Source of the DNA: Lachnospiraceae bacterium
Lineage (GTDB): Bacteria; Bacillota; Clostridia; Lachnospirales; Lachnospiraceae
Reading direction: 5' to 3'
Assembly (NCBI GenBank): GCA_024697065.1
Contig: JAILGE010000032.1
Location: 1-64,000, forward strand
Length of the DNA: 64,000 nt
The notes under the pieces were generated by a model. It had not been told where the DNA came from. It saw only the letters and a list, made by a program, of their open reading frames with translations, and did not search any database. How positions within the stretch are numbered: the first letter of the stretch is position 1; each line of letters starts with the position of its first letter. Position numbers and translations under genes: made by a program. This document shows, in pieces, positions 1 to 64,000 of this stretch.

Positions 1-104
1 CAATAGTTGAATATATAGATTACTATAATAACCAAAGAATCCAGGCAAAAACAAAATGGATGCCGCCCGTAAAGTACAGGCATGCATCCAATTGTTTCGC
101 TTAA
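1..104 (+). CDS. IS3-family transposase OrfB, C-terminal fragment (5' end outside the window)
   Basis: Frame starting at nt 3 reads IVEYIDYYNNQRIQAKTKWMPPVKYRHASNCFA*, the typical YYNN.RIQ.K....SPV.YR C-terminus of IS3/IS150 transposases. Confidence 0.8.
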   Translation, partial: IVEYIDYYNNQRIQAKTKWMPPVKYRHASNCFA

Positions 105-294
105 AAATTATATGTACGTCCAGAATTCTGGGTACATATCATTCCCGGAGCGGTTTTCTTTGGGGCTGCTTTCATCCTTCCTGCCTGTTTGTTTCACATA
201 ATATACATACTATACTGCAGTATTTTGATATCAAAGCTGATAAAATTAAATTGTGGACTTTGGATTTTTAATGCTTTTCGGGAGTGACAGATAC

Positions 295-1143
295 ATGAAG
301 ACTACAGAGAAAAAATATGAGTTTTTAAAAGATGAGATAAGAAAGATGGGGAGAGTTGGTATCGCATTTTCGAGTGGAGTTGATTCTACTTTTTTGCTAA
401 ATACTTCACTTGAAGTACTGGGAAAGGAAAATGTGATCGCCTTTACGGGCATTTCAGCATCATTTCCGGAAAGAGAAAAAAGAGAAGCTAAAGCATTTTG
501 CAAAGAGAAGGGTGTGAAACAGATATGTTTTGATCCGGAGATGTTAAAAGATGCTCAGTTTGTCGTAAATCCCACTGACAGATGTTATCATTGCAAGAGC
601 AATATTTTCGGTAAGATAAAAGAACTGGCCGGGGAAAATGGTATTAGCCATATACTTGAAGGATCCAATGCAGATGATAAGAGTGATTACCGTCCGGGAT
701 TTAAAGCCATACAGGAGCTTGGGATTGAGAGCCCCCTTATGACAGTTGGACTTACCAAGGATGAGATCAGGATGCTTTCAAAGGCGCAAGGGCTTTATAC
801 CTGGGATAAGCCTGCATATGCATGTCTCGCTTCCCGTTTTGTATACGGGGAGACAATAGATAAGAACAGACTGGAAATGACAGACAGGGCGGAACAGCTG
901 CTGATAGATCTTGGGTTTAAACAGGTGAGAGTCCGTGTGCATGGTATGGGAAAGAATACTGTTGCAAGGATCGAGACGGAGCCTGATGAAATAGCGCGCA
1001 TAGTAAGAGATGATATCAGGAACGAGATATATACAAAATTCAAAGAATACGGCTTCGCTTACGTAGCTCTTGATATGAAGGGATATCGCATGGGAAGCAT
1101 GAACGAGACTATTAAAATATCGGATAATAAATCGGGGGAATGA
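295..1143 (+). CDS. larE: ATP-dependent sacrificial sulfur transferase LarE
   Basis: PP-loop motif SSGVDSTFL, DRCYHCK and YACLASRF motifs; followed directly by larB and larC. Start set at ATG 295, preceded by GGAG. Confidence 0.9.
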   Translation: MKTTEKKYEFLKDEIRKMGRVGIAFSSGVDSTFLLNTSLEVLGKENVIAFTGISASFPEREKREAKAFCKEKGVKQICFDPEMLKDAQFVVNPTDRCYHCKSNIFGKIKELAGENGISHILEGSNADDKSDYRPGFKAIQELGIESPLMTVGLTKDEIRMLSKAQGLYTWDKPAYACLASRFVYGETIDKNRLEMTDRAEQLLIDLGFKQVRVRVHGMGKNTVARIETEPDEIARIVRDDIRNEIYTKFKEYGFAYVALDMKGYRMGSMNETIKISDNKSGE

Positions 1144-1144
1144 T

Positions 1145-1900
1145 ATGACTGAGATACAGGAATTACTGAGATCGGTTGCGGAGGGAAAGATATCTCCGGA
1201 ACAGGCAGAGCTTGAACTCAAAATGAAGCCCTTTGAAGATATGGGATATGCCAAGCCGGACCTTCACAGAAAGATAAGGCAGGGTATTCCGGAAGTTATA
1301 TACGGTGAAGGAAAAACCGCAGATCAGATAACAGGCATATCCGATAAGCTTTTAGCTGATGGACAAAAGAGCGTTATCATTACGAGACTTTCAGGAGAAA
1401 AGGCAGAGAGTGTATCTAAGGGAATAAGTAAATTTAAATATTTTGAAACGGCGCGTATCGGAGTGGCGGGAGAGATCCCCGGGACCGATACAAAGGGAAG
1501 CATCGTGGTGGCTACAGGCGGAACCAGTGATATACCTGTTGCGGAAGAAGCTGCGGTGACGGCTGAAATGCTGGGGAATCGCGTAAACCGATTGTATGAT
1601 GTGGGAGTTGCGGGTATTCACAGGCTTCTGTCCCATAGTGAAGAAATAATGAGTGCCAATGTGATAATCGCTATCGCAGGTATGGAAGGAGCTTTGGCCA
1701 GTGTTATCGGAGGCATGGCCGACTGTCCCGTTATAGCAGTCCCCACAAGTGTGGGATACGGAGCTTCTTTTGGAGGGCTTTCAGCACTTTTGTCCATGCT
1801 TAATTCCTGCGCCAGCGGAGTGAGCGTGGTAAACATAGATAATGGATTTGGGGCGGGGTATCTTGCAAGCATGATCAATCATATTGAAAGGAAGGGTTAA
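1145..1900 (+). CDS. larB: Nickel pincer cofactor biosynthesis protein LarB (AIR carboxylase-like)
   Basis: VATGGTSDIPVAEEAA and PVIAVPTSVGYGASFGG motifs of the PurE-like LarB family; gene order. Confidence 0.9.
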   Translation: MTEIQELLRSVAEGKISPEQAELELKMKPFEDMGYAKPDLHRKIRQGIPEVIYGEGKTADQITGISDKLLADGQKSVIITRLSGEKAESVSKGISKFKYFETARIGVAGEIPGTDTKGSIVVATGGTSDIPVAEEAAVTAEMLGNRVNRLYDVGVAGIHRLLSHSEEIMSANVIIAIAGMEGALASVIGGMADCPVIAVPTSVGYGASFGGLSALLSMLNSCASGVSVVNIDNGFGAGYLASMINHIERKG

Positions 1901-1902
1901 AT

Positions 1903-3075
1903 ATGAAGACTTTATACATTGAGTGCAAAATGGGTGCTGCGGGGGATATGCTGATCTCTGCGCTCTCAGAGATCGCAGGAGCTTCGGAAGTAATCCAGGA
2001 TAAGCTCAATGCCATCGGTATAGAAGGCGTAAGATATGATCTTATGCCGGCTTGTAAATGCGGTATAACAGGTACTTATACAAAAGTATCCGTTGACGAT
2101 GAGGTTGAAGATGAAGATATTCATGATGATCACGTTCATGGTGACCATGATCATCATCACACGACGCTGGAGGAAATACATGAGATCATAAGATCTCTTA
2201 ACCTTAGCGATAAGGTAAAGAGAGATGTTATGGAGGTATATAAGATCATTGCGGAAGCTGAGAGCAAAGTCCACGGAACAAGGGTGGAGGAAGTTCATTT
2301 TCATGAAGTGGGAATGAAGGATGCCATCGCGGATATAGCCGGAGTCTGTCTGCTTATGGAAGAGATAAGCCCGGAGATGGTAATAGTATCACCTATACAT
2401 TTAGGGAGCGGGACAGTAAAGAGCGCTCATGGTATCCTCCCTGTTCCTGCACCTGCCACAGCAAGTATCATCAGGGGCATCCCCGTTTATTCAAGTACGA
2501 TAGAGGGAGAGCTTTGTACTCCTACAGGGGCGGCACTTTTAAAATATTTTGCCGGCGGCTTCGGAAACATGCCTGTGATGACCGTAGACCAAATAGGATA
2601 CGGCATGGGAACGAAGGATTTTGAAAGAGCCAATTGCGTAAGAGTGATGATCGGCGAGACAAGCGATAAGCATATAGGTGTAAGGGACAGCATTGCAGAG
2701 CTTAAGTGCAATATAGATGATATGACTGGTGAAGAGATCGGTTTCGCCACTGAGACACTTTTAAATGCAGGAGCGCTTGATGTATTTACAACTGCCATCG
2801 GTATGAAGAAGAACCGCCCCGGAGTCCTGCTCACCGTGTTATGCAGAGAAGAAAGCGTCAATGAATTTGCGGAACTTATATTTGCAAATACAACTACCAT
2901 CGGTATCAGAATGAGCATTGAGGATCGATTTATACTTGAACGCCACGGTGATGAGATCATGACGGAATACGGAAGGATCAGGACAAAAGTCTCCGAAGGC
3001 TACGGCGTGAGAAAAGTCAAGCCGGAGTATGAGGATATAGCCGGGGCACTCAGGAATAACAATAAGGATTCATGA
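1903..3075 (+). CDS. larC: Nickel pincer cofactor biosynthesis protein LarC (single ORF, His-rich segment)
   Basis: GAAGDMLISAL N-terminus, HFHEVG motif, His/Asp-rich HDDHVHGDHDHHH segment, C-terminal CNIDDMTGE domain, all in one frame. Confidence 0.9.
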   Translation: MKTLYIECKMGAAGDMLISALSEIAGASEVIQDKLNAIGIEGVRYDLMPACKCGITGTYTKVSVDDEVEDEDIHDDHVHGDHDHHHTTLEEIHEIIRSLNLSDKVKRDVMEVYKIIAEAESKVHGTRVEEVHFHEVGMKDAIADIAGVCLLMEEISPEMVIVSPIHLGSGTVKSAHGILPVPAPATASIIRGIPVYSSTIEGELCTPTGAALLKYFAGGFGNMPVMTVDQIGYGMGTKDFERANCVRVMIGETSDKHIGVRDSIAELKCNIDDMTGEEIGFATETLLNAGALDVFTTAIGMKKNRPGVLLTVLCREESVNEFAELIFANTTTIGIRMSIEDRFILERHGDEIMTEYGRIRTKVSEGYGVRKVKPEYEDIAGALRNNNKDS

Positions 3076-3094
3076 GATCGTAAGAGAGATTTTT

Positions 3095-3961
3095 ATGATT
3101 GAAAAAAAGGCTGAGAATAAGGTCTGCTGTAAGGTCTGTTTCAGACACTGCAGTCTGGCGGACGGTGAAACGGGCGCCTGCCGCACCAGGAAAAACAAGG
3201 CCGGTGAGGTCGTCAGTATAAATTACGGGGTGCTTACAAGTCTTGCGCTGGACCCGATCGAGAAGAAACCCCTTTCAATGTTTTGCCCGGGCAGCATGAT
3301 ACTGTCGGCGGGAAGCTTTGGATGCAATCTGCGTTGCCCTTTTTGCCAGAACCATGAGATCTCCTATGCGGGAGAGAGGGAGGCAGGATCTCTCGGAGTG
3401 AGATACATATCTCCCGAAGAGCTTGTTGATACAGCGCTCAGATTAAAAGAACGCGGAAATATAGGCATCGCATTTACTTATAATGAGCCCTTGATGTCAT
3501 GGGAATACGTAAGGGATGCGGCAAGTCTTTCACATGAGAAAGGGATGAAGAATGTACTTGTCAGTAACGGGACTGCGGAGCCTGAAGTGTTAAGGGAGAT
3601 ACTTCCGTTTATCGATGCCATGAATATCGATCTGAAAGCTTTTGATAAAGATAAGTATTCAAAAATCCTTGGGGGCGATCTTGAACAGACTCAGGCTTTT
3701 ATCAGTGAGGCGGCAAAGCATGTTCATATGGAGATCACAACGCTGGTGGTACCGGGATTCAATGATGATAACAGTGAGATAGAAAATGCGTCAAAGTGGA
3801 TAGCGTCTTTGAATAACGGAAAGAATATACCGTATCATCTGACCAGATTTTTTCCGGGATTCAATATGACCGACAGGGACGCCACACCGGTGAACAGGAT
3901 ATTTGAGTTAAGGGATATCGCAGCCAAATATCTTGATAATGTATATGTCGGTAACGTATAA
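3095..3961 (+). CDS. Radical SAM protein (AmmeMemoRadiSam/PflA-like)
   Basis: GSFGCNLRCPFCQNHEIS cluster motif, N-terminal C..C....G..G.CR motif, FTYNEP, PYHLTRFFPGF. Confidence 0.85.
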   Translation: MIEKKAENKVCCKVCFRHCSLADGETGACRTRKNKAGEVVSINYGVLTSLALDPIEKKPLSMFCPGSMILSAGSFGCNLRCPFCQNHEISYAGEREAGSLGVRYISPEELVDTALRLKERGNIGIAFTYNEPLMSWEYVRDAASLSHEKGMKNVLVSNGTAEPEVLREILPFIDAMNIDLKAFDKDKYSKILGGDLEQTQAFISEAAKHVHMEITTLVVPGFNDDNSEIENASKWIASLNNGKNIPYHLTRFFPGFNMTDRDATPVNRIFELRDIAAKYLDNVYVGNV

Positions 3962-4002
3962 TGATTATCGGAACATTTCGGCAGCAGATAAATGACCGTT
4001 TA

Positions 4003-4043
4003 CACATCTGTGGGACAGCTGGTTGTCCCCGGATGTTTTTTTA
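4003..4043 (+). terminator. Rho-independent terminator
   Basis: ACATCTGTGGGACA-GCTGG-TTGTCCCCGGATGT stem followed by a T tract. Confidence 0.7.
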
Positions 4044-4067
4044 TTTCTGTTGTATATGGAGAAGCAT

Positions 4068-4976
4068 ATGGGTAAAGAGGTATCAAAAGCTGAATTAAAT
4101 AAAGCGGACAGGGATAAGATGATCAAGAAGATATCCTCTGTTGGTATCTTCGGTAATATCATGCTTTCGGCATTCAAGCTTTTTGCCGGAGTATACGGTA
4201 AGTCAGGTGCGATGATATCTGATGCCGTTCATTCTCTTTCTGATGTATTCGCCACATTTATCGCATATCTTGGCGTAAGACTTTCCATGAGACCCGCAGA
4301 CAGAGAACATCCCTACGGACATGAGCGGATGGAATGCGTAGCGTCATTGATACTGGGAAGTGTATTGGTCGTAACCGGTATCGGGATAGGAAAGAGCGGC
4401 CTGACGAATATCTTTTCGGGTGATCACAGCAGACTGGCTGTACCGGGAATGGTAGCTCTCGTTGCGGCTGTGGTTTCAATAGTAAGCAAGGAGGGGATGT
4501 TCTGGTATACCAGATATTACGCACGGGTAATAGATTCTCCTGCTTTTCTTGCCGATGCATGGCATCACAGGTCCGATGCACTCTCATCTGTCGGTTCGCT
4601 TATAGGTATAGCGGGCGCAATGCTGGGATTTCCGGTGATGGATTCCGTGGCGAGTGTTATTATATGTATATTTATATTTAAGGTTTCGTTTGATATCCTG
4701 AAGGATGCCATATCCAAGATGCTCGATACATCCAGCGGAGAAGAATATGAGAATGGTTTAAAAGAATTTGTATTAAAGCAAAGTGATGTTGGACGGGTCG
4801 ATGTGCTAAGGACCAGAACCTTCGGAAGCAAGATCTATGTGGATATGGAGATCGCTGTTGATGGAGATAAGACTCTGAGAGAAGCGCATGCGGTTGCGGA
4901 AAACGTACATGCAAAAGTCGAGAAGAATTTTCCTGAAGTCAAACATATAATGATTCATGTAAATCCAATGGACTGA
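4068..4976 (+). CDS. Cation diffusion facilitator family transporter
   Basis: SGAMISDAVHSLSDVFATFIAYLGVRLS and DAWHHRSDALSS motifs of CDF transporters; GGAG RBS before ATG 4068. Confidence 0.9.
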   Translation: MGKEVSKAELNKADRDKMIKKISSVGIFGNIMLSAFKLFAGVYGKSGAMISDAVHSLSDVFATFIAYLGVRLSMRPADREHPYGHERMECVASLILGSVLVVTGIGIGKSGLTNIFSGDHSRLAVPGMVALVAAVVSIVSKEGMFWYTRYYARVIDSPAFLADAWHHRSDALSSVGSLIGIAGAMLGFPVMDSVASVIICIFIFKVSFDILKDAISKMLDTSSGEEYENGLKEFVLKQSDVGRVDVLRTRTFGSKIYVDMEIAVDGDKTLREAHAVAENVHAKVEKNFPEVKHIMIHVNPMD

Positions 4977-5010
4977 GCAGTAAAACAAATAACAAATAAA
5001 GAATGATCAT

Positions 5011-5565
5011 ATGGAATTACTGGATATAGTTGATGAAAACGGACAGCCTACGGGCGGGACCGTTGAGAGAACAAAAGCACATGCAGAAGGGATCAGGCAT
5101 CGTACGTCGCACGTATGGCTTGTAAGAAAAAGAAACGGCCATGTGGAAGTGCTGCTTCAGAAACGATCGGATAATAAAGATTCTTTTCCCGGTTGTTTCG
5201 ATATCTCAAGTGCGGGGCATATACCCGCAGGGGTGGATTTTATCCCGTCGGCAGTGAGAGAACTGAAGGAAGAACTGGGCATTGATATATCCGGAGATGA
5301 ATTGATCCTTTGCGGCAACAGAGATGTGGCATGGGATACGGAATTCTACGGGAAGCCCTTTCGCGACAGACAGTATTCCAGGATCTTTGCTTTATGGTGC
5401 GATAAGGACGAATCGGAATTTGTCCTGCAGGAGGAAGAAGTATCGGGAGTGATGTGGATGGATCTTGACGAAGCCATCAAAGCCGTTGAGGCGGGAACTA
5501 TCCGCCATTGCATCTATACCGAGGAATTGATGATGGTAAGGAGAACGGTGATCGATGAACTCTAA
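5011..5565 (+). CDS. Nudix hydrolase (IDI-like)
   Basis: Nudix box-like segment SSAGHIPAGVDFIPSAVRELKEELGI. Confidence 0.85.
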   Translation: MELLDIVDENGQPTGGTVERTKAHAEGIRHRTSHVWLVRKRNGHVEVLLQKRSDNKDSFPGCFDISSAGHIPAGVDFIPSAVRELKEELGIDISGDELILCGNRDVAWDTEFYGKPFRDRQYSRIFALWCDKDESEFVLQEEEVSGVMWMDLDEAIKAVEAGTIRHCIYTEELMMVRRTVIDEL

Positions 5566-7990
5566 ATCAGTTAAGGCGGATGAATTAAAACCGGGTTTTC
5601 TTGGAACTATCACGAAGGTTGGCGGAGAGGGCGCTTTAAGACAGCATTTTCTTGATATGGGTCTTATCCCGGGGGAAGCTTTGTCCTGCGTGAAGATCGC
5701 ACCTATGGGAGATCCCGTAGAATACAGGATCAGAGGATACGAGCTGACGCTCAGACTTTCCGATGCGCAAAAGATCGAGCTTAAAGATATCAAACCCGTA
5801 GCAAAGGAAAAAACATCAGAGCGTCCGACACGTATAATGCATGTCAGATTTGAACGGCCTCATCCCCGTATCGGTGAAGATAATGTAAGCGACAGGCAGA
5901 AGAAAAAGAATAAAGACGGCGCAAGCAATAATACCGAAAAGCAGAGCGAAGAGAAAAGAGAAAGTGAAAGATCATCAACAGGTAAAAAGATCGTTTTTGC
6001 TCTTGCGGGAAATCAGAATTCCGGCAAGACCACACTCTTTAATGCTCTGACCGGCTCAAACAGACATGTGGGAAATTTCCCGGGTGTTACGGTTGACAGG
6101 AAAAGCGGAGATATAAAGGGGCATCCGGAAGCTGAAGTGGTGGATCTGCCCGGTATCTATTCCCTGTCACCTTACTCAAGTGAGGAGGTTGTTTCCAGAC
6201 AGTTCATACTTGAAGAGAAACCTACAGCCATAATCAATATCGTTGATGCTACCAATATCGAGAGAAATCTTTATCTGACACTGCAGCTTATGGAGCTGAA
6301 CATTCCCATGGTACTTGCCATCAATATGATGGATGAGCTCAGAGGAAACGGAGGATCCGTTCGTATCAACGAGATCGAGGAACTGTTACGTATTCCTGTT
6401 GTGCCCATAGCAGCTGCAAAAAATGAAGGAATAGAAGAGCTGATAAATCATGCGATGCATGTGGCCGTATATAACGAAAAGCCGGAACGGACAGACTTCT
6501 GCAGTAAGGAGGATCACGGCGGAGCGGTTCACAGGGCAATACACGGAGTGATGAACCTGGTGGAAGACCATGCCGAGCGTGCTGAGATCCCTGTAAGGTT
6601 TGCGGCTTCCAAGCTGATAGAGGGTGACAGCCTGGTCAGGGAGAGCCTTAAGCTTGATGAAAATGAGACGGATATGATAGGTCATATCATCTCGCAGATG
6701 GAAGAAGAAAGAGGACTTGATCATGCTGCGGCTATGGCGGACATGCGTTTTTCATTTATCAGAAAAGTGTGCGATGAGACTGTGATCAAGCCTCATGAGA
6801 GCAGAGAACATGAGCGAAGCAGAAAGCTTGATAAGATCCTTACAGGCAAGTGGACCGCAATACCGATATTTATCCTCATAATGTCATTGGTATTCTTCCT
6901 TACTTTCAACGTGATAGGTGCTTTTTTACAGGGGATACTCGAAGCCGGCGTAGGAAAACTTGATGAGATAACGGACGCCATGATGACAAAGGCCGGTATA
7001 GCGGCACCTCTACATTCGCTTGTTACAGACGGTATATTCGGCGGAGTGGGTTCGGTGCTTAGCTTTATGCCCATAATAGTTGTTCTGTTCTTTTTCTTAT
7101 CGATACTTGAAGACAGCGGATATATGGCAAGAGTAGCTTTTGTCATGGATAAGCTTTTGAGGAAACTTGGACTTTCGGGACGAAGTGCCGTTCCGATGAT
7201 AATAGGATTCGGATGTTCGGTTCCTGCTGTAATGTCTGTCAGAACACTGCCTTCAAGGCGTGACAGAAGGATGACTACACTCCTTGTACCCTTTATGAGT
7301 TGCTCGGCAAAGATGCCGATTTATGCATTCTTTGCTGCAGCATTCTTTCCGAAACAGGCTTTTCTCATAACTCTGGGGCTTTACCTGGGAGGCATAGCGG
7401 CGGCCATACTTGTGGCACTTTTGATGAAACGTACGGCATTTAAGGGAGAGGCTGTGCCTTTTGTAATGGAACTTCCGAATTACAGGATGCCCGGAATGAA
7501 GAATGTCTCAAGACTCATGTGGGAGAAGGCAAAGGATTTTTTGCAGAGAGCTTTTACGGTGATCTTTGTTGCAACTATCGTTGTATGGTTTTTGCAGAGC
7601 TTTGATTTTACTTTCAGTCTTGTGGAAGATCCTGAATCAAGCATGCTGGCGGGGATAGCGGGCCTTTTGGCACCTGTATTCAAACCCGTGGGACTTGGAG
7701 ACTGGAGGATAGTCACATCACTTATCTCCGGATTTATGGCCAAGGAGAGCATAGTATCAATGATCTCCGTCCTCTATGGTGAGACGGCTGCACTTACGGC
7801 AGCATTATCTCCGGCACAGGTACTTGCGTTTCTGACATTCAGTCTTCTTTATACACCGTGTGTGGCTGCTGTTGCGGCCATTAAGAGAGAGCAGGGAACG
7901 AAGTTTGCGGTGATCATAGTCATATTCCAGTGTGTGGTCGCATATCTGGCTGCATTTGCGGTCAATCTTATCGCCGGATTTTTTGTTTGA
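5555..7990 (+). CDS. feoB: Ferrous iron transporter B with fused N-terminal FeoA domain
   Basis: N-terminal FeoA-like SH3 domain; then GNQNSGKTTLFNALTGSNRHVGNFPGVTVD G1 motif and the FeoB membrane domain. Confidence 0.93.
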   Translation: MNSKSVKADELKPGFLGTITKVGGEGALRQHFLDMGLIPGEALSCVKIAPMGDPVEYRIRGYELTLRLSDAQKIELKDIKPVAKEKTSERPTRIMHVRFERPHPRIGEDNVSDRQKKKNKDGASNNTEKQSEEKRESERSSTGKKIVFALAGNQNSGKTTLFNALTGSNRHVGNFPGVTVDRKSGDIKGHPEAEVVDLPGIYSLSPYSSEEVVSRQFILEEKPTAIINIVDATNIERNLYLTLQLMELNIPMVLAINMMDELRGNGGSVRINEIEELLRIPVVPIAAAKNEGIEELINHAMHVAVYNEKPERTDFCSKEDHGGAVHRAIHGVMNLVEDHAERAEIPVRFAASKLIEGDSLVRESLKLDENETDMIGHIISQMEEERGLDHAAAMADMRFSFIRKVCDETVIKPHESREHERSRKLDKILTGKWTAIPIFILIMSLVFFLTFNVIGAFLQGILEAGVGKLDEITDAMMTKAGIAAPLHSLVTDGIFGGVGSVLSFMPIIVVLFFFLSILEDSGYMARVAFVMDKLLRKLGLSGRSAVPMIIGFGCSVPAVMSVRTLPSRRDRRMTTLLVPFMSCSAKMPIYAFFAAAFFPKQAFLITLGLYLGGIAAAILVALLMKRTAFKGEAVPFVMELPNYRMPGMKNVSRLMWEKAKDFLQRAFTVIFVATIVVWFLQSFDFTFSLVEDPESSMLAGIAGLLAPVFKPVGLGDWRIVTSLISGFMAKESIVSMISVLYGETAALTAALSPAQVLAFLTFSLLYTPCVAAVAAIKREQGTKFAVIIVIFQCVVAYLAAFAVNLIAGFFV

Positions 7991-8099
7991 TCAAAACAAT
8001 TAATCATTATGTTCAATTTCTTTAGGTTTACAATCTCTGCGGATTGTGGTAATTTAGACTGAAAATAAATAAATTAAGATTAAATATAAGAGGGATAAT

Positions 8100-9476
8100 A
8101 TGGCACAGCTTTGGGGCGGACGATTTACAAAAGAAACGGACAGAAATGTTTACTTATTTAATGCATCCGTTGATTTTGACAAGAGACTGTACAAACAGGA
8201 TATAGAAGGAAGCATCGCGCATGCGACCATGCTCGGAAAGCAGGGGATCATCACTGAGTCCGAGAAGGATCAGATAATTAAGGGACTTGGCAATATCAAG
8301 GCAATGGTGGAAGACGGATCCCTTGAGATCAGCGATAAATATGAAGACATCCACAGCTTTGTGGAAGCTACTCTTACCGAGATGATCGGTGAGGCAGGTA
8401 AGAAGCTTCATACCGGAAGGAGCAGAAACGATCAGGTAGCTCTTGATATGAAATTATATGTCAGAGATGAGATCGCAGAGACCGATGCACTGCTTAAGGA
8501 ACTTCAGGAAGTCCTCTATCGTATCATGAGTGAGAATCTCGATACTTTTATGCCGGGATTCACACATATGCAGAAGGCACAGCCTGTGACCCTTGCTCAT
8601 CACATCGGTGCATATTTTGAGATGTTCATAAGAGACCGTTCCAGACTTGCTGATATTAAGAAGAGGATGAATACCTGCCCTCTGGGATCCGGAGCACTTG
8701 CGGGAACAACATATCCTTTGGACCGCGAGTACACAGCAGAGCTTCTTGGTTTCGATGCACCAACAGGCAACTCGATGGATTCGGTTTCCGACAGGGATTA
8801 TGTTATAGAATTCCTTGATGCTCTTTCGATAATAATGATGCATCTTTCAAGATTCAGCGAAGAGATCATCATCTGGAATTCCAACGAATACAGATTTGTT
8901 GAGATAGATGACGGATTTTCCACAGGATCATCCATCATGCCCCAGAAGAAGAATCCCGATATCGCAGAGCTTGTCAGAGGCAAGACCGGAAGAGTATACG
9001 GAGCCCTCATGGGAATGCTCACCGTTATGAAGGGAATACCTCTTGCTTATAATAAGGATATACAGGAAGATAAGGAAGGCACTTTTGATGCCATAGATAC
9101 CGTAAAAGAATGTCTTGCGATGTTCACCGGAATGGCAGATACCATGAGATTCAGAAAGGATGTCATGGAAGAGAGTGCGAAGAAGGGCTTTACCAATGCC
9201 ACAGATGCGGCGGATTATCTGGTTAAGAAGGGAATGCCTTTCAGAGATGCCCACAGCGTCATCGGCAGGCTGGTCCTTTCCTGTATCGATAAGGGAAAGA
9301 GCATCGATGAGATGGAACTTTCAGAGTTAAGAGAGATCTGCAACATGTTTGATGAAGATATCTACGATGCAGTCTCACTTAAGACCTGTGTAGAACGCAG
9401 ACTCACTGTCGGAGCGCCCGGACAGGCAGTAATGGAAAAGACTCTTACCGCTTATCGAACTTACCTTGATGCGTGA
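8100..9476 (+). CDS. argH: Argininosuccinate lyase
   Basis: [14 protein letters not shown] start, [12 protein letters not shown] signature. Confidence 0.96.
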
Positions 9477-9542
9477 CAGGATAAAACAGTAACAGTTGTT
9501 AATACAGAGCGAAAAGCTCAGGAGATAATAAGGAGAAAAACT

Positions 9543-10625
9543 ATGGCAAAGTTAAAAGCAGCAATACTCGGTGCAACAGGAATGGTAGGACAGAGATTCA
9601 TCTCTCTTCTTGAAGATCACCCCTGGTTTGAGGTGGCAGTAGTGGCAGCAAGCCCCCGTTCTGCAGGAAAGACTTACGAAGAGGCAGTAGGTGACAGATG
9701 GAAGATCGATCTTCCCATGCCTGAAGCTGTTAAGAAGCTTGTAGTAATGAATGTTAATGATGTTGAAGAAGTAGCATCCAAGGTTGATTTCTGCTTCTCA
9801 GCTGTAGATATGTCCAAGGACGAGATCCGTGCCATCGAAGAAGCTTACGCTAAGACAGAGACACCTGTTGTTTCAAATAACAGCGCTCACAGATGGACAC
9901 CTGATGTTCCCATGATCGTTCCCGAGATCAATGCGGCTCATACAGATGTTATCCAGTACCAGAAGAAGAGACTGGGCACAACACGCGGTTTCATCGCTGT
10001 TAAGCCTAACTGCTCCATTCAGGCATATGCTCCCGTTCTTACAGCATGGAAGGAGTTCGAGCCTTATGAGGTAGTAGTTTCCACATATCAGGCTATCAGC
10101 GGAGCAGGCAAGACTTTCAGAGAGTGGCCCGAGATGGAAGGCAATATCATTCCTTTCATAAGCGGCGAGGAAGAGAAGTCCGAGAAGGAGCCCCTTCGTC
10201 TTTGGGGTAAGATCGAGAACGGCGTGATAGTTCCCGCAGAAGGACCCGTTATCACAAGCCAGTGCATCAGAGTACCGGTTCTTAACGGACATACAGCTTC
10301 CGTATTTGTTAAGCTTAAGAAGAAAGCTACTAAGGAACAGCTTATCGAGAAGATGGTTAACTTCTCGGGCGAGCCTCAGAAGTTAGGTCTTCCCAGCGCT
10401 CCCAAGCAGTTCATCCAGTATCTTGAAGAGGATAACAGACCTCAGGTAACTCTTGATGTTAATTACGAGAGAGGCATGGGTGTAAGCGTTGGCCGTCTCA
10501 GAGAAGATACTGTTTATGATTGGAAGTTCGTTGGCCTTGCTCATAACACACTCAGAGGTGCTGCAGGCGGTGCTGTTCTTTGCGCAGAGCTTCTTAAGGC
10601 ACAGGGATTCATTGAGGCAAAATAA
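9543..10625 (+). CDS. asd: Aspartate-semialdehyde dehydrogenase
   Basis: AAILGATGMVGQRFISLLEDHPWFEV, KPNCSIQA catalytic Cys motif. Confidence 0.95.
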   Translation: MAKLKAAILGATGMVGQRFISLLEDHPWFEVAVVAASPRSAGKTYEEAVGDRWKIDLPMPEAVKKLVVMNVNDVEEVASKVDFCFSAVDMSKDEIRAIEEAYAKTETPVVSNNSAHRWTPDVPMIVPEINAAHTDVIQYQKKRLGTTRGFIAVKPNCSIQAYAPVLTAWKEFEPYEVVVSTYQAISGAGKTFREWPEMEGNIIPFISGEEEKSEKEPLRLWGKIENGVIVPAEGPVITSQCIRVPVLNGHTASVFVKLKKKATKEQLIEKMVNFSGEPQKLGLPSAPKQFIQYLEEDNRPQVTLDVNYERGMGVSVGRLREDTVYDWKFVGLAHNTLRGAAGGAVLCAELLKAQGFIEAK

Positions 10626-10639
10626 GAGAGGTTATATAA

Positions 10640-12004
10640 GTGTTTGCAGGCCGTAAAAAAGAACTTTCCTATCTTGAGGAAAGCTACAGTCAGGACGGAA
10701 GCAGAATAATAGTTATGTATGGATACAGGGGCGTGGGCAAAACCACGCTCCTTAAGCGATTTGCGGAAAAAAAGGATCTGACATACTTCCTCGCCAGACC
10801 CTGCTCGGATGAGGAAGAGAGACTCATCTGGAACAGAGAGTGTGGCGGTGAAGCCATCGATCCCGAGATGCAGGACGTACCAACATATACAGATATATTG
10901 GGCAGACTGATAAATACAGGTTCGGGTAAGAAGATCCTTGCTATCGATGAATTCCAGAACATAATCAGATATTCGCCCGATTTCATGGAACAGCTTGTGA
11001 ATTTTATCAATGCTTCGGATACGCAGATATTCTGCGTACTTTTGTCGTCTTCCATAAGCTTTGTGGAGAATGATCTGGTTTCCAGGATCGGGAAATATGC
11101 AATGGCTTTGAACGGGTTCTTCAAGATCCCTGAGCTGTGCTTCCTTGATTGTGTAAATTATTTTTCAAAGTATTCGACAAAACAGTGCATGGAAGTATAC
11201 GGGATACTTGGCGGTATACCGGCTTACTGGAAATATTTTTCCGATGATAAGGATTTAAAGAGCAATATAATAGCTGCATTTTTAGCAGACGATGCACCTC
11301 TCAAGGAAGAGGGCATGCGCGTGGTGTCGGATGAGCTGAGAGAGACCAATGTTTACTGCACCATACTGAACTGCCTTGCGGCGGATGTCTGCAAGTTGAA
11401 TGATCTGCATAAGCACACGGGATATACGAGAGCCAAGATAAGTGTATATCTTAAGACCCTTATGGAGAGGGGACTTGCAACCAAGGTGTTCCCCTTTGAC
11501 GGTGCATCATCAATAAACGCAAGGAAGGGAATATATCGTATTCCCGTGCGTTTGCTCATCTTTTATTTCAGATTTTTATATTCCAATGCATCTGCTCTTG
11601 AGATGATGAGTGCAGAGGATTTTTATGAGAATATAGTTTCACCCGGATTATCCGAGATCTTCAAGGGTAATTTCAGGAGGGTCTGCTCCGAGTATCTTGA
11701 TATCTTAAGTTCACGTCATGCACTTCCTATTGAGGTGACATCATCCGGAGAGTGGCCCGGTAAGGACGGAGATATAGACATCATCATGCAGAATGATGAA
11801 GGTGATTCTCTTATCGGCTTCTGCAGATGGGATAAAGATGAAATGCAGGTGTCCGATATGGACGTATACTACAGGCTGATCAAGAGTGCCTCACTGCACC
11901 CCGATCATATCTTCGTTTTCAGTGCGGGAACATTTTCCGATGATCTGAAAAAATCAGCGGATCTGGAAGGCAACATCAGGCTCATAGCTACAGAGGATCT
12001 GTAA
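10640..12004 (+). CDS. AAA ATPase (archaeal-ATPase/DUF234-like)
   Basis: Walker A YGYRGVGKTTLL, Walker B ILAIDEFQ, C-terminal winged helix/DUF234-like region; GTG start. Confidence 0.75.
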   Translation: MFAGRKKELSYLEESYSQDGSRIIVMYGYRGVGKTTLLKRFAEKKDLTYFLARPCSDEEERLIWNRECGGEAIDPEMQDVPTYTDILGRLINTGSGKKILAIDEFQNIIRYSPDFMEQLVNFINASDTQIFCVLLSSSISFVENDLVSRIGKYAMALNGFFKIPELCFLDCVNYFSKYSTKQCMEVYGILGGIPAYWKYFSDDKDLKSNIIAAFLADDAPLKEEGMRVVSDELRETNVYCTILNCLAADVCKLNDLHKHTGYTRAKISVYLKTLMERGLATKVFPFDGASSINARKGIYRIPVRLLIFYFRFLYSNASALEMMSAEDFYENIVSPGLSEIFKGNFRRVCSEYLDILSSRHALPIEVTSSGEWPGKDGDIDIIMQNDEGDSLIGFCRWDKDEMQVSDMDVYYRLIKSASLHPDHIFVFSAGTFSDDLKKSADLEGNIRLIATEDL

Positions 12005-12005
12005 G

Positions 12006-14090
12006 ATGGCGGATAAGTCCCTGTTCATAGCCGAAAAGCCTTCTGTGGCCCAGGAGTTTGCCAAGGCTCTTAAGTACAACATGAAGCGCGGTGACGGATA
12101 CCTGGAATGTGATGAAGCTATTGTAACCTGGTGTGTGGGTCATCTTGTTACAATGAGCTATCCCGAGGTATATAAACCTGAGCTTAAGAGATGGAGCTTT
12201 GAGACCATTCCTTTTATCCCGGATGAATACAAATATGAGATCATACCTGCTTCTGCAAAGCAGTTCAAGATCGTAAGCTCACTTCTTAACAGATCTGATG
12301 TAAAGACCATATATGTCTGCACCGACTCGGGACGTGAGGGAGAATATATCTACAGACTGGTTGCCCAGGAAGCTCATGTAGAGGGCAAGGAGCAGAAGAG
12401 AGTCTGGATAGATTCCCAGACCGAGGAAGAGATACTTCGCGGTATCAGGGAGGCAAAGGATATATCGGCATATGATGCCTTAAGTGATGCTGCTTATCTC
12501 CGTGCCCAGGAGGATTACCTCATGGGTATCAATTTTTCCCGTGTCCTTACTATAAAATACGGCACCAATGTGAAGAATTATCTGAAGGCTGATAAGGCTG
12601 TCATCTCTGTCGGCAGAGTTATGACATGCGTATTGGGCATGGTGGTATTCAGGGAAAGAGAGATCAGACAGTTTACAAAGACTCCGTTCTATCGTGTGAC
12701 GGGGAACTTTAATCTGGGCGGGCAGAACGCAGAAGCTGAATGGAGAGCGGTGGAAGGCTCCGAATATGCGGGTTCACCTCTCCTTTACAAGGAGAACGGA
12801 TTTCTTAAAGAAGAGAGTGCCAATGCTCTTATCGATAAGATAAAAGCCGATCAAGGGACCGAAGGCGGCAGCAGGGGGAAAATATTAAAGACTGAAAAAA
12901 AGACGGAAAAGAAGAATGCACCGCTTTTGTTTAACCTTGCGGAACTTCAGAATACCTGCTCAAAGTTTTTTAAGATATCACCTGATGATACTTTAAAGAT
13001 CGCTCAGGAATTATATGAAAAGAAACTTACCACTTATCCCAGAACAGATGCGAGAGTGCTTTCCACAGCGGTTTCCAAGGTGATAAGTCAGAATATCAGG
13101 GGATTACAGAACTATCCGGTATGCGCGGATATTGCTTCCGATGTAATGAAGGGTGATGCCTGGAAGAATATCGCAAAGACCAGATATGTCAATGACAAAC
13201 AGATAACGGACCACTATGCCATCATACCCACGGGGCAGGGATTTCAGAATCTTGCATCGCTTTCTCCTGTGGCGGCAAAGGTCTATGAGACGATAGTAAG
13301 AAGATTTCTCGCCGTTTTCTACCCCCCTGCGGTTTGGAAGAAGGTCGCACTTCAGATAGGCATGGGAAAGGAAACATTCTTTACCAGTTTTAAAGTCCTT
13401 GAGGATGAAGGCTTTAAAAAGGTTATGAAGTACAGCTTCTTTAAGGACAAGGATAAGGCGGGCAGTGACAAAGGCAAAGCTGATGCAGCGGATGATACTG
13501 CAGATGAGAAAAAGAACGATTCTGAGAATGAGGAATTTGTCTGTGGGCCTGAGTTCTTAAAAGTCCTTGAAACGCTAAAGAAGGGTACGGAGGTTCCCTG
13601 CACGGGACTTGGTATCAAGGAAGGTGAGACATCACCTCCGAAACGTTACAATTCGGGTTCATTGATACTGGCAATGGAAAATGCGGGACAGCTTATAGAG
13701 GACGAGGAAATGCGTGCCATGATCAAGGGCTCTGGTATCGGAACCAGTGCGACCCGCGCGGGCATACTTGAAAAACTCTTCAGAATAGGATATCTGTCCC
13801 TCAACAAGAAGACGCAGATAATCACTCCCACACTTAAGGGGGAGATGGTATTCGATGTGGTAAGATATTCCATCGGCTCTATGCTGAATCCCAAGCTTAC
13901 AGCCAGCTGGGAAATGGGACTGTCAGGCGTGGCGGACGGATCCATCAGCAAGGAAGAATATACAAAGAAGCTTAATGATTTCGTTACCAGATATACCGAG
14001 AAGGTTAAGGTTTTATCCAACGGAGCACAGCTTAGAAAATGCTTTGATTATGCATCTGCATATTATAAAAAAGGGAAGAGTTCATCATAA
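12006..14090 (+). CDS. topB: DNA topoisomerase III
   Basis: LFIAEKPSVAQEFAKAL TOPRIM start, CTDSGREGEYIYRL, TTYPRTDARVLS active-site region. Confidence 0.93.
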   Translation: MADKSLFIAEKPSVAQEFAKALKYNMKRGDGYLECDEAIVTWCVGHLVTMSYPEVYKPELKRWSFETIPFIPDEYKYEIIPASAKQFKIVSSLLNRSDVKTIYVCTDSGREGEYIYRLVAQEAHVEGKEQKRVWIDSQTEEEILRGIREAKDISAYDALSDAAYLRAQEDYLMGINFSRVLTIKYGTNVKNYLKADKAVISVGRVMTCVLGMVVFREREIRQFTKTPFYRVTGNFNLGGQNAEAEWRAVEGSEYAGSPLLYKENGFLKEESANALIDKIKADQGTEGGSRGKILKTEKKTEKKNAPLLFNLAELQNTCSKFFKISPDDTLKIAQELYEKKLTTYPRTDARVLSTAVSKVISQNIRGLQNYPVCADIASDVMKGDAWKNIAKTRYVNDKQITDHYAIIPTGQGFQNLASLSPVAAKVYETIVRRFLAVFYPPAVWKKVALQIGMGKETFFTSFKVLEDEGFKKVMKYSFFKDKDKAGSDKGKADAADDTADEKKNDSENEEFVCGPEFLKVLETLKKGTEVPCTGLGIKEGETSPPKRYNSGSLILAMENAGQLIEDEEMRAMIKGSGIGTSATRAGILEKLFRIGYLSLNKKTQIITPTLKGEMVFDVVRYSIGSMLNPKLTASWEMGLSGVADGSISKEEYTKKLNDFVTRYTEKVKVLSNGAQLRKCFDYASAYYKKGKSSS

Positions 14091-14137
14091 AGGAGTTTGA
14101 GATCTCCTTTAATGAATTTACTTCGTGGAGGTAGAAA

Positions 14138-14809
14138 ATGGAAAGAGCAAAAATAGCAAACCTGTATGATCTTACACAGACCATTGCAGCACCGCTTTTG
14201 GAGAAAGTGACATATCCCTGGGAAGCGCTTGCGCTGATAGGTGATTTTATCAAGGAGCTGGGCAATACCCTTGACCCTGAACGTTTTGAAAAGAGGGGAG
14301 AAGATATCTGGGTTGCAAAGAGTGCAAAAGTAGCACCTACGGCATGCCTGAACGGCCCGCTTATCATTGATGAGGATGCGGAAGTAAGACATTGCGCTTT
14401 TGTCAGAGGCAAAGCCATCGTCGGAAAGAACTGTGTAGTCGGTAATTCCACAGAATTAAAGAATGTGATACTTTTCAATAATGTTCAGGTTCCCCACTAC
14501 AACTACGTAGGTGATTCCATTCTTGGATACAAGTCACATATGGGAGCAGGATCCATCACCTCAAACGTAAAGAGTGATAAGACACTTGTGGTTGTTAAGG
14601 ACAGTGATGAGCAGATCGAAACAGGGTTAAAAAAGTTCGGCGCAATGCTCGGAGACTATGTTGAGGTCGGATGCAATTCCGTGCTCAATCCGGGGACAGT
14701 TATCGGAAGACACACGAGCATATATCCCACTTCATGTGTAAGAGGTGTGATCCCTGAGGGCTCCATCTACAAGAAGTGCGGAGAGATCGCATTAAGGAAG
14801 AATGACTGA
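14138..14809 (+). CDS. Left-handed beta-helix (hexapeptide) nucleotidyl/acyltransferase-like protein
   Basis: Hexapeptide repeats (IDEDAEVRHCAFVRGKAIVGKNCVVGNSTELKNVILF...) similar to the GlmU C-terminal type. Confidence 0.7.
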   Translation: MERAKIANLYDLTQTIAAPLLEKVTYPWEALALIGDFIKELGNTLDPERFEKRGEDIWVAKSAKVAPTACLNGPLIIDEDAEVRHCAFVRGKAIVGKNCVVGNSTELKNVILFNNVQVPHYNYVGDSILGYKSHMGAGSITSNVKSDKTLVVVKDSDEQIETGLKKFGAMLGDYVEVGCNSVLNPGTVIGRHTSIYPTSCVRGVIPEGSIYKKCGEIALRKND

Positions 14810-14811
14810 TA

Positions 14812-15306
14812 ATGAATTTTGATAATATCGGGATAAAGAGACTGCCTTCGGACAAGGAAAAGAAATTCAGAAGGATCCTCTCGGAGGTGAGAAAAGATTC
14901 CAGGTTCGACAGTATGACAAACTTCATCCAGCATGGTGATACGACTGTAAGGGAACACTGTATCCATGTGGCCGAGACCGCTTATTTCATTGCGATAAAG
15001 TTCGGCATTGAAGTAGATGAGGAAGCGCTTATCAGAGGAGCGTTGCTGCATGATTATTTTCTCTACGACTGGCATGAAAGATCAGCTGCAAATATGATCC
15101 ATGGTTTTACTCATCCAAGGAAGGCATATAACAGGGCGAAAGAAGATTTCACACTGAGCAGAGTGGAAGCGGATATGATAATACATCATATGTTTCCGCT
15201 GACACCTTCATGCCCGAAGACCAAAGAGGGCGCGGTCCTTTGCATAGCAGACAAGCTTTGTGCTACGGGTGAGACCATTCGCGGCAAGCTTCCCTGGAGA
15301 GTGTAA
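14812..15306 (+). CDS. HD-domain hydrolase
   Basis: H....VA..A and ALLHDYFLYDWHE HD motif; CIADKLCATGET. Confidence 0.75.
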   Translation: MNFDNIGIKRLPSDKEKKFRRILSEVRKDSRFDSMTNFIQHGDTTVREHCIHVAETAYFIAIKFGIEVDEEALIRGALLHDYFLYDWHERSAANMIHGFTHPRKAYNRAKEDFTLSRVEADMIIHHMFPLTPSCPKTKEGAVLCIADKLCATGETIRGKLPWRV

Positions 15307-15420
15307 AAATCGTCACGATTGACTAAAGCTCAGTTTTGTTTTATTCTTTGGAAATATGTTATGTAAACACTAGCGCAAACCCCGTGTTTGGCGCTTTATA
15401 AAAATCAGTGAGGTGTCGGG

Positions 15421-16332
15421 ATGAGATTTGCAGAAGTGTCTTGGTCGCCGTTTATCGTTTGCGGAATGGATTTTCCAACTCTTACCTGCGTGTTGTTGAT
15501 ATACGGATTTATCGGATGGGCATATGAATCTTCCATTTTCTCTCTTGCAGAGCAGGGAAAATTCATGAACAGGGGATGTTTTATCGGCCCTTACTGTCCT
15601 ATATACGGAGTGGTCTCGGTTGTGAACCTGTATCTCCTTCACGGCATAGAGTCGCCGCTTAAGATCATCATCATATCCAGTCTTTCGGTATGTGCCATAG
15701 AGTATGTCACCAGCTGGGCTCTTGAAAAAGTGTTCCACGCGAGATATTGGGATTACAGTTATTACCCACTTAATATCAACGGAAGGATAAGTGTTATTTC
15801 AGGTATCTTTTTCGGACTTTCGATCCTGTTCTTAATAAAGATCCTTCACCCCGCGGTGCTGCACATGCTTTCGGCAATGTCTCCTTCGGCCAGATATTAT
15901 ACGGCGATCGCAGCATGGGGAGTGTTCCTGTCTGATGCGGTATTTACAACGATAGGAATGTGCAACCTTAACAGGAAATGTAAAGAACTGTATGATGCCA
16001 TAGATAAATATATGGATAAGCAGTTTGATAAGGTAAATGAGAAGAAGGACTATTTCAAAAAATTCCGCATTGTCAAGCAGGGTGAGAAGATGCTCATTAA
16101 GATCAAGGGTGTCAACAAGCTCTTTGTGGAAATGGAGACCAACTACTTAAAGGCGGTTCCTGATTTCCATTCAACCAAGTATTCGGATATCATAGAGAAG
16201 ATGAGGATGGCAATGCGCCATACCAGAAAGAATGAAGCCAATCTGGTTGAATTCTCGGAAGAAGATCTTACAGATGACGAGCATGAGGGTGACGATAAGT
16301 CAGGTAAGGATAAGGACGAAAAAGCAGTCTGA
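15421..16332 (+). CDS. Putative ABC transporter permease-like membrane protein (PF06541-like)
   Basis: YGFIGWAYESSIFSLAEQGKFMNRGCFIGPYCPIYGVV motif; multiple TM segments and a charged C-terminal tail. Confidence 0.65.
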   Translation: MRFAEVSWSPFIVCGMDFPTLTCVLLIYGFIGWAYESSIFSLAEQGKFMNRGCFIGPYCPIYGVVSVVNLYLLHGIESPLKIIIISSLSVCAIEYVTSWALEKVFHARYWDYSYYPLNINGRISVISGIFFGLSILFLIKILHPAVLHMLSAMSPSARYYTAIAAWGVFLSDAVFTTIGMCNLNRKCKELYDAIDKYMDKQFDKVNEKKDYFKKFRIVKQGEKMLIKIKGVNKLFVEMETNYLKAVPDFHSTKYSDIIEKMRMAMRHTRKNEANLVEFSEEDLTDDEHEGDDKSGKDKDEKAV

Positions 16333-16869
16333 TCAATCCGTGGTATTGTCGGATACGGACATATCTGCTGATACAGAAGTATCGACCGGTGCGGACAGAT
16401 CCGCATTTGATGTATCCACGGGGATAGTATATTCTTCGTTACGCAACAACCTGCCAAGCTCAGCAACGCAGGAGAATGCATGATCGTACTTTGCTTTTGC
16501 CTTGAGCTCGAGGTCTCCGTCGTAGGTTTCTGCACCGTATACCTCATGGTAGAGTGATACGGATTCGTGCATTGCGGCGGCTGCATTGTCAGCGAGTACG
16601 GCTGCATCGGGGAGATCTCCCGGAACTTCCAGTGAAGCCATCTGCGCAAAGGTCTGATCCATATAGTCAAGATATGTGAGGAGATCGGAGGATGCCGTTT
16701 CGGATGAAGCATCTATGGCGTTAATGGATACCGAAAGGATCTCTACGTTTGACGAAAAAGTCTGCATATTCTGTACGTAATCTTCAGTTACTTTATCGCT
16801 TTTGCCGGAGCAGGCAGATAACGATATGCAGCAAATAATAAGAAATATAAAGAGTGATCTTTTATTCAT
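16333..16869 (-). CDS. Putative lipoprotein
   Basis: Signal peptide with lipobox: MNKRSLFIFLIICCISLSACSGKSD. Confidence 0.6.
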   Translation of the reverse strand: MNKRSLFIFLIICCISLSACSGKSDKVTEDYVQNMQTFSSNVEILSVSINAIDASSETASSDLLTYLDYMDQTFAQMASLEVPGDLPDAAVLADNAAAAMHESVSLYHEVYGAETYDGDLELKAKAKYDHAFSCVAELGRLLRNEEYTIPVDTSNADLSAPVDTSVSADMSVSDNTTD

Positions 16870-17036
16870 TTTAAACTGTCCTTTTATCCTGATCTTGAAC
16901 AGGGTAAATTTAACATAAATCGGAGCGAAATAAAAGTGCTTCGCGCTCGCTCTGATTTACAGGTTCAGAGAATTTTTATTCGAAAATTATCATTCAAAAA
17001 TTCTCATTCAAAAATTCTCTTCGTGGAGGTAGAAGT

Positions 17037-18650
17037 ATGAATGGCGCTGAGGCGATGATAAAATGCCTTGAAGAAGAAAATGTAAAATACGTATTTGGCT
17101 ATCCGGGAGTAGCGATCTGCCCTTTTTATGATGCCATATACCAGTCGGATATAAAGTCCGTGCTGATAAGGACGGAACAGAATGCTGCCCACGCGGCAAG
17201 CGGAATGGCAAGGATGACGGGAGAGGCTGCGGTCTGTGCGGTCACATCAGGTCCCGGCGCCACAAATCTGATCTCCGGTATCGCAACGGCTTTTGCAGAT
17301 TCGATACCCATGATATGCATCACCGGTCAGGTCAATTCTGAACTTATCGGCTCCGATGTATTCCAGGAAGCAGATATCACAGGAGCTGTGGAGAGCTTTG
17401 TTAAATATTCATATCTTGTGAAGAATCCCAAGGATATACCCGAGATAGTAAAGGAAGCTTTTTACATAGCCAATTCGGGAAGACGCGGACCTGTGCTCAT
17501 TGACTTTCCCATCGATGTACAGCAGGCGGAGATTAGAAACTTTGAGTATCCCAAGGAAGTAAAACTCCGCACCTACAAGCCCACTATTAAGGGAAATGCT
17601 CTCCAGATCAAGAAAGTCATAAGAGAGCTTGAAAAGGCTCATAAACCGCTTATCTGCGCCGGTGGCGGAGTTCATCTTTGTAATGCCGTAAAGGAACTGC
17701 GCGAATTCGCGGAAGAATACAGCATTCCCGTTGTTTCTACAATGATGGGAATAGGAGTGCTTCCGACGGAGCATCCGCTTTATTTCGGTATGGTAGGTAA
17801 TAACGGTGCACCTGCGGCCAATCGTGCCATGCGTGAAGCTGATATGATCATCATGCTTGGAGCAAGAGTCGCAGACCGTGCGGTCAATCAGCCGGAAGTT
17901 CTTACCGAGAATACGGTCCTTGTTCATATTGATGTGGATCCTGCAGAGATCGGAAAAAATGCCGGAGCAGCCATCCCCATAGTAGGAGATGCAAAGCATA
18001 TCCTTCAGGATATGACGGAATATGAGATAGACGGTGATTATGCGACATGGATAAAGGAACTTGAAGGGTATAGCAGAGATCTTAAAGTGATCCGCCCCGA
18101 TCATCCGGGATTTGTTGATCCCGCCATCTTTGTGAGAAAACTTTCCGAAAAGATGAAAGATGATGCCGTATATGTTGCTGATGTCGGACAGAATCAGATC
18201 TGGTCCTGCAGAAATCATATTGTCAGAAACGGAAGATTCCTTACAAGCGGAGGAATGGGTACGATGGGCTATTCGATCCCCGCAGCAATGGGCGCGAAGC
18301 TTGCAGCACCTTCAAAACAGGTGGTGGCTGTATGCGGTGACGGATCTTTCCAGATGTCCATGATGGAGCTTGCCACATTATGCCAGTATGATATTCCCGT
18401 GAAGATCATCGTAATGCGCAACAGCTATCTCGGAATGGTAAGACAGTATCAGCATTTCTCGCTTAAGGATCGTTATTCCATGGTAGATATAGGGATGACT
18501 CCCGCACTGGATCATATCGCAAGGGCATATGATATGAAATATATGTATATAAAGGATATGAAGGGCGTCGAAGACAAGATCGAGGCATTCCTTAAGGATG
18601 ATGAATCATATCTGGTTGAGTGTAATATCGATCCTATGGATCTTGTTTAA
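17037..18650 (+). CDS. ilvB: Acetolactate synthase large subunit
   Basis: TPP enzyme: RTEQNAAHAASGMARMTG, VAVCGDGSFQMSMMELATL; ilv gene context. Confidence 0.92.
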   Translation: MNGAEAMIKCLEEENVKYVFGYPGVAICPFYDAIYQSDIKSVLIRTEQNAAHAASGMARMTGEAAVCAVTSGPGATNLISGIATAFADSIPMICITGQVNSELIGSDVFQEADITGAVESFVKYSYLVKNPKDIPEIVKEAFYIANSGRRGPVLIDFPIDVQQAEIRNFEYPKEVKLRTYKPTIKGNALQIKKVIRELEKAHKPLICAGGGVHLCNAVKELREFAEEYSIPVVSTMMGIGVLPTEHPLYFGMVGNNGAPAANRAMREADMIIMLGARVADRAVNQPEVLTENTVLVHIDVDPAEIGKNAGAAIPIVGDAKHILQDMTEYEIDGDYATWIKELEGYSRDLKVIRPDHPGFVDPAIFVRKLSEKMKDDAVYVADVGQNQIWSCRNHIVRNGRFLTSGGMGTMGYSIPAAMGAKLAAPSKQVVAVCGDGSFQMSMMELATLCQYDIPVKIIVMRNSYLGMVRQYQHFSLKDRYSMVDIGMTPALDHIARAYDMKYMYIKDMKGVEDKIEAFLKDDESYLVECNIDPMDLV

Positions 18651-18664
18651 GAAAGGGTGCGAGT

Positions 18665-19147
18665 ATGAAAAGGATTTTTTCGGTTCTTGTTGAAAACAGG
18701 ACAGGTGTACTCTGGAAAGTGGCAGGCCTTTTTTCAAGAAGAGGCTTCAACATAAATTCTCTGGCTGTGGGTGAGACGGATAATAATGAGACATCCATGA
18801 TGACCATTTTAAGTGACGGTTCACCCAGAACACTGGAGCAGATAGAAAAGCAGTTAAACAAAAAGCTGGATGTCATCAAGGTGCGTACCTTTGATGAGAA
18901 TAAGGCTGTTACCAGAGAGCTCATGCTGATAAAGGTAAAATATACCAAGGCAAACCGACGTGAGATCATGGAGACCTGTGAGGTTATGGGTGCCGAGATA
19001 GTGGATATGTCGGAATCTCTTATGATGATCCAGATCTGTGATTCTCCGGAGAAGATCCAGCTTCTCATAAGTATGCTTGCACAGGTAAGGATAGTGGAAG
19101 TGGCGAGAACCGGAACCCTTGCACTTCAGAAGTGCCTTGAAGATTAG
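18665..19147 (+). CDS. ilvN: Acetolactate synthase small subunit (copy 1)
   Basis: ACT domain: FSVLVENRTGVLWKVAGLFSRRGFNINSLAVGETD. Confidence 0.9.
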   Translation: MKRIFSVLVENRTGVLWKVAGLFSRRGFNINSLAVGETDNNETSMMTILSDGSPRTLEQIEKQLNKKLDVIKVRTFDENKAVTRELMLIKVKYTKANRREIMETCEVMGAEIVDMSESLMMIQICDSPEKIQLLISMLAQVRIVEVARTGTLALQKCLED

Positions 19148-19163
19148 TTTGCCGCATTTTATT

Positions 19164-19192
19164 TTGCAACAAGCGATCTTTTCTGCTATACT
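19164..19192 (+). promoter_or_regulatory. Sigma-A type promoter upstream of second ilvN
   Basis: TTGCAA - 17 nt - TATACT. Confidence 0.6.
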
Positions 19193-19237
19193 AGCTCTTA
19201 TATTTTCAAAAACTATTAAGTGAGGCGTCACAGAAAA

Positions 19238-19753
19238 ATGGCTGCGGAATCGAATAAAAAAGTATTTCAGCTTCTTGTAGATAACACATCGGGTGTTCTC
19301 AGCAGGATCTCAGGTCTTTTTTCCAGAAGAGGATATAATATCGAGAGCATCACGGCGGGCGTGACTGCGGATCCCCGTTTTACACGTATCACCATTGTAA
19401 CGAGCGGTGATGATGATATTCTTGAGCAGATAGAGAAGCAGGTGGCTAAGTTAGTTGATGTAAGGAATATCAAGGTTCTTGAGCCTTCCGAATCCGTTTA
19501 CAGGGAGCTTTGCCTTATAAAGGTTGAAGTTACGGATAAATCCCGTGAGGGACTTATCGCGGTAGCAAATGTTTTCAGAGCAAATATAATTGACGTCAGC
19601 ACCACATCGATGATCATCGAGATCACAGGTAATCAGAATAAGATCCAGGCCTTCCTAGGACTGCTGGAAGGATATACGATCCTGGAGTTAGCAAGGACCG
19701 GTATCTCCGGACTTACCAGAGGCGACAAGGATGTAGTCTGGCTCGATGTTTAA
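19238..19753 (+). CDS. ilvN: Acetolactate synthase small subunit (copy 2)
   Basis: ACT domain: FQLLVDNTSGVLSRISGLFSRRGYNIESITAGVT; ELARTGISGLTRG. Confidence 0.9.
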   Translation: MAAESNKKVFQLLVDNTSGVLSRISGLFSRRGYNIESITAGVTADPRFTRITIVTSGDDDILEQIEKQVAKLVDVRNIKVLEPSESVYRELCLIKVEVTDKSREGLIAVANVFRANIIDVSTTSMIIEITGNQNKIQAFLGLLEGYTILELARTGISGLTRGDKDVVWLDV

Positions 19754-19834
19754 TTATTTATTACAGAACTATTGTGAATAATGGCAGGTAAGGAACCGCA
19801 ACTAACGATCCCTGAACAGGCTGTTATAATATAA

Positions 19835-20881
<1,047 letters not shown>

Positions 20882-20906
20882 TCGATATAGCTTTTAGATG
20901 TTCTAG

Positions 20907-20941
20907 ATCCCCGCGGCAGTGTTTGCTGCGGGGATTTTTTT
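20907..20941 (+). terminator. Rho-independent terminator of ilvC
   Basis: ATCCCCGCGGCA-GTGTT-TGCTGCGGGGAT followed by T tract. Confidence 0.85.
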
Positions 20942-20972
20942 GCATGCGAGATGTTTTCAATATGGGGTGAGC

Positions 20973-21622
20973 TTTTCACTCCCACTGTGTGGCCTTACAG
21001 TGGAATGCTCGCCTGCAGTTCTGCCGGAAAATGCGTGAGAAGACGGCAACTCACGAAACCGTTCACACGCTCCATCCGTGAAGCGTAGTTCACTCGCCCT
21101 GCCATCCGTGGCAGGACGTTTCTGTAAGACGAGCATTTTCCGGAACTGCAACGGCTCGCTAATACACTGTAATGCCACACAGTGGGAGTGAAAAACTATA
21201 CGCAGTGATGATCTTACAGTGGAATGCTCGCCTGCAGTTCTGCCGGAAAATGCGTGAGAAGACGGCAACTCACGAAACCGTTCACACGCTCCATCCGTGG
21301 AGCGTTGTTCACTCGCCCTGCCATCCGTGGCAGGACGTTTCTGTAAGACGAGCATTTTCCGGAACTGCAACGGCTCGCTAATACACTGTAAGGCCACACA
21401 GTGGGAGTGAAAAACTATACGCAGTGGGAGCGAAAAACTATACGCAGTGGGAGCGAAAAACTATACGCAGTGGGAGCGAAAAACTATACGCAGTGGGAGC
21501 GAAAAACTATACGCAGTGATGATCTTACGGTGGAATGCTCGCCTGCAGTTCTGCTGGAAAATGCGTGAGAGGACGGCAGCTCACGAAACCGTTCACCCGC
21601 TCCGCGGATGGAGCGGACCGGC
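20973..21622. repeat. Tandem palindromic repeat locus: copy A, copy B and partial copy C of a ~219-bp unit
   Basis: CTTAC(A/G)GTGGAATGCTCGCCTGCAGTTCTG(C/T)(C/T)GGAAAATGCGTGAGA begins at 20994, 21213 and 21524. A and B appear to differ at only about three positions. Outer ends CACTCCCACTGTGTGGC / GCCACACAGTGGGAGTG are inverted. Confidence 0.9.
21399..21520. repeat. 23-bp tandem repeat (ACTATACGCAGTGGGAGYGAAAA), about 5 units
   Basis: CAGTGGGAG recurs at 21399, 21422, 21445, 21468 and 21491, an exact 23-bp period. Confidence 0.95.
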
Positions 21623-21702
21623 AGGGATGTTGAAGAGATGTTTATTATGATAGAATGATTCCTGGTGATTAATATGATCATATGGTCATTGGGGGATAAT
21701 TT

Positions 21703-22914
21703 ATGGCAGATGAAGAGAGGAACGAAAACGATCAGCACGTAAGATCCGGAAAGCGTATGAGCTATTCCACTGATGTGGTCAGACTGATAATAGTCTGTTA
21801 CGGGATCGTATTTATATTAATTTTTATTACGGGACTGGCACTTCTGTATCTTGCGGGATCGGAATCATTTTTCAGGGATTCTCTGGTCATGTTCGGCCTT
21901 TATCTCATTTTATATGTATTTTTATCCGTATATATCACGGACAGGATTAGACGCATGTTTGCACCTCTTGACCGTTTTGCGGGATATGAATTTGACGAAG
22001 CGGAATTTGAAGGCAAGACGGGAAAACTGGGAGTGCTTGCCAAGCTTTTAAATGACAGGGTCTCTTTGGTGGAGGATCTGTCGGGCGAGTTAAAAAGCGC
22101 AAGAGAAGATATAGATGAGATCAATGAAGCCCATGACAGCGTAAGAGCAAGCAACAGGAATGTGGTCGAAGCCTGCCTTGAACTTTCGGGGGATATCAAT
22201 GATATAGCGCACGACGGTATCGCAGGTTCAGACGAACTGAGTGAAGAGACCGGAAGACTGAAAGGCAGTATCGGAGTACTCAGAGACAGGAAAGAGCTCC
22301 TTATAAACGGGAGGATCCAGGCAGAGGGGATCGCGGAACGGGCGGTGGATCATTCTGCAGTGGTATGCGACATTGTCAGTGAGACCGGTGCCGAGCTTTC
22401 CGAGATGCTTGCTGCTGAAAAGGGATCTGAAAAGCTTGTGGAGGATATCTATGATTCCATGTCTATGCTGCAGGATCTGATAAACAGGGTCAATCTGTAT
22501 TCGGTTAATGCTGCCGTCGAAGTATCCAAAAGCAGTGATTCCTATGCGGCTGTTGCGGGAGTTGATGAAGTAAAGCGGTTATCGGAGCAGATCTCCGGAG
22601 GTTCCGATGAGATAATGCTCAAGATGATAAAGCTCAGAAATGATATCAAGCTCTCTGCGGAGAGGATAGGTAACTCGGGGGAGCGTCTGAAGGAATCCGA
22701 TGATCTGGCCGGAAAAATGGCCGGAGATCTTAAACGGCTTGAAGATAATATTATTATCCTTTCTGAAGCAGTGACGGAAATGGAAAAAAGCATAGTTGAA
22801 GCGGGTGAAGCGTCGGAAAAGCTGAGGATGGCCGGAAAAGATCTGGGAAGATTGTATATTGCATGCTCGGATCGTGCTTCAAAACTTGATAAAGCACTCA
22901 ATGAGATAATGTGA
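21703..22914 (+). CDS. Divergent methyl-accepting-chemotaxis-like membrane signalling protein
   Basis: Two N-terminal TM segments, long coiled coil, and LINRVNLYSVNAAVEVSKSSDSYAAVAGVDEVKRLSEQ resembling the MCP hairpin tip (QTNLLALNAAIEAARAGE..FAVVADEVRKLAEQ). Confidence 0.65.
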   Translation: MADEERNENDQHVRSGKRMSYSTDVVRLIIVCYGIVFILIFITGLALLYLAGSESFFRDSLVMFGLYLILYVFLSVYITDRIRRMFAPLDRFAGYEFDEAEFEGKTGKLGVLAKLLNDRVSLVEDLSGELKSAREDIDEINEAHDSVRASNRNVVEACLELSGDINDIAHDGIAGSDELSEETGRLKGSIGVLRDRKELLINGRIQAEGIAERAVDHSAVVCDIVSETGAELSEMLAAEKGSEKLVEDIYDSMSMLQDLINRVNLYSVNAAVEVSKSSDSYAAVAGVDEVKRLSEQISGGSDEIMLKMIKLRNDIKLSAERIGNSGERLKESDDLAGKMAGDLKRLEDNIIILSEAVTEMEKSIVEAGEASEKLRMAGKDLGRLYIACSDRASKLDKALNEIM

Positions 22915-22948
22915 TCCTATATATTGTAAATATTACTTAAAAATATGG

Positions 22949-22978
22949 TTGACAAAAAATAAGTGATGGTCTTATAAT
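22949..22978 (+). promoter_or_regulatory. Sigma-A promoter upstream of rpmF
   Basis: TTGACA - 18 nt - TATAAT. Confidence 0.8.
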
Positions 22979-23014
22979 AGGCAAGTGCGATTAAAGAGAC
23001 GGGAGGTGTTAAAG

Positions 23015-23197
23015 ATGTCTATTTGTCCTAAGAATAAATCTTCCAGAGCAAGAAGAGATAAGAGAAGAGCAAACTGGAAAATGTCTGCTCCTACGCTTGT
23101 AAAGTGCAGCAAATGCGGAGCTCTTATGATGCCGCATCGTGTTTGCAAGTCTTGCGGAGCATATAACAAGAAGGAGATCATCGCTGTAGGCGAGTAA
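23015..23197 (+). CDS. rpmF: 50S ribosomal protein L32
   Basis: MSICPKNKSSRARRDKRRANWKM...CSKCGALMMPHRVCKSCGAYN; RBS GGGAGG upstream. Confidence 0.95.
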   Translation: MSICPKNKSSRARRDKRRANWKMSAPTLVKCSKCGALMMPHRVCKSCGAYNKKEIIAVGE

Positions 23198-23242
23198 TAC
23201 CTTCTGATATTTTTATGCACCCTGGAAATAAGCGAAATCCGG

Positions 23243-23277
23243 GCACGTCTTCAGAAGAGGACGTGCTTGTTTTTTTG
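23243..23277 (+). terminator. Rho-independent terminator after rpmF
   Basis: GCACGTCTTCAGAAGAGGACGTGC followed by T-rich tract. Confidence 0.8.
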
Positions 23278-23339
23278 CCTTTTTTCCTGTATATTATACT
23301 TTGTGCGCAAAAACGGAAGCATGATTATCGAGGTATCCG

Positions 23340-24344
23340 ATGGCTGAAACGGTAAAAGTAGCCCTTGATGCGATGGGCGGAGACAATGCACCGGCTGAGA
23401 TAATAAAAGGTGCCATAGAGGCTCTTGAGAGTACTGATGATATCAAGCTCTGTATTTGTGGCAGAGAAGATGATATAAGATCCGAACTCTCGAAGTATTC
23501 CTACGACGGTAAGAGAATAGAGATCGTTAATGCTACGGAAATAATAGAGACCGCCGAGCCGCCTGTTATGGCCATACGACACAAGAAGGACTCTTCAATA
23601 GTACGTGGCCTGAGACTTGTAAAGGAAGGCGAATGCGATGCTTTCGTATCTGCCGGTTCCTCCGGGGCGATACTTGTGGGAGGACAGCTTATAGTTGGCA
23701 GGATAAAAGGCATCGAGAGGGCGCCGCTTGCGCCACTCATACCTACACAAAAGGGAACCTCGCTCCTTATCGACTGCGGAGCAAATGTGGATGCCAAGCC
23801 TTATCATCTCGAAGCTTTTGCCAGAATGGGAAGTATTTATTATGAGAATGCCATGGGAGTAAAGAACCCGACGGTAGCTCTTGTAAATATCGGCGCTGAA
23901 GAAGAAAAGGGTAATGCTCTTGTTAAGGAGACAATGCCTCTTCTTAAGCAGTGCAGGGATATTAATTTTATAGGAAGTATTGAGGCCAGAGATATTCCCT
24001 TTGGTGCGGCGGATATCATAGTCACTGAAGCATTTGTGGGAAATGTGATACTTAAGCTTTATGAGGGAGAAGCGATGTTCCTTTTAAGTGAGATCAAAAA
24101 AGGACTTATGAGTTCCCTCAGAGGAAAGATCGGCGGATTGTTAGTTAAGCCTGTACTTAAGAAATCGCTTAAGGATTATGATGTGACAAGATACGGCGGA
24201 GCACCGCTTCTGGGATTGAACGGTCTGGTGGTGAAGACCCACGGATCATCAAAGGCAGTGGAGATCAAAAACAGCATCCTCCAGTGTCGGACATTCAAGG
24301 AACAGAAGATCAACGAGAAGATCAGGGAACGCCTCAGTATATAG
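23340..24344 (+). CDS. plsX: Phosphate acyltransferase PlsX
   Basis: VALDAMGGDNAPAEIIKGAIEAL; followed by acyl carrier protein gene. Confidence 0.95.
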   Translation: MAETVKVALDAMGGDNAPAEIIKGAIEALESTDDIKLCICGREDDIRSELSKYSYDGKRIEIVNATEIIETAEPPVMAIRHKKDSSIVRGLRLVKEGECDAFVSAGSSGAILVGGQLIVGRIKGIERAPLAPLIPTQKGTSLLIDCGANVDAKPYHLEAFARMGSIYYENAMGVKNPTVALVNIGAEEEKGNALVKETMPLLKQCRDINFIGSIEARDIPFGAADIIVTEAFVGNVILKLYEGEAMFLLSEIKKGLMSSLRGKIGGLLVKPVLKKSLKDYDVTRYGGAPLLGLNGLVVKTHGSSKAVEIKNSILQCRTFKEQKINEKIRERLSI

Positions 24345-24353
24345 GAACGTGAA

Positions 24354-24581
24354 ATGGAATACGAGATTCTTAAAAAGTCGATAGAAAAAGTGTTGCAGGT
24401 TTACAGCAAGGAGATATCCATCAGTTCTACATTTGAATCAGAGCTTGGAGCGGATTCGATAGATATGGCCCAGATATTCTGCTGTGTGGAGAAAGAACTG
24501 GGAATAAAGCTTCCGGAATGTGATTACTCCGAGATAGAGACCGTAGGAGATGCGCTCAGATTCATAAGAAGTTCGATGTGA
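24354..24581 (+). CDS. acpP: Acyl carrier protein
   Basis: ELGADSIDMAQIF phosphopantetheine-serine motif. Confidence 0.85.
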   Translation: MEYEILKKSIEKVLQVYSKEISISSTFESELGADSIDMAQIFCCVEKELGIKLPECDYSEIETVGDALRFIRSSM

Positions 24582-24628
24582 CAAGGCCCTGGGTAAAGGG
24601 CTTTTTCATTCATTAAGAGGTTGTGAAC

Positions 24629-25315
24629 ATGACAGATGTTGACAGTGCTGTAAAATTAATTGAAGACAGGATAGGCTACTGCTTTAAGGATAAGAACTTC
24701 ATAAAGGAAGCTCTGACCCACAGTTCTTTCGCCAATGAGCGTAAGATCAACAAGCTCTCCTGCAATGAGAGACTGGAGTATCTTGGTGATGCGGTCCTGG
24801 AACTGGTTTCCAGTGATCATATATTCAGGAATTATCCATCGATGCCGGAAGGACGAATGTCGAAGTTCCGTGCATCCCTTGTCTGTGAAGAGGCACTTGC
24901 CCAATGTGCGGAGAGGATAGGCCTGGGGACGCTGATCTTTCTTGGGAAGGGCGAGGAGCAAAGCGGCGGAAGAGAGAAGCCATCGGTCACGTCGGATGCG
25001 TTTGAAGCGCTGATCGGCGCTTTGTATATGGACGGTGGATTGGATACGGCCCGGAATTTTATTATGGAACATGTGTTAAAGAATGCCGAAGAACATCTGG
25101 TTACGGCGGATCCCAAGTCTGCTCTTCAGGAGAAGGTCCAGGGGATGGGACATGAAACCATAGAGTACAGAGTCGTAAGCGAGACCGGTCCCGAACATGA
25201 TAAATCCTACTCAGTGGAATTACTGATCGGAGGAAAGGTAAGCGGTTCCGGAACGGGCCGCAGCAAGAAGCTCGCAGAGAAAGAAGCTGCGCTTGAAGCG
25301 CTCAGGAGATTGTAA
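24629..25315 (+). CDS. rnc: Ribonuclease III
   Basis: NERLEYLGDAVLELV signature, C-terminal dsRBD. Confidence 0.95.
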   Translation: MTDVDSAVKLIEDRIGYCFKDKNFIKEALTHSSFANERKINKLSCNERLEYLGDAVLELVSSDHIFRNYPSMPEGRMSKFRASLVCEEALAQCAERIGLGTLIFLGKGEEQSGGREKPSVTSDAFEALIGALYMDGGLDTARNFIMEHVLKNAEEHLVTADPKSALQEKVQGMGHETIEYRVVSETGPEHDKSYSVELLIGGKVSGSGTGRSKKLAEKEAALEALRRL

Positions 25316-28300
25316 TGTATTTAAAAAGCATTGAAGTACACGGATTCAAATCATTTGCAAACAAGATCCGTTTCGAATTTAAGGAAGGAATAACAGCTAT
25401 CGTCGGACCTAACGGTTCCGGTAAGTCCAATGTTGCCGATGCGGTAAGATGGGTTTTGGGTGAACAGAGCAGCAAGCAGTTACGTGGTTCATCCATGCAG
25501 GATGTTATCTTTGCAGGTACCGAAATGCGTAAGCCCATGGGATTTGCTTATGTTGCCATCACCATGGACAATTCGGATCATTCCCTTCCCGTTGATTATG
25601 ATGAAGTAACCGTTGCCAGAAAGCTCTACCGCTCCGGTGAGAGTGAATATCTGTTAAACGGCAATGTCTGCAGACTTAAAGACGTATATGAGCTTTTTTA
25701 CGATACGGGTATCGGTAAGGAAGGCTATTCCATCATCGGACAGGGCCAGATCGACAGGATCCTTTCGGGAAGACCGGAGGAGAGAAGAGAGCTTTTCGAT
25801 GAAGCTGCAGGTATCGTCAAGTTCAAGAAGCGTAAGGATACTGCGCTTAAGAAGCTTGAAAATGAGAAGCAGAATCTCACCCGTGTAAACGATATCCTTT
25901 CGGAACTTGAGCGCACGGTGGGACCTCTTGAAAAACAGGCTGAGAAAGCAAAGGATTACCTTAAGAAGAAGGAAGATCTTAAGAAGTTAGATGTTAACTT
26001 TTTCCTGTTGGAGAGCGAGCGCAAGGAAGGCGTGCTCAAGGATACTGACGGAAAGCTCGAGATCGTTACGAATGACTTAAACGGAGAGAAGGAAAAGTTC
26101 GAGAAGATCCGTACCGAGTATGACGAGATACAGGAACAGATCAATACTCTTGAAAAAGAGATAGAAGAGACCAGAAATTCTATCAGCGAGACAGGCTCTA
26201 CAAGAACAAAGCTCGAGGCTGAGATCAAGATCTTCGAAGAACAGATCAGATCGGCAGAGAGCAGCATAGCTTCCTTTAACGAGCGTATCACATCCGTAAA
26301 TGAGAAGATCGTTGCGAAGGAAGAAGAGAAAGCCGGTATAGATGAGAGCAAGTCCGGCGCCGATGATGAATTAAAGAGCATCCAGGATAAAAAGAATGAA
26401 GAGAAGGAAGCTCTTGATAAGATCCAGGCTGTCATCGACGGACTTAATAAAGAGATAGAAGATAACAAAGCAAAGATCATTGAGATCCTTAATGAGCGTG
26501 CGGAGATCCGTTCCAAGAAGGAACGTTATGACACCATGCTCGAGAATACAAAGGTAAGACGTGCCGAGCTTAATTCACGTTTCCTTCAGGCTAAGTCCAA
26601 TGAGGAAGAACAGAAGAATATAATCGCCGGACTCCAGACGGAATTCGACCGTATCAATAAGGAACTGGAAGACTTAAATTTCGAGCAGAAGCGTGAGGAA
26701 GAGAGACTTGGCGAGATCCATGACGAGTTAGGCGCAAAGGATAAGGAATTACGTGATACTCAGCTTATACACCAGCAGCAGAAGAGCAAACTGGAAGCTA
26801 TCTCCAATCTCACGGAACGCTATGAAGGTTACGGCGGATCCGTTAAACAGGTAATGGAGAAGAAGGGCGAGATCAAGGGTATCATCGGTGTTGTTGCCGA
26901 TATCATCAAGACAGACAAGAAGTACGAGACTGCCATTGAGACTGCTCTTGGCGGTAATATACAGAATATCGTCACCGAGGATGAGGAGACGGCCAAGAAG
27001 ATGATCTCCTATCTCAAGGAGATACGCGGCGGTCGTGCTACATTCCTTCCTCTTACATCCATAAAGGATCCTCAGGAATTCAAGAATCCCGATTCTCTCG
27101 ATGAAGTCGGTGTCATCGGACTTGCGGATACTCTTGTTGAGACAAAAGAAGAATATCGTGATGTGGCCAGAAGCATGCTGGGCAGGATCCTTGTGGTTGA
27201 TAATGTCGACAATGCTCTTAAGATAGCAAGAAAATACAGCTACGGCATAAGGATGGTAACTCTTGAAGGTGAACTCCTTGTACCGGGTGGTGCCATAAGC
27301 GGTGGCCGTTTCAGGAACAATTCCAATCTCCTGGGGAGACGCCGTGAGATGGAGGAACTTGAAAAATCAGTTAAAGAGGCTCTTGAGAAGATTGACAGGA
27401 TTTTGTCCGAGATAGAAAAGATCAAGGAAGAGCGTAACCGTCTCCGCGTGGAAGTGGAAGCGGTTAAGGGCAGGATCCAGGATCAGTTCATAAAGCTCAA
27501 TACCGCTAACTTAAATCTTCAGAAGGCGCAGGAAAAGATCGATGAGACTGCAAAGGGCGTGGGCGATCTTAATACCGAGCAGGAGGAGATCGGAAAGCAG
27601 GTTGAGGATATCCATGCTAATCAGGCAGAACTTGATGAGCAGTTAAAGGATTCCGTGAAGACTGAAAATGACCTCACGGTTCTCATTGATGAGGCTCAGG
27701 AAAAGATGGAAGGTCTCAGAGATGAGGAAATGGAACAGTCACAGAAAGTGACAGAACAGGAAGTCCTCTTAGAGAAAGCACTTCAGAAGCAGGAGTACGA
27801 ACAGGCATCCGTTAAGCGTATCACTGATGAACTTGATTCCCTTAATCAGGAAAAGGCGAATGCAGAGGAAGGCATAAAGAATGCCAACGAGACCATAGAG
27901 GACAGAAAGAACAATATTGAAGAGATAAAGAAGACAATAGAAGCTTCCGTATCTGTTCAGTCCGACTCCGAGAAGATGCTCGAAGAAAAGATCTCCGTAA
28001 AGAATGAGCTTACTGAAAAGAACAGCAAGTTCTTCGAGGAAAGAGAATCCTTATCTTCCAGAATAAGTGATCTTGATAAGGAGCAGTTCAGATTAAATGA
28101 GCAGAAGGAGAAGTTGAATTCCGAACTCACATCAATGTCTGAGTATATGTGGCAGGAATACGAGCTCACAATGCGTGATGCGGCAGAGCTTAAGGATCCC
28201 GAGCTTACCGATCTGCCCACCATCAAGAAGGAAAAAGATGCATTGAAGAATGCGATCAAAGAACTGGGGTCGGTCAATGTTAATGCCATCGAGGATTACA

Positions 28301-28875
28301 AGGTTCAAATGGACCGTTACACATTCCTTAAAACCCAGCATGACGATCTTATCAAAGCTGCCGAAGAACTGCAGGGTATCATAACCGAACTTGATGAATC
28401 CATGCGTAAGCAGTTTACCGAGAAGTTCGATCAGATCGGAAAGGAATTCGATAAAGTATTCAAGGAGATGTTCGGAGGCGGTTCGGGTACTCTCGAGCTG
28501 GTCAAGGATGAGGATATACTTGAAGCCGGTATAAGCATCAATGCACAGCCGCCGGGAAAGAAGCTCCAGAACATGATGCAGCTCTCCGGTGGAGAAAAGG
28601 CACTTGCAGCTATCGCCTTGCTTTTCGCGATACAGAACTTAAAGCCGTCGCCTTTCTGTCTGCTGGATGAGATAGAGGCTGCTCTTGATGAAAGCAATGT
28701 CGGCCGATATGCGGGATATCTGCATAAGCTTACCAACCATACACAGTTCATCGTCATCACCCACAGAAGAGGTACCATGGAGAAAGCCGACAGGCTCTAC
28801 GGTATCACGATGCAGGAGAAGGGTATCTCCACTCTGGTTGCTGTTAATCTGATAGATGAACAATTGGATGATTAA
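25315..28875 (+). CDS. smc: Chromosome segregation protein SMC
   Basis: YLKSIEVHGFKSFANKI, GPNGSGKSNVADAVRWVLGEQ, long coiled coils with hinge, LSGGEKALAAIALLFAI, LLDEIEAALDE. Confidence 0.97.
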   Translation: MYLKSIEVHGFKSFANKIRFEFKEGITAIVGPNGSGKSNVADAVRWVLGEQSSKQLRGSSMQDVIFAGTEMRKPMGFAYVAITMDNSDHSLPVDYDEVTVARKLYRSGESEYLLNGNVCRLKDVYELFYDTGIGKEGYSIIGQGQIDRILSGRPEERRELFDEAAGIVKFKKRKDTALKKLENEKQNLTRVNDILSELERTVGPLEKQAEKAKDYLKKKEDLKKLDVNFFLLESERKEGVLKDTDGKLEIVTNDLNGEKEKFEKIRTEYDEIQEQINTLEKEIEETRNSISETGSTRTKLEAEIKIFEEQIRSAESSIASFNERITSVNEKIVAKEEEKAGIDESKSGADDELKSIQDKKNEEKEALDKIQAVIDGLNKEIEDNKAKIIEILNERAEIRSKKERYDTMLENTKVRRAELNSRFLQAKSNEEEQKNIIAGLQTEFDRINKELEDLNFEQKREEERLGEIHDELGAKDKELRDTQLIHQQQKSKLEAISNLTERYEGYGGSVKQVMEKKGEIKGIIGVVADIIKTDKKYETAIETALGGNIQNIVTEDEETAKKMISYLKEIRGGRATFLPLTSIKDPQEFKNPDSLDEVGVIGLADTLVETKEEYRDVARSMLGRILVVDNVDNALKIARKYSYGIRMVTLEGELLVPGGAISGGRFRNNSNLLGRRREMEELEKSVKEALEKIDRILSEIEKIKEERNRLRVEVEAVKGRIQDQFIKLNTANLNLQKAQEKIDETAKGVGDLNTEQEEIGKQVEDIHANQAELDEQLKDSVKTENDLTVLIDEAQEKMEGLRDEEMEQSQKVTEQEVLLEKALQKQEYEQASVKRITDELDSLNQEKANAEEGIKNANETIEDRKNNIEEIKKTIEASVSVQSDSEKMLEEKISVKNELTEKNSKFFEERESLSSRISDLDKEQFRLNEQKEKLNSELTSMSEYMWQEYELTMRDAAELKDPELTDLPTIKKEKDALKNAIKELGSVNVNAIEDYKVQMDRYTFLKTQHDDLIKAAEELQGIITELDESMRKQFTEKFDQIGKEFDKVFKEMFGGGSGTLELVKDEDILEAGISINAQPPGKKLQNMMQLSGGEKALAAIALLFAIQNLKPSPFCLLDEIEAALDESNVGRYAGYLHKLTNHTQFIVITHRRGTMEKADRLYGITMQEKGISTLVAVNLIDEQLDD

Positions 28876-28886
28876 AAGGAAAAAGA

Positions 28887-30110
28887 ATGCTCTGGTTTAA
28901 AAAGAAAGAGAAACATAACGAGGTTCAAAGTGTTGCGGAGAATGCCGCTGATGCGGAAGCTCCCGAGGTTGATGCTGTCGTTTCGCAGACAGGAGATGCA
29001 AGTGACTTAGCAGCGATACAGGGTGAGACCGGACAGAACGATGCACCGGCTGTAGCGGAAAATGCGGCAGAGAATGAAGACACGCAGGCGGAAAATGCGG
29101 CAGATACTTCGTCACCTCAGCCGAAAGCTGAGGCAGATACTCCGGCGGAAAAGCCTAAAAAGGCCGGCTTTTTTGCAAGACTTAAAGCAGGTCTTACCAA
29201 GACCAGGGACAATTTCGTATATAACCTGGATATAATCTTCAACGGTGCTGAAGAGATCAATGATGATTTCTATGATCAGCTTGAAGAGATCCTTATCATG
29301 GGAGATATCGGTGTTCAGACTACCGAGACGATCCTGGAACGATTAAAGGAACAGGTTTCCGAGCAAAGGATAGTTAAGCCGTCAGAATGCAGAGAACTCC
29401 TGGTAAAAGATATCGAAGAGCAGATGCATGTTGAAGAAAACGCATATGTCTTTGAGCATGAACCAAGCATCATATTCGTTATAGGTGTAAACGGCGTAGG
29501 TAAGACCACTTCCATCGGAAAGCTTGCATCCCAGTTCAGGGGAATGGGACTTAAGGTCATTATGGCAGCAGCGGATACTTTCAGAGCGGCAGCGGGAGAT
29601 CAGCTTAAAGTCTGGGCTGACCGTGCCGGTGTTGAGCTCATCGGAGGAAAGGAAGGAGCAGATCCTGCAAGTGTTATCTTCGACGCTGTTTCGGCTGCCA
29701 AGGCACGTAAGGCTGATATACTTCTTGTTGATACGGCAGGGAGACTTAATAATAAAAAGAATCTTATGAATGAGCTGGCTAAGATGAATAAAGTCATCGA
29801 TCGTGAATATCCTGAGGCTCATCGTGAGAATATAATAGTACTGGACTCCACTACCGGTCAGAATGCTCTTTCACAGGCTAAGGATTTCAATGACGTGGCG
29901 GAGCTTACCGGTATCATCCTTACCAAGATGGACGGAACGGCAAAGGGTGGTATAGCAGTAGCGATCCAGTCAGAGTTAGGTATCCCGGTCAAATATATCG
30001 GTGTGGGCGAGCATATCGAGGATCTTCAGAAGTTCGATGAGAAAGCTTTTGTAAGAGCGATATTTGAAAGATCGTCCGATGAAGGCGCCGAAGAAAAGAC
30101 TGAACAGTAA
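28887..30110 (+). CDS. ftsY: Signal recognition particle receptor FtsY
   Basis: GVNGVGKTTSIGKLA, DTFRAAAGDQL, DTAGRL; acidic N-terminal A domain. Confidence 0.96.
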   Translation: MLWFKKKEKHNEVQSVAENAADAEAPEVDAVVSQTGDASDLAAIQGETGQNDAPAVAENAAENEDTQAENAADTSSPQPKAEADTPAEKPKKAGFFARLKAGLTKTRDNFVYNLDIIFNGAEEINDDFYDQLEEILIMGDIGVQTTETILERLKEQVSEQRIVKPSECRELLVKDIEEQMHVEENAYVFEHEPSIIFVIGVNGVGKTTSIGKLASQFRGMGLKVIMAAADTFRAAAGDQLKVWADRAGVELIGGKEGADPASVIFDAVSAAKARKADILLVDTAGRLNNKKNLMNELAKMNKVIDREYPEAHRENIIVLDSTTGQNALSQAKDFNDVAELTGIILTKMDGTAKGGIAVAIQSELGIPVKYIGVGEHIEDLQKFDEKAFVRAIFERSSDEGAEEKTEQ

Positions 30111-30119
30111 GGCTGATCT

Positions 30120-30148
30120 TTGACACATATCAAAGAAAGTGATACAAC
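30120..30148 (+). promoter_or_regulatory. Candidate promoter upstream of ilvA
   Basis: TTGACA - 17 nt - TACAAC. Confidence 0.45.
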
Positions 30149-30196
30149 GTTAAAATATGTAAATAAAGATATTATATCCCGGAGAGGAGAATAGTG

Positions 30197-31420
30197 ATGG
30201 CAGAGAAAATGCTTACACTTGAGAAATTCGAGGAAGCATCAGAGATCGTAAAGGAAGTCACCCTTGAGACTAAGCTTGTTTACAGTGATTATCTCAGCGG
30301 TATGACAGGTAACAAGGTTTATCTTAAGCCTGAAAATATGCAGTTTACGGGTGCATATAAGGTCAGAGGTGCTTATTACAAGACAAGCACTCTTTCCGAA
30401 GAGGAGAGAGCAAAGGGTGTGATCACGGCGTCAGCAGGCAATCATGCCCAGGGCGTTGCATATGCTGCAAAGTGCAAGAATATGAAAGCAACTATCGTGA
30501 TGCCTACCACCACACCGCTTATCAAGGTTAACCGCACAAAGAGCTTCGGAGCGGATGTTGTACTTCACGGTGATGTATATGATGAGGCATGCGATAAGGC
30601 TTATGAGCTCGCAAAGGAGCATGGATATACATTTATCCATCCTTTCGATGACCTTGCGGTAGCAACCGGTCAGGGTACCATCGCAATGGAGATCATTAAA
30701 GAACTTCCGCTTGTTGATGTGATACTTGTGCCCATCGGAGGCGGCGGACTTGCATGCGGAGTTTCCACATTAGCTAAGCTTTTAAAGCCCAATATCACTG
30801 TTATAGGTGTTGAGCCTGCGGGCGCAGCCTGCATGAAAGCATCTCTCAAGGCCGGTCATGTTGTTACTCTTGACGGCGTAGATACGATCGCTGACGGTAC
30901 TGCAGTTAAGACTCCCGGATCTCATATATTCCCTTATATCCAGAAGAACCTTGATGACATCATAACCGTTGATGATGAGGATCTGATCGTATCATTCCTT
31001 GATATGGTTGAGAATCACAAGATGGTAGTTGAAAATTCAGGCCTGTTAACGGTTGCGGCTCTTAAGCAGCTTGATGTAAAAGGCAAGAAGATAGTTTCCA
31101 TTCTTTCCGGCGGAAACATGGATGTCATCACCATGTCATCGGTTGTTCAGCAGGGGCTTATCTTCAGGAACAGGATATTTACCGTATCCGTACTGCTTCC
31201 TGATAAGCCGGGTGAGCTTCAGAGAGTTGCAGGAGTTATCGCAGGTCAGAACGGTAATGTTATTAAGCTTGAGCATAATCAGTTTGTAACGACCAACAGA
31301 AAGTCACAGGTTGAGCTGCGCATCACGATAGAGGCATTCGGTACCGAGCATAAGGAACAGATCCTTGATGCACTTCAAAATACCGGATTCAAACCGAAGG
31401 TTACCAGAACTCTGATTTGA
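30197..31420 (+). CDS. ilvA: Threonine ammonia-lyase
   Basis: KPENMQFTGAYKVRGAYYK PLP-lysine motif, SAGNHAQGVAYAA, C-terminal ACT domain. Confidence 0.92.
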   Translation: MAEKMLTLEKFEEASEIVKEVTLETKLVYSDYLSGMTGNKVYLKPENMQFTGAYKVRGAYYKTSTLSEEERAKGVITASAGNHAQGVAYAAKCKNMKATIVMPTTTPLIKVNRTKSFGADVVLHGDVYDEACDKAYELAKEHGYTFIHPFDDLAVATGQGTIAMEIIKELPLVDVILVPIGGGGLACGVSTLAKLLKPNITVIGVEPAGAACMKASLKAGHVVTLDGVDTIADGTAVKTPGSHIFPYIQKNLDDIITVDDEDLIVSFLDMVENHKMVVENSGLLTVAALKQLDVKGKKIVSILSGGNMDVITMSSVVQQGLIFRNRIFTVSVLLPDKPGELQRVAGVIAGQNGNVIKLEHNQFVTTNRKSQVELRITIEAFGTEHKEQILDALQNTGFKPKVTRTLI

Positions 31421-31432
31421 TAATACAATATT

Positions 31433-31650
31433 GCACACCGCATATACTCGAATGACGGTGTAAAGTGAACCTTAGCAGTTCTCGGAAATGCCTGACCCCA
31501 CAGGAACGCACCGCAAAGGACTGCGGTGCGAGTGAACAACGCTACACGGATGTAGCGTGTGAACGATTCCTAACGATTGTACGCACTCTGGCATTTCCGT
31601 AAGAGCTGCTTGGTGAACGGTTCCACCGTCATATGAGTATTTGCTGTGTG
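31433..31650. repeat. Imperfect palindromic element related to the ilvC-downstream repeats (opposite orientation)
   Basis: Ends GCACACCGCATATACTCGAATGACGGTG and CACCGTCATATGAGTATTTGCTGTGTG are inverted. The - strand core CGTTCACACGCTACATCCGTGTAGCGTTGTTCACTCG matches CGTTCACACGCTCCATCCGTGGAGCGTTGTTCACTCG of copy B. Confidence 0.85.
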
Positions 31651-31661
31651 TTTCTGTTATT

Positions 31662-31697
31662 CGCAGGTGGGAATAAAGTCTCACTTGCGTTTTTTTG
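31662..31697 (+). terminator. Rho-independent terminator-like hairpin
   Basis: CGCAGGTG...CACTTGCG followed by T7. Confidence 0.65.
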
Positions 31698-31757
31698 TTG
31701 CATTCAAAATGCTATAATGTACGAGACGGTGTTTTACGGTGAGGAGGTTACAAATTT

Positions 31758-32948
31758 ATGAAAAGCAGTGTTGCACTTTGCTATCTGACTCATAATCATC
31801 CCGATGTGATACAAGAGGTATTTGAAAATGCCCTGGATGAATATAGGTCCCACGGCATTGATGTTTTTATATATGACGACAGTGATGATGAAAAGACAAA
31901 AGAGCTGACGGTTGAATACATGGCGAAAGGGTATGAGAACCTTTACTATGTGGATGCTCACGGACTGGTAAACGGCGATCACAAATATCTGGTTGTGATC
32001 AAGGGCGCCGGGCTTCCTAAAGAATATGATTATATTTGGCCTTGCAAAGACAGAGTCTGGTTTTCCGGAAACTTCCTGGACAAGCTGTGCGAAGGCATGG
32101 ATGAAGGCAACGACGTTGTATTTGGACTTTCGGAGGATTCAAGGTGGGAGACGCTTTCCTGTGTATATAAGGCGTATTATACGGATGCCGGTGAATTCTA
32201 CAGGAAGTATGCTTCATTTTCCACCAATTGGGAATGCCTGATCAGGAAGAGGGAGACCATGCTGGATCCCATCGACTGGGACTTCTACAGAGAAAAATAT
32301 GGCGTAGATGAGAACTGTAATTTCAATCAGACATTAACGCTTTATATTAGGATATCCGAGATGGATTCGTTTAAAGCGAAGATATGCAGATTCGGAGAGA
32401 ATGATAGGATGATCTCTGAAAAAGCTTTTTCCGCATGGAATCAGAAGCTCTTCGAACTCTGGATCGATAAATGGGTTTCGGCAAATTTCAGACTCCCTTC
32501 AATCTATGACAAATATAAAGCTGCGGCTATAAAATCCGAAACAAATCACCCTGAGCTTTTCGGTGCACTTGACAGACTGATGACTTTCCGCATGGAGGGA
32601 CGACTTACACCGGAAATATATGAGAAGTATAAGGATGTATGGCATTTTGTTACAGATATCGATCCGGCTTGTATAGAGATGATCGCAAAGGGCGATGATA
32701 CGGGAGCTGTACTTAATATAATCAACGACTTTGAGAACTCCATTAAGGAACACAAGTTTGGAAGAGCCTGGTGGCTCTTAGCATCCAATATTTGGCTGGA
32801 ACAGCATTATGGGAAGGAAAAGTTTGGGGTCCTTTCGTATTATTTCTGGCTCTACAGGAATCAGACTCTGATCGACGGAGACAGTAAGGTGTTCGATGGC
32901 GTGAACTCTATAGAAGACATATTGAAAAGAGTTATAAGGCAGGGGTGA
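31758..32948 (+). CDS. Putative glycosyltransferase (GT2-like N-terminus)
   Basis: N-terminal ALCYLTHNHPDVIQEVFENALDEYRSHGIDVFIYDDSDDEKT resembles a nucleotide-sugar-binding GT2 start; weak overall. Confidence 0.5.
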   Translation: MKSSVALCYLTHNHPDVIQEVFENALDEYRSHGIDVFIYDDSDDEKTKELTVEYMAKGYENLYYVDAHGLVNGDHKYLVVIKGAGLPKEYDYIWPCKDRVWFSGNFLDKLCEGMDEGNDVVFGLSEDSRWETLSCVYKAYYTDAGEFYRKYASFSTNWECLIRKRETMLDPIDWDFYREKYGVDENCNFNQTLTLYIRISEMDSFKAKICRFGENDRMISEKAFSAWNQKLFELWIDKWVSANFRLPSIYDKYKAAAIKSETNHPELFGALDRLMTFRMEGRLTPEIYEKYKDVWHFVTDIDPACIEMIAKGDDTGAVLNIINDFENSIKEHKFGRAWWLLASNIWLEQHYGKEKFGVLSYYFWLYRNQTLIDGDSKVFDGVNSIEDILKRVIRQG

Positions 32949-33012
32949 AGCTCAGTCTCCATGAGGTTTATACGATACATGTGATCTGAACATCAAAAAA
33001 ACATGCATGACA

Positions 33013-33046
33013 GGCTGTCAAGAAAAAATACTTGACAGCCTTTTTT
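33013..33046 (+). terminator. Rho-independent terminator
   Basis: GGCTGTCAAG-AAAAAATA-CTTGACAGCC-TTTTTT. Confidence 0.9.
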
Positions 33047-33059
33047 CATACTGTATAAT
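33032..33059 (+). promoter_or_regulatory. Sigma-A promoter of ylxM-ffh, -35 inside the terminator 3' arm
   Basis: TTGACA (33032-33037) - 16 nt - TATAAT (33054-33059). Confidence 0.75.
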
Positions 33060-33068
33060 GAGTAAGTC

Positions 33069-33383
33069 ATGGAAAAGTTTGTTGAAAGAGGCTTGTTATA
33101 TGATTTCTACGGCCCGCTGCTCACAAAGCATCAGCAGGAAGTGTATGAAGCGGCCGTTTACGAGGATCTTTCACTTTCGGAGATAGCGGACAGACAGGGA
33201 ATCTCCAGACAGGGAGTTCACGATCTGCTTCACCGTTGCGACAGATCTCTTCAGGAATATGAAGAGAAGCTCGGACTGATCGAAAGATTCGGGCGCAACA
33301 GAAAACGTCTGGAGAAGCTGAAGGAAGATCTTTCCGATCCGGGAGACAGGAAACTGATCGATGATATTCTCGAAGAACTCTGA
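33069..33383 (+). CDS. ylxM: YlxM-family DNA-binding protein
   Basis: DFYGPLLTKHQQEVYEAAVYEDLSLSEIADRQGISRQGVHDLLHR; directly upstream of ffh. Confidence 0.9.
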   Translation: MEKFVERGLLYDFYGPLLTKHQQEVYEAAVYEDLSLSEIADRQGISRQGVHDLLHRCDRSLQEYEEKLGLIERFGRNRKRLEKLKEDLSDPGDRKLIDDILEEL

Positions 33384-33415
33384 TCGTGCATTGCAGGATT
33401 ATTAAGGATACAGAT

Positions 33416-34807
33416 ATGGCATTCGAAAGCCTCAGCGAAAAATTACAGAATATATTCAGGAACCTCAGAGGAAAGGGAAAGCTTTCCGAAGAGGATGTCC
33501 GTGCTTCCATGAAGGAAGTAAGGATGGCGCTTCTTGAAGCGGATGTTAACTTCAAAGTAGTAAAGAATTTCGTTAAGAGCGTTGAAGAAAAGGCTGTCGG
33601 TGAGGAAGTCTTAAACGGACTCAATCCGGCACAGATGGTAGTCAAGATTGTCAATGATGAGATGATATCCCTTATGGGATCGGATACTACAGAGATCGCT
33701 CTTCAGCCGGGCAAGGCCATCACAGTCATCATGATGTGTGGTCTTCAGGGTGCAGGTAAGACTACCACTACGGCAAAGATCGCCGGCAAGCTTAAGCAGA
33801 AAGGCAAGAAGCCTTTGCTTGTAGCCTGTGATATATACAGACCGGCGGCTATAGATCAGCTTAAGATCAACGGTGAGAAGACTGACACAGAGGTTTTCTC
33901 AATGGGTACCGATCATAAGCCTGTAGATATAGCAAAAGCTGCCCTTGCACATGCTGAGAAGAACGGATTCAATGTTGTGATCATCGATACTGCGGGACGT
34001 CTTCACATCGACGAAGCCATGATGGAAGAGCTGCAGGATATCAAGAAAGAGATAGATGTTCACAATACACTTCTTGTTGTAGATGCCATGACCGGTCAGG
34101 ATGCGGTCAATGTTGCCAAGGAATTTGATGAGAAGGTTGGAGTAACGGGTATCATACTTTCCAAGATGGACGGTGATACCAGAGGCGGTGCGGCACTTTC
34201 CGTTAAAGCTGTTACCGGCAAGCCTATTCTGTATGTTGGTATGGGCGAGAAGCTTTCGGATCTCGAACAGTTCTATCCTGACAGAATGGCAGGCAGGATC
34301 CTGGGAATGGGTGATGTACTTACTCTTATCGAGAAAGCCCAGGAAAATATAGATATAGATGAACAGACCGGTAAGGAAATGGCCGGCAGGATGCGCAAAG
34401 GTAAGTTTGACTTCAATGATTATCTGGAGTCGATGAAGCAGATGCGCAACATGGGAGGCTTTGCATCGATCCTCAAGATGCTTCCGGGAATGGGTATCAA
34501 TGCCGGAGATATCGAGGGGATGATAGATGAAAAGCAGATCAGGCAGACTGAAGCGATAGTCCTCTCAATGACACCGGAGGAGAGAGCGAATCCCAAGCTT
34601 CTCAATCCGCGACGCAAGCACAGGATCGCTAAAGGAGCAGGACTTGATATAGCTCAGGTCAATCGCTTTATCAAGCAGTTCGAACAGTCACAGAAGATGA
34701 TGAAGCAGATGCCCGGCATGATGAAAGGCATGGGTAAAGGCGGATTCGGTGGACTGGGAGGTCTCGGAGGTTTCCCGGGACTCGGCAGAAGAGGAAGAAA
34801 ATTTTAA
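33416..34807 (+). CDS. ffh: Signal recognition particle protein Ffh
   Basis: GLQGAGKTTTTAKIAGKL, DIYRPAAIDQL, Met-rich M domain. Confidence 0.97.
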   Translation: MAFESLSEKLQNIFRNLRGKGKLSEEDVRASMKEVRMALLEADVNFKVVKNFVKSVEEKAVGEEVLNGLNPAQMVVKIVNDEMISLMGSDTTEIALQPGKAITVIMMCGLQGAGKTTTTAKIAGKLKQKGKKPLLVACDIYRPAAIDQLKINGEKTDTEVFSMGTDHKPVDIAKAALAHAEKNGFNVVIIDTAGRLHIDEAMMEELQDIKKEIDVHNTLLVVDAMTGQDAVNVAKEFDEKVGVTGIILSKMDGDTRGGAALSVKAVTGKPILYVGMGEKLSDLEQFYPDRMAGRILGMGDVLTLIEKAQENIDIDEQTGKEMAGRMRKGKFDFNDYLESMKQMRNMGGFASILKMLPGMGINAGDIEGMIDEKQIRQTEAIVLSMTPEERANPKLLNPRRKHRIAKGAGLDIAQVNRFIKQFEQSQKMMKQMPGMMKGMGKGGFGGLGGLGGFPGLGRRGRKF

Positions 34808-34888
34808 TATATGAATGTTACCGGAGGGAATCCCGTTCCGATCCGATACAGATAAAACACATTTATAATATTTTTGGAGGAAAAAACA

Positions 34889-35134
34889 ATGGCAGTAAAA
34901 ATGAGATTAACAAGAATGGGTAAGAAGAAGGCTCCCCTTTACAGGATCGTAGTTGCTGATTCACGTAATGCACGTGATGGTAAGGTTATTGATGAGGTCG
35001 GAACATACGATCCCAACCTTGAGCCTTCAGGATTTAAGTTTGACGAGGAGAAGGCTAAGAAGTGGCTTGTTAACGGCGCTCAGCCCACAGAAACTGTAGG
35101 TAAGCTTCTTAAGGCTGCCGGAATCGAAAAATAA
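34889..35134 (+). CDS. rpsP: 30S ribosomal protein S16
   Basis: [31 protein letters not shown]. Confidence 0.97.
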
Positions 35135-35155
35135 ATTACTACCCGGAGGTGGCTT

Positions 35156-35386
35156 ATGAAAGAACTGGTTGAAGTTATCGCCAAGGCTCTTGTCGAAAAG
35201 CCGGATGAGGTTGTTGTTACCGAGAAGGTTGACGGAAAGCATATCACCGTTGAGCTTAAAGTGGCGCAGTCCGATATGGGTAAAGTGATCGGCCGTCAGG
35301 GCAGGATCGCAAAAGCAATCCGCGCAGTCGTCAAGGCAGCGTCCACAAAGGATGACGTCTATGCAGACGTTGACATTGTGGAATAA
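35156..35386 (+). CDS. khpA: KH-domain RNA-binding protein KhpA
   Basis: GKVIGRQGRIAKAIRAVVKAA KH motif; between rpsP and rimM. Confidence 0.92.
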   Translation: MKELVEVIAKALVEKPDEVVVTEKVDGKHITVELKVAQSDMGKVIGRQGRIAKAIRAVVKAASTKDDVYADVDIVE

Positions 35387-35411
35387 TAGTTAGGATGTAA
35401 TAACAGTTTTT

Positions 35412-35450
35412 AAAACATCGTGTCTGTGATGATCATAGGCACGATGTTTT
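35412..35450 (+). promoter_or_regulatory. Strong intergenic hairpin between khpA and rimM
   Basis: AAAACATCGTG ... CACGATGTTTT, about 11-bp perfect stem without a following T-run. Confidence 0.6.
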
Positions 35451-35467
35451 GGATTAAAGGAATAATT

Positions 35468-35980
35468 ATGGAACAGCAGTTTTTTTGTATCGGATTTATC
35501 ACAGAGCCTCACGGAATTGCCGGTGAGGTGAAGGTCTATCCCACTACGGACGATGTTGACCGTTTTGGCAAGATCAAGGAAATGACTGCGCACAGAGGGA
35601 AGGAAGAGATAGTCCTTCATCCCGAAAGATGCAGAAGGCAAAATGACAGACTGATCGTTAAGTTTAAAGAGATCCATGACCGAAACGAGTCTGAGCTTTT
35701 CAGGAAAACTGAGCTCTTTATCAAAAGAGAAGATGCCGTAGAACTTGATGAAAATGAATACTATGCCGGTGATATAATCGGTATGGACGTATATGCAAAG
35801 GACGGTTTGAAGATCGGTAAGCTGACGGAGATCTACAGAACCGGCGCAAATGATGTTTATCAGATCAAGAGAGACGATAACGGGAAGGAGATATTGCTCC
35901 CCGCTATTGAGGAATGCATACTTGAAGTAGATACCGCTTCCGGAAGGATGACGGTGCATATTATGGATGGACTGGAATGA
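35468..35980 (+). CDS. rimM: Ribosome maturation factor RimM
   Basis: [25 protein letters not shown]; gene order. Confidence 0.95.
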
Positions 35981-36678
35981 AATTTACTGTACTTACTTTA
36001 TTCCCTGACCTTATTGAAGGTGCAATGAATACAAGCATCTGCGGACGTGCTATAGCAAAGGGCGTTCTGCAGCTTGAGACTTGTGATATAAGGGATTATA
36101 CGGAAAACAGGAACAGAAGGGTGGATGATTATCCTTATGGAGGCGGAGCGGGGATGCTCATGCAGGCTCAGCCTGTTTATGATGCTTATGTTGCCATGGC
36201 TGGTAAGAAGCTTGAGGAAGGTAAAAAGCCGCGTACAGTCTTCCTGACTCCTGCCGGAAAGGTCTTTGATCAGGCAAAGGCAGAAGAACTTGCAAAGGAA
36301 GATGAAGTCATATTTCTCTGCGGACACTATGAGGGAATAGATGAGAGAGTGATAGAGGAGATAGTCACCGACGAAATATCAATAGGCGATTATGTTTTGA
36401 CCGGAGGAGAACTTGCAAGTCTTGTGGTGATGGATGCAGTAGCAAGAATGGTACCGGGGGTGCTTGGAAACGAGACCTCTGCAGGTACAGAATCCTTTAC
36501 GGACGGACTGCTTGAATATCCTCAATATACACGCCCTGAAGAATGGCGAGGGAAAAAGGTGCCGGAGGTATTACTCTCAGGACATCATGCAAATATAGAG
36601 AGGTGGCGTAGAGAACAGTCAATTCAAAGGACCAGAGAGAGAAGACCGGATCTTTTGGAGAAGAAGAGTGAGCAGTGA
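35977..36678 (+). CDS. trmD: tRNA (guanine-N1)-methyltransferase TrmD
   Basis: [51 protein letters not shown]. Confidence 0.97.
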
Positions 36679-36716
36679 TCTGATGCTTCACGTATATGAG
36701 AGGGCTGGAGAAGCTT

Positions 36717-37514
36717 ATGAAGATTGAGACTGACAAGTTATGCAAGCAGTTCACAAGACATGTTAATGATGTAAATGACCGGAATGGCCGGAAGAATTCA
36801 CACAAGGAAGATTTCTTTGCGGTGGATCATGTCTCAATGCATGCGGATTCCGGTGAGATACTGGGAGTCCTTGGCCCTAACGGTGCGGGCAAGACCACAC
36901 TCCTCAGGATGCTGGGTACTCTTATGCATCCTTCTGAAGGATCTGTGTATATAAGGGATGATGAAGGAAATACCGTAACGGATCCCGTAGTTCTCAAAAA
37001 GAATATAGGCTATCTCTCCGGTAATACTAAGCTTTACAATCGATTCTCCATCAGGGAGATGCTATCAATGCTTGCCGAGATCTACGGTATGGATAAAGAT
37101 GCGACAGACAAACGTATCGAAGAGATCATCGATATCCTTTCCATGAAGGATTTTGCAGACAACAGGATAGGAGCGCTTTCAACCGGACAGACCCAGAGGG
37201 CAAATATAGCAAGATGTCTGATACATTCCCCTAAAGTATATATTTTTGATGAGCCGACGTTAGGCTTAGATCTTCTCAGCAGTGAAGCTATAGTTAATTT
37301 CATGAAGTCGGAGAGAGAGCACGGACGAACCGTATTATATTCCACGCATTACATGGAAGAGGCCCAATATCTGTGTGACAGGATCAATATGCTATATAAA
37401 GGACGTATCATTGCAGACGGTACGCCGGAAGAACTTATGAAGCAGACAGGAACATCCAACTTAAGGGAAACTTTCCGTGCATTGATAAACAGAACGGAGG
37501 GTGGCAATGAATAA
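36717..37514 (+). CDS. ABC transporter ATP-binding protein (NatA-like)
   Basis: Walker A GPNGAGKTTLLRML, signature LSTGQTQRANIARCL, YIFDEPTLGLD. Confidence 0.9.
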   Translation: MKIETDKLCKQFTRHVNDVNDRNGRKNSHKEDFFAVDHVSMHADSGEILGVLGPNGAGKTTLLRMLGTLMHPSEGSVYIRDDEGNTVTDPVVLKKNIGYLSGNTKLYNRFSIREMLSMLAEIYGMDKDATDKRIEEIIDILSMKDFADNRIGALSTGQTQRANIARCLIHSPKVYIFDEPTLGLDLLSSEAIVNFMKSEREHGRTVLYSTHYMEEAQYLCDRINMLYKGRIIADGTPEELMKQTGTSNLRETFRALINRTEGGNE

Positions 37515-39546
37515 GAAGATCGTCTCAGCTTTATACAAAAAAGAGATAACAGATATATTAAGAGATAAGAAGACTATCCTTATGATGATAGTGGTGCCGC
37601 TTATACTTTATCCGCTTCTTTTTCTCGGATCTTTCGTACTTTTTTCATCCATTGTATCCGCCAGCACCAGCAAATCATATACCATTGCTCTGAATAGTGT
37701 AAATGACACCGAGGGGATGAAGCAGTACTTTAAGGATAACGAAAAGGAATTCAAATATACATTTATATTCAAGGACCCGGAAGAGGGTATGAAAGATTCT
37801 GATATGCTTGATGCGGGAAGCATCGATGCATATGTCGTTGAAAGTGTATCCGATAATCATCCGTACTTTGAGATAGCATACAGAGCATCGGAGAATGATT
37901 CACAGACTGCAGCAGGCATGGTGGAAAAGATGCTTGGACGCTACCGTGACGAACTCAGATCGGAAGCTTTTGCAGATCAGGGCCTGGATGAAAAAATGAT
38001 AATGAATCCCATAGGTTTCTGTTTAAAGGATTATTCGTCAAATGAAGAGAACGTGGGATTCCTTATGGGATACATTCTGCCATTTCTTTTGATCGTAAGT
38101 ATCCTTATGGGAGCTTTGTATCCTGCTATTGATACAACTGCGGGTGAGAAGGAGAGAGGTACTCTTGAAACACTTCTTACGCTTCCGGTGAACAATATGG
38201 AACTTATCACCGCGAAATTCTTTGCGGTATCAACGATCGCGGTAGCGGCTGCCATACTGAATCTGTTATCCATGGGACTGATGACTGCATTCGTTGCGGA
38301 CTCCATGAACATGGTCTCATCTGAGATGAAGATAGACCTGGCAAGCTTTTTACCGGCTATTGCCATCACTTTTGTATGTATAATAGTATTTGCACTTTTT
38401 GCATCTGCAGTCAGCCTCTGCTCCTGCATCATGGCTAAGAGCTTTAAGGAAGCGCAGAATCTCACGACGCCTATAATGCTTATATTCCTTATTGGCGGTA
38501 TGGCAGGCATGATACCGTCACTTGAGCTCACGGAGAAGACTGCACTCATACCGGTGGTAAACATTGCTTTGCTTATCGCATCTATTTTCAAATTCCACTT
38601 TGATCTGTCCATCATAGCGATAGTGTTATTCTCAAATGTGGCATACAGTGCACTGGCTGTTGTGATAATGACGAGGATGTTCAGTTCGGAAGATATCCTT
38701 TTCGCGGATTCTGCAGCATCATTCAGGATCATTGAGAAGAGGTCGGATATAAAGAAGGGACAGATCCCGGGAATGGGGGATCTGGTGCTTTTATTCGCGA
38801 TACTGCTGTTGGGACTTCTTTTCCTGGGAAGTATATTCGCTTCCAAGTTCGGACTGTGGGGTATTATAATGGAGCAGCTGATGTTCCTGGTGATCACAGT
38901 ATTTTATGCATGGTACATCAAGGTAGATTTCAGGAAGCTTTTCCACATCAGGGGATTTGGTATAAAGGCTCTTATAGGTTCCATATTCTCATGGGCCGGA
39001 ATTTATGTGATATTGATGCTGTTATCTTCTCTGCTTGTGGTATTTTTCCCTGAAACAGCGGATAACAGTGCTATTGTAGAGTTGTGGGGGGATAATCCGC
39101 TGTGGCTCATCATTTTATCATCTGCACTTGCACCGGCCATCTGCGAGGAAGTTATGTTTAGAGGGTTCATGCTGGGAACGCTTGAAAACAGATACAGCGC
39201 TGCCAAAGCTGTTATTATCACGGGAATACTTTTTGGTGCTTATCACATGAGCTTAAACGGTCTTATCCTCATAGGAATCCTTGGTATTGTTCAGTCTTAT
39301 ATCGCCAACAGACAGCAGTGCATCTTCCTTACGATGATCACACACTTTATCAATAATCTGCTGGCTGTACTCAGTGCCAGATATGAGGAGGCTTTCACAA
39401 AAGCGCTGCCATTCCTGTCAGGAGAGGATCTGCCTGCATCCACGGTAGCTGTCATGGCTTTATCAGGTGTTGCGATGCTTTCGTTGGGCGTAGGGCTCAT
39501 AAATAATAATAAAAACAGGAGGCAATCTTCCCGGGAATCCGGATGA
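37507..39546 (+). CDS. ABC-2 permease (NatB-like) fused to C-terminal CPBP/CAAX intramembrane protease domain
   Basis: N-terminal NatB-type ALYKKEITDILRDKKTILMMIVVPLILYPL; C-terminal ICEEVMFRGFMLGTL and GILFGAYHMSL CPBP motifs. Confidence 0.88.
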   Translation: MNKKIVSALYKKEITDILRDKKTILMMIVVPLILYPLLFLGSFVLFSSIVSASTSKSYTIALNSVNDTEGMKQYFKDNEKEFKYTFIFKDPEEGMKDSDMLDAGSIDAYVVESVSDNHPYFEIAYRASENDSQTAAGMVEKMLGRYRDELRSEAFADQGLDEKMIMNPIGFCLKDYSSNEENVGFLMGYILPFLLIVSILMGALYPAIDTTAGEKERGTLETLLTLPVNNMELITAKFFAVSTIAVAAAILNLLSMGLMTAFVADSMNMVSSEMKIDLASFLPAIAITFVCIIVFALFASAVSLCSCIMAKSFKEAQNLTTPIMLIFLIGGMAGMIPSLELTEKTALIPVVNIALLIASIFKFHFDLSIIAIVLFSNVAYSALAVVIMTRMFSSEDILFADSAASFRIIEKRSDIKKGQIPGMGDLVLLFAILLLGLLFLGSIFASKFGLWGIIMEQLMFLVITVFYAWYIKVDFRKLFHIRGFGIKALIGSIFSWAGIYVILMLLSSLLVVFFPETADNSAIVELWGDNPLWLIILSSALAPAICEEVMFRGFMLGTLENRYSAAKAVIITGILFGAYHMSLNGLILIGILGIVQSYIANRQQCIFLTMITHFINNLLAVLSARYEEAFTKALPFLSGEDLPASTVAVMALSGVAMLSLGVGLINNNKNRRQSSRESG

Positions 39547-39643
39547 TATAGTAAGGGGTACAGTAATTTTGTGCTTGCATTGACCGATTCTTAGTGGTAG
39601 AATTTCTTATGTTTGGATTTAAAAGTTTGGAGGTTTTCTTAGA

Positions 39644-39877
39644 ATGTTAAGGACAATACTTGCTATTCTTTTTATCATAGACAGTCTTGGTATCTGCATA
39701 ACAGTTCTTATGCAGAAGGGGCGTGATTCAGGACTCGGAGCTATCGCCGGTTCATCTGACACATATTGGGACAAGAACAAGGCACATTCCCTGGAAGGTC
39801 GTCTGGTTCTTATTACAAGGATCATGATCGTGGTATTCTTTATCCTTGCACTGCTTCTCAATATGAAGCTGTTCTGA
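39644..39877 (+). CDS. secG: Preprotein translocase subunit SecG
   Basis: VLMQKGRDSGLGAIAGSSDTYWDKNKAHSLEGRLVLITRI. Confidence 0.92.
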   Translation: MLRTILAILFIIDSLGICITVLMQKGRDSGLGAIAGSSDTYWDKNKAHSLEGRLVLITRIMIVVFFILALLLNMKLF

Positions 39878-39900
39878 ATCTGTTACATTCGGTAATGTGT

Positions 39901-39925
39901 GCCCCGCTGATGCGGGGCATTTTTG
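39901..39925 (+). terminator. Rho-independent terminator between secG and rnr
   Basis: GCCCCGC-TGAT-GCGGGGC-ATTTTTG. Confidence 0.75.
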
Positions 39926-39969
39926 TTAAGAAGGGGAGGACGCAGATCTGCGTCGAAGAAGAGGTTGAG

Positions 39970-42312
39970 ATGAGTGAGAAGAAAAAGCCTGTTTATACAG
40001 GCAGACTGATAACCAACAGAAAAGGGTTTGGATTCGTTGAAGTCGAGGAACTTGATGATGATATCTTCATTCCGCACAGTGGCATGCATGGTGCGTTCCA
40101 TCATGATACCGTTGAGGTAAAAGTGAAGGAGTCTTTTGGCGGCAGACATCGCATGGAAGGCAATGTGTTAAAGATCCTGGAGAGGGGTTACACGAAGATC
40201 ATCGGAACATACATGAAGAGTAAAGGCGCGGGATATGTGGTGCCGGATGATTCCAAGATTGCTGATGATATTCAGGTCTTTGATCATGATGCGGGTAAAG
40301 CAAAGGATGGCGACAAGGTAGTTGTAAAGATCACTTTCTACGGTGGAGATCATAAAAGACCGGCGGGCAGGATAGTAGAAGTCCTGGGAGCTATGGACGA
40401 CCCCGGTGTAGATATCCTGTCGATCATCAGAGCGCATGATATTCCGGAGTCTTTTCCTGATGATGTGAAGAAGCAGATACGGAATATCCGGTTAAAAGTA
40501 CCCAAGAAGGACAGGACCGGAAGAAAGGATCTGAGAGATCTGATGATGGTCACCATTGACGGTGAAGACTCCAAGGACCTGGACGATGCGGTTTCACTTG
40601 AGATGGATGGAGAGGATTACATTCTGGGCGTACATATCGCAGATGTAAGCAACTACGTTAAAGAGGGAACGGCGCTTGACAAGGAGGCAATATCCAGAGG
40701 CACCAGCGTATATCTGATAGATCGTGTTATCCCGATGCTTCCGGAGAAACTCTCCAACGGTATATGTTCACTGAATGAAGGTGAAGACAGGCTTGCCATG
40801 AGCTGCATCATGCGAATCGATCCCAAAGGTGTCATTAGGGATTATGAGATCGCAGAAACCCTCATATGCGTTAACAGACGTATGACATATACTGCGGTGA
40901 AAAAGATACTTGCAGATCATGATAAGAAGACAATAAAGGAATATAAGGAGCTGGTGCCCATGTTTGAACGCATGGAGAGATTAGCCGGTATCCTTAAAGC
41001 TATGCGTGTGAAGAGAGGCGCTATAGATTTTGATCTTCCTGAAAGCAAGATAATACTTGATAAAAAGGGACGCCCCATCGATATAGTACCATATGAACAT
41101 AATGTAGCCACAGGTATGATAGAGCAGTTCATGCTCTCTGCAAATGAGACAGTAGCTGCACATATGTATAACAAGGGCCTGCCTTTCCTTTACAGGATCC
41201 ATGAGACCCCTGATGCCGACAGAATGGGTGATCTCATAGAGCTGATGCAGGGACTGGGTTATCATGTGGATGGAGATCCATCGGATATCAAGCCTGCATG
41301 GCTGCAGAACATGCTGGCACAGATAGCGGGAAGGCCTGAAGAGATCCTCATCAGATCTCTGTCACTCCGCAGCATGAAGAGAGCAAGATATTCAACGGAA
41401 TGTCTTGGGCATTTTGGCCTGGCGGTACTGGAGTATACACATTTTACTTCGCCTATCAGACGTTATCCCGATCTGCAGATCCACAGGATACTTAAGGATG
41501 AGATAAACGGCAGGCTTGATAAAAAACAGGTTGCTCATTATGCAGCTATCCTTGACGGTATTGCAAAGCGTTCGTCGGAGAGGGAATGTGCGGCTACCGA
41601 TGCAGAGCGTGAAGCTGATAAAGTCAAGATGGCTGAATATATGGAGTCACATATCGGTGAAGAGTATGACGGAGTGATAAGCGGTGTTACCGGTTGGGGA
41701 ATGTATGTACAGCTTAAGAATACCGTGGAAGGCATGGTCCCTGTTGCAAAAATGGCGGGGGATGATTACGATTACAGTGAACATGAATATGCCATAGTCG
41801 GAAGATATACGGGACGTAAGTTTACTCTCGGACAGGCTGTTAGTATAAAGGTTGTTTCCGTTGATCTTACTCTCAAGACCATAGAGTTTGAACTCGCCGG
41901 TGCGGATGCTTTATATGACGATGATCTCGAAAAGCGCAAGCCTAAGTTCGGACATAAAAAGTCAGGTAAGAAGTTTGATAAGAAGTCCGGAAAAAAGTCC
42001 GAAAGTAAATCCGAAAGTAAATCAGAAAAAAAATCCGAAAAAAAATCTGAAAAAAAGAAAGGCAATAAGTCTGACAGGAAGTTCGACAAAAAGTCCGATC
42101 ATAAGTCTGATAAGACGTCTGACAAAAAGCGGGATAAGAAGGATAAATCCGACAGAAAAGCTGACTCAAAAAAAGGTAAGAGATCCGGGAAAGTATCAGA
42201 TAAAAAGTCGGGCAAAAAAGCTACAGAAAAATCAAAAAAGAAGTCGGGTAAAAAGTCGGGCAAAAATAAGAACATCGGCGAAAAGAAAAGCCGGTACGGG
42301 GTAATAGACTGA
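39970..42312 (+). CDS. rnr: Ribonuclease R with long Lys/Ser-rich tail
   Basis: RNB-domain motifs [36 protein letters not shown]1 domain; [18 protein letters not shown] tail. Confidence 0.95.
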
Positions 42313-42316
42313 TATC

Positions 42317-42781
42317 ATGAAGCATGAAGGAATAAAATTAGTAGCAAATAATAAAAAAGCCTATCATGATTATTTCATCTTAGAAAAGTATGAAGCGGGG
42401 CTTGAGCTGACAGGCACGGAGGTCAAGAGCTTACGTGCCGGCAAGTGCAGCATCAAGGAAGCCTATGTCAGAGTGGAGAACGGAGAGATATTTGTGGTAG
42501 GAATGAATATCAGCCCTTATGAGCAGGGTAATATTTTTAATACCGATCCTCTTCGTGTGAGAAAGCTGCTCATGCATAAGGCCGAGATAGGCAAACTTGC
42601 CGGTCAGACTTCCGAGAAGACCATGACCATTATGCCGCTTCAGGTTTACTTTAAGAACGGCAGAGCCAAGATAGAGATCGGTCTTGCAAAGGGTAAGAAG
42701 CTCTATGATAAGCGCGATGATATCGCCAAACGTGATGCCAAGCGTGATATCGAAAGAGCCCTCAAGATGAGGAATAAATAA
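42317..42781 (+). CDS. smpB: SsrA-binding protein SmpB
   Basis: [42 protein letters not shown]. Confidence 0.96.
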
Positions 42782-42845
42782 GTCGGTTAACGGCAAAAGC
42801 AAACTTGAAAAGAAGGGTCAAATGCCGTAAACTAATATACTACAT

Positions 42846-43183
42846 GGGCCTGAAAAGGTTTCGACGGGGTATCTTAAGTCGAAGAAGCTATCCGTAGGCG
42901 TGCGTTAATCCCAAAATTAAAATTAAACGCTGATTCTAACGAATTCGCACTCGCTGCCTAAGTGCAGCGCGCCTCCCTTAGTGCACCTGCACATTAAGTA
43001 AGAGACGTCAGACTTGCAGGAAACGGATACGCAAAGCTTTGAGTGTATCGCAGATTTATGAAGCTACTAAAACCGAAACGTTGTTTGTGGCATTTCGGCG
43101 GAGGGAATGACTGACCACAGACTATGATAGTAGAAGAGCGATGGCGGATGTTTCGGACACGGGTTCAACTCCCGTCAGGTCCA
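42846..43183 (+). ncRNA. ssrA: Transfer-messenger RNA (tmRNA)
   Basis: 5' GGGCCTGAAAAGGTTTCGACGGGG and 3' GGGTTCAACTCCCGTCAGGTCCA pair as acceptor stem and T-arm; tag reading frame at 42929-42961, GCT GAT TCT AAC GAA TTC GCA CTC GCT GCC TAA. Confidence 0.95.
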
Positions 43184-43187
43184 CTAT

Positions 43188-43240
43188 ACCGTGTTTGGAC
43201 GAACACCTGTACATAAAGGTGTCCGGGACACGGTTTTTTA
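43188..43240 (+). terminator. Terminator of ssrA
   Basis: ACCGTGTTTGGAC...GTCCGGGACACGGT followed by T6. Confidence 0.75.
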
Positions 43241-43277
43241 TTTGAATCACAACATAAATTCTTAAGGGTGCACAGAG

Positions 43278-44462
43278 ATGAATAACATACGATATGACTT
43301 CAACAAGATCACGGACAGAACCGGTACCAACAGCCTCAAGTGGGACAAGTACAAGGACGCGTTGCCCATGTGGGTGGCAGATATGGATATAGAGGTGCTT
43401 CCTGAGATCAGGGAGGTGGTGGTTAAGCGGGCTGAGCATGGTATATACGGATATACTACAGTGGACTCTGAATGGTCAGGATCGTATATTAACTGGTGGA
43501 AGACGAGACACTCATTTGAGATACGCAAGGAGTGGCTGAGATTTGTGACAGGAGTAATACCTGCAATGAACCTGCTGATCAGGAACATTTCCGGTGAGGG
43601 AGATAATGTGGTGATCCAGACGCCGGTTTATCCCGCATTTTTCAATATCATCCGCAGGAATAAACGCAATGTGCTTGAAAATATGCTTATATATGACAGG
43701 CAGGAAAGGGCTTATTCTGTTGACTGGACTGATCTGGAAGCCAAGCTCTCAGATCCTGAAACAAAGATCATGATCCTATGCAATCCACAGAATCCGGCGG
43801 GAAATATATGGGATAAGGAGACCTTAAAAAGAATAGGCGAACTGTGTGAAAAGAACGGAGTCACGGTTTTGTCAGATGAGATACATTGCGATATTGTTGC
43901 ACCGGGCAGGGAGTATACGCCCTTTGCATCAGTATCTGAAATAAACAGAAGTATCTCCATAAGCTTTATATCGCCTACCAAGGCTTTTAATGTTGCGGGT
44001 ATTCAGTCTGCCGCAGCCCTTGCAGTAGATCCTGAGCTCAGGAAGGCTGCATGGGAGTGCTTTGAGACAGGTTATATTGATGAAGGAAATTACTTTTCCA
44101 CAGACATCTGTAAAGCTGCTTTTTCAGAGGCGGGGGCTGAGTGGATCGATCAATTGCGAATCCATCTTTGGAATAACAGGAAGATCGCGGAAGACTATAT
44201 CAGAGATAACATGCCTGAGTTACGCGTTATACCCTCCGATGCTTCATACCTTATGTGGGTAGACTGTTCTGCCGTGATGAAAGACAGCGTGAGTTTTGTC
44301 TATCATCTTGAGAGGAAGGCGGGCGTTATGTTCAGTGCCGGCAAGTCTTTCGGAGGCAATGGCGATTACTTTGTGAGGATCAATCTGGCCTGCCCGGAGT
44401 CAATGCTAAAAGAAGGCCTGACCCGCTTCAGGGCAGGTGTGGCTTCCTATGGCGTACAATAG
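43278..44462 (+). CDS. patB: PatB/MalY-type pyridoxal-phosphate aminotransferase / C-S lyase
   Basis: YDFNKITDRTGTNSLKWDKY, LPMWVADMDIEVLPEI, LCNPQNPAGNIW, SPTKAFNVAGIQ. Confidence 0.88.
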   Translation: MNNIRYDFNKITDRTGTNSLKWDKYKDALPMWVADMDIEVLPEIREVVVKRAEHGIYGYTTVDSEWSGSYINWWKTRHSFEIRKEWLRFVTGVIPAMNLLIRNISGEGDNVVIQTPVYPAFFNIIRRNKRNVLENMLIYDRQERAYSVDWTDLEAKLSDPETKIMILCNPQNPAGNIWDKETLKRIGELCEKNGVTVLSDEIHCDIVAPGREYTPFASVSEINRSISISFISPTKAFNVAGIQSAAALAVDPELRKAAWECFETGYIDEGNYFSTDICKAAFSEAGAEWIDQLRIHLWNNRKIAEDYIRDNMPELRVIPSDASYLMWVDCSAVMKDSVSFVYHLERKAGVMFSAGKSFGGNGDYFVRINLACPESMLKEGLTRFRAGVASYGVQ

Positions 44463-44595
44463 TCTCATAAAGGCAGCGCCTATATGACGAAAAAGAAATA
44501 TTGGCCGGAAAGCTGAACTTGTTAATATCGCTTTTTTCTGCAATAATCAGTTTTGGAAAGATATGATTTCATAATTTATCAACAGATCGGAGGAT

Positions 44596-44907
44596 ATGAA
44601 AATGGATAACAACAATTACCGTGGTCAGAATTTCTATCAGGCTGATGTCAGGGCTTCGATCCCGCCTGAATACCAGCCTATCAGCATGTGGGGATATTTC
44701 GGATATGAGCTGCTTTTTGCCATACCTGTGATCGGCTTCATATTGCTTATTGTTTTTTGCTTCGCGCCTGCCAATATCAATGTTAAGAACTTTGCCAGAT
44801 CTTACTTCTGCTTTATAATAATCGCGGTTATTGTACTGGTGATATGTGCTGTAGTTCTGGGCGGATTCGGCGGAATGGCTTATCTTAACGCTGCACAGGC
44901 ACGCTGA
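44596..44907 (+). CDS. Small membrane protein of unknown function
   Basis: Two hydrophobic segments; AT-rich leader with RBS GGAGG before the ATG. Confidence 0.6.
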   Translation: MKMDNNNYRGQNFYQADVRASIPPEYQPISMWGYFGYELLFAIPVIGFILLIVFCFAPANINVKNFARSYFCFIIIAVIVLVICAVVLGGFGGMAYLNAAQAR

Positions 44908-45022
44908 AATAATCCATAATCCTTATAATATACATCGGATCCTGCGATTATAAGCTTGCCGTATAAGTCTGAGGTATTTGAACAGGTAATACTTTTTAGC
45001 TAAAATTATTGAAATATAAGTC

Positions 45023-45052
45023 AAAAAAGCAGCGGATTACCGTTGCTTTTTT
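45023..45052. terminator. Bidirectional-looking terminator
   Basis: AAAAAAGCAGCGG-ATTA-CCGTTGCTTTTTT. Confidence 0.7.
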
Positions 45053-45065
45053 GGCTTTTTTCAGC

Positions 45066-45095
45066 TTGAAATCTCCGGCTCAAAAAAGTTATAAT
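45066..45095 (+). promoter_or_regulatory. Sigma-A promoter upstream of carD-like gene
   Basis: TTGAAA - 18 nt - TATAAT. Confidence 0.6.
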
Positions 45096-45121
45096 TGTAG
45101 CATATTGAAATGGAGGATGCA

Positions 45122-45613
45122 ATGCAGAAATACAAAGTTGGTGACTATGTCATGTATGGGGTGTCGGGGGCTTGTGAAATATCTGAAATTGGACCTCTTT
45201 CCTTTGCGGGAAAGGATAAGATCTACTATTCTCTTAAGCCGTTTTACGACTCAAGAGATACTATCTACGTCCCTGTTGACAGAGAGGACGAGATAGCCCG
45301 TAAGGTCATCGGCAGGAAAGAGGCAGAATCCGTGATCGATAAGATACGGTCTGAAAAGCGTCGCGGTAAGCTTCCTGAGAGGGATGACTGCGATGTAATT
45401 CTTAAATCTGCAGACAGCATCAAGATCTCCAATATTATCAGGTGCCTCAGATATATGAGAGTTGAAAATCGCAAGAATCACAAGGGACTCAATATAGCGG
45501 AGGAGAAGATGCTCAAATATGCTGAAAGGATACTTTTCAGCGAGCTTGCTGTAGCGCTTAAGCTCAGCATGGAAGAGGCCGGTGACCGTCTTGGTGACGG
45601 ACTCGATATCTGA
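45122..45613 (+). CDS. CarD-family transcriptional regulator
   Basis: MQKYKVGDYVMYGVSGACEISEIGPL RID domain start, helical C-terminus. Confidence 0.85.
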   Translation: MQKYKVGDYVMYGVSGACEISEIGPLSFAGKDKIYYSLKPFYDSRDTIYVPVDREDEIARKVIGRKEAESVIDKIRSEKRRGKLPERDDCDVILKSADSIKISNIIRCLRYMRVENRKNHKGLNIAEEKMLKYAERILFSELAVALKLSMEEAGDRLGDGLDI

Positions 45614-45655
45614 TGCTCCCATGACGGTTATCCTGATGTAACGATCGTATATTAT

Positions 45656-45691
45656 AAGGGAACGTGTTTTCACGTTCCCTGTTGCTTTTTT
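45656..45691 (+). terminator. Rho-independent terminator
   Basis: AAGGGAACGTG-TTTT-CACGTTCCCT, then T-rich. Confidence 0.75.
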
Positions 45692-45706
45692 ACAGTGAGG
45701 GCGAAT

Positions 45707-47710
45707 ATGAATGAGACAGGCGTAAAGAGCATGCTGGATAGACAAAAGGAGCTGACGGATATCCTGTCCGAAGCGTCCAGGGCTTATTATGCGGAAGACC
45801 GCGAGATAATGAGCAATTTTGAATATGACAGGCTCTATGATGAACTGCTTTCTCTTGAGGAGAAGAGCGGAACTGTCCTGGCAGGTTCACCTACAGTGAA
45901 TGTCGGTTACGAGCCTGTGACATCTCTTCCCAAGGAGAGACACCCTTCTCCTATGCTGTCTCTGAATAAGACCAAGAGCAGGGAAGAATTAAGAGAGTGG
46001 CTGGGAGACAAGGAAGGCCTCTTATCCTGGAAGGAAGACGGTCTCACCGTAGTCCTTACATATGAAAACGGAAGCCTGGAAAAAGCCGTGACACGCGGCA
46101 ACGGAGAAGTGGGGGAAGTCATAACTCCAAACGCAAAGACCTTTAAGGGACTGCCCCTTATGATCCCTTACAAGGGCAGGCTCGTAATAAGAGGCGAAGC
46201 TGTCATCACTTATTCGGATTTTGAGAAGATCAATGAAGCAACGCCTGATGCCGATGCTTTATACAAGAATCCACGCAATCTTTGCAGCGGATCGGTACGT
46301 GCGCTGGATCCCAGGGTGACAGCGGCCAGAAATGTGAGAGTCATCATCTTCTCGCTGGTGGAAGCAAGTGATGCGGAAACAGGAGAAGCACATGACTTCG
46401 CTCATTCATTTGAAAATGAATTTATCTTCCTTAAGGAACAGGGATTTACAACGGTAGAATACAGGAGAGTCACTGCGGATACGGTTGTGGATGCGATCGG
46501 AGATTTTGAGGGTAAGATAAAGGATAATGATATCCCCTCCGACGGACTGGTGCTTTCCTATGATGACCTGGCATATGCAGCATCGCTGGGAAGGACTGCA
46601 AAGTTTCCAAGAGGTGCCATAGCTTTTAAATGGGCGGACGAGAATGCGGAGACCGTGCTTCGAAGTGTGGAATGGCAGACTTCCAGGACCGGCCTCATCA
46701 ATCCCGTAGCTGTCTTTGATACAGTAGAGCTTGAGGGTACGGAAGTCAGACGTGCCAGCGTTCACAATGTCAGTATGATCAGACAGTTAAAGCTTGGCAT
46801 CGGAGACAGGATAAAGGTCTTTAAGGCAAATATGATAATCCCTCAGATTTCCGAGAATCTCACCGGTTCCGACAACCTGGATATCCCTGAGGTTTGCCCG
46901 GTATGCGGTGCGGGGACAGAGATAAGGAAGCAGGTGGATTCGGAGGTGCTGATGTGCACGTCGCCGGACTGCCCGGCCAAGGCGCTCAAAGCATTTGTTC
47001 ATTTTACCGAGCGTGATGCAATGAATATCGAGGGCTTAAGTGAAGCAACCCTCGAGAAGCTCATAGCCGCAGGCCTTATAAAGGATTTCCATGACATATA
47101 CCATCTGGGCGAACACAGGGAAGCGATACTTGGTATGGAAGGCTTTAAAGAGAAATCCTGCGATAATCTCTTATCAAGCATAGAAAAGAGCAGGAAGACC
47201 GCCATCCCCAGGATGCTTTATTCCTTGGGGATACCGGGGATCGGTCTTGCGGGAGCAAAGCTTATAGCAGCTCATTTTTCCTATGATATGGATGCGATAA
47301 GGAAGGCGGGCGCCGAAGAACTTTCCGAAATAGAAGGGATAGGAGCTGTGCTTGCAGGCGCGTTTTCCGAATATATGTCGGATGAAAAAAAAGCACGGGC
47401 GTTAGATGCTCTGCTTAAGGAGCTGGAGCTTGAGATCCCGGTAAAGCATGAGGGAGCAGCTGATCTTACAGGCATGGCCTTCGTCATAACGGGAAGCCTG
47501 ATTCACTTTGCTAACAGGAGTGATCTGAAGGAACTGATCGAATCCTACGGCGGTAAGGTTACCGGAAGCGTGACATCCAAGACTGAGTGTCTTATAAACA
47601 ACGATCCGGAATCAACTTCATCCAAGAATCAGACCGCCAGGAAAAACGGCATAACCATACTTTCAGAGGATGAATTCCTCGCCCGTTATATGCCGGATCA
47701 TCAGATCTGA
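45707..47710 (+). CDS. ligA: NAD-dependent DNA ligase
   Basis: N-terminal YYAEDREIMSNFEYDRLYDEL Ia-like, adenylation WKEDGLTVVLTYENG, Zn cysteines VCPVCG...CTSPDCPAK, HhH and BRCT domains. Confidence 0.9.
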   Translation: MNETGVKSMLDRQKELTDILSEASRAYYAEDREIMSNFEYDRLYDELLSLEEKSGTVLAGSPTVNVGYEPVTSLPKERHPSPMLSLNKTKSREELREWLGDKEGLLSWKEDGLTVVLTYENGSLEKAVTRGNGEVGEVITPNAKTFKGLPLMIPYKGRLVIRGEAVITYSDFEKINEATPDADALYKNPRNLCSGSVRALDPRVTAARNVRVIIFSLVEASDAETGEAHDFAHSFENEFIFLKEQGFTTVEYRRVTADTVVDAIGDFEGKIKDNDIPSDGLVLSYDDLAYAASLGRTAKFPRGAIAFKWADENAETVLRSVEWQTSRTGLINPVAVFDTVELEGTEVRRASVHNVSMIRQLKLGIGDRIKVFKANMIIPQISENLTGSDNLDIPEVCPVCGAGTEIRKQVDSEVLMCTSPDCPAKALKAFVHFTERDAMNIEGLSEATLEKLIAAGLIKDFHDIYHLGEHREAILGMEGFKEKSCDNLLSSIEKSRKTAIPRMLYSLGIPGIGLAGAKLIAAHFSYDMDAIRKAGAEELSEIEGIGAVLAGAFSEYMSDEKKARALDALLKELELEIPVKHEGAADLTGMAFVITGSLIHFANRSDLKELIESYGGKVTGSVTSKTECLINNDPESTSSKNQTARKNGITILSEDEFLARYMPDHQI

Positions 47711-47723
47711 CGGAGTTATTTAT

Positions 47724-47751
47724 TTGACTAAGTTGTCTGCTGTGTTATAGT
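47724..47751 (+). promoter_or_regulatory. Sigma-A promoter upstream of metA
   Basis: TTGACT - 16 nt - TATAGT. Confidence 0.6.
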
Positions 47752-47794
47752 AGACATTATGACTATACTAAAGAGAAAGGAAGGCTAGAGAATT

Positions 47795-48703
47795 ATGCCT
47801 ATCAGAGTTCAGAGCGATCTGCCGGCCAGAGAACAGCTTGAGGAAGAAAATATATTTGTGATGGACGAGAACCGTGCGATGCACCAGGATATCCGTCCTC
47901 TTAAAGTATGTATCCTCAATCTCATGCCTATCAAGGAAGATACTGAGTTGCAGCTTCTCAGGGCTTTTTCAAACACGCCTCTGCAGATAGATCCAACTTT
48001 CCTTATGGTTAAGAGTCATATTTCGCAGCATACATCCGCAAATCATCTTAACCGCTTCTATACAACCTTTGATAAGATCGAGAAACAGAAGTTTGATGGT
48101 ATGATAATCACCGGTGCCCCGGTGGAGCAGATGCCTTTTGAAGAAGTGGATTATTGGGAAGAGATCTGCCATATCATGGAGTGGACCAAGAACAATGTCA
48201 CAAGTACGCTGCATTTATGCTGGGGAGCTCAGGCCGGACTTTATTATCATTACGGTATTCCAAAGATCGATCTTCCGGAGAAGCTTTTCGGAATATATAA
48301 ACATACGGTCCAGCACAGAAAGACACCTCTGATCAGAGGATTTGATGATATCTTCTATGCCCCGCATTCGAGGCATACCACCAACAGACCGGAGGATATA
48401 GAGGCCTGCGATAAGCTGACTATACTTGCCAAATCCGACGACGCGGGAGTATTGCTGGTGAAATCGGATGATGACAGGCAGGTTTTCCTCATGGGGCATC
48501 CGGAGTATGATCGTTATACCCTTGACAAGGAATACAAAAGAGATGTGGCACAGGGACTGCCCATACATATCCCTGTGAATTATTATCCGGACGATGATCC
48601 CTCACAAAAGCCCATGCTCATTTGGAGGGCGCATGCAAATACGCTTTATTCCAATTGGCTCAATTATTACGTTTATCAGGTTACACCTTACGATCTTACT
48701 TAA
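47795..48703 (+). CDS. metA: Homoserine O-acyltransferase (MetA family)
   Basis: MPIRVQSDLPAREQLEEENIFVMDENRAMHQDIRPLKVCILNLMPIK; LHLCWGAQAGLYYHYGIPK. Confidence 0.95.
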   Translation: MPIRVQSDLPAREQLEEENIFVMDENRAMHQDIRPLKVCILNLMPIKEDTELQLLRAFSNTPLQIDPTFLMVKSHISQHTSANHLNRFYTTFDKIEKQKFDGMIITGAPVEQMPFEEVDYWEEICHIMEWTKNNVTSTLHLCWGAQAGLYYHYGIPKIDLPEKLFGIYKHTVQHRKTPLIRGFDDIFYAPHSRHTTNRPEDIEACDKLTILAKSDDAGVLLVKSDDDRQVFLMGHPEYDRYTLDKEYKRDVAQGLPIHIPVNYYPDDDPSQKPMLIWRAHANTLYSNWLNYYVYQVTPYDLT

Positions 48704-48828
48704 GGAGTGGGACAGCTCCCGACAGGATATCATTTATATTGAAAATGACCTGTTGGGATGCTACAATTTCTTTAAATGTGAAGCATGGATCGACATGCTT
48801 ACTCAGAGGCCTGAATACTATACCGGGA

Positions 48829-48867
48829 TGCAGTGATTTGCCTCTTAAAAGCAGATCACTGCTTTTT
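48829..48867 (+). terminator. Rho-independent terminator-like hairpin
   Basis: GCAGTGAT...ATCACTGC followed by TTTTTATA. Confidence 0.65.
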
Positions 48868-48894
48868 ATAGGTTAAAGGAAAGGTTGATCCCCG

Positions 48895-49410
48895 ATGGAT
48901 ACGATGACTGCCTATGCCGTCCTTGGACTCAGATACGGAGCTTCAAAGGATGAGATCAGAACAGCATACAGGGAATTATGCAAGGAGCTTCATCCGGATA
49001 ATCCGGGTACTACGGAAGCAGACCATGAGAAGTATCTGAAAGTGGTTGAAGCTTATTCTGCCTTGGAGAATGTGTATCCCATAGGCGGTGACCGTGACAG
49101 GCCCGTGAAGGCGGGATATGACGTTTATAAACGTGCGGGCAGGGTAATGGGTTCTTCTGTAGCATCCCACCCCGGCTCATCAGGATATAAGGCTGAGCAG
49201 CGCAGGTTCGAAGCCAGGATGCAGAAAGCAAGGGAAGAGAAGAAACTGCAGCTTAATGAAGAGCTTAAGCTCCGCTCGGAAAAACTGCAGGAAAAGATAG
49301 CGAAGGAACGAGCTATACTCAACGAGATAAGGATGATCCGCCTGGCGCATATCATCCATGAGACCATAGCCGCTGATAAAAAGTACGGTAAAGAAAGCAA
49401 TAATGATTGA
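48895..49410 (+). CDS. Short J-domain protein
   Basis: AYAVLGLRYGASKDEIRTAYRELCKELHPDNPG with HPD motif; charged coiled-coil C-terminus, no Zn finger or substrate-binding domains. Confidence 0.8.
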   Translation: MDTMTAYAVLGLRYGASKDEIRTAYRELCKELHPDNPGTTEADHEKYLKVVEAYSALENVYPIGGDRDRPVKAGYDVYKRAGRVMGSSVASHPGSSGYKAEQRRFEARMQKAREEKKLQLNEELKLRSEKLQEKIAKERAILNEIRMIRLAHIIHETIAADKKYGKESNND

Positions 49411-49711
49411 TTTTAAAGATAATCTGTATAAAGTCACGCTGGATTACATTAAGAAAGAGAAGTATTCGGGAAGCTGTGACGGCAAGAGGTTCATGATCAC
49501 CATGAAAGTTGAGAAAGGACCGGATGATACAGAGACTAAGCTTATAAATGTCTGCATGTGGCCGGAGCCTTATTCTCTGGCTAAGACCGATGATGACAAG
49601 AAGTCGAATGTCACATTTCCATTTGATAATGACGGATTGGCCGAAGCATGGAAATTTATCGAAACATGCTGTACCGGAAGTGTTGGGGCAACGGAGAATA
49701 TACAGGCTTAA
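49403..49711 (+). CDS. Hypothetical protein
   Basis: Overlaps the end of the J-protein ORF by 8 nt; same strand, uninterrupted ORF. Confidence 0.6.
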   Translation: MIDFKDNLYKVTLDYIKKEKYSGSCDGKRFMITMKVEKGPDDTETKLINVCMWPEPYSLAKTDDDKKSNVTFPFDNDGLAEAWKFIETCCTGSVGATENIQA

Positions 49712-49725
49712 AAAGGGGTTTAGTT

Positions 49726-50640
49726 ATGAAGAAGTTCAGATCGATCAAGTCCAGAGCAATGGTGGCCGTAAGCCTTGCATTAATCGTGCTTGTGGCCTTT
49801 TCAACATTGATCAGCTACATTTTCTATTCCGATGCGCTTGATTCTTATATAAAGGGATCCTCAAGAGATGAAGCTCGTTTGCAGTTCTTCATCATCTTTA
49901 CGTGTTCAATGATACTTATCGCTGTCGTACTCATCTTTATCACATCGGCATTGATGGATCTGTATGTTGTAAAGCCGGTGACGGATATGACCAAAGCCAT
50001 ATCCGAGATAAGCTTTGATGATGAGGGAATGGCAACAGGCGAAGATGATTCCAAACACTCATTAAAAAAGCTGGAGATCACATCCGGCGATGAGATGGAG
50101 GAATTATACAAGACCCTCAAGAAATTCCAGCTGGATACCAGTGAATATCTGATCAGCATGCGTGATGACAGCTGGGAGAAAGAGCATGACAGTATGACAA
50201 TGCTCTCCAATGGAGTGAAATTCGATAAGCGTAAAAAGGAAGTATATCCCTACGCGGACTCGGTCTATATTGCCTGCCTCAATATCATCAACCTGCATGT
50301 GGTAAATGAAAAGATAAGCACCGAAGCCGGTGACGGTATCATATCCAAGGTGGCAAGAGAGCTCAGGAGACTTAATTCCGAGAATATCCACGCCTACAGA
50401 CTTGAAGAGGATCACTTCATTTTGGTTTTCTGCGGATATCTTAAAGATGAGGCTGCCTCCGTGGTCTCAAAATGGGTAGACAGAGTAGGTCGTCTTAACC
50501 GTAATTCCGATGATTTTGAATGCAGACTGGTCTGGGGAGGAGCTTACGGCGAAGGTCTTTTCGATGTTGAAGATGTATATAAGCATGCAGACACTGAACT
50601 TTATTGCAATACTGCGGTAGCCAAGAAGAATCTGAAATAA
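49726..50640 (+). CDS. Membrane protein with degenerate GGDEF-like domain
   Basis: Two TM segments, HAMP-like region, then a GGDEF-like fold with RLEEDHFILVF where RLGGDEFxxL is expected. Confidence 0.65.
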   Translation: MKKFRSIKSRAMVAVSLALIVLVAFSTLISYIFYSDALDSYIKGSSRDEARLQFFIIFTCSMILIAVVLIFITSALMDLYVVKPVTDMTKAISEISFDDEGMATGEDDSKHSLKKLEITSGDEMEELYKTLKKFQLDTSEYLISMRDDSWEKEHDSMTMLSNGVKFDKRKKEVYPYADSVYIACLNIINLHVVNEKISTEAGDGIISKVARELRRLNSENIHAYRLEEDHFILVFCGYLKDEAASVVSKWVDRVGRLNRNSDDFECRLVWGGAYGEGLFDVEDVYKHADTELYCNTAVAKKNLK

Positions 50641-50703
50641 TTTTTTATCCCGGTAAATACGGATCATCTGTATCGGGATATTCAAGCGTTTGAGCGAAAG
50701 GGG

Positions 50704-51132
50704 TTGTTTTTGGTCAGGATCTCAAGTCTGGACAAACTTGATAAGATGAATTTCTACTCTAAGATGCATACGAACCTGGTGAAGTGGTGGGATGTAAATA
50801 TTACGGATCCGGCCAAGATCCCTGTAGACGGGGAGGTGTATGAAGATGATGAGAGCAGAGTGGATAAAGCTTTGAATGCCGCAGATGATTATGATGCAGA
50901 TGCGGTGGCGGATAAGCTTTTGGAAGATGCGCTCTCCGGAGATTATGATACCGGAGCTGCTGCTGATACCACCGGTTCCACCGGCGAAGAGTTCGTATCA
51001 TCCGGTGATCCGGAGGTGGATGCCACAGCTATGGAAATCTACAACAGACTTATGAGTGAGGCCGCAGCAGATGAAGCTGCAAAAATAGCAGAGATCGAAG
51101 CCGCCAAACTAAAAGCTGCTGAGGAGAACTGA
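50704..51132 (+). CDS. Hypothetical acidic protein
   Basis: ORF with TTG start (50704 or 50710) after GAAAGGGG; Asp/Ala-rich C-terminus. Confidence 0.5.
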   Translation: MFLVRISSLDKLDKMNFYSKMHTNLVKWWDVNITDPAKIPVDGEVYEDDESRVDKALNAADDYDADAVADKLLEDALSGDYDTGAAADTTGSTGEEFVSSGDPEVDATAMEIYNRLMSEAAADEAAKIAEIEAAKLKAAEEN

Positions 51133-51168
51133 GCCGATATTATAATGAATGGACAAGGGAAAATTAAA

Positions 51169-51201
51169 AAACTATAGAGCACAGGCTCTATAGTTTTTTT
51201 T
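51169..51201. terminator. Rho-independent terminator between convergent genes
   Basis: AACTATAGAGC-ACAG-GCTCTATAGTT followed by T tract. Confidence 0.9.
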
Positions 51202-51236
51202 GAATCATTTATCCTGAACTCATTATCCGGTATTTC

Positions 51237-54200
51237 CTATCTGGAGTTCTCTTCCGGAGTAGTCTTCTTATCGGGATCTGCATTATCCGCTGCTTTTTTG
51301 GCCATATTCTTATTGGCAGTGGAGAGCATGAGCTTTATCCTGTTCAACTGGTTTACTTCGCTGGCACCGGGATCGTAGTCGATGGCTACGATGTTGGAAG
51401 TAGGATAACGCTTGCGAAGCTCCTTGATGACGCCCTTACCAACTACATGATTAGGCAGGCATCCGAAGGGCTGGGTACATACGATATTCTCCGTGCCTGA
51501 GTGGATGAGCTCAAGCATCTCACCTGTAAGGAACCATCCTTCACCGGTCTGATTACCTATAGATACGATATCTTTTGCATAGTCCACCAGGTCATATATA
51601 TTTGCAGGCGGGGTAAAATGCTTACTCTTTGCAAGTGCTTTGGCGGGGAAGGAGCGGACAAAATCCATTCCCTTGATACCGAGCCTGGAATTTCTTGCGG
51701 TTTTTTTGCTCATACCCAGTTCCTCAGCTTTATAAATCTGATTATAGAAGCAGTAATACATGAAATCGATGAGATCCGGAACTACGGCTTCAGCACCCTC
51801 ACGCTCAAGGAGCTCCACCAGATGGTTATTGGCTGCAGGTGCGAATTTTACAAGTATCTCGCCGACGATACCTACTCTGGGCTTGCGCTCCTCATGGATG
51901 GGGATATTGTCGAATTCGGCGATCATTTCGGCACATATCTTCCTGTACCGGCCAAATGAGGGATGTTTGGAGCATATAAATTCATTACAAACCTTAAGCC
52001 ACTTCTGATGAACCTCTTCAACGGAACCGGGAGTGATCTCATAGGGGCGCATACGGTATATGCATCTCATGAATATATCACCGAAAAGCGCTGCATAGAG
52101 GAGTCTTACAGCAAGCTTGAGATTGATCTTGAATCCGGGATTGGCTTCCAGACCGCTTAAGTTCAGTGAGATGACGGGAATATGAGGATATCCGGCCTTC
52201 TCGAGAGCTCGTCTGATGAATCCCACATAGTTGGTCGCACGGCATCCGCCACCTGTCTGTGTCATCATGAGAGCCAGATGATCGGTATCATATTCGCCTG
52301 TCTGTATGGCTTCTATAAGCTGGCCGACTACGCACAGTGAAGGGTAGCAGGCATCGTTGTTAACGTATTTGAGACCTACATCCACGGAATGACGATTATC
52401 ATTATCAAGGACCTTCAGATTATATCCGCATGTCCTGAAAGCCGCTTCGAACATATCGAAGTGGATCGGTGACATCTGGGGACATATGATGGTATAAGTC
52501 TTTCGCATCTCTTCGGTAAAGAGTACGCGGTTTATATTTGTGGGTTTTATTGTTCGCTTTGCGTTCCTGCGCTCCTTAACCTCAAGAGCTGCTATGAGGG
52601 AACGGACTCTGATGCGGGCTGCACCGAGGTTATTTACTTCATCGATCTTAAGACAGGTATAGATCTTATCCGAACCGGAAAGTATATCGTTTACCTGGTC
52701 GGTCGTAACCGCATCCAGACCGCATCCGAAGGAATTGAGCTGGATCAGATCCAGATCATCTCTTGTTCTCACGAAGGAAGCTGCGGCATAAAGTCTTGAG
52801 TGGTACATCCACTGGTCGGATACGATAAGAGGTCTTTCGGGGCATCCCAGGTGGGATACGGAATCCTCGGTAAGTACTGCGATATCATATGTATTGATAA
52901 GCTCGGGGATACCGTGGTTGATCTCGGGATCAACGTGATAGGGACGGCCCGCCAGCACGATACCGCGCTTATGATGTTCTTCCATCCACTTAAGGACCTC
53001 TTCGCCCTTCTTTTGCATATCCTTATGAGCGGCATCAAGCTCTTCCCATGCTGCATCCACGGCAGCGGATATCTTGGACGGATCTATCTCTGTGAACTCT
53101 TTTATAAGAGCCTGTGAGATGAGAGCAGGATCCGAGAAATTCATGAAGGGATGTCTGAAGACAACTTCGCCGTTGGTGATGGCTTCCACATTGTTCTTGA
53201 TATTCTCGGGATATGAGGAGACGATGGGGCAGTTATAATGATTGTTTGCCCCCTTGGTCTCGTCACGCTCGTAGAAAAGTGACGGATAGAATATGAAATC
53301 AGGTTTCTGTTCCACAAGCCACTGAACATGTCCGTGAGCAAGCTTGGCGGGATAACACTCCGACTCCGAAGGGATGGACTCTATGCCCAGCTCATATATC
53401 TTTCTGTTGGAAGTGGGAGAGAGCAGTGTCCTGAATCCCAGCTCCTTAAAGAAGGTTGCCCAGAAGGGATAATTCTCGTAGATATTCAGTACACGGGGAA
53501 TACCTACTACGCCACGGTACGCCTTGTCGAGAGGCAGCGGCTCATAGTCAAAGAATCTCTTTAACTTATATTCGAACAGATTTGGAATATTATTGGCATT
53601 CTTGGGCTTACCGAGACCACGTTCACATCTGTTTCCGGATATGAATTTTCTGCCGCCGGAGAAAGTGTTTATGGTAAGTCTGCAGCTGTTTGTACATCCG
53701 CGGCACTTTGACATGGATGTGGTAAATTCAAACTTTTCTATATCATCAAAGGAGAGCATTGTGGTCTCATAGCCCTTCTCATATCTTTCTCTTGATACGA
53801 GAGCGGCACCGAAAGCTCCCATGATACCTGCGATATCGGGACGGATAGCTTCGCATCCGGCGATATTCTCAAAGCTCCTAAGTACTGCATCATTGTAGAA
53901 GGTTCCGCCCTGTACGACGATATTGCGTCCGAGAGCGGCAGCATCCGATACTTTTATAACTTTAAAGAGCGCATTCTTTATTACAGAGTAGGCAAGACCG
54001 GCAGAGATATCGGCTACGGAAGCTCCTTCCTTCTGTGCCTGCTTGACCTTGGAGTTCATGAATACGGTACATCTTGTTCCCAGATCAATGGGATGTTCAG
54101 CAAAAAGAGCTGCTTTAGCGAAGTCCTGAACACTTAAGTTAAGGGACTTTGCAAAGGTCTCAAGGAAAGAACCGCATCCGGAAGAACATGCCTCGTTGAG

Positions 54201-55580
54201 CATAACGGAATCTACATTGCCGTCTTTGATGCGGATACATTTCATATCCTGACCGCCGATATCAAGTATGCAGTCGACCTTGGGATCGAAGAAAGCTGCC
54301 GCATAATAGTGAGCAACAGTCTCAACCTGTCCGTCATCCAGAAGAAAAGCGGCTTTCATAAGGGCTTCGCCGTATCCCGTGGAGCATGCACGAACTATAC
54401 GTGCACCTCCGGGCAGCTTGGAGCGCAGCTCCTTGAATGCTTTAAGGGCAGTCTCAAGCGGTGAACCGTTATTATTGGAATAAAAGGACCATAACAGGGC
54501 ACCTTTGTCGGATACAAGAGCCATCTTGGTGGTGGTGGATCCCGCATCGATACCGAGGAAACAGTCTCCGTGATAAGCTGACAGATCTGCTGTTCCTACG
54601 CAGGCCTTGTCATGACGCATGGTGAATTCTTCGTATTCAGCCTTGTTTTTAAACAGGGGCTCCATACGTTCCACTTCGAATTCCATATGTATACCGCCTG
54701 CCAGACGGTCGAACATTTCCTTTAAGGTTGTCTCTGCATTGTCGAGTCCCTTGGTAGTATCCGCTGCAGAGATATTGGGTGTTCCGGCACTCAGTGCGGA
54801 TCCTATGGCGGCAAAGAGATGGGAATTCTCAAGCTCTATAGTATGCTCCTCATCGAGTTTTAAGGTTCTGATAAAAGCAGCCTTGAGCTCTGAAAGGAAG
54901 TGGAGCGGTCCTCCGAGGAATGCCACATGTCCGCGGATGGGTTTTCCGCAGGCAAGACCTGAGATAGTCTGGTTGACTACAGCCTGGAAGATGGAAGCCG
55001 AGAGATCCTCTCTGGTGGCACCGTCATTGATGAGCGGCTGGATATCGGTCTTGGCGAAAACTCCGCATCTGGCAGCTATGGTATAGAGGGACTTGTAGCC
55101 CTTTGCATATTCATTAAGTCCGGGAGCGTCCGTCTGTATGAGGGATGCCATCTGATCGATGAAGGAACCTGTACCGCCGGCACAGATACCGTTCATACGC
55201 TGCTCGACGCTGCCGTTTTCGAAATAGATTATCTTGGCATCTTCGCCGCCAAGCTCGATCGCCACATCTGTCATGGGAGCAAAGGTCTCGAGGGAGGTGC
55301 TTACCGCAATAACCTCCTGAACAAAGGGAACGCCTAAGTGGTTGGCGAGGGTGAGACCGCCGGAACCTGTGATGACAGGACGTATCTTCCTGTCTCCGGT
55401 GACTTCTATAGCTTTGCCAAGGAGCCCCTTTAACGTCTCACTGATATCTGCAAAGTGTCTTTCATAATCTGAAAAAAGTATATTGTTGGATGCATCGATA
55501 AGAGCGATCTTAACTGTTGTGGATCCTATATCGATACCCAGTCTTAAAGCTTCATTATTACCTGTAGTACTCATGATCAC
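51237..55580 (-). CDS. Giant 2-hydroxyacyl-CoA dehydratase activase fusion (two BadF/BcrA-type ASKHA ATPase domains + DUF2229 + HgdB-like region)
   Basis: [16 protein letters not shown] and [20 protein letters not shown] (two ASKHA phosphate-1 motifs), [47 protein letters not shown]. Confidence 0.85.
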
Positions 55581-55742
55581 GTATTACTCCCGATCAGACG
55601 GATATATGACCTCTCCGCCTGTATACAATTACCCTATGTTAAAACGGTCATACTCCGCAATTATAACCTTCAAGCAGTTTGTTTGCAAGACAATGGGTTA
55701 GATATGGAAAACTATCCAAAATAGAGTATAATAGACAGGATT

Positions 55743-57122
55743 ATGGATAAAGATATTACTAAAAATACAGAGAAAACAGGGCGCCCGGACAGCTATACGA
55801 TCATGATGATCATTTCCGGGCTATTCTTTCTGGCACTTCATCTCACATTTGTGGGATTTACCAATGATGATTCATATTTCAAGGTTATAAGAGAGGACTT
55901 TGATTCGCTCTTTGCCATTGTTTTGGACAGGTATCTTACGGATTCGTCAAGAGTCCTGTCGGAAGCAGTACTCTTCACCCTTATAAGGATGCCTTTTATA
56001 GTCTGGCAGCTGTTGGATACGCTGATCTGTCTCCTGGTAACGCATTCTGCGGCAGTGATACTTACGGGGGACAGGAAGGACAGGAAGAATTATCTGGTAT
56101 TCCTCCTCTTTGCATGTTATCCCTATATGCATATGGGGTCTGCCGGATGGATATGCACTTCCCTCAATTATATATGGCCAATGGCGGCATTTCTCTATGC
56201 ACTGTCAGGTGCGGTAAGGCGATACAGAGGGGAGAAGGTCGGTGGAAATCAATACAGGCTGTATGTCCTTGCACTGATCTTCGCCGCAAACTGTGAGCAG
56301 TCGGCAGTGGTGGTCATCGCAGCCTTTGCCACGGCAGCGGTATTTGCCATAATTGATAAGAGAAGCAGATGGTATGAGCTTACGGGGACATTCATCGGTA
56401 TCTTCGGGCTTGTATTTGCAATGACGGCACCGGGGAACGGAGCACGTACCGAGATGGAAGCTGCCAACTGGATGCCGGAATTCTTCGATCTGAGTCTGCC
56501 GGAAAAAGCAAGACTCTGCGGCGTGTTCGTATTCGAGCATTATGTGATGATACCGGATGTGATCTTCTTCCTGTTTTCGATACTTATACTTTTTGCGGGA
56601 ATGGACAGCGGGAAGCGCATGGTCAAAGTTGCGGCAGTGGTACCCGTACTTATTGATGTGATATTTACATCGGTGTATTTCGTAAAGGACTTCATCATCG
56701 GGCACAAGACAAAGTATGATTTCACGACGCCTGCCATCTATATGAATGATGCACATACGGCCTTCGTTCAGCTTTCGGAAGCTGCGGGACTGATCATCTA
56801 TATCGCAGCGACTCTCTACGTATTATGGAATGTATTTGAAAATGTTAGAGTGCGTAACGTGAGCATCGTCGCTCTCGGCACGGGATTCGCTGTCAGAATG
56901 GCTCTTATGCTTTCTCCCACCATGTTCTCATCATGGCACAGAGTGCTGATATATCTTTACTTCGCATTTCTGGGAGACAGTTATCTCCTGGCGGAGAGGT
57001 TTGTGTTCGCAGAGGAGAAGGTGAAGCCTATGCGCCGCAAAGTGATCTGCGCGGTGCTGATAGCGGGAATACTTGTAAATCTCGTCCTTACGGTTGGATT
57101 ACAGATAAGAAAAGCCGGCTAA
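55743..57122 (+). CDS. Polytopic membrane protein (DUF6056/GtrII-like)
   Basis: About ten hydrophobic segments; TNDDSYFK near the N-terminus typical of such integral membrane glycan-associated proteins. Confidence 0.5.
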   Translation: MDKDITKNTEKTGRPDSYTIMMIISGLFFLALHLTFVGFTNDDSYFKVIREDFDSLFAIVLDRYLTDSSRVLSEAVLFTLIRMPFIVWQLLDTLICLLVTHSAAVILTGDRKDRKNYLVFLLFACYPYMHMGSAGWICTSLNYIWPMAAFLYALSGAVRRYRGEKVGGNQYRLYVLALIFAANCEQSAVVVIAAFATAAVFAIIDKRSRWYELTGTFIGIFGLVFAMTAPGNGARTEMEAANWMPEFFDLSLPEKARLCGVFVFEHYVMIPDVIFFLFSILILFAGMDSGKRMVKVAAVVPVLIDVIFTSVYFVKDFIIGHKTKYDFTTPAIYMNDAHTAFVQLSEAAGLIIYIAATLYVLWNVFENVRVRNVSIVALGTGFAVRMALMLSPTMFSSWHRVLIYLYFAFLGDSYLLAERFVFAEEKVKPMRRKVICAVLIAGILVNLVLTVGLQIRKAG

Positions 57123-57279
57123 CACTGATCGATAGATCGGAAAAAATCGAAAAAACCGTAAAAATCCGGAGTTGACGATCGGATAAAATCCGGAAAAAGG
57201 ATCAAAAGATCGGGATATTATCCGAGTAAATAAGTTAAAATTTAACCTATAAATATGTAAAAAGTAAAGGAGACAAAAA

Positions 57280-57540
57280 ATGGACAGCATCGAATTCAGA
57301 TATGACACACAGCTTCTCATTGACGGAGATGACCTTGATGAGGATGAAGTAAATGATTATATCACCAGTCATTTTAAGGGGGACTGCCTCCTTGCTGTAG
57401 GCGGAGATGGAGATCCCATCAAGATCCACTTCCATACTAACGAGCCCTGGCTTGTGCTCGAGTATTGCAGAAGCCTCGGAGAGATCTACGACATAGTTGT
57501 TGAGGACATGGACAGACAGGCGAGAGGACTTAAAGGCTGA
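57280..57540 (+). CDS. Stand-alone FakA C-terminal/DegV-like domain protein
   Basis: FRYDTQLLIDGDDLDEDEVNDYITSHFKGDCLLAVGGDGDPIKIHFHTNEPWLVLEYCRSLGEIYDIVVEDMDRQ resembles the FakA C-terminal segment (Y.TEF......GDS.VVVGD.D.IKVHVHTN.P..VL.YA...GEL..I.I.NM..Q). Confidence 0.65.
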   Translation: MDSIEFRYDTQLLIDGDDLDEDEVNDYITSHFKGDCLLAVGGDGDPIKIHFHTNEPWLVLEYCRSLGEIYDIVVEDMDRQARGLKG

Positions 57541-57542
57541 AA

Positions 57543-58550
57543 ATGGGCATTTTAAATAAGCTTGAGAGGAAATTCGGGAAATATGCGATACCGAATCTTC
57601 CGTTGCTGATAATGATCACTTATGTCGTAGGATACGGACTGGAGCTGATAAGCAGGGATGAGATCGTTGATATCATCTCACTGAATCCTTATGCCATAGT
57701 GCACGGGCAGGTGTGGAGACTCTTCACATGGCTCTTTATCCCGCCTACCGAATTTTCATTCTTTACGGTGATAATGCTGTATTTTTATTATTCCATATCG
57801 AAGACCCTGGAATATACATGGGGAAGGTTTTATTTTAACCTTTATTTCTTCATGGGAATTATATTTACCGTGGCAGGGGCATTCGCCATGTACGGATATT
57901 CAGAACTGATTGTTCCTGATCTGGCAAGAGATGCAGATATGTTTTATACAGTGAGGTACGGTGTCGAGTGCAATGCTTTGGACGGCGGCTCATGGTATTA
58001 TGCTTACCTTGCCAGGCTGTATTCCACGTATTACGTGAATATGGCCATATTCCTGGCATTTGCGGCTACATATCCGGACACTCAGGTACTGCTGATGTTC
58101 ATCATTCCCATCAAGATGAAAGTGCTGGGTATATTTGATGCACTCTATATGATATATCTGGGCGTTGATATGAGTATGCAAGGATTTCCCATGGGACTTT
58201 TTGTAATAGGAGCCTCACTTCTTAATTTCGTGGTATTCTTCCTTATCACCAGAAAGGGGATGCACAGATCGCCCCGGATGAGGAAGACGCAAAGGGAATT
58301 TAAAAAGCAGAACAGGCAGTATGCTTCAATGCGTTCCGAACACAGGATAGCAAAACATAAGTGCGCCATCTGCGGCAGGACAAGTGAGGATTATCCGAAT
58401 CTTGAATTTCGCTTCTGTTCCAAATGCGAGGGGAATTATGAATTCTGTCAGGATCATCTTTTCACACATAAGCATTTTAAGAGAGGCGATATGAACAGAA
58501 ATGACAAAGATGTGATGGGAGGCAGTGTTCCCAACAGTGACAAGCTTTAA
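57543..58550 (+). CDS. Rhomboid-like membrane protein with C-terminal Cys/His (zinc-ribbon-like) module
   Basis: VHGQVWRLFTWLFIPP and LEYTWGRFYFNLYFF rhomboid/derlin-like segments; C-terminal CAICGRTSEDYPNLEFRFCSKCEGNYEFCQDHLFTHKHF. Confidence 0.65.
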   Translation: MGILNKLERKFGKYAIPNLPLLIMITYVVGYGLELISRDEIVDIISLNPYAIVHGQVWRLFTWLFIPPTEFSFFTVIMLYFYYSISKTLEYTWGRFYFNLYFFMGIIFTVAGAFAMYGYSELIVPDLARDADMFYTVRYGVECNALDGGSWYYAYLARLYSTYYVNMAIFLAFAATYPDTQVLLMFIIPIKMKVLGIFDALYMIYLGVDMSMQGFPMGLFVIGASLLNFVVFFLITRKGMHRSPRMRKTQREFKKQNRQYASMRSEHRIAKHKCAICGRTSEDYPNLEFRFCSKCEGNYEFCQDHLFTHKHFKRGDMNRNDKDVMGGSVPNSDKL

Positions 58551-58592
58551 TGAAAGCCGCGGAATAAACACATCTTTTCCCGGAGGAAAAAA

Positions 58593-59321
58593 ATGACGGA
58601 TCAACAGGAATTTATTGAAAAGATAAGCGAGCTTAAGGATACAGCCATCCTTCAGGGCGGACAGATCTCCGAGGCTCAGATAGAGGAGACCTTCCCTGAT
58701 CTTACACAGGATCAAAAGAACCTTCTGCTTGATTATTTCAAACAGAATAATATCGGTATCGGAGAGCCGCTCAAAGATGAGGAATACCTTGATGCGGATG
58801 AAGGAAAGATCATAAAGATGTACCTGGATGAGCTGGAAGAGCTGGAAGAAGTGGATGACTCCTTAAAGCGTGTGCTCGTAATCGGGGCATTAAACGGAGA
58901 TAATGAGGCAAAGGAACGCCTCACAAACAGTTATCTTAAGGCAGTTGTGGATGTGGCAAAGCTTTATACCGGACAGGGTGTAGAGGTAGGCGACCTCATC
59001 GGTGAAGGTAATGTGGCTTTGGCCAATGCAATGTCTCTGCTTCAGAGTATCGAGAAGCCGGAAGACTGTGATGAGATGGTAATGCGCACAGTCATGAATG
59101 CCATGGAAGAAATGATCAATGCAGAGAATGCCGAAGTGGATGTGAACCGCAAGGTGCTTAAGCTTGTCATGGAGATCATAGGCAAAGCAAAGGAGCTCTC
59201 GGAGGAACTCAGACGCAAGTGCACCGTAGAGGAGCTTGCGGAAGAGGGAGGATTCAGCCCGGAAGATATCATGGAAGCTGTCAGAGTATCCGCTAACTGC
59301 GGAGATTATATTGAGATATAA
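58593..59321 (+). CDS. Truncated sigma-70-like protein (regions 1.1, 1.2, 2.1-2.2 and 3-like; no region 4)
   Basis: IIKMYLDELEELEEVDD...ALNGDNEAKERLTNSYLKAVVDVAKLYTGQGVEVGDLIGEGNVALANAM matches sigma regions 1.2-2.2; LRRKCTVEELAEEGGFSPEDIMEAVRVSANC resembles region 3. Confidence 0.7.
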   Translation: MTDQQEFIEKISELKDTAILQGGQISEAQIEETFPDLTQDQKNLLLDYFKQNNIGIGEPLKDEEYLDADEGKIIKMYLDELEELEEVDDSLKRVLVIGALNGDNEAKERLTNSYLKAVVDVAKLYTGQGVEVGDLIGEGNVALANAMSLLQSIEKPEDCDEMVMRTVMNAMEEMINAENAEVDVNRKVLKLVMEIIGKAKELSEELRRKCTVEELAEEGGFSPEDIMEAVRVSANCGDYIEI

Positions 59322-59349
59322 AGGGAACAAAAAGATCTTACGGTGATAT

Positions 59350-59751
59350 ATGTCTAAATTGCAATTTGGTGAAAATGATTATAAATATGTGATCCAGGAA
59401 TTCTCGAAGACCATGATCGGGGCGCGTTATACTTACCGTGAGATCTTATCCGCGGAGCGCGTTCCTTTTAAGTTTCAGACTATCGTAGACAGACTGATAG
59501 TGCCCTATGCTGATATGGATATGATGCTGGGGGATCATCTCTTAAATATGACTGCGGATGATAAAAATAAGCGTATCTTCGAGAACCTGAAGGCGAAGCT
59601 CAGGATATCCATCCCGCAGGCGGACGGTTCATATACCACAAAAGATATGCCGTTAGGCGCGCTGATCGCAATAGATCCGGAAGAAAAGAAGGATTTCTTC
59701 ATCCAGGAGATGATAATCTCCAATCTTGCATTATTCGGGTTTAAGCTTTAA
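59350..59751 (+). CDS. Hypothetical protein, likely co-transcribed with the sigma-like gene
   Basis: Uninterrupted ORF 28 nt downstream, same strand; no recognised family. Confidence 0.55.
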   Translation: MSKLQFGENDYKYVIQEFSKTMIGARYTYREILSAERVPFKFQTIVDRLIVPYADMDMMLGDHLLNMTADDKNKRIFENLKAKLRISIPQADGSYTTKDMPLGALIAIDPEEKKDFFIQEMIISNLALFGFKL

Positions 59752-59795
59752 TCCTGAATGATTTAGCCAATATTTAGAAGAAGCATTTAATAAAT

Positions 59796-59899
59796 AGTAT
59801 TAAGAAATAAGATTAAGAACCAGTATTAAGAAATAAAATTAAGAACCAGTATTAAGAAATAAGATTAAGAACCAGTATTAAGAAATAAGATTAAGAACC
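59796..59899. repeat. 26-bp tandem repeat (AGTATTAAGAAATAAGATTAAGAACC), 4 copies plus a diverged fifth
   Basis: AGTATTAAG recurs at 59796, 59822, 59848 and 59874; the diverged fifth copy runs into the RBS of the next gene. Confidence 0.95.
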
Positions 59900-59923
59900 A
59901 GGATCAAGAAAGAAGGAAAGAAC

Positions 59924-62848
59924 ATGTTTGACCCCAAAATACTTGAAAAATATAAGATAGTGGAGCACCACTACAGCGAAGATTTAAAGAGCGAAGCCTA
60001 TCTCATGGAGCATATTAAGAGCGGTGCACGTATCGCGCTTCTTGATAATGATGAGGAGAATAAGGTTTTCTATATCGCATTCAGGACACCGCCTAAGGAT
60101 TCAACCGGAGTGGCCCACATACTTGAGCATTCCGTGCTGTGCGGCTCGGAGAAGTTCCCCTTAAAGGATCCTTTCGTTGAACTGGTAAAGGGTTCCCTCA
60201 ATACCTTCCTCAATGCCATGACATATCCGGATAAGACAGTCTATCCCGTAGCATCCTGCAATGATAAGGATTTCAAGAATCTGATGGATGTCTATATGGA
60301 TGCGGTTCTTCATCCCAATATCTATCGCGAAGAGAAGATATTCAGACAGGAAGGCTGGCACTATGAACTGGCTGACAGGGATGATGAGCTTAAGATAAAC
60401 GGTGTTGTATATAACGAGATGAAGGGTGCATTTTCCTCGCCGGAAGATGTGCTTTACAGAGAGATCATGAATTCACTTTATCCCGATACTGCGTACGGAG
60501 TGGAGAGCGGAGGAGATCCCGAGTGTATTCCGGATCTTACATATGAGGATTTCCTTAAGTTCCACGGATCATATTATCATCCCGTGAACTCATATATTTA
60601 TATGTACGGTAATGCGGACTGGAATGAGAGACTAGCATGGCTTGATGAGAGATATCTCTCGGGATACGACCGTATTGATATCTCATCATTCCCGGGGCGT
60701 CAGACGCCTTTTGACAGTGTGCGTACTATCACCAAAGAATACCCTATATCGGAGGATGAGAAGGAAGAGGACAATACATTCCTTTCATACAATGCGGTCA
60801 TCGGAGATTCCACTGACAGGGAACTGTATCTCGCTTTTCAGATAGTTGATTATGCGCTTATCGATGCTGACGGAACACCTCTTAAGAAAGCTCTTCTCGA
60901 AGCCGGCATAGGCACAGAGATCATGTCCACGTTTGAAAACGGAATATGTGAGCCTTATTACAGCATCATCGCAAAGAACGCCAATCCGGAAGATGAGGCG
61001 AAATTTGTTGAGCTCATTGAGAATGAATTCAGACGCGTGGTTAAGGAAGGTTTTGACAAAAATGCACTCCTTGCGGATCTAAATTACCTGGAGTTCAAAT
61101 ACAGGGAGGCTGACTCAGGTCATTATCCCAAGGGACTGCTCATGGGACTCAAGTGCCTGGACAGCTGGCTCTATGATGATTCGAAGCCCTTCATCCATGT
61201 AGAGGAGCTGGATACTTTTGCAAAGCTCAGGAAAAAGATAGATACACATTATTTTGAAGACCTGGTAGATAAATATCTACTCGGCAATATACACAGATCC
61301 GTTCTTAAGCTTGTTCCGAAGAAAGGCCTTACGGCAAAGAAGGATAAGGAACTTGCGGATAAGCTTGCGTCATATAAAGCATCTTTATCCGATAAGGAGA
61401 TAGGGGAAATAGTTGAATCCACTAAGGCATTAAAGCTTTTCCAGGAAACTCCGGACTCGGAGGAAGCATTAAAGTGTCTTCCTGTGCTTAAGAGATCGGA
61501 TTTAAGGAAAGAAGCGGAACCGCTTATTAATGAGTGGACCGAGGTGGATGGCATAAAGACGCTTTTCCACGACATCGATACCAACGGCATCGTATATTTC
61601 ACTATGCTTTTCGATATGGATAAGCTCCCTTACCCGCTCTATCCTTACGCGGGATTATTGAATGGCGTCCTCAGATCGGTGGATACCGCAAAGCATACTT
61701 ACGACAGTCTCGGATATGAGATAGACAAGTACACCGGATGCATCAGCATGTCTTCGGACAGCACTGTCATCAAAGGCGACCTTAAGAATTATAAGAGATA
61801 CCTTACAGTCAAGCTCAGTGCCATGACACAGAACATTCCTCAGGCCTTTGATCTTCTGGGAGAGATAATGCTCACATCAAAGCTTGATGATACGAAGCGT
61901 TTAAAGGAGATCATAGCAGAGGGAAGATCTCGCATTCAGAGTACCATGCTCTCATCAGGTCATCTTGTGGCAGCGGCTCATGCTGCAGCCGGCGCATCGG
62001 AATTTGCCAAGACGAGAGAAATGATCAGCGGTCTGGATTACTACAGATGTCTGGAGGACTGGGAAGCCAACTTTGATGAGAAGAAGGATGAGATAGTAGC
62101 CGGACTTAAAGAGACACTTCGCATCGTATACAGGAAAGAGAACCTCTTCCTTGATGTCACGGGAGGCAGGACGGAGCTCGATTCGTTAAAGGGTATGGTC
62201 AGTCCCATCGTGGATGCTCTGGATACTGCTCCGGTGAATGTACCCAAGGGCAGCATAGAAGTTAAAAAGGAGAAAGCGGGACTCAGTTGTTCATCGCAGG
62301 TTCAGTATGTATGCCGTTCGGGTAACTTTAAGGATCACGGTCTGGAATACAAGGGAAGCATGCATATCCTCCATACTATCCTCGGATATGATTATCTCTG
62401 GACAAATGTCCGCGTAAAGGGTGGTGCATACGGATGCATGAACAGCTTCGGCAGACATGGTACAAGCTATTTCGTATCCTACAGGGATCCGAATCTTACG
62501 GAGACGATCGATATATTTGAGAAGGCAGCGGATTATCTGCGTGATTTCAAGGCGGATGATGAACAGATGACAAAGTACATCATAGGCACCATGAGTGATA
62601 TAGATATCCCCAGGATGCCTTCTGCCAAGGGATCGAGATCGCTCCATGCAGAGCTCGAGGGTATAACTTACGAGCAGCTCCAGAAGGAGAGGGATGAAGT
62701 ATTAAATGCAAATGACGGGGATATCAGAGCGCTGGCAGCCCATGTGGAAGCATTCATGTCGGATGACATATTATGCGTTGTGGGAAATGAGACCAAGATC
62801 AATGATAATAAAGACTGCTTCGATGTGACCGAAGCGCTGTTCCATTAA
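59924..62848 (+). CDS. Insulinase / presequence protease-like M16C metallopeptidase
   Basis: GVAHILEHSVLCGSEKFPLKDPFVEL (HxxEH-type motif HILEH), M16C-associated architecture, 974 aa. Confidence 0.93.
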   Translation: MFDPKILEKYKIVEHHYSEDLKSEAYLMEHIKSGARIALLDNDEENKVFYIAFRTPPKDSTGVAHILEHSVLCGSEKFPLKDPFVELVKGSLNTFLNAMTYPDKTVYPVASCNDKDFKNLMDVYMDAVLHPNIYREEKIFRQEGWHYELADRDDELKINGVVYNEMKGAFSSPEDVLYREIMNSLYPDTAYGVESGGDPECIPDLTYEDFLKFHGSYYHPVNSYIYMYGNADWNERLAWLDERYLSGYDRIDISSFPGRQTPFDSVRTITKEYPISEDEKEEDNTFLSYNAVIGDSTDRELYLAFQIVDYALIDADGTPLKKALLEAGIGTEIMSTFENGICEPYYSIIAKNANPEDEAKFVELIENEFRRVVKEGFDKNALLADLNYLEFKYREADSGHYPKGLLMGLKCLDSWLYDDSKPFIHVEELDTFAKLRKKIDTHYFEDLVDKYLLGNIHRSVLKLVPKKGLTAKKDKELADKLASYKASLSDKEIGEIVESTKALKLFQETPDSEEALKCLPVLKRSDLRKEAEPLINEWTEVDGIKTLFHDIDTNGIVYFTMLFDMDKLPYPLYPYAGLLNGVLRSVDTAKHTYDSLGYEIDKYTGCISMSSDSTVIKGDLKNYKRYLTVKLSAMTQNIPQAFDLLGEIMLTSKLDDTKRLKEIIAEGRSRIQSTMLSSGHLVAAAHAAAGASEFAKTREMISGLDYYRCLEDWEANFDEKKDEIVAGLKETLRIVYRKENLFLDVTGGRTELDSLKGMVSPIVDALDTAPVNVPKGSIEVKKEKAGLSCSSQVQYVCRSGNFKDHGLEYKGSMHILHTILGYDYLWTNVRVKGGAYGCMNSFGRHGTSYFVSYRDPNLTETIDIFEKAADYLRDFKADDEQMTKYIIGTMSDIDIPRMPSAKGSRSLHAELEGITYEQLQKERDEVLNANDGDIRALAAHVEAFMSDDILCVVGNETKINDNKDCFDVTEALFH

Positions 62849-62861
62849 GACGGGAGAGACT

Positions 62862-63779
62862 ATGGGAGAAGAGAACCGTAAAAAATCAGGATTCGTAGTA
62901 TTGGCAGGCAAGCCCAATGTGGGCAAGAGTACTTTGATGAACAGGCTCATCGGAGAGAAGATCGCCATTACATCACCGCGTCCCCAGACCACCAGGAACC
63001 GTATACGTACGGTGCTCACCGAGGAGAGAGGGCAGATAGTCTTCGTTGATACACCGGGACTGCACAAGGCCAGGAACAAGCTGGGCGACTATATGATGGC
63101 AGCAGCGGACCGCTCCATAAAAGAGGCTGATCTGGTACTGTGGCTTGTAGAACCAAAGGCCGAGATCCCCGAAGCGGAGCTGCGCATAGCAGAGCAGCTG
63201 CGTGAGATAAAGCTTCCCATAATACTTGTCATCAATAAGATCGATACGGTAAAGAAACCGGAGATCCTCAAAGTCATCGATGCATATCAGAAGCTTTGCG
63301 AATTTGCGGAGATAATCCCTGTATCAGCAATCAAGGCGCAGGGGATAGACGATCTTTTAGGAAGCATATTCAAACACTTAAAGGAGGGACCGTTCTTCTT
63401 CGACGAAGATGAGCTTACTGACCAGCCGATCAGACAGCTGGCAGCAGAGCTTATAAGAGAAAAGGCGCTGCGTCTCCTTGATAAAGAGATACCTCACGGT
63501 ATCGCCGTGCTGATAGACAGGATGGAGAAGCGCGAAGGTAAGGATATATATGACGTGGAAGCGACCATCGTCTGCGAAAAGGAATCTCATAAAGGGATCA
63601 TCATCGGCAAAAAGGGTTCAATGCTCAGAGAGATAGGTACCCAGGCACGACCGGGAATAGAGAGGCTCCTTGAAACAAAAGTCAATCTGAAGCTTTGGGT
63701 AAAGGTCAGGGAAAACTGGCGTGAGAGTGATCTGTTAGTGGCTAATTTCGGCTACAGCAAGGATGATCTGAAGAAATAA
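62862..63779 (+). CDS. era: GTPase Era
   Basis: GKPNVGKSTLMNRLIGEKIAITSPRPQTTRNRI, DTPGLHKARNKLGDYM, C-terminal KH domain. Confidence 0.97.
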   Translation: MGEENRKKSGFVVLAGKPNVGKSTLMNRLIGEKIAITSPRPQTTRNRIRTVLTEERGQIVFVDTPGLHKARNKLGDYMMAAADRSIKEADLVLWLVEPKAEIPEAELRIAEQLREIKLPIILVINKIDTVKKPEILKVIDAYQKLCEFAEIIPVSAIKAQGIDDLLGSIFKHLKEGPFFFDEDELTDQPIRQLAAELIREKALRLLDKEIPHGIAVLIDRMEKREGKDIYDVEATIVCEKESHKGIIIGKKGSMLREIGTQARPGIERLLETKVNLKLWVKVRENWRESDLLVANFGYSKDDLKK

Positions 63780-63802
63780 AAGCCTGAAAAAGATTTAAGA
63801 AA

Positions 63803-64000
63803 ATGCTTGATCTGATGAATACGCCCGGCATTGTTCTTCGTGCCGAGCCCGTAAATGAATATGACAGGAGAGTGGTGATCCTAACCGGCAATTCGGGGAA
63901 GATCACCGCTTTTGCGAACGGAGCAAGACGCCAGGGAAACAGACTGCAGGCTTGCACTGATCTCTTTGTCTTCGCGGATTTCAAGCTTTTCGCAGGCAGA
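63803..64000 (+). CDS. recO: DNA repair protein RecO (N-terminal part, runs off the window)
   Basis: MLDLMNTPGIVLRAEPVNEYDRRVVILTGNSGKITAFANGARRQGNRLQACTDLFVFADFKLFAGR, OB-fold start typical of RecO; follows era. Confidence 0.8.
   Translation, partial: MLDLMNTPGIVLRAEPVNEYDRRVVILTGNSGKITAFANGARRQGNRLQACTDLFVFADFKLFAGR

Follow-up and report, generated by a model that had tools for sequence, protein, structure and literature searches.

What do four short genes, set one behind the other and each looking like a cut-down or altered member of a known protein family, do together in a Lachnospiraceae bacterium? The locus lies in a 64,000-nucleotide stretch of DNA (referred to here as the window), a single contig of a genome of 2.69 Mb in 44 contigs. 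The original prediction took it for a compact operon in which a lipid-kinase accessory-like domain, an intramembrane-protease-like protein and an RNA polymerase (RNAP)-binding-like protein might join the membrane to transcription. Lachnospiraceae form a major part of gut communities, and to our knowledge the control of their transcription has been little studied.

The predicted layout of four co-directional open reading frames was borne out: all lie on the plus strand, with gaps of 2 nt (genes 1–2), 42 nt (genes 2–3) and 28 nt (genes 3–4). Purifying selection acts on all four, with dN/dS values against the nearest relative (locus L184) of 0.117, 0.144, 0.053 and 0.074 for genes 1 to 4, and these low values, together with homologues in many genomes, mark them as real genes. 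Gene 1 is preceded by a strong ribosome-binding site (AAAGGAG), and a scan for consensus promoters gave matches no more numerous than in shuffled sequence.

Table 1. Position of the four genes, of the region 2.2 motif of gene 3 and of the conserved neighbours in the window
Feature	Position	Strand	Matches and other support
Double acyl-CoA dehydratase activase protein, conserved divergent neighbour	51237..55580	-	TIGR00241, 232 bits
Gene 1, solo FakA middle domain, 86 aa	57280..57540	+	Pfam FakA-like_M
Gene 2, pseudo-rhomboid (Derlin/TMEM115-like) membrane domain with C-terminal zinc finger, 335 aa	57543..58550	+	
Gene 3, pseudo-sigma with regions 1.1, 1.2, 2 and 3.0–3.1, without region 4, 242 aa	58593..59321	+	
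DLIGEGN, codons 134–140 of gene 3, sigma region 2.2 motif facing the β′ clamp	58992..59012	+	
Gene 4, Lachnospiraceae-specific, 133 aa; predicted fold is half of a molybdenum hydroxylase FAD domain	59350..59751	+	
M16C (insulinase/pitrilysin type) peptidase, conserved downstream neighbour	59924..62848	+	NCBIfam pitrilysin/YfmH matches
GTPase Era, conserved downstream neighbour	62862..63779	+	NCBIfam, 374.6 bits; synteny

The conserved unit is genes 2-3-4, referred to here as the cassette, which is found in many Lachnospiraceae. The comparison of neighbourhoods drew on 80 named loci that carry a gene 3 homologue, mostly labelled Lachnospiraceae; these are the best 80 among 444 or more relatives and, being close kin, are not independent. 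Within this sample gene 2 lies directly upstream of gene 3 in 68/70 loci, gene 4 directly downstream in 73/77, and in 61/70 an M16C peptidase gene is no more than 2 kb away from gene 3. The usual order is activase on the opposite strand (divergent in most loci), gene 2, gene 3, gene 4, M16C, often a DUF4349 protein, era and recO, the names DUF4349 and RecO being provisional. Overlaps of 4 nt are numerous, and short gaps and overlaps persist across genera; overlap lengths are approximate, as each reading frame was started at its longest possible point. Gene 1 is found within 2.5 kb at just 4/70 loci (L184–L187), all close relatives. The expected adjacency thus extends across the family for genes 2, 3 and 4 and fails for gene 1, and an ancestral four-gene module including the FakA-like gene was discarded on that count. 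Adjacency alone is no proof of joint function, because the synteny runs on into the housekeeping genes era and recO. Some genomes carry gene 3 without gene 4 (L217, L261 of Kineothrix alysoides, L103, L109, L111, L114 and L115).

Several features of the surrounding DNA vary between loci. The activase protein comprises two activase domains, and its gene is divergent from gene 2 even in loci that lack gene 3. Between it and the putative operon is a gene for a DUF6056 membrane protein (55743-57122, 459 aa), absent from this site in a genome of the same genus (G004, locus L101). At two loci an insert of ~1 to 1.7 kb separates gene 3 from gene 4 (L231:6714-7665 and L248:2642-4378). Downstream of gene 4, ahead of the M16C gene, is a 26-bp tandem repeat (59796-59915; 4.6 copies, 94% matches), which looks like a local expansion, as the nearest relative has only a 45-bp gap there. 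Phage origin was rejected, the only two phage matches being weak, at ~27% identity.

Gene 1 had been predicted to resemble the C domain of FakA; it matches the middle domain instead (Pfam FakA-like_M, 61.4 bits against a cut-off of 24.9), over nearly the whole of its length, and neither the kinase (N) domain nor the C-terminal domain is present. In Staphylococcus aureus FakA the middle domain mediates dimerisation and has Cys240, His282 and His284 as its zinc ligands (PMC11617999). That ligand set is incomplete in gene 1: both histidines (HxH) are retained, and the Cys240 position is Asp in 17/17 aligned members. Orthologues with 64–94% identity occur in ~42/100 genomes of the family, as a highly conserved solo gene (L121–L140) that lies in unrelated contexts and has Asp for the zinc-binding Cys; stand-alone copies of the FakA middle domain occur in 10/399 genomes of the phylum. 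Since gene 1 precedes gene 2, as in the window, only in L184–L187, and stands solo with no neighbours in common in the 18 other Lachnospiraceae genomes examined, it is a recent recruit, a late, genus-level addition to the putative operon; the lipid-kinase-like part should therefore not anchor the interpretation.

Gene 2 was expected to be intramembrane-protease-like, and its rhomboid type held while protease activity did not. The protein in the window has no significant Pfam match, and the profile of its family matches five active rhomboids from relatives weakly. L276, a homologue belonging to a different family of the same order, matches Rhomboid (29.7 bits, cut-off 22.6), and falls below threshold for DER1 (22.8 bits, cut-off 26.6) and DUF1751 (21.2 bits, cut-off 22), the latter being the family of TMEM115-like proteins. 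Gene 2 can thus be placed in the rhomboid superfamily by profile homology, by way of L276 as intermediate because the direct comparison is weak. The W-R loop and an L-E-x-x-W-G motif are retained, and active rhomboid relatives carry HxxxN, GASG and H; with catalytic positions mapped by eye from motif spacing, the 43 gene 2 members have no counterpart of the TM2 His/Asn, the GxSG serine or the TM6 His. An active intramembrane protease was accordingly ruled out, leaving a pseudo-protease. Eight residues near the C terminus (C274, C277, C292, C295, C302, H305, H309 and H311) are invariant in 43 sequences, a putative zinc finger. Because the stretch preceding these ligands is strongly basic, the positive-inside rule would place the finger in the cytosol. 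Prokaryotic AN1/B-box-type fingers were reportedly linked to membrane peptidases by Burroughs, Iyer and Aravind in 2011. Elsewhere, rhomboid pseudoproteases mainly serve protein quality control or partner other proteins (PMC12615303), and gene 2 as a sensor or tether would fit this pattern.

Gene 3 has a σ70 fold and is homologous to σ regions 1.1, 2 and 3. Pfam detects three σ regions among 13 members (1.1 in 10 of them, 2 in 11, 3 in 12), and no receiver domain. The best sequence matches are to RpoS/SigB/RpoD-type models and SigA structures. A fold search with the AlphaFold model (pLDDT 89.9) returns σ factors in the PDB with low whole-chain TM-scores, perhaps reflecting a different arrangement of domains. 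Region 4 is absent, a median of 4 residues following the start of region 3.2 as against 103 in RpoD. Searches with the gene 3 profile place the short versions, among the matches listed for 381 genomes of the class, only in Lachnospiraceae; outside the family the matches listed are all full-length σ factors (reading frames of ~350 aa or more). No description of a σ-mimic protein of this type was found in the open-access literature.

Residues of gene 3 were assessed in Escherichia coli σ70 numbering, where the role of each is established. The loss falls mainly on contacts with DNA. Mean retention of the −10/melting set is 3% in 93 cassette members and 97% in 19 RpoDs, and that of the extended −10 set 5% and 100%; Y430, W433, W434, Q437, T440 and R441 are each retained in 0–1% of cassette members, with Lys/Arg for W433, mostly Met/Leu for W434, mostly Asp for Q437, Glu for T440 and mostly Glu for R441. 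Six of nine core-contact positions (L384, V387, Y394, D403, E407 and N409) are retained at 99–100% of the 93, with D403, E407 and N409 of the β′-binding helix in 93/93. Changes affect the other three, L402, M413 and Q406, the last replaced by Gly in 93/93. In σ factors, region 2.2 forms the interface to the β′ coiled coil (PMC4598750). The region 2.2 core motif is the best-conserved part of the gene 3 family, D134, E138 and N140 of gene 3 being invariant in 51 sequences. The description 'RNAP-binding-like' is supported, at the level of residues, by the part of the β′ contact motif that is kept while DNA contacts are lost, though three core contacts have changed.

A second, unlinked group of pseudo-sigma proteins, in other Lachnospiraceae, has the same residue pattern, also without region 4, and a mostly intact DLIQEGN. 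The cassette proteins form a supported clade (0.999) in a tree that does not resolve their link to this dispersed group. Genes of the second group (L141–L160) are often near a gene for a PurL-like or a penicillin-binding protein, names read from the sequences, and some of the proteins have His-rich tails.

Gene 4 has no family match: neither Pfam nor a comparison of its profile with PDB sequences gave anything convincing, and a viral fold search returned nothing below E=0.09. Its AlphaFold model (pLDDT 93.6) matches the FAD subunit of nicotinate dehydrogenase (Foldseek E=3.5e-5, TMq 0.63, 17% identity). Comparison of its profile with FAD subunits of the family gave a weak sequence match (P=0.0005 over 26 columns, in the register that the fold predicts), against P values of 0.14–0.8 for a small control set of nine unrelated local families. 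In the modelled fold gene 4 therefore resembles half of a molybdenum hydroxylase FAD domain from which the FAD motifs are missing: the N-terminal half is absent, the AGGTD-type FAD-binding loop and the GGN motif are lacking, and the position of TIGGN reads TLESH-like in a weak alignment. The prediction that each gene is an unusually truncated or variant member of a known family was correct for genes 1 to 3, and for gene 4 only by this predicted fold. Gene 4 occurs in 10/100 genomes of the family, beside gene 3 in each (once across a contig break), and in 10/391 genomes of the class, the tenth being marginal.

Co-divergence was measured at 47 loci with Era and M16C distances regressed out. Distances of genes 3 and 4 remain correlated (r=0.49, Mantel p=0.001), as do, less strongly, those of genes 2 and 4 (r=0.25, p=0.005), with no extra co-divergence of genes 2 and 3 (r=−0.11). 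This supports a partnership of genes 3 and 4, but no direct one of genes 2 and 3.

We propose, with a probability of about 0.45, that gene 3 is a non-initiating, RNAP-binding mimic of a σ factor, controlled by gene 4 and perhaps by the gene 2 membrane protein. Derived from σ70, it would most likely dock on the β′ clamp helices through its region 2.2 helix; as it should be unable to recognise or melt a promoter, and region 4 is absent, it is read as non-initiating, and it would compete in, or remodel, holoenzyme formation. Gene 4, which often overlaps gene 3 translationally and co-diverges with it, is the most likely partner and switch. The candidate for a sensor or tether at the membrane is gene 2, a rhomboid that lacks the catalytic residues and bears a putative cytosolic zinc finger; gene 1 is an addition of this genus. 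We infer the binding to RNAP, the formation of a complex, the sensing and the co-transcription of the cassette. A membrane-to-transcription link is plausible for the three-gene core, and genes 2-3-4 suggest an undescribed way to control transcription. We doubt a bolder version, in which a switch common to the family holds an RpoD-derived decoy on the RNAP clamp, off promoters, gated by a cofactor-less partner of flavoprotein fold, and a zinc-finger pseudo-rhomboid recruits the decoy to the membrane or releases it.

An RNAP-bound mimic is favoured because the loss falls where DNA would be contacted, and is held tentatively because three core contacts are changed as well; these changes may have reduced or abolished affinity for RNAP, and D, E and N of region 2.2 could be kept for folding instead. 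The same changes, shared by every or almost every cassette member, would suit a protein that avoids RNAP and titrates an anti-sigma factor or another σ-binding regulator, freeing a real σ factor, and PhyR itself uses a σ fold without promoter recognition (PMC8103513). In PhyR, however, promoter- and core-contact regions are both degenerate (PMC8103513), whereas the gene 3 family conserves its region 2.2 core motif best, and the cassette showed neither an anti-sigma gene nor a receiver domain; we consider titration of this kind unlikely. That gene 3 supplies the σ2 half of a split σ factor and another protein σ4, as in SigO–RsoA, fits the presence of region 2 and lack of region 4, as in RsoA, but a σ2 half needs the very −10 recognition and melting residues that nearly all members have lost, and gene 4 has no DNA-binding fold, so that this reading is highly improbable.

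It is also rather unlikely that the order is a relic of housekeeping synteny (era/recO/glyS), each protein having an unrelated role and gene 3 being a repurposed scaffold. The synteny does reach far past genes 2-3-4, and gene 2 is present in 93/100 genomes of the family, mostly without gene 3; yet gene 4 occurs in the family sample only beside gene 3, the two co-diverge beyond the flanking genes, and the short gaps and overlaps are maintained across genera.

If gene 3 does act as an RNAP-bound mimic, it would represent a novel kind of polymerase regulator, a conserved σ homologue in which promoter recognition has gone and the core part of the RNAP-docking motif remains; simple assays of binding and of transcription in vitro could put this to the test. 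The cassette also provides a tangible example of degenerate proteins from three unrelated families that are kept together under purifying selection.

Each component departs from its closest known counterpart. Gene 3 shares recognisable regions 1.1, 1.2, 2 and 3.0–3.1 with group 1 σ factors (RpoD/SigA), and differs in lacking regions 3.2 and 4 and in the replacement of DNA-contact residues, partly by acidic ones. The σ-like domain of PhyR, from the alphaproteobacterial general stress response, likewise has a σ fold without promoter recognition, but is ECF-like, carries a receiver domain and has core contacts that are degenerate (PMC8103513); gene 3 resembles RpoD, possesses region 1.1 and retains D, E and N in its region 2.2 motif. 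RsoA of Bacillus subtilis is also a region 2 protein without region 4, but takes part in promoter-dependent initiation, whereas gene 3 lacks the −10 contacts and has regions 1.1 and 3. The pseudo-rhomboids Derlin, TMEM115 and iRhom share with gene 2 the rhomboid-type membrane core, the WR loop and the lack of catalytic residues; gene 2 is bacterial and adds an invariant C-terminal Cys/His zinc-finger pattern. The predicted fold of gene 4 is like that of molybdenum hydroxylase FAD subunits (nicotinate/xanthine dehydrogenase) over ~120 residues, without their N-terminal FAD loop and GGN motif and at the low identity given above. Gene 1 corresponds to the full length of the FakA middle domain, HxH included, but as a free-standing protein without a kinase domain and with Asp in place of Cys240.

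Follow-up and report, generated by a model that had tools for sequence, protein, structure and literature searches.

A gene in the 64,000-nucleotide stretch of Lachnospiraceae DNA analyzed here (the window) codes for a protein that resembles a primary sigma factor and has no region 4, raising the question of whether its product recognizes promoters at all, or has kept the surface with which sigma factors hold RNA polymerase (RNAP) for another use. The initial annotation placed the open reading frame at 58593-59321, and we recovered the same 242-aa frame on the + strand. We refer to this sigma-like protein without region 4 as PSIG, to the membrane protein encoded upstream as RhomZn, and to the ~133-aa protein encoded downstream as DN133. 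In the window, all three genes are on the + strand, with 42 nt between the end of RhomZn and the start of PSIG, and 28 nt between the end of PSIG and the start of DN133. PSIG is strongly acidic, with a pI of 4.19 and a net charge of -32 computed from the translation, and its C-terminus lies shortly past region 3.1, leaving neither a 3.2 finger nor region 4. The features are:

57543-58550, + strand: RhomZn, 335 aa, multi-spanning, with a C-terminal zinc ribbon; first gene of the cassette
58593-59321, + strand: PSIG open reading frame, 242 aa, ATG start, GGAGG Shine-Dalgarno sequence at 58582-58586
58593-58772, + strand: region 1.1-like domain of PSIG (residues 1-60), from hhalign against the RpoD N-terminus
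58806-58898, + strand: weakly conserved remnant of region 1.2 in PSIG (residues 72-102), from alignment with RpoD
58899-59033, + strand: PSIG regions 2.1-2.2 (residues 103-147), putative RNAP beta' clamp-binding segment and the most conserved block of the family
58992-59012, + strand: PSIG clamp-contact motif DLIGEGN (residues 134-140, equivalent to E. coli 403-409)
59034-59147, + strand: acidic helix at the former regions 2.3-2.4 of PSIG (residues 148-185), without promoter-melting or -10 residues
59151-59291, + strand: PSIG regions 3.0-3.1 (residues 187-233), from Pfam Sigma70_r3 just below the cut-off and from hhalign
59350-59751, + strand: DN133, an orphan of ~133 aa; third gene of the cassette

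PSIG derives from a primary sigma factor

Searching NCBIfam with the single PSIG sequence identified RpoS (5e-12) and RpoD (1e-11) over residues ~70-234, and Bacillus subtilis SigA (7ckq_F) matches the same sequence collinearly over residues 74-233 (3e-10). When a profile of 23 PSIG homologues was used to search the PDB, Clostridioides difficile SigA (7l7b_F) matched with an E-value of 6.7e-43 over profile positions 16-246, a span that covers regions 1.1 to 3.1. Profile-profile comparison (hhalign) supports the region 1.1 similarity proposed in the initial annotation (probability 98.4%, E 6.5e-15) and aligns the remainder of the protein to RpoD regions 1.2-3.1 (99.8%, 1.6e-27); region 4 has no match by the same method (6.8%, with a short alignment to the region 3 HTH). 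On these comparisons, PSIG is a genuine derivative of a primary sigma factor (RpoD/SigA).

Pfam gives a fainter signal on the single sequence, with Sigma70_r3 at 24.4 bits (3e-5), under the gathering cut-off of 25.3, and Sigma70_r2 at 17.8, under the cut-off of 24; r1_1 is detected in only three of 21 members searched as single sequences. Because Sigma70_r2 and Sigma70_r3 are both sub-threshold on one PSIG sequence, single-sequence Pfam is not decisive, and it is the profiles that decide for sigma ancestry. The expectation that Sigma70_r2 would be found thus fails for the single sequence and is borne out with profiles, and the region-3-like helix recognized earlier by eye is supported both by hhalign and by the Sigma70_r3 score. 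The AlphaFold monomer is of low confidence (pLDDT 54, from a shallow alignment of five rows) and uninformative about docking; the sigma factors recovered by a fold search with it have E > 0.04 and TM ~0.2, and we do not count these matches as evidence.

The clamp-binding segment is conserved and the promoter contacts are lost

We aligned 93 non-redundant PSIG homologues and compared them with nine RpoDs, using E. coli sigma70 numbering transferred through the alignment. Identity to RpoD is 27% in region 1.1, 20% in 1.2, 40% in 2.1, 52% in 2.2, 10% in 2.3-2.4, and 23% in 3.0-3.1; region 2.2 has an entropy of 1.18 bits and is better kept than 2.3-2.4 in 93 of the 93 homologues (Wilcoxon p 5e-17). 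In RpoD itself, 2.3-2.4 is, together with 2.2, the most invariant segment, with 30 of 37 columns identical in all nine proteins, and its loss in PSIG is therefore specific. Regions 2.1-2.2 had been recognized from the outset as sigma-like, and prove to be the best-kept block; region 1.2, also claimed, is present in the alignment but weakly kept, with Y101 (95%) and G126 (87%) retained and the rest poorly conserved.

Contacts of sigma2.2 with the beta' coiled-coil are made by residues 403, 406, 407, and 409 (PMC8321222). The clamp-contact motif DLI[G/Q]EGN that contains them is almost invariant, with D403 kept in 98% of the homologues, L404 in 100%, E407 in 98%, and N409 in 100%. The equivalent of Q406 is G in 78% and Q in 19%; the change to G is found in the core group, and most of the divergent members keep Q.

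The residues that melt and read the -10 element, which we take to be N383, Y425, F427, S428, T429, Y430, W433, W434, Q437, T440, and R441, are replaced in the PSIG homologues, often by acids. Substitutions of Y425, F427, W433, W434, Q437, and R441 are found in all or nearly all of them; T440 is replaced by E in 85%, R441 mostly by E, and Y430 is retained in 8%. The median charge of segment 417-453 is -8 in the homologues versus +4/+5 in RpoD. This charge reversal agrees with the initial description of an acidic Met/Asn/Glu-rich helix in place of 2.3/2.4, and because its residues are patterned across the family (M168 in 76%, A170 in 77%, M171 in 91%, E172 in 84%), the replacement helix looks selected rather than decayed.

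Region 4, reported as absent from PSIG, is also missing from all 93 aligned homologues; we looked for relatives carrying it together with the promoter-binding residues, and none occurred. Among 20 further weaker matches, L206 proves to be an ordinary RpoD; the others terminate without region 4, including one (L196) that was flagged by a motif pattern, yet has a C-terminus that is not region 4. PSIG thus shares with the group 1 sigma factors RpoD and SigA the collinear regions 1.1, 2.1-2.2, and 3.0-3.1 and the DLI.EGN motif; unlike them, it is ~242 aa long, is acidic in 2.3/2.4, and has no 3.2 finger, region 4, or melting and -10 residues. The conservation pattern across the 93 sequences supports the earlier proposal that PSIG would be a core-binding regulator or sigma mimic, and not a promoter-recognizing sigma factor.

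PSIG is distributed among Lachnospiraceae and is under purifying selection

Sigma-like matches are present in 59 of the 60 genomes nearest to that of the window, and outside the window's genus these are ordinary RpoDs. Most genomes of the genus carry PSIG, with no close copy in G009, G011, G024, and G033, some of which are incomplete. A core group, defined with profile A1 at E < 1e-43, is found in 43 of 299 Lachnospiraceae genomes, with divergent short ORFs beyond it; PSIG is present in ~120 of these 299, which are almost all of different genera, by a hand count of short frames among the matches listed, a few of which may be other things. In an order-level sample outside Lachnospiraceae, the matches listed include no PSIG, only RpoD-sized frames of ~330-440 aa, and among 300 genomes of the phylum just two pass 1e-28, both Lachnospiraceae and none elsewhere, at search thresholds that could in either case miss very divergent members. 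Several divergent members (L203, L210, L211, L121, and L127) have His- or His/Cys-rich tails, metal-binding in appearance. Phage and plasmid collections contain matches of only 25-52% identity, mostly partial; those annotated as plasmid are ordinary sigma factors, and an unannotated fecal record of 7 kb aligns with 96% of PSIG at 27% identity. These collections lend no support to a phage or plasmid origin. We found no description of such a sigma-like family in the open-access literature searched.

In a tree whose root and deep order are unresolved and whose bootstrap did not converge, the nine RpoDs lie on one side of a single long, fully supported branch, compatible with one rpoD duplication followed by later losses. 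Comparison with the XPB1003 orthologue gives PSIG a dN/dS of 0.053, a rough value given a dS of 1.25 that is near saturation, and the M16 peptidase encoded downstream gives 0.036 in the same comparison; the ratio indicates that PSIG is under purifying selection.

PSIG lies in a conserved three-gene operon in the core clade

Core-clade PSIG genes are in a tight, conserved three-gene operon in the order RhomZn-PSIG-DN133. RhomZn is directly upstream on the same strand at 64 of 68 loci, with a median gap of 11.5 nt, and DN133 is directly downstream at 60 of 65, with a median gap of -4 nt such that the frames overlap; the exceptions, among those listed, are mostly spurious opposite-strand ORF calls. 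DN133 occurs in 37 of the 43 core-PSIG genomes versus 2 of 256 others (Fisher p 1.5e-38, with the core/other split set after seeing the E-values and kinship uncorrected), and in one DN133-positive genome outside the core set (G290) a divergent PSIG adjoins DN133. The divergent members are found in varied gene contexts and are not part of a RhomZn-PSIG-DN133 operon, and thus the neighbors cannot be essential partners for all members. In the other DN133-positive genome outside the core set, G185 (L111, 4122-6399), an FtsY-like gene lies between RhomZn and DN133, at the place of PSIG.

RhomZn is present in 290 of the 299 Lachnospiraceae genomes, many of them without PSIG, and so is not PSIG-specific; where PSIG is absent, RhomZn is often beside CorA-like and pyruvate-kinase-like genes, as assigned by reading their translations. 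By eye, RhomZn has a GQ.WRL.T loop and an FP...IP membrane segment, its Cys/His ribbon is invariant, and a GxSx motif is not obvious. Because Pfam recognizes no rhomboid domain in it, we infer from these elements that RhomZn is rhomboid-like. DN133 has no known relatives: it matches nothing in Pfam, NCBIfam, or the PDB, nor region 4, and the AlphaFold model of DN133 has a pLDDT of 55 from a shallow five-row alignment. We considered DN133 as a hidden region 4 and rejected this, as hhalign against RpoD regions 3.2-4 gives 0.1%. Between the window's DN133 gene (59350-59751) and its counterpart at L033 6754-7152 (XPB1003), dS is 0.26, and the neighboring genes have dS of 1.25-1.40, which suggests that DN133 has either undergone recombination or been constrained in its nucleotide sequence.

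PSIG as a candidate competitor of sigma for core RNAP

The clamp surface is kept, and the promoter contacts, region 3.2, and region 4 are lost, which together point to core binding without initiation. Our preferred reading, at even odds, is that PSIG is a sigma derivative that does not initiate, but binds core RNAP and antagonizes or competes with the true sigma factor. PSIG would have arisen by duplication of a primary sigma factor, and would dock on the beta' clamp helices through its conserved 2.1-2.2 surface, as sigma does, with the acidic region 1.1 and the acidic helix at the former 2.3/2.4 occupying the place of promoter DNA. It would be unable to start transcription, because it has no residues for opening or reading the -10 element and no region 3.2 or 4; overall, free core would be kept in a state that does not initiate, or less of the core would carry the true sigma, and RhomZn and DN133 would probably control the availability of PSIG. 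Core binding, competition with sigma, and the roles of RhomZn and DN133 are what we infer from sequence comparison, and we weighed against them that Q406 is mostly G, that region 1.2 is weak, and that divergent members lie outside the operon.

Region 1.1 of sigma70 is acidic, and occupies the DNA channel up to promoter opening. Retention of region 1.1 along with a newly acidic 2.4 helix suggests that PSIG may act on free core, by occluding its DNA path, and not on elongating polymerase. More tentatively, PSIG might be a dedicated RNAP sequestration factor that grips the clamp, fills the channel by acidic DNA mimicry, and is tethered or released by RhomZn and DN133; if true, this would be a previously undescribed switch based on sigma competition or polymerase hibernation. 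As a core-binding competitor, PSIG would be a primary sigma factor evolved into a non-initiating regulator of RNAP, across a dominant gut and rumen bacterial family. It would offer a natural separation-of-function sigma that no longer reads promoters yet retains putative core binding, and would give experimenters a direct way into global transcription control in hard-to-culture Lachnospiraceae.

We think it unlikely that the sigma fold has been re-purposed for a role away from RNAP, such as scaffolding a membrane complex that includes RhomZn. Such a role fits both the close linkage of PSIG to RhomZn in core-clade genomes and the His/Cys-rich C-terminal tails of several divergent members, but it leaves unexplained why exactly the clamp-contact residues are nearly invariant, and RhomZn is nearly universal in Lachnospiraceae, including many genomes without PSIG.

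PSIG could also be a decoy that titrates an anti-sigma factor and frees the real sigma, with no action on RNAP itself. PhyR and NepR are an established example of such sigma mimicry: PhyR is ECF-derived and receiver-fused, and it titrates NepR with both promoter and core contacts degenerate (PMC8103513). The sigma-like domain of alphaproteobacterial PhyR is, like PSIG, sigma-derived with degenerate promoter contacts; unlike PhyR, PSIG is primary-sigma-derived, has no receiver domain detected in Pfam or NCBIfam scans, and keeps its core contacts, the core-contact motif being its best-kept part. A search of the window's genome found no sporulation sigma factors, making SpoIIAB-type anti-sigmas an unlikely target, and no chromosomal anti-SigA that targets regions 1-3 is known to us from this bacterial group. 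A decoy role thus seems to us improbable.

We give little credence to a role in elongation or pausing, with PSIG on the clamp helices of transcribing RNAP in the manner of a persistent sigma2, rivaling NusG-type factors. Without regions 3.2 and 4, which block RNA exit, it could in principle persist after initiation. However, region 1.1, which in the holoenzyme sits in the downstream DNA channel, is kept in PSIG and would clash with the DNA of the elongation complex, and sigma-dependent pausing requires the -10-reading residues that PSIG has lost.

It is quite improbable that PSIG forms one half of a two-part sigma factor, in which DN133 or some other protein would contribute what PSIG lacks, following the logic of B. 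subtilis SigO-RsoA or of T4 gp55 and its co-activator gp33. Two-protein sigma factors do exist (PMC8103513, PMC2988020): RsoA starts transcription with a region-4 partner (PMC8103513), and gp55 still recognizes late promoters (PMC2988020). Both systems resemble PSIG in having a sigma2-bearing protein without region 4, gp55 being a small one with no sigma4 of its own that docks on the beta' coiled-coil, as motif conservation suggests for PSIG. DN133 co-occurs with core PSIG, its frame usually overlapping by a few bases, but it has no similarity to regions 3.2-4 and is undetected in six core-PSIG genomes; to our knowledge, gp33 itself has no recognizable sigma homology, so that a role like that of gp33 retains some probability for DN133. 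Unlike SigO-RsoA, PSIG has no region-4 partner found beside its gene, and unlike gp55, it retains regions 1.1 and 3; PSIG has lost the residues for -10 recognition and melting on which both systems depend. A functionless, decaying rpoD duplicate is highly improbable, and largely refuted by the dN/dS of 0.053 and the family-wide conservation of architecture and operon, although a few members are shortened (L032, L047) and one (L031) is interrupted by an assembly gap.

Other sigma factors and surrounding sequences

The window's genome (2.69 Mb, 99.8% complete) has five Sigma70_r2 matches, with PSIG alone under the Pfam cut-off. The other four are RpoD (438 aa, L041/L002), a 256-aa FliA-type sigma whose gene adjoins chemotaxis-like genes, and two ECF-like sigmas, the FliA-type and ECF-like labels coming from a reading of the translations; an ordinary primary sigma factor therefore coexists with PSIG. 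RpoD in the window's genus (L041 4126-5442, L053 3400-5658) has extra sequence inserted between regions 1.2 and 2.1, where E. coli sigma70 has its non-conserved region, and the G006 RpoD also has a Lys/Ala-rich N-terminal extension, for a total of 752 aa. We found no strict link between PSIG and this insertion: 5 of 20 PSIG-positive genomes and 1 of 20 PSIG-negative genomes gave matches that begin beyond the point of insertion. Several Lachnospiraceae (L187-L192, L167) have a second full-length paralogue of RpoD that includes region 4 and is 52-71% identical; among 40 genomes sampled, it is commoner in those without PSIG.

Rfam has no match in the 55-64 kb part of the window, and promoter-like sites at 55.5-60 kb are no commoner than in shuffled sequence; there are nine terminator-like sites in the same interval versus 3.3 expected. 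Between DN133 and the M16 peptidase gene, at 59787-59915, are ~4.6 tandem copies of a 26-bp unit, AGTATTAAGAAATAAGATTAAGAACC. Upstream of RhomZn, at 57280-57540, is a lone 86-aa ORF matching only the middle domain of FakA-like proteins, which differs little between species of the genus (93-95% identity), compared with 57-63% identity for PSIG across these species.
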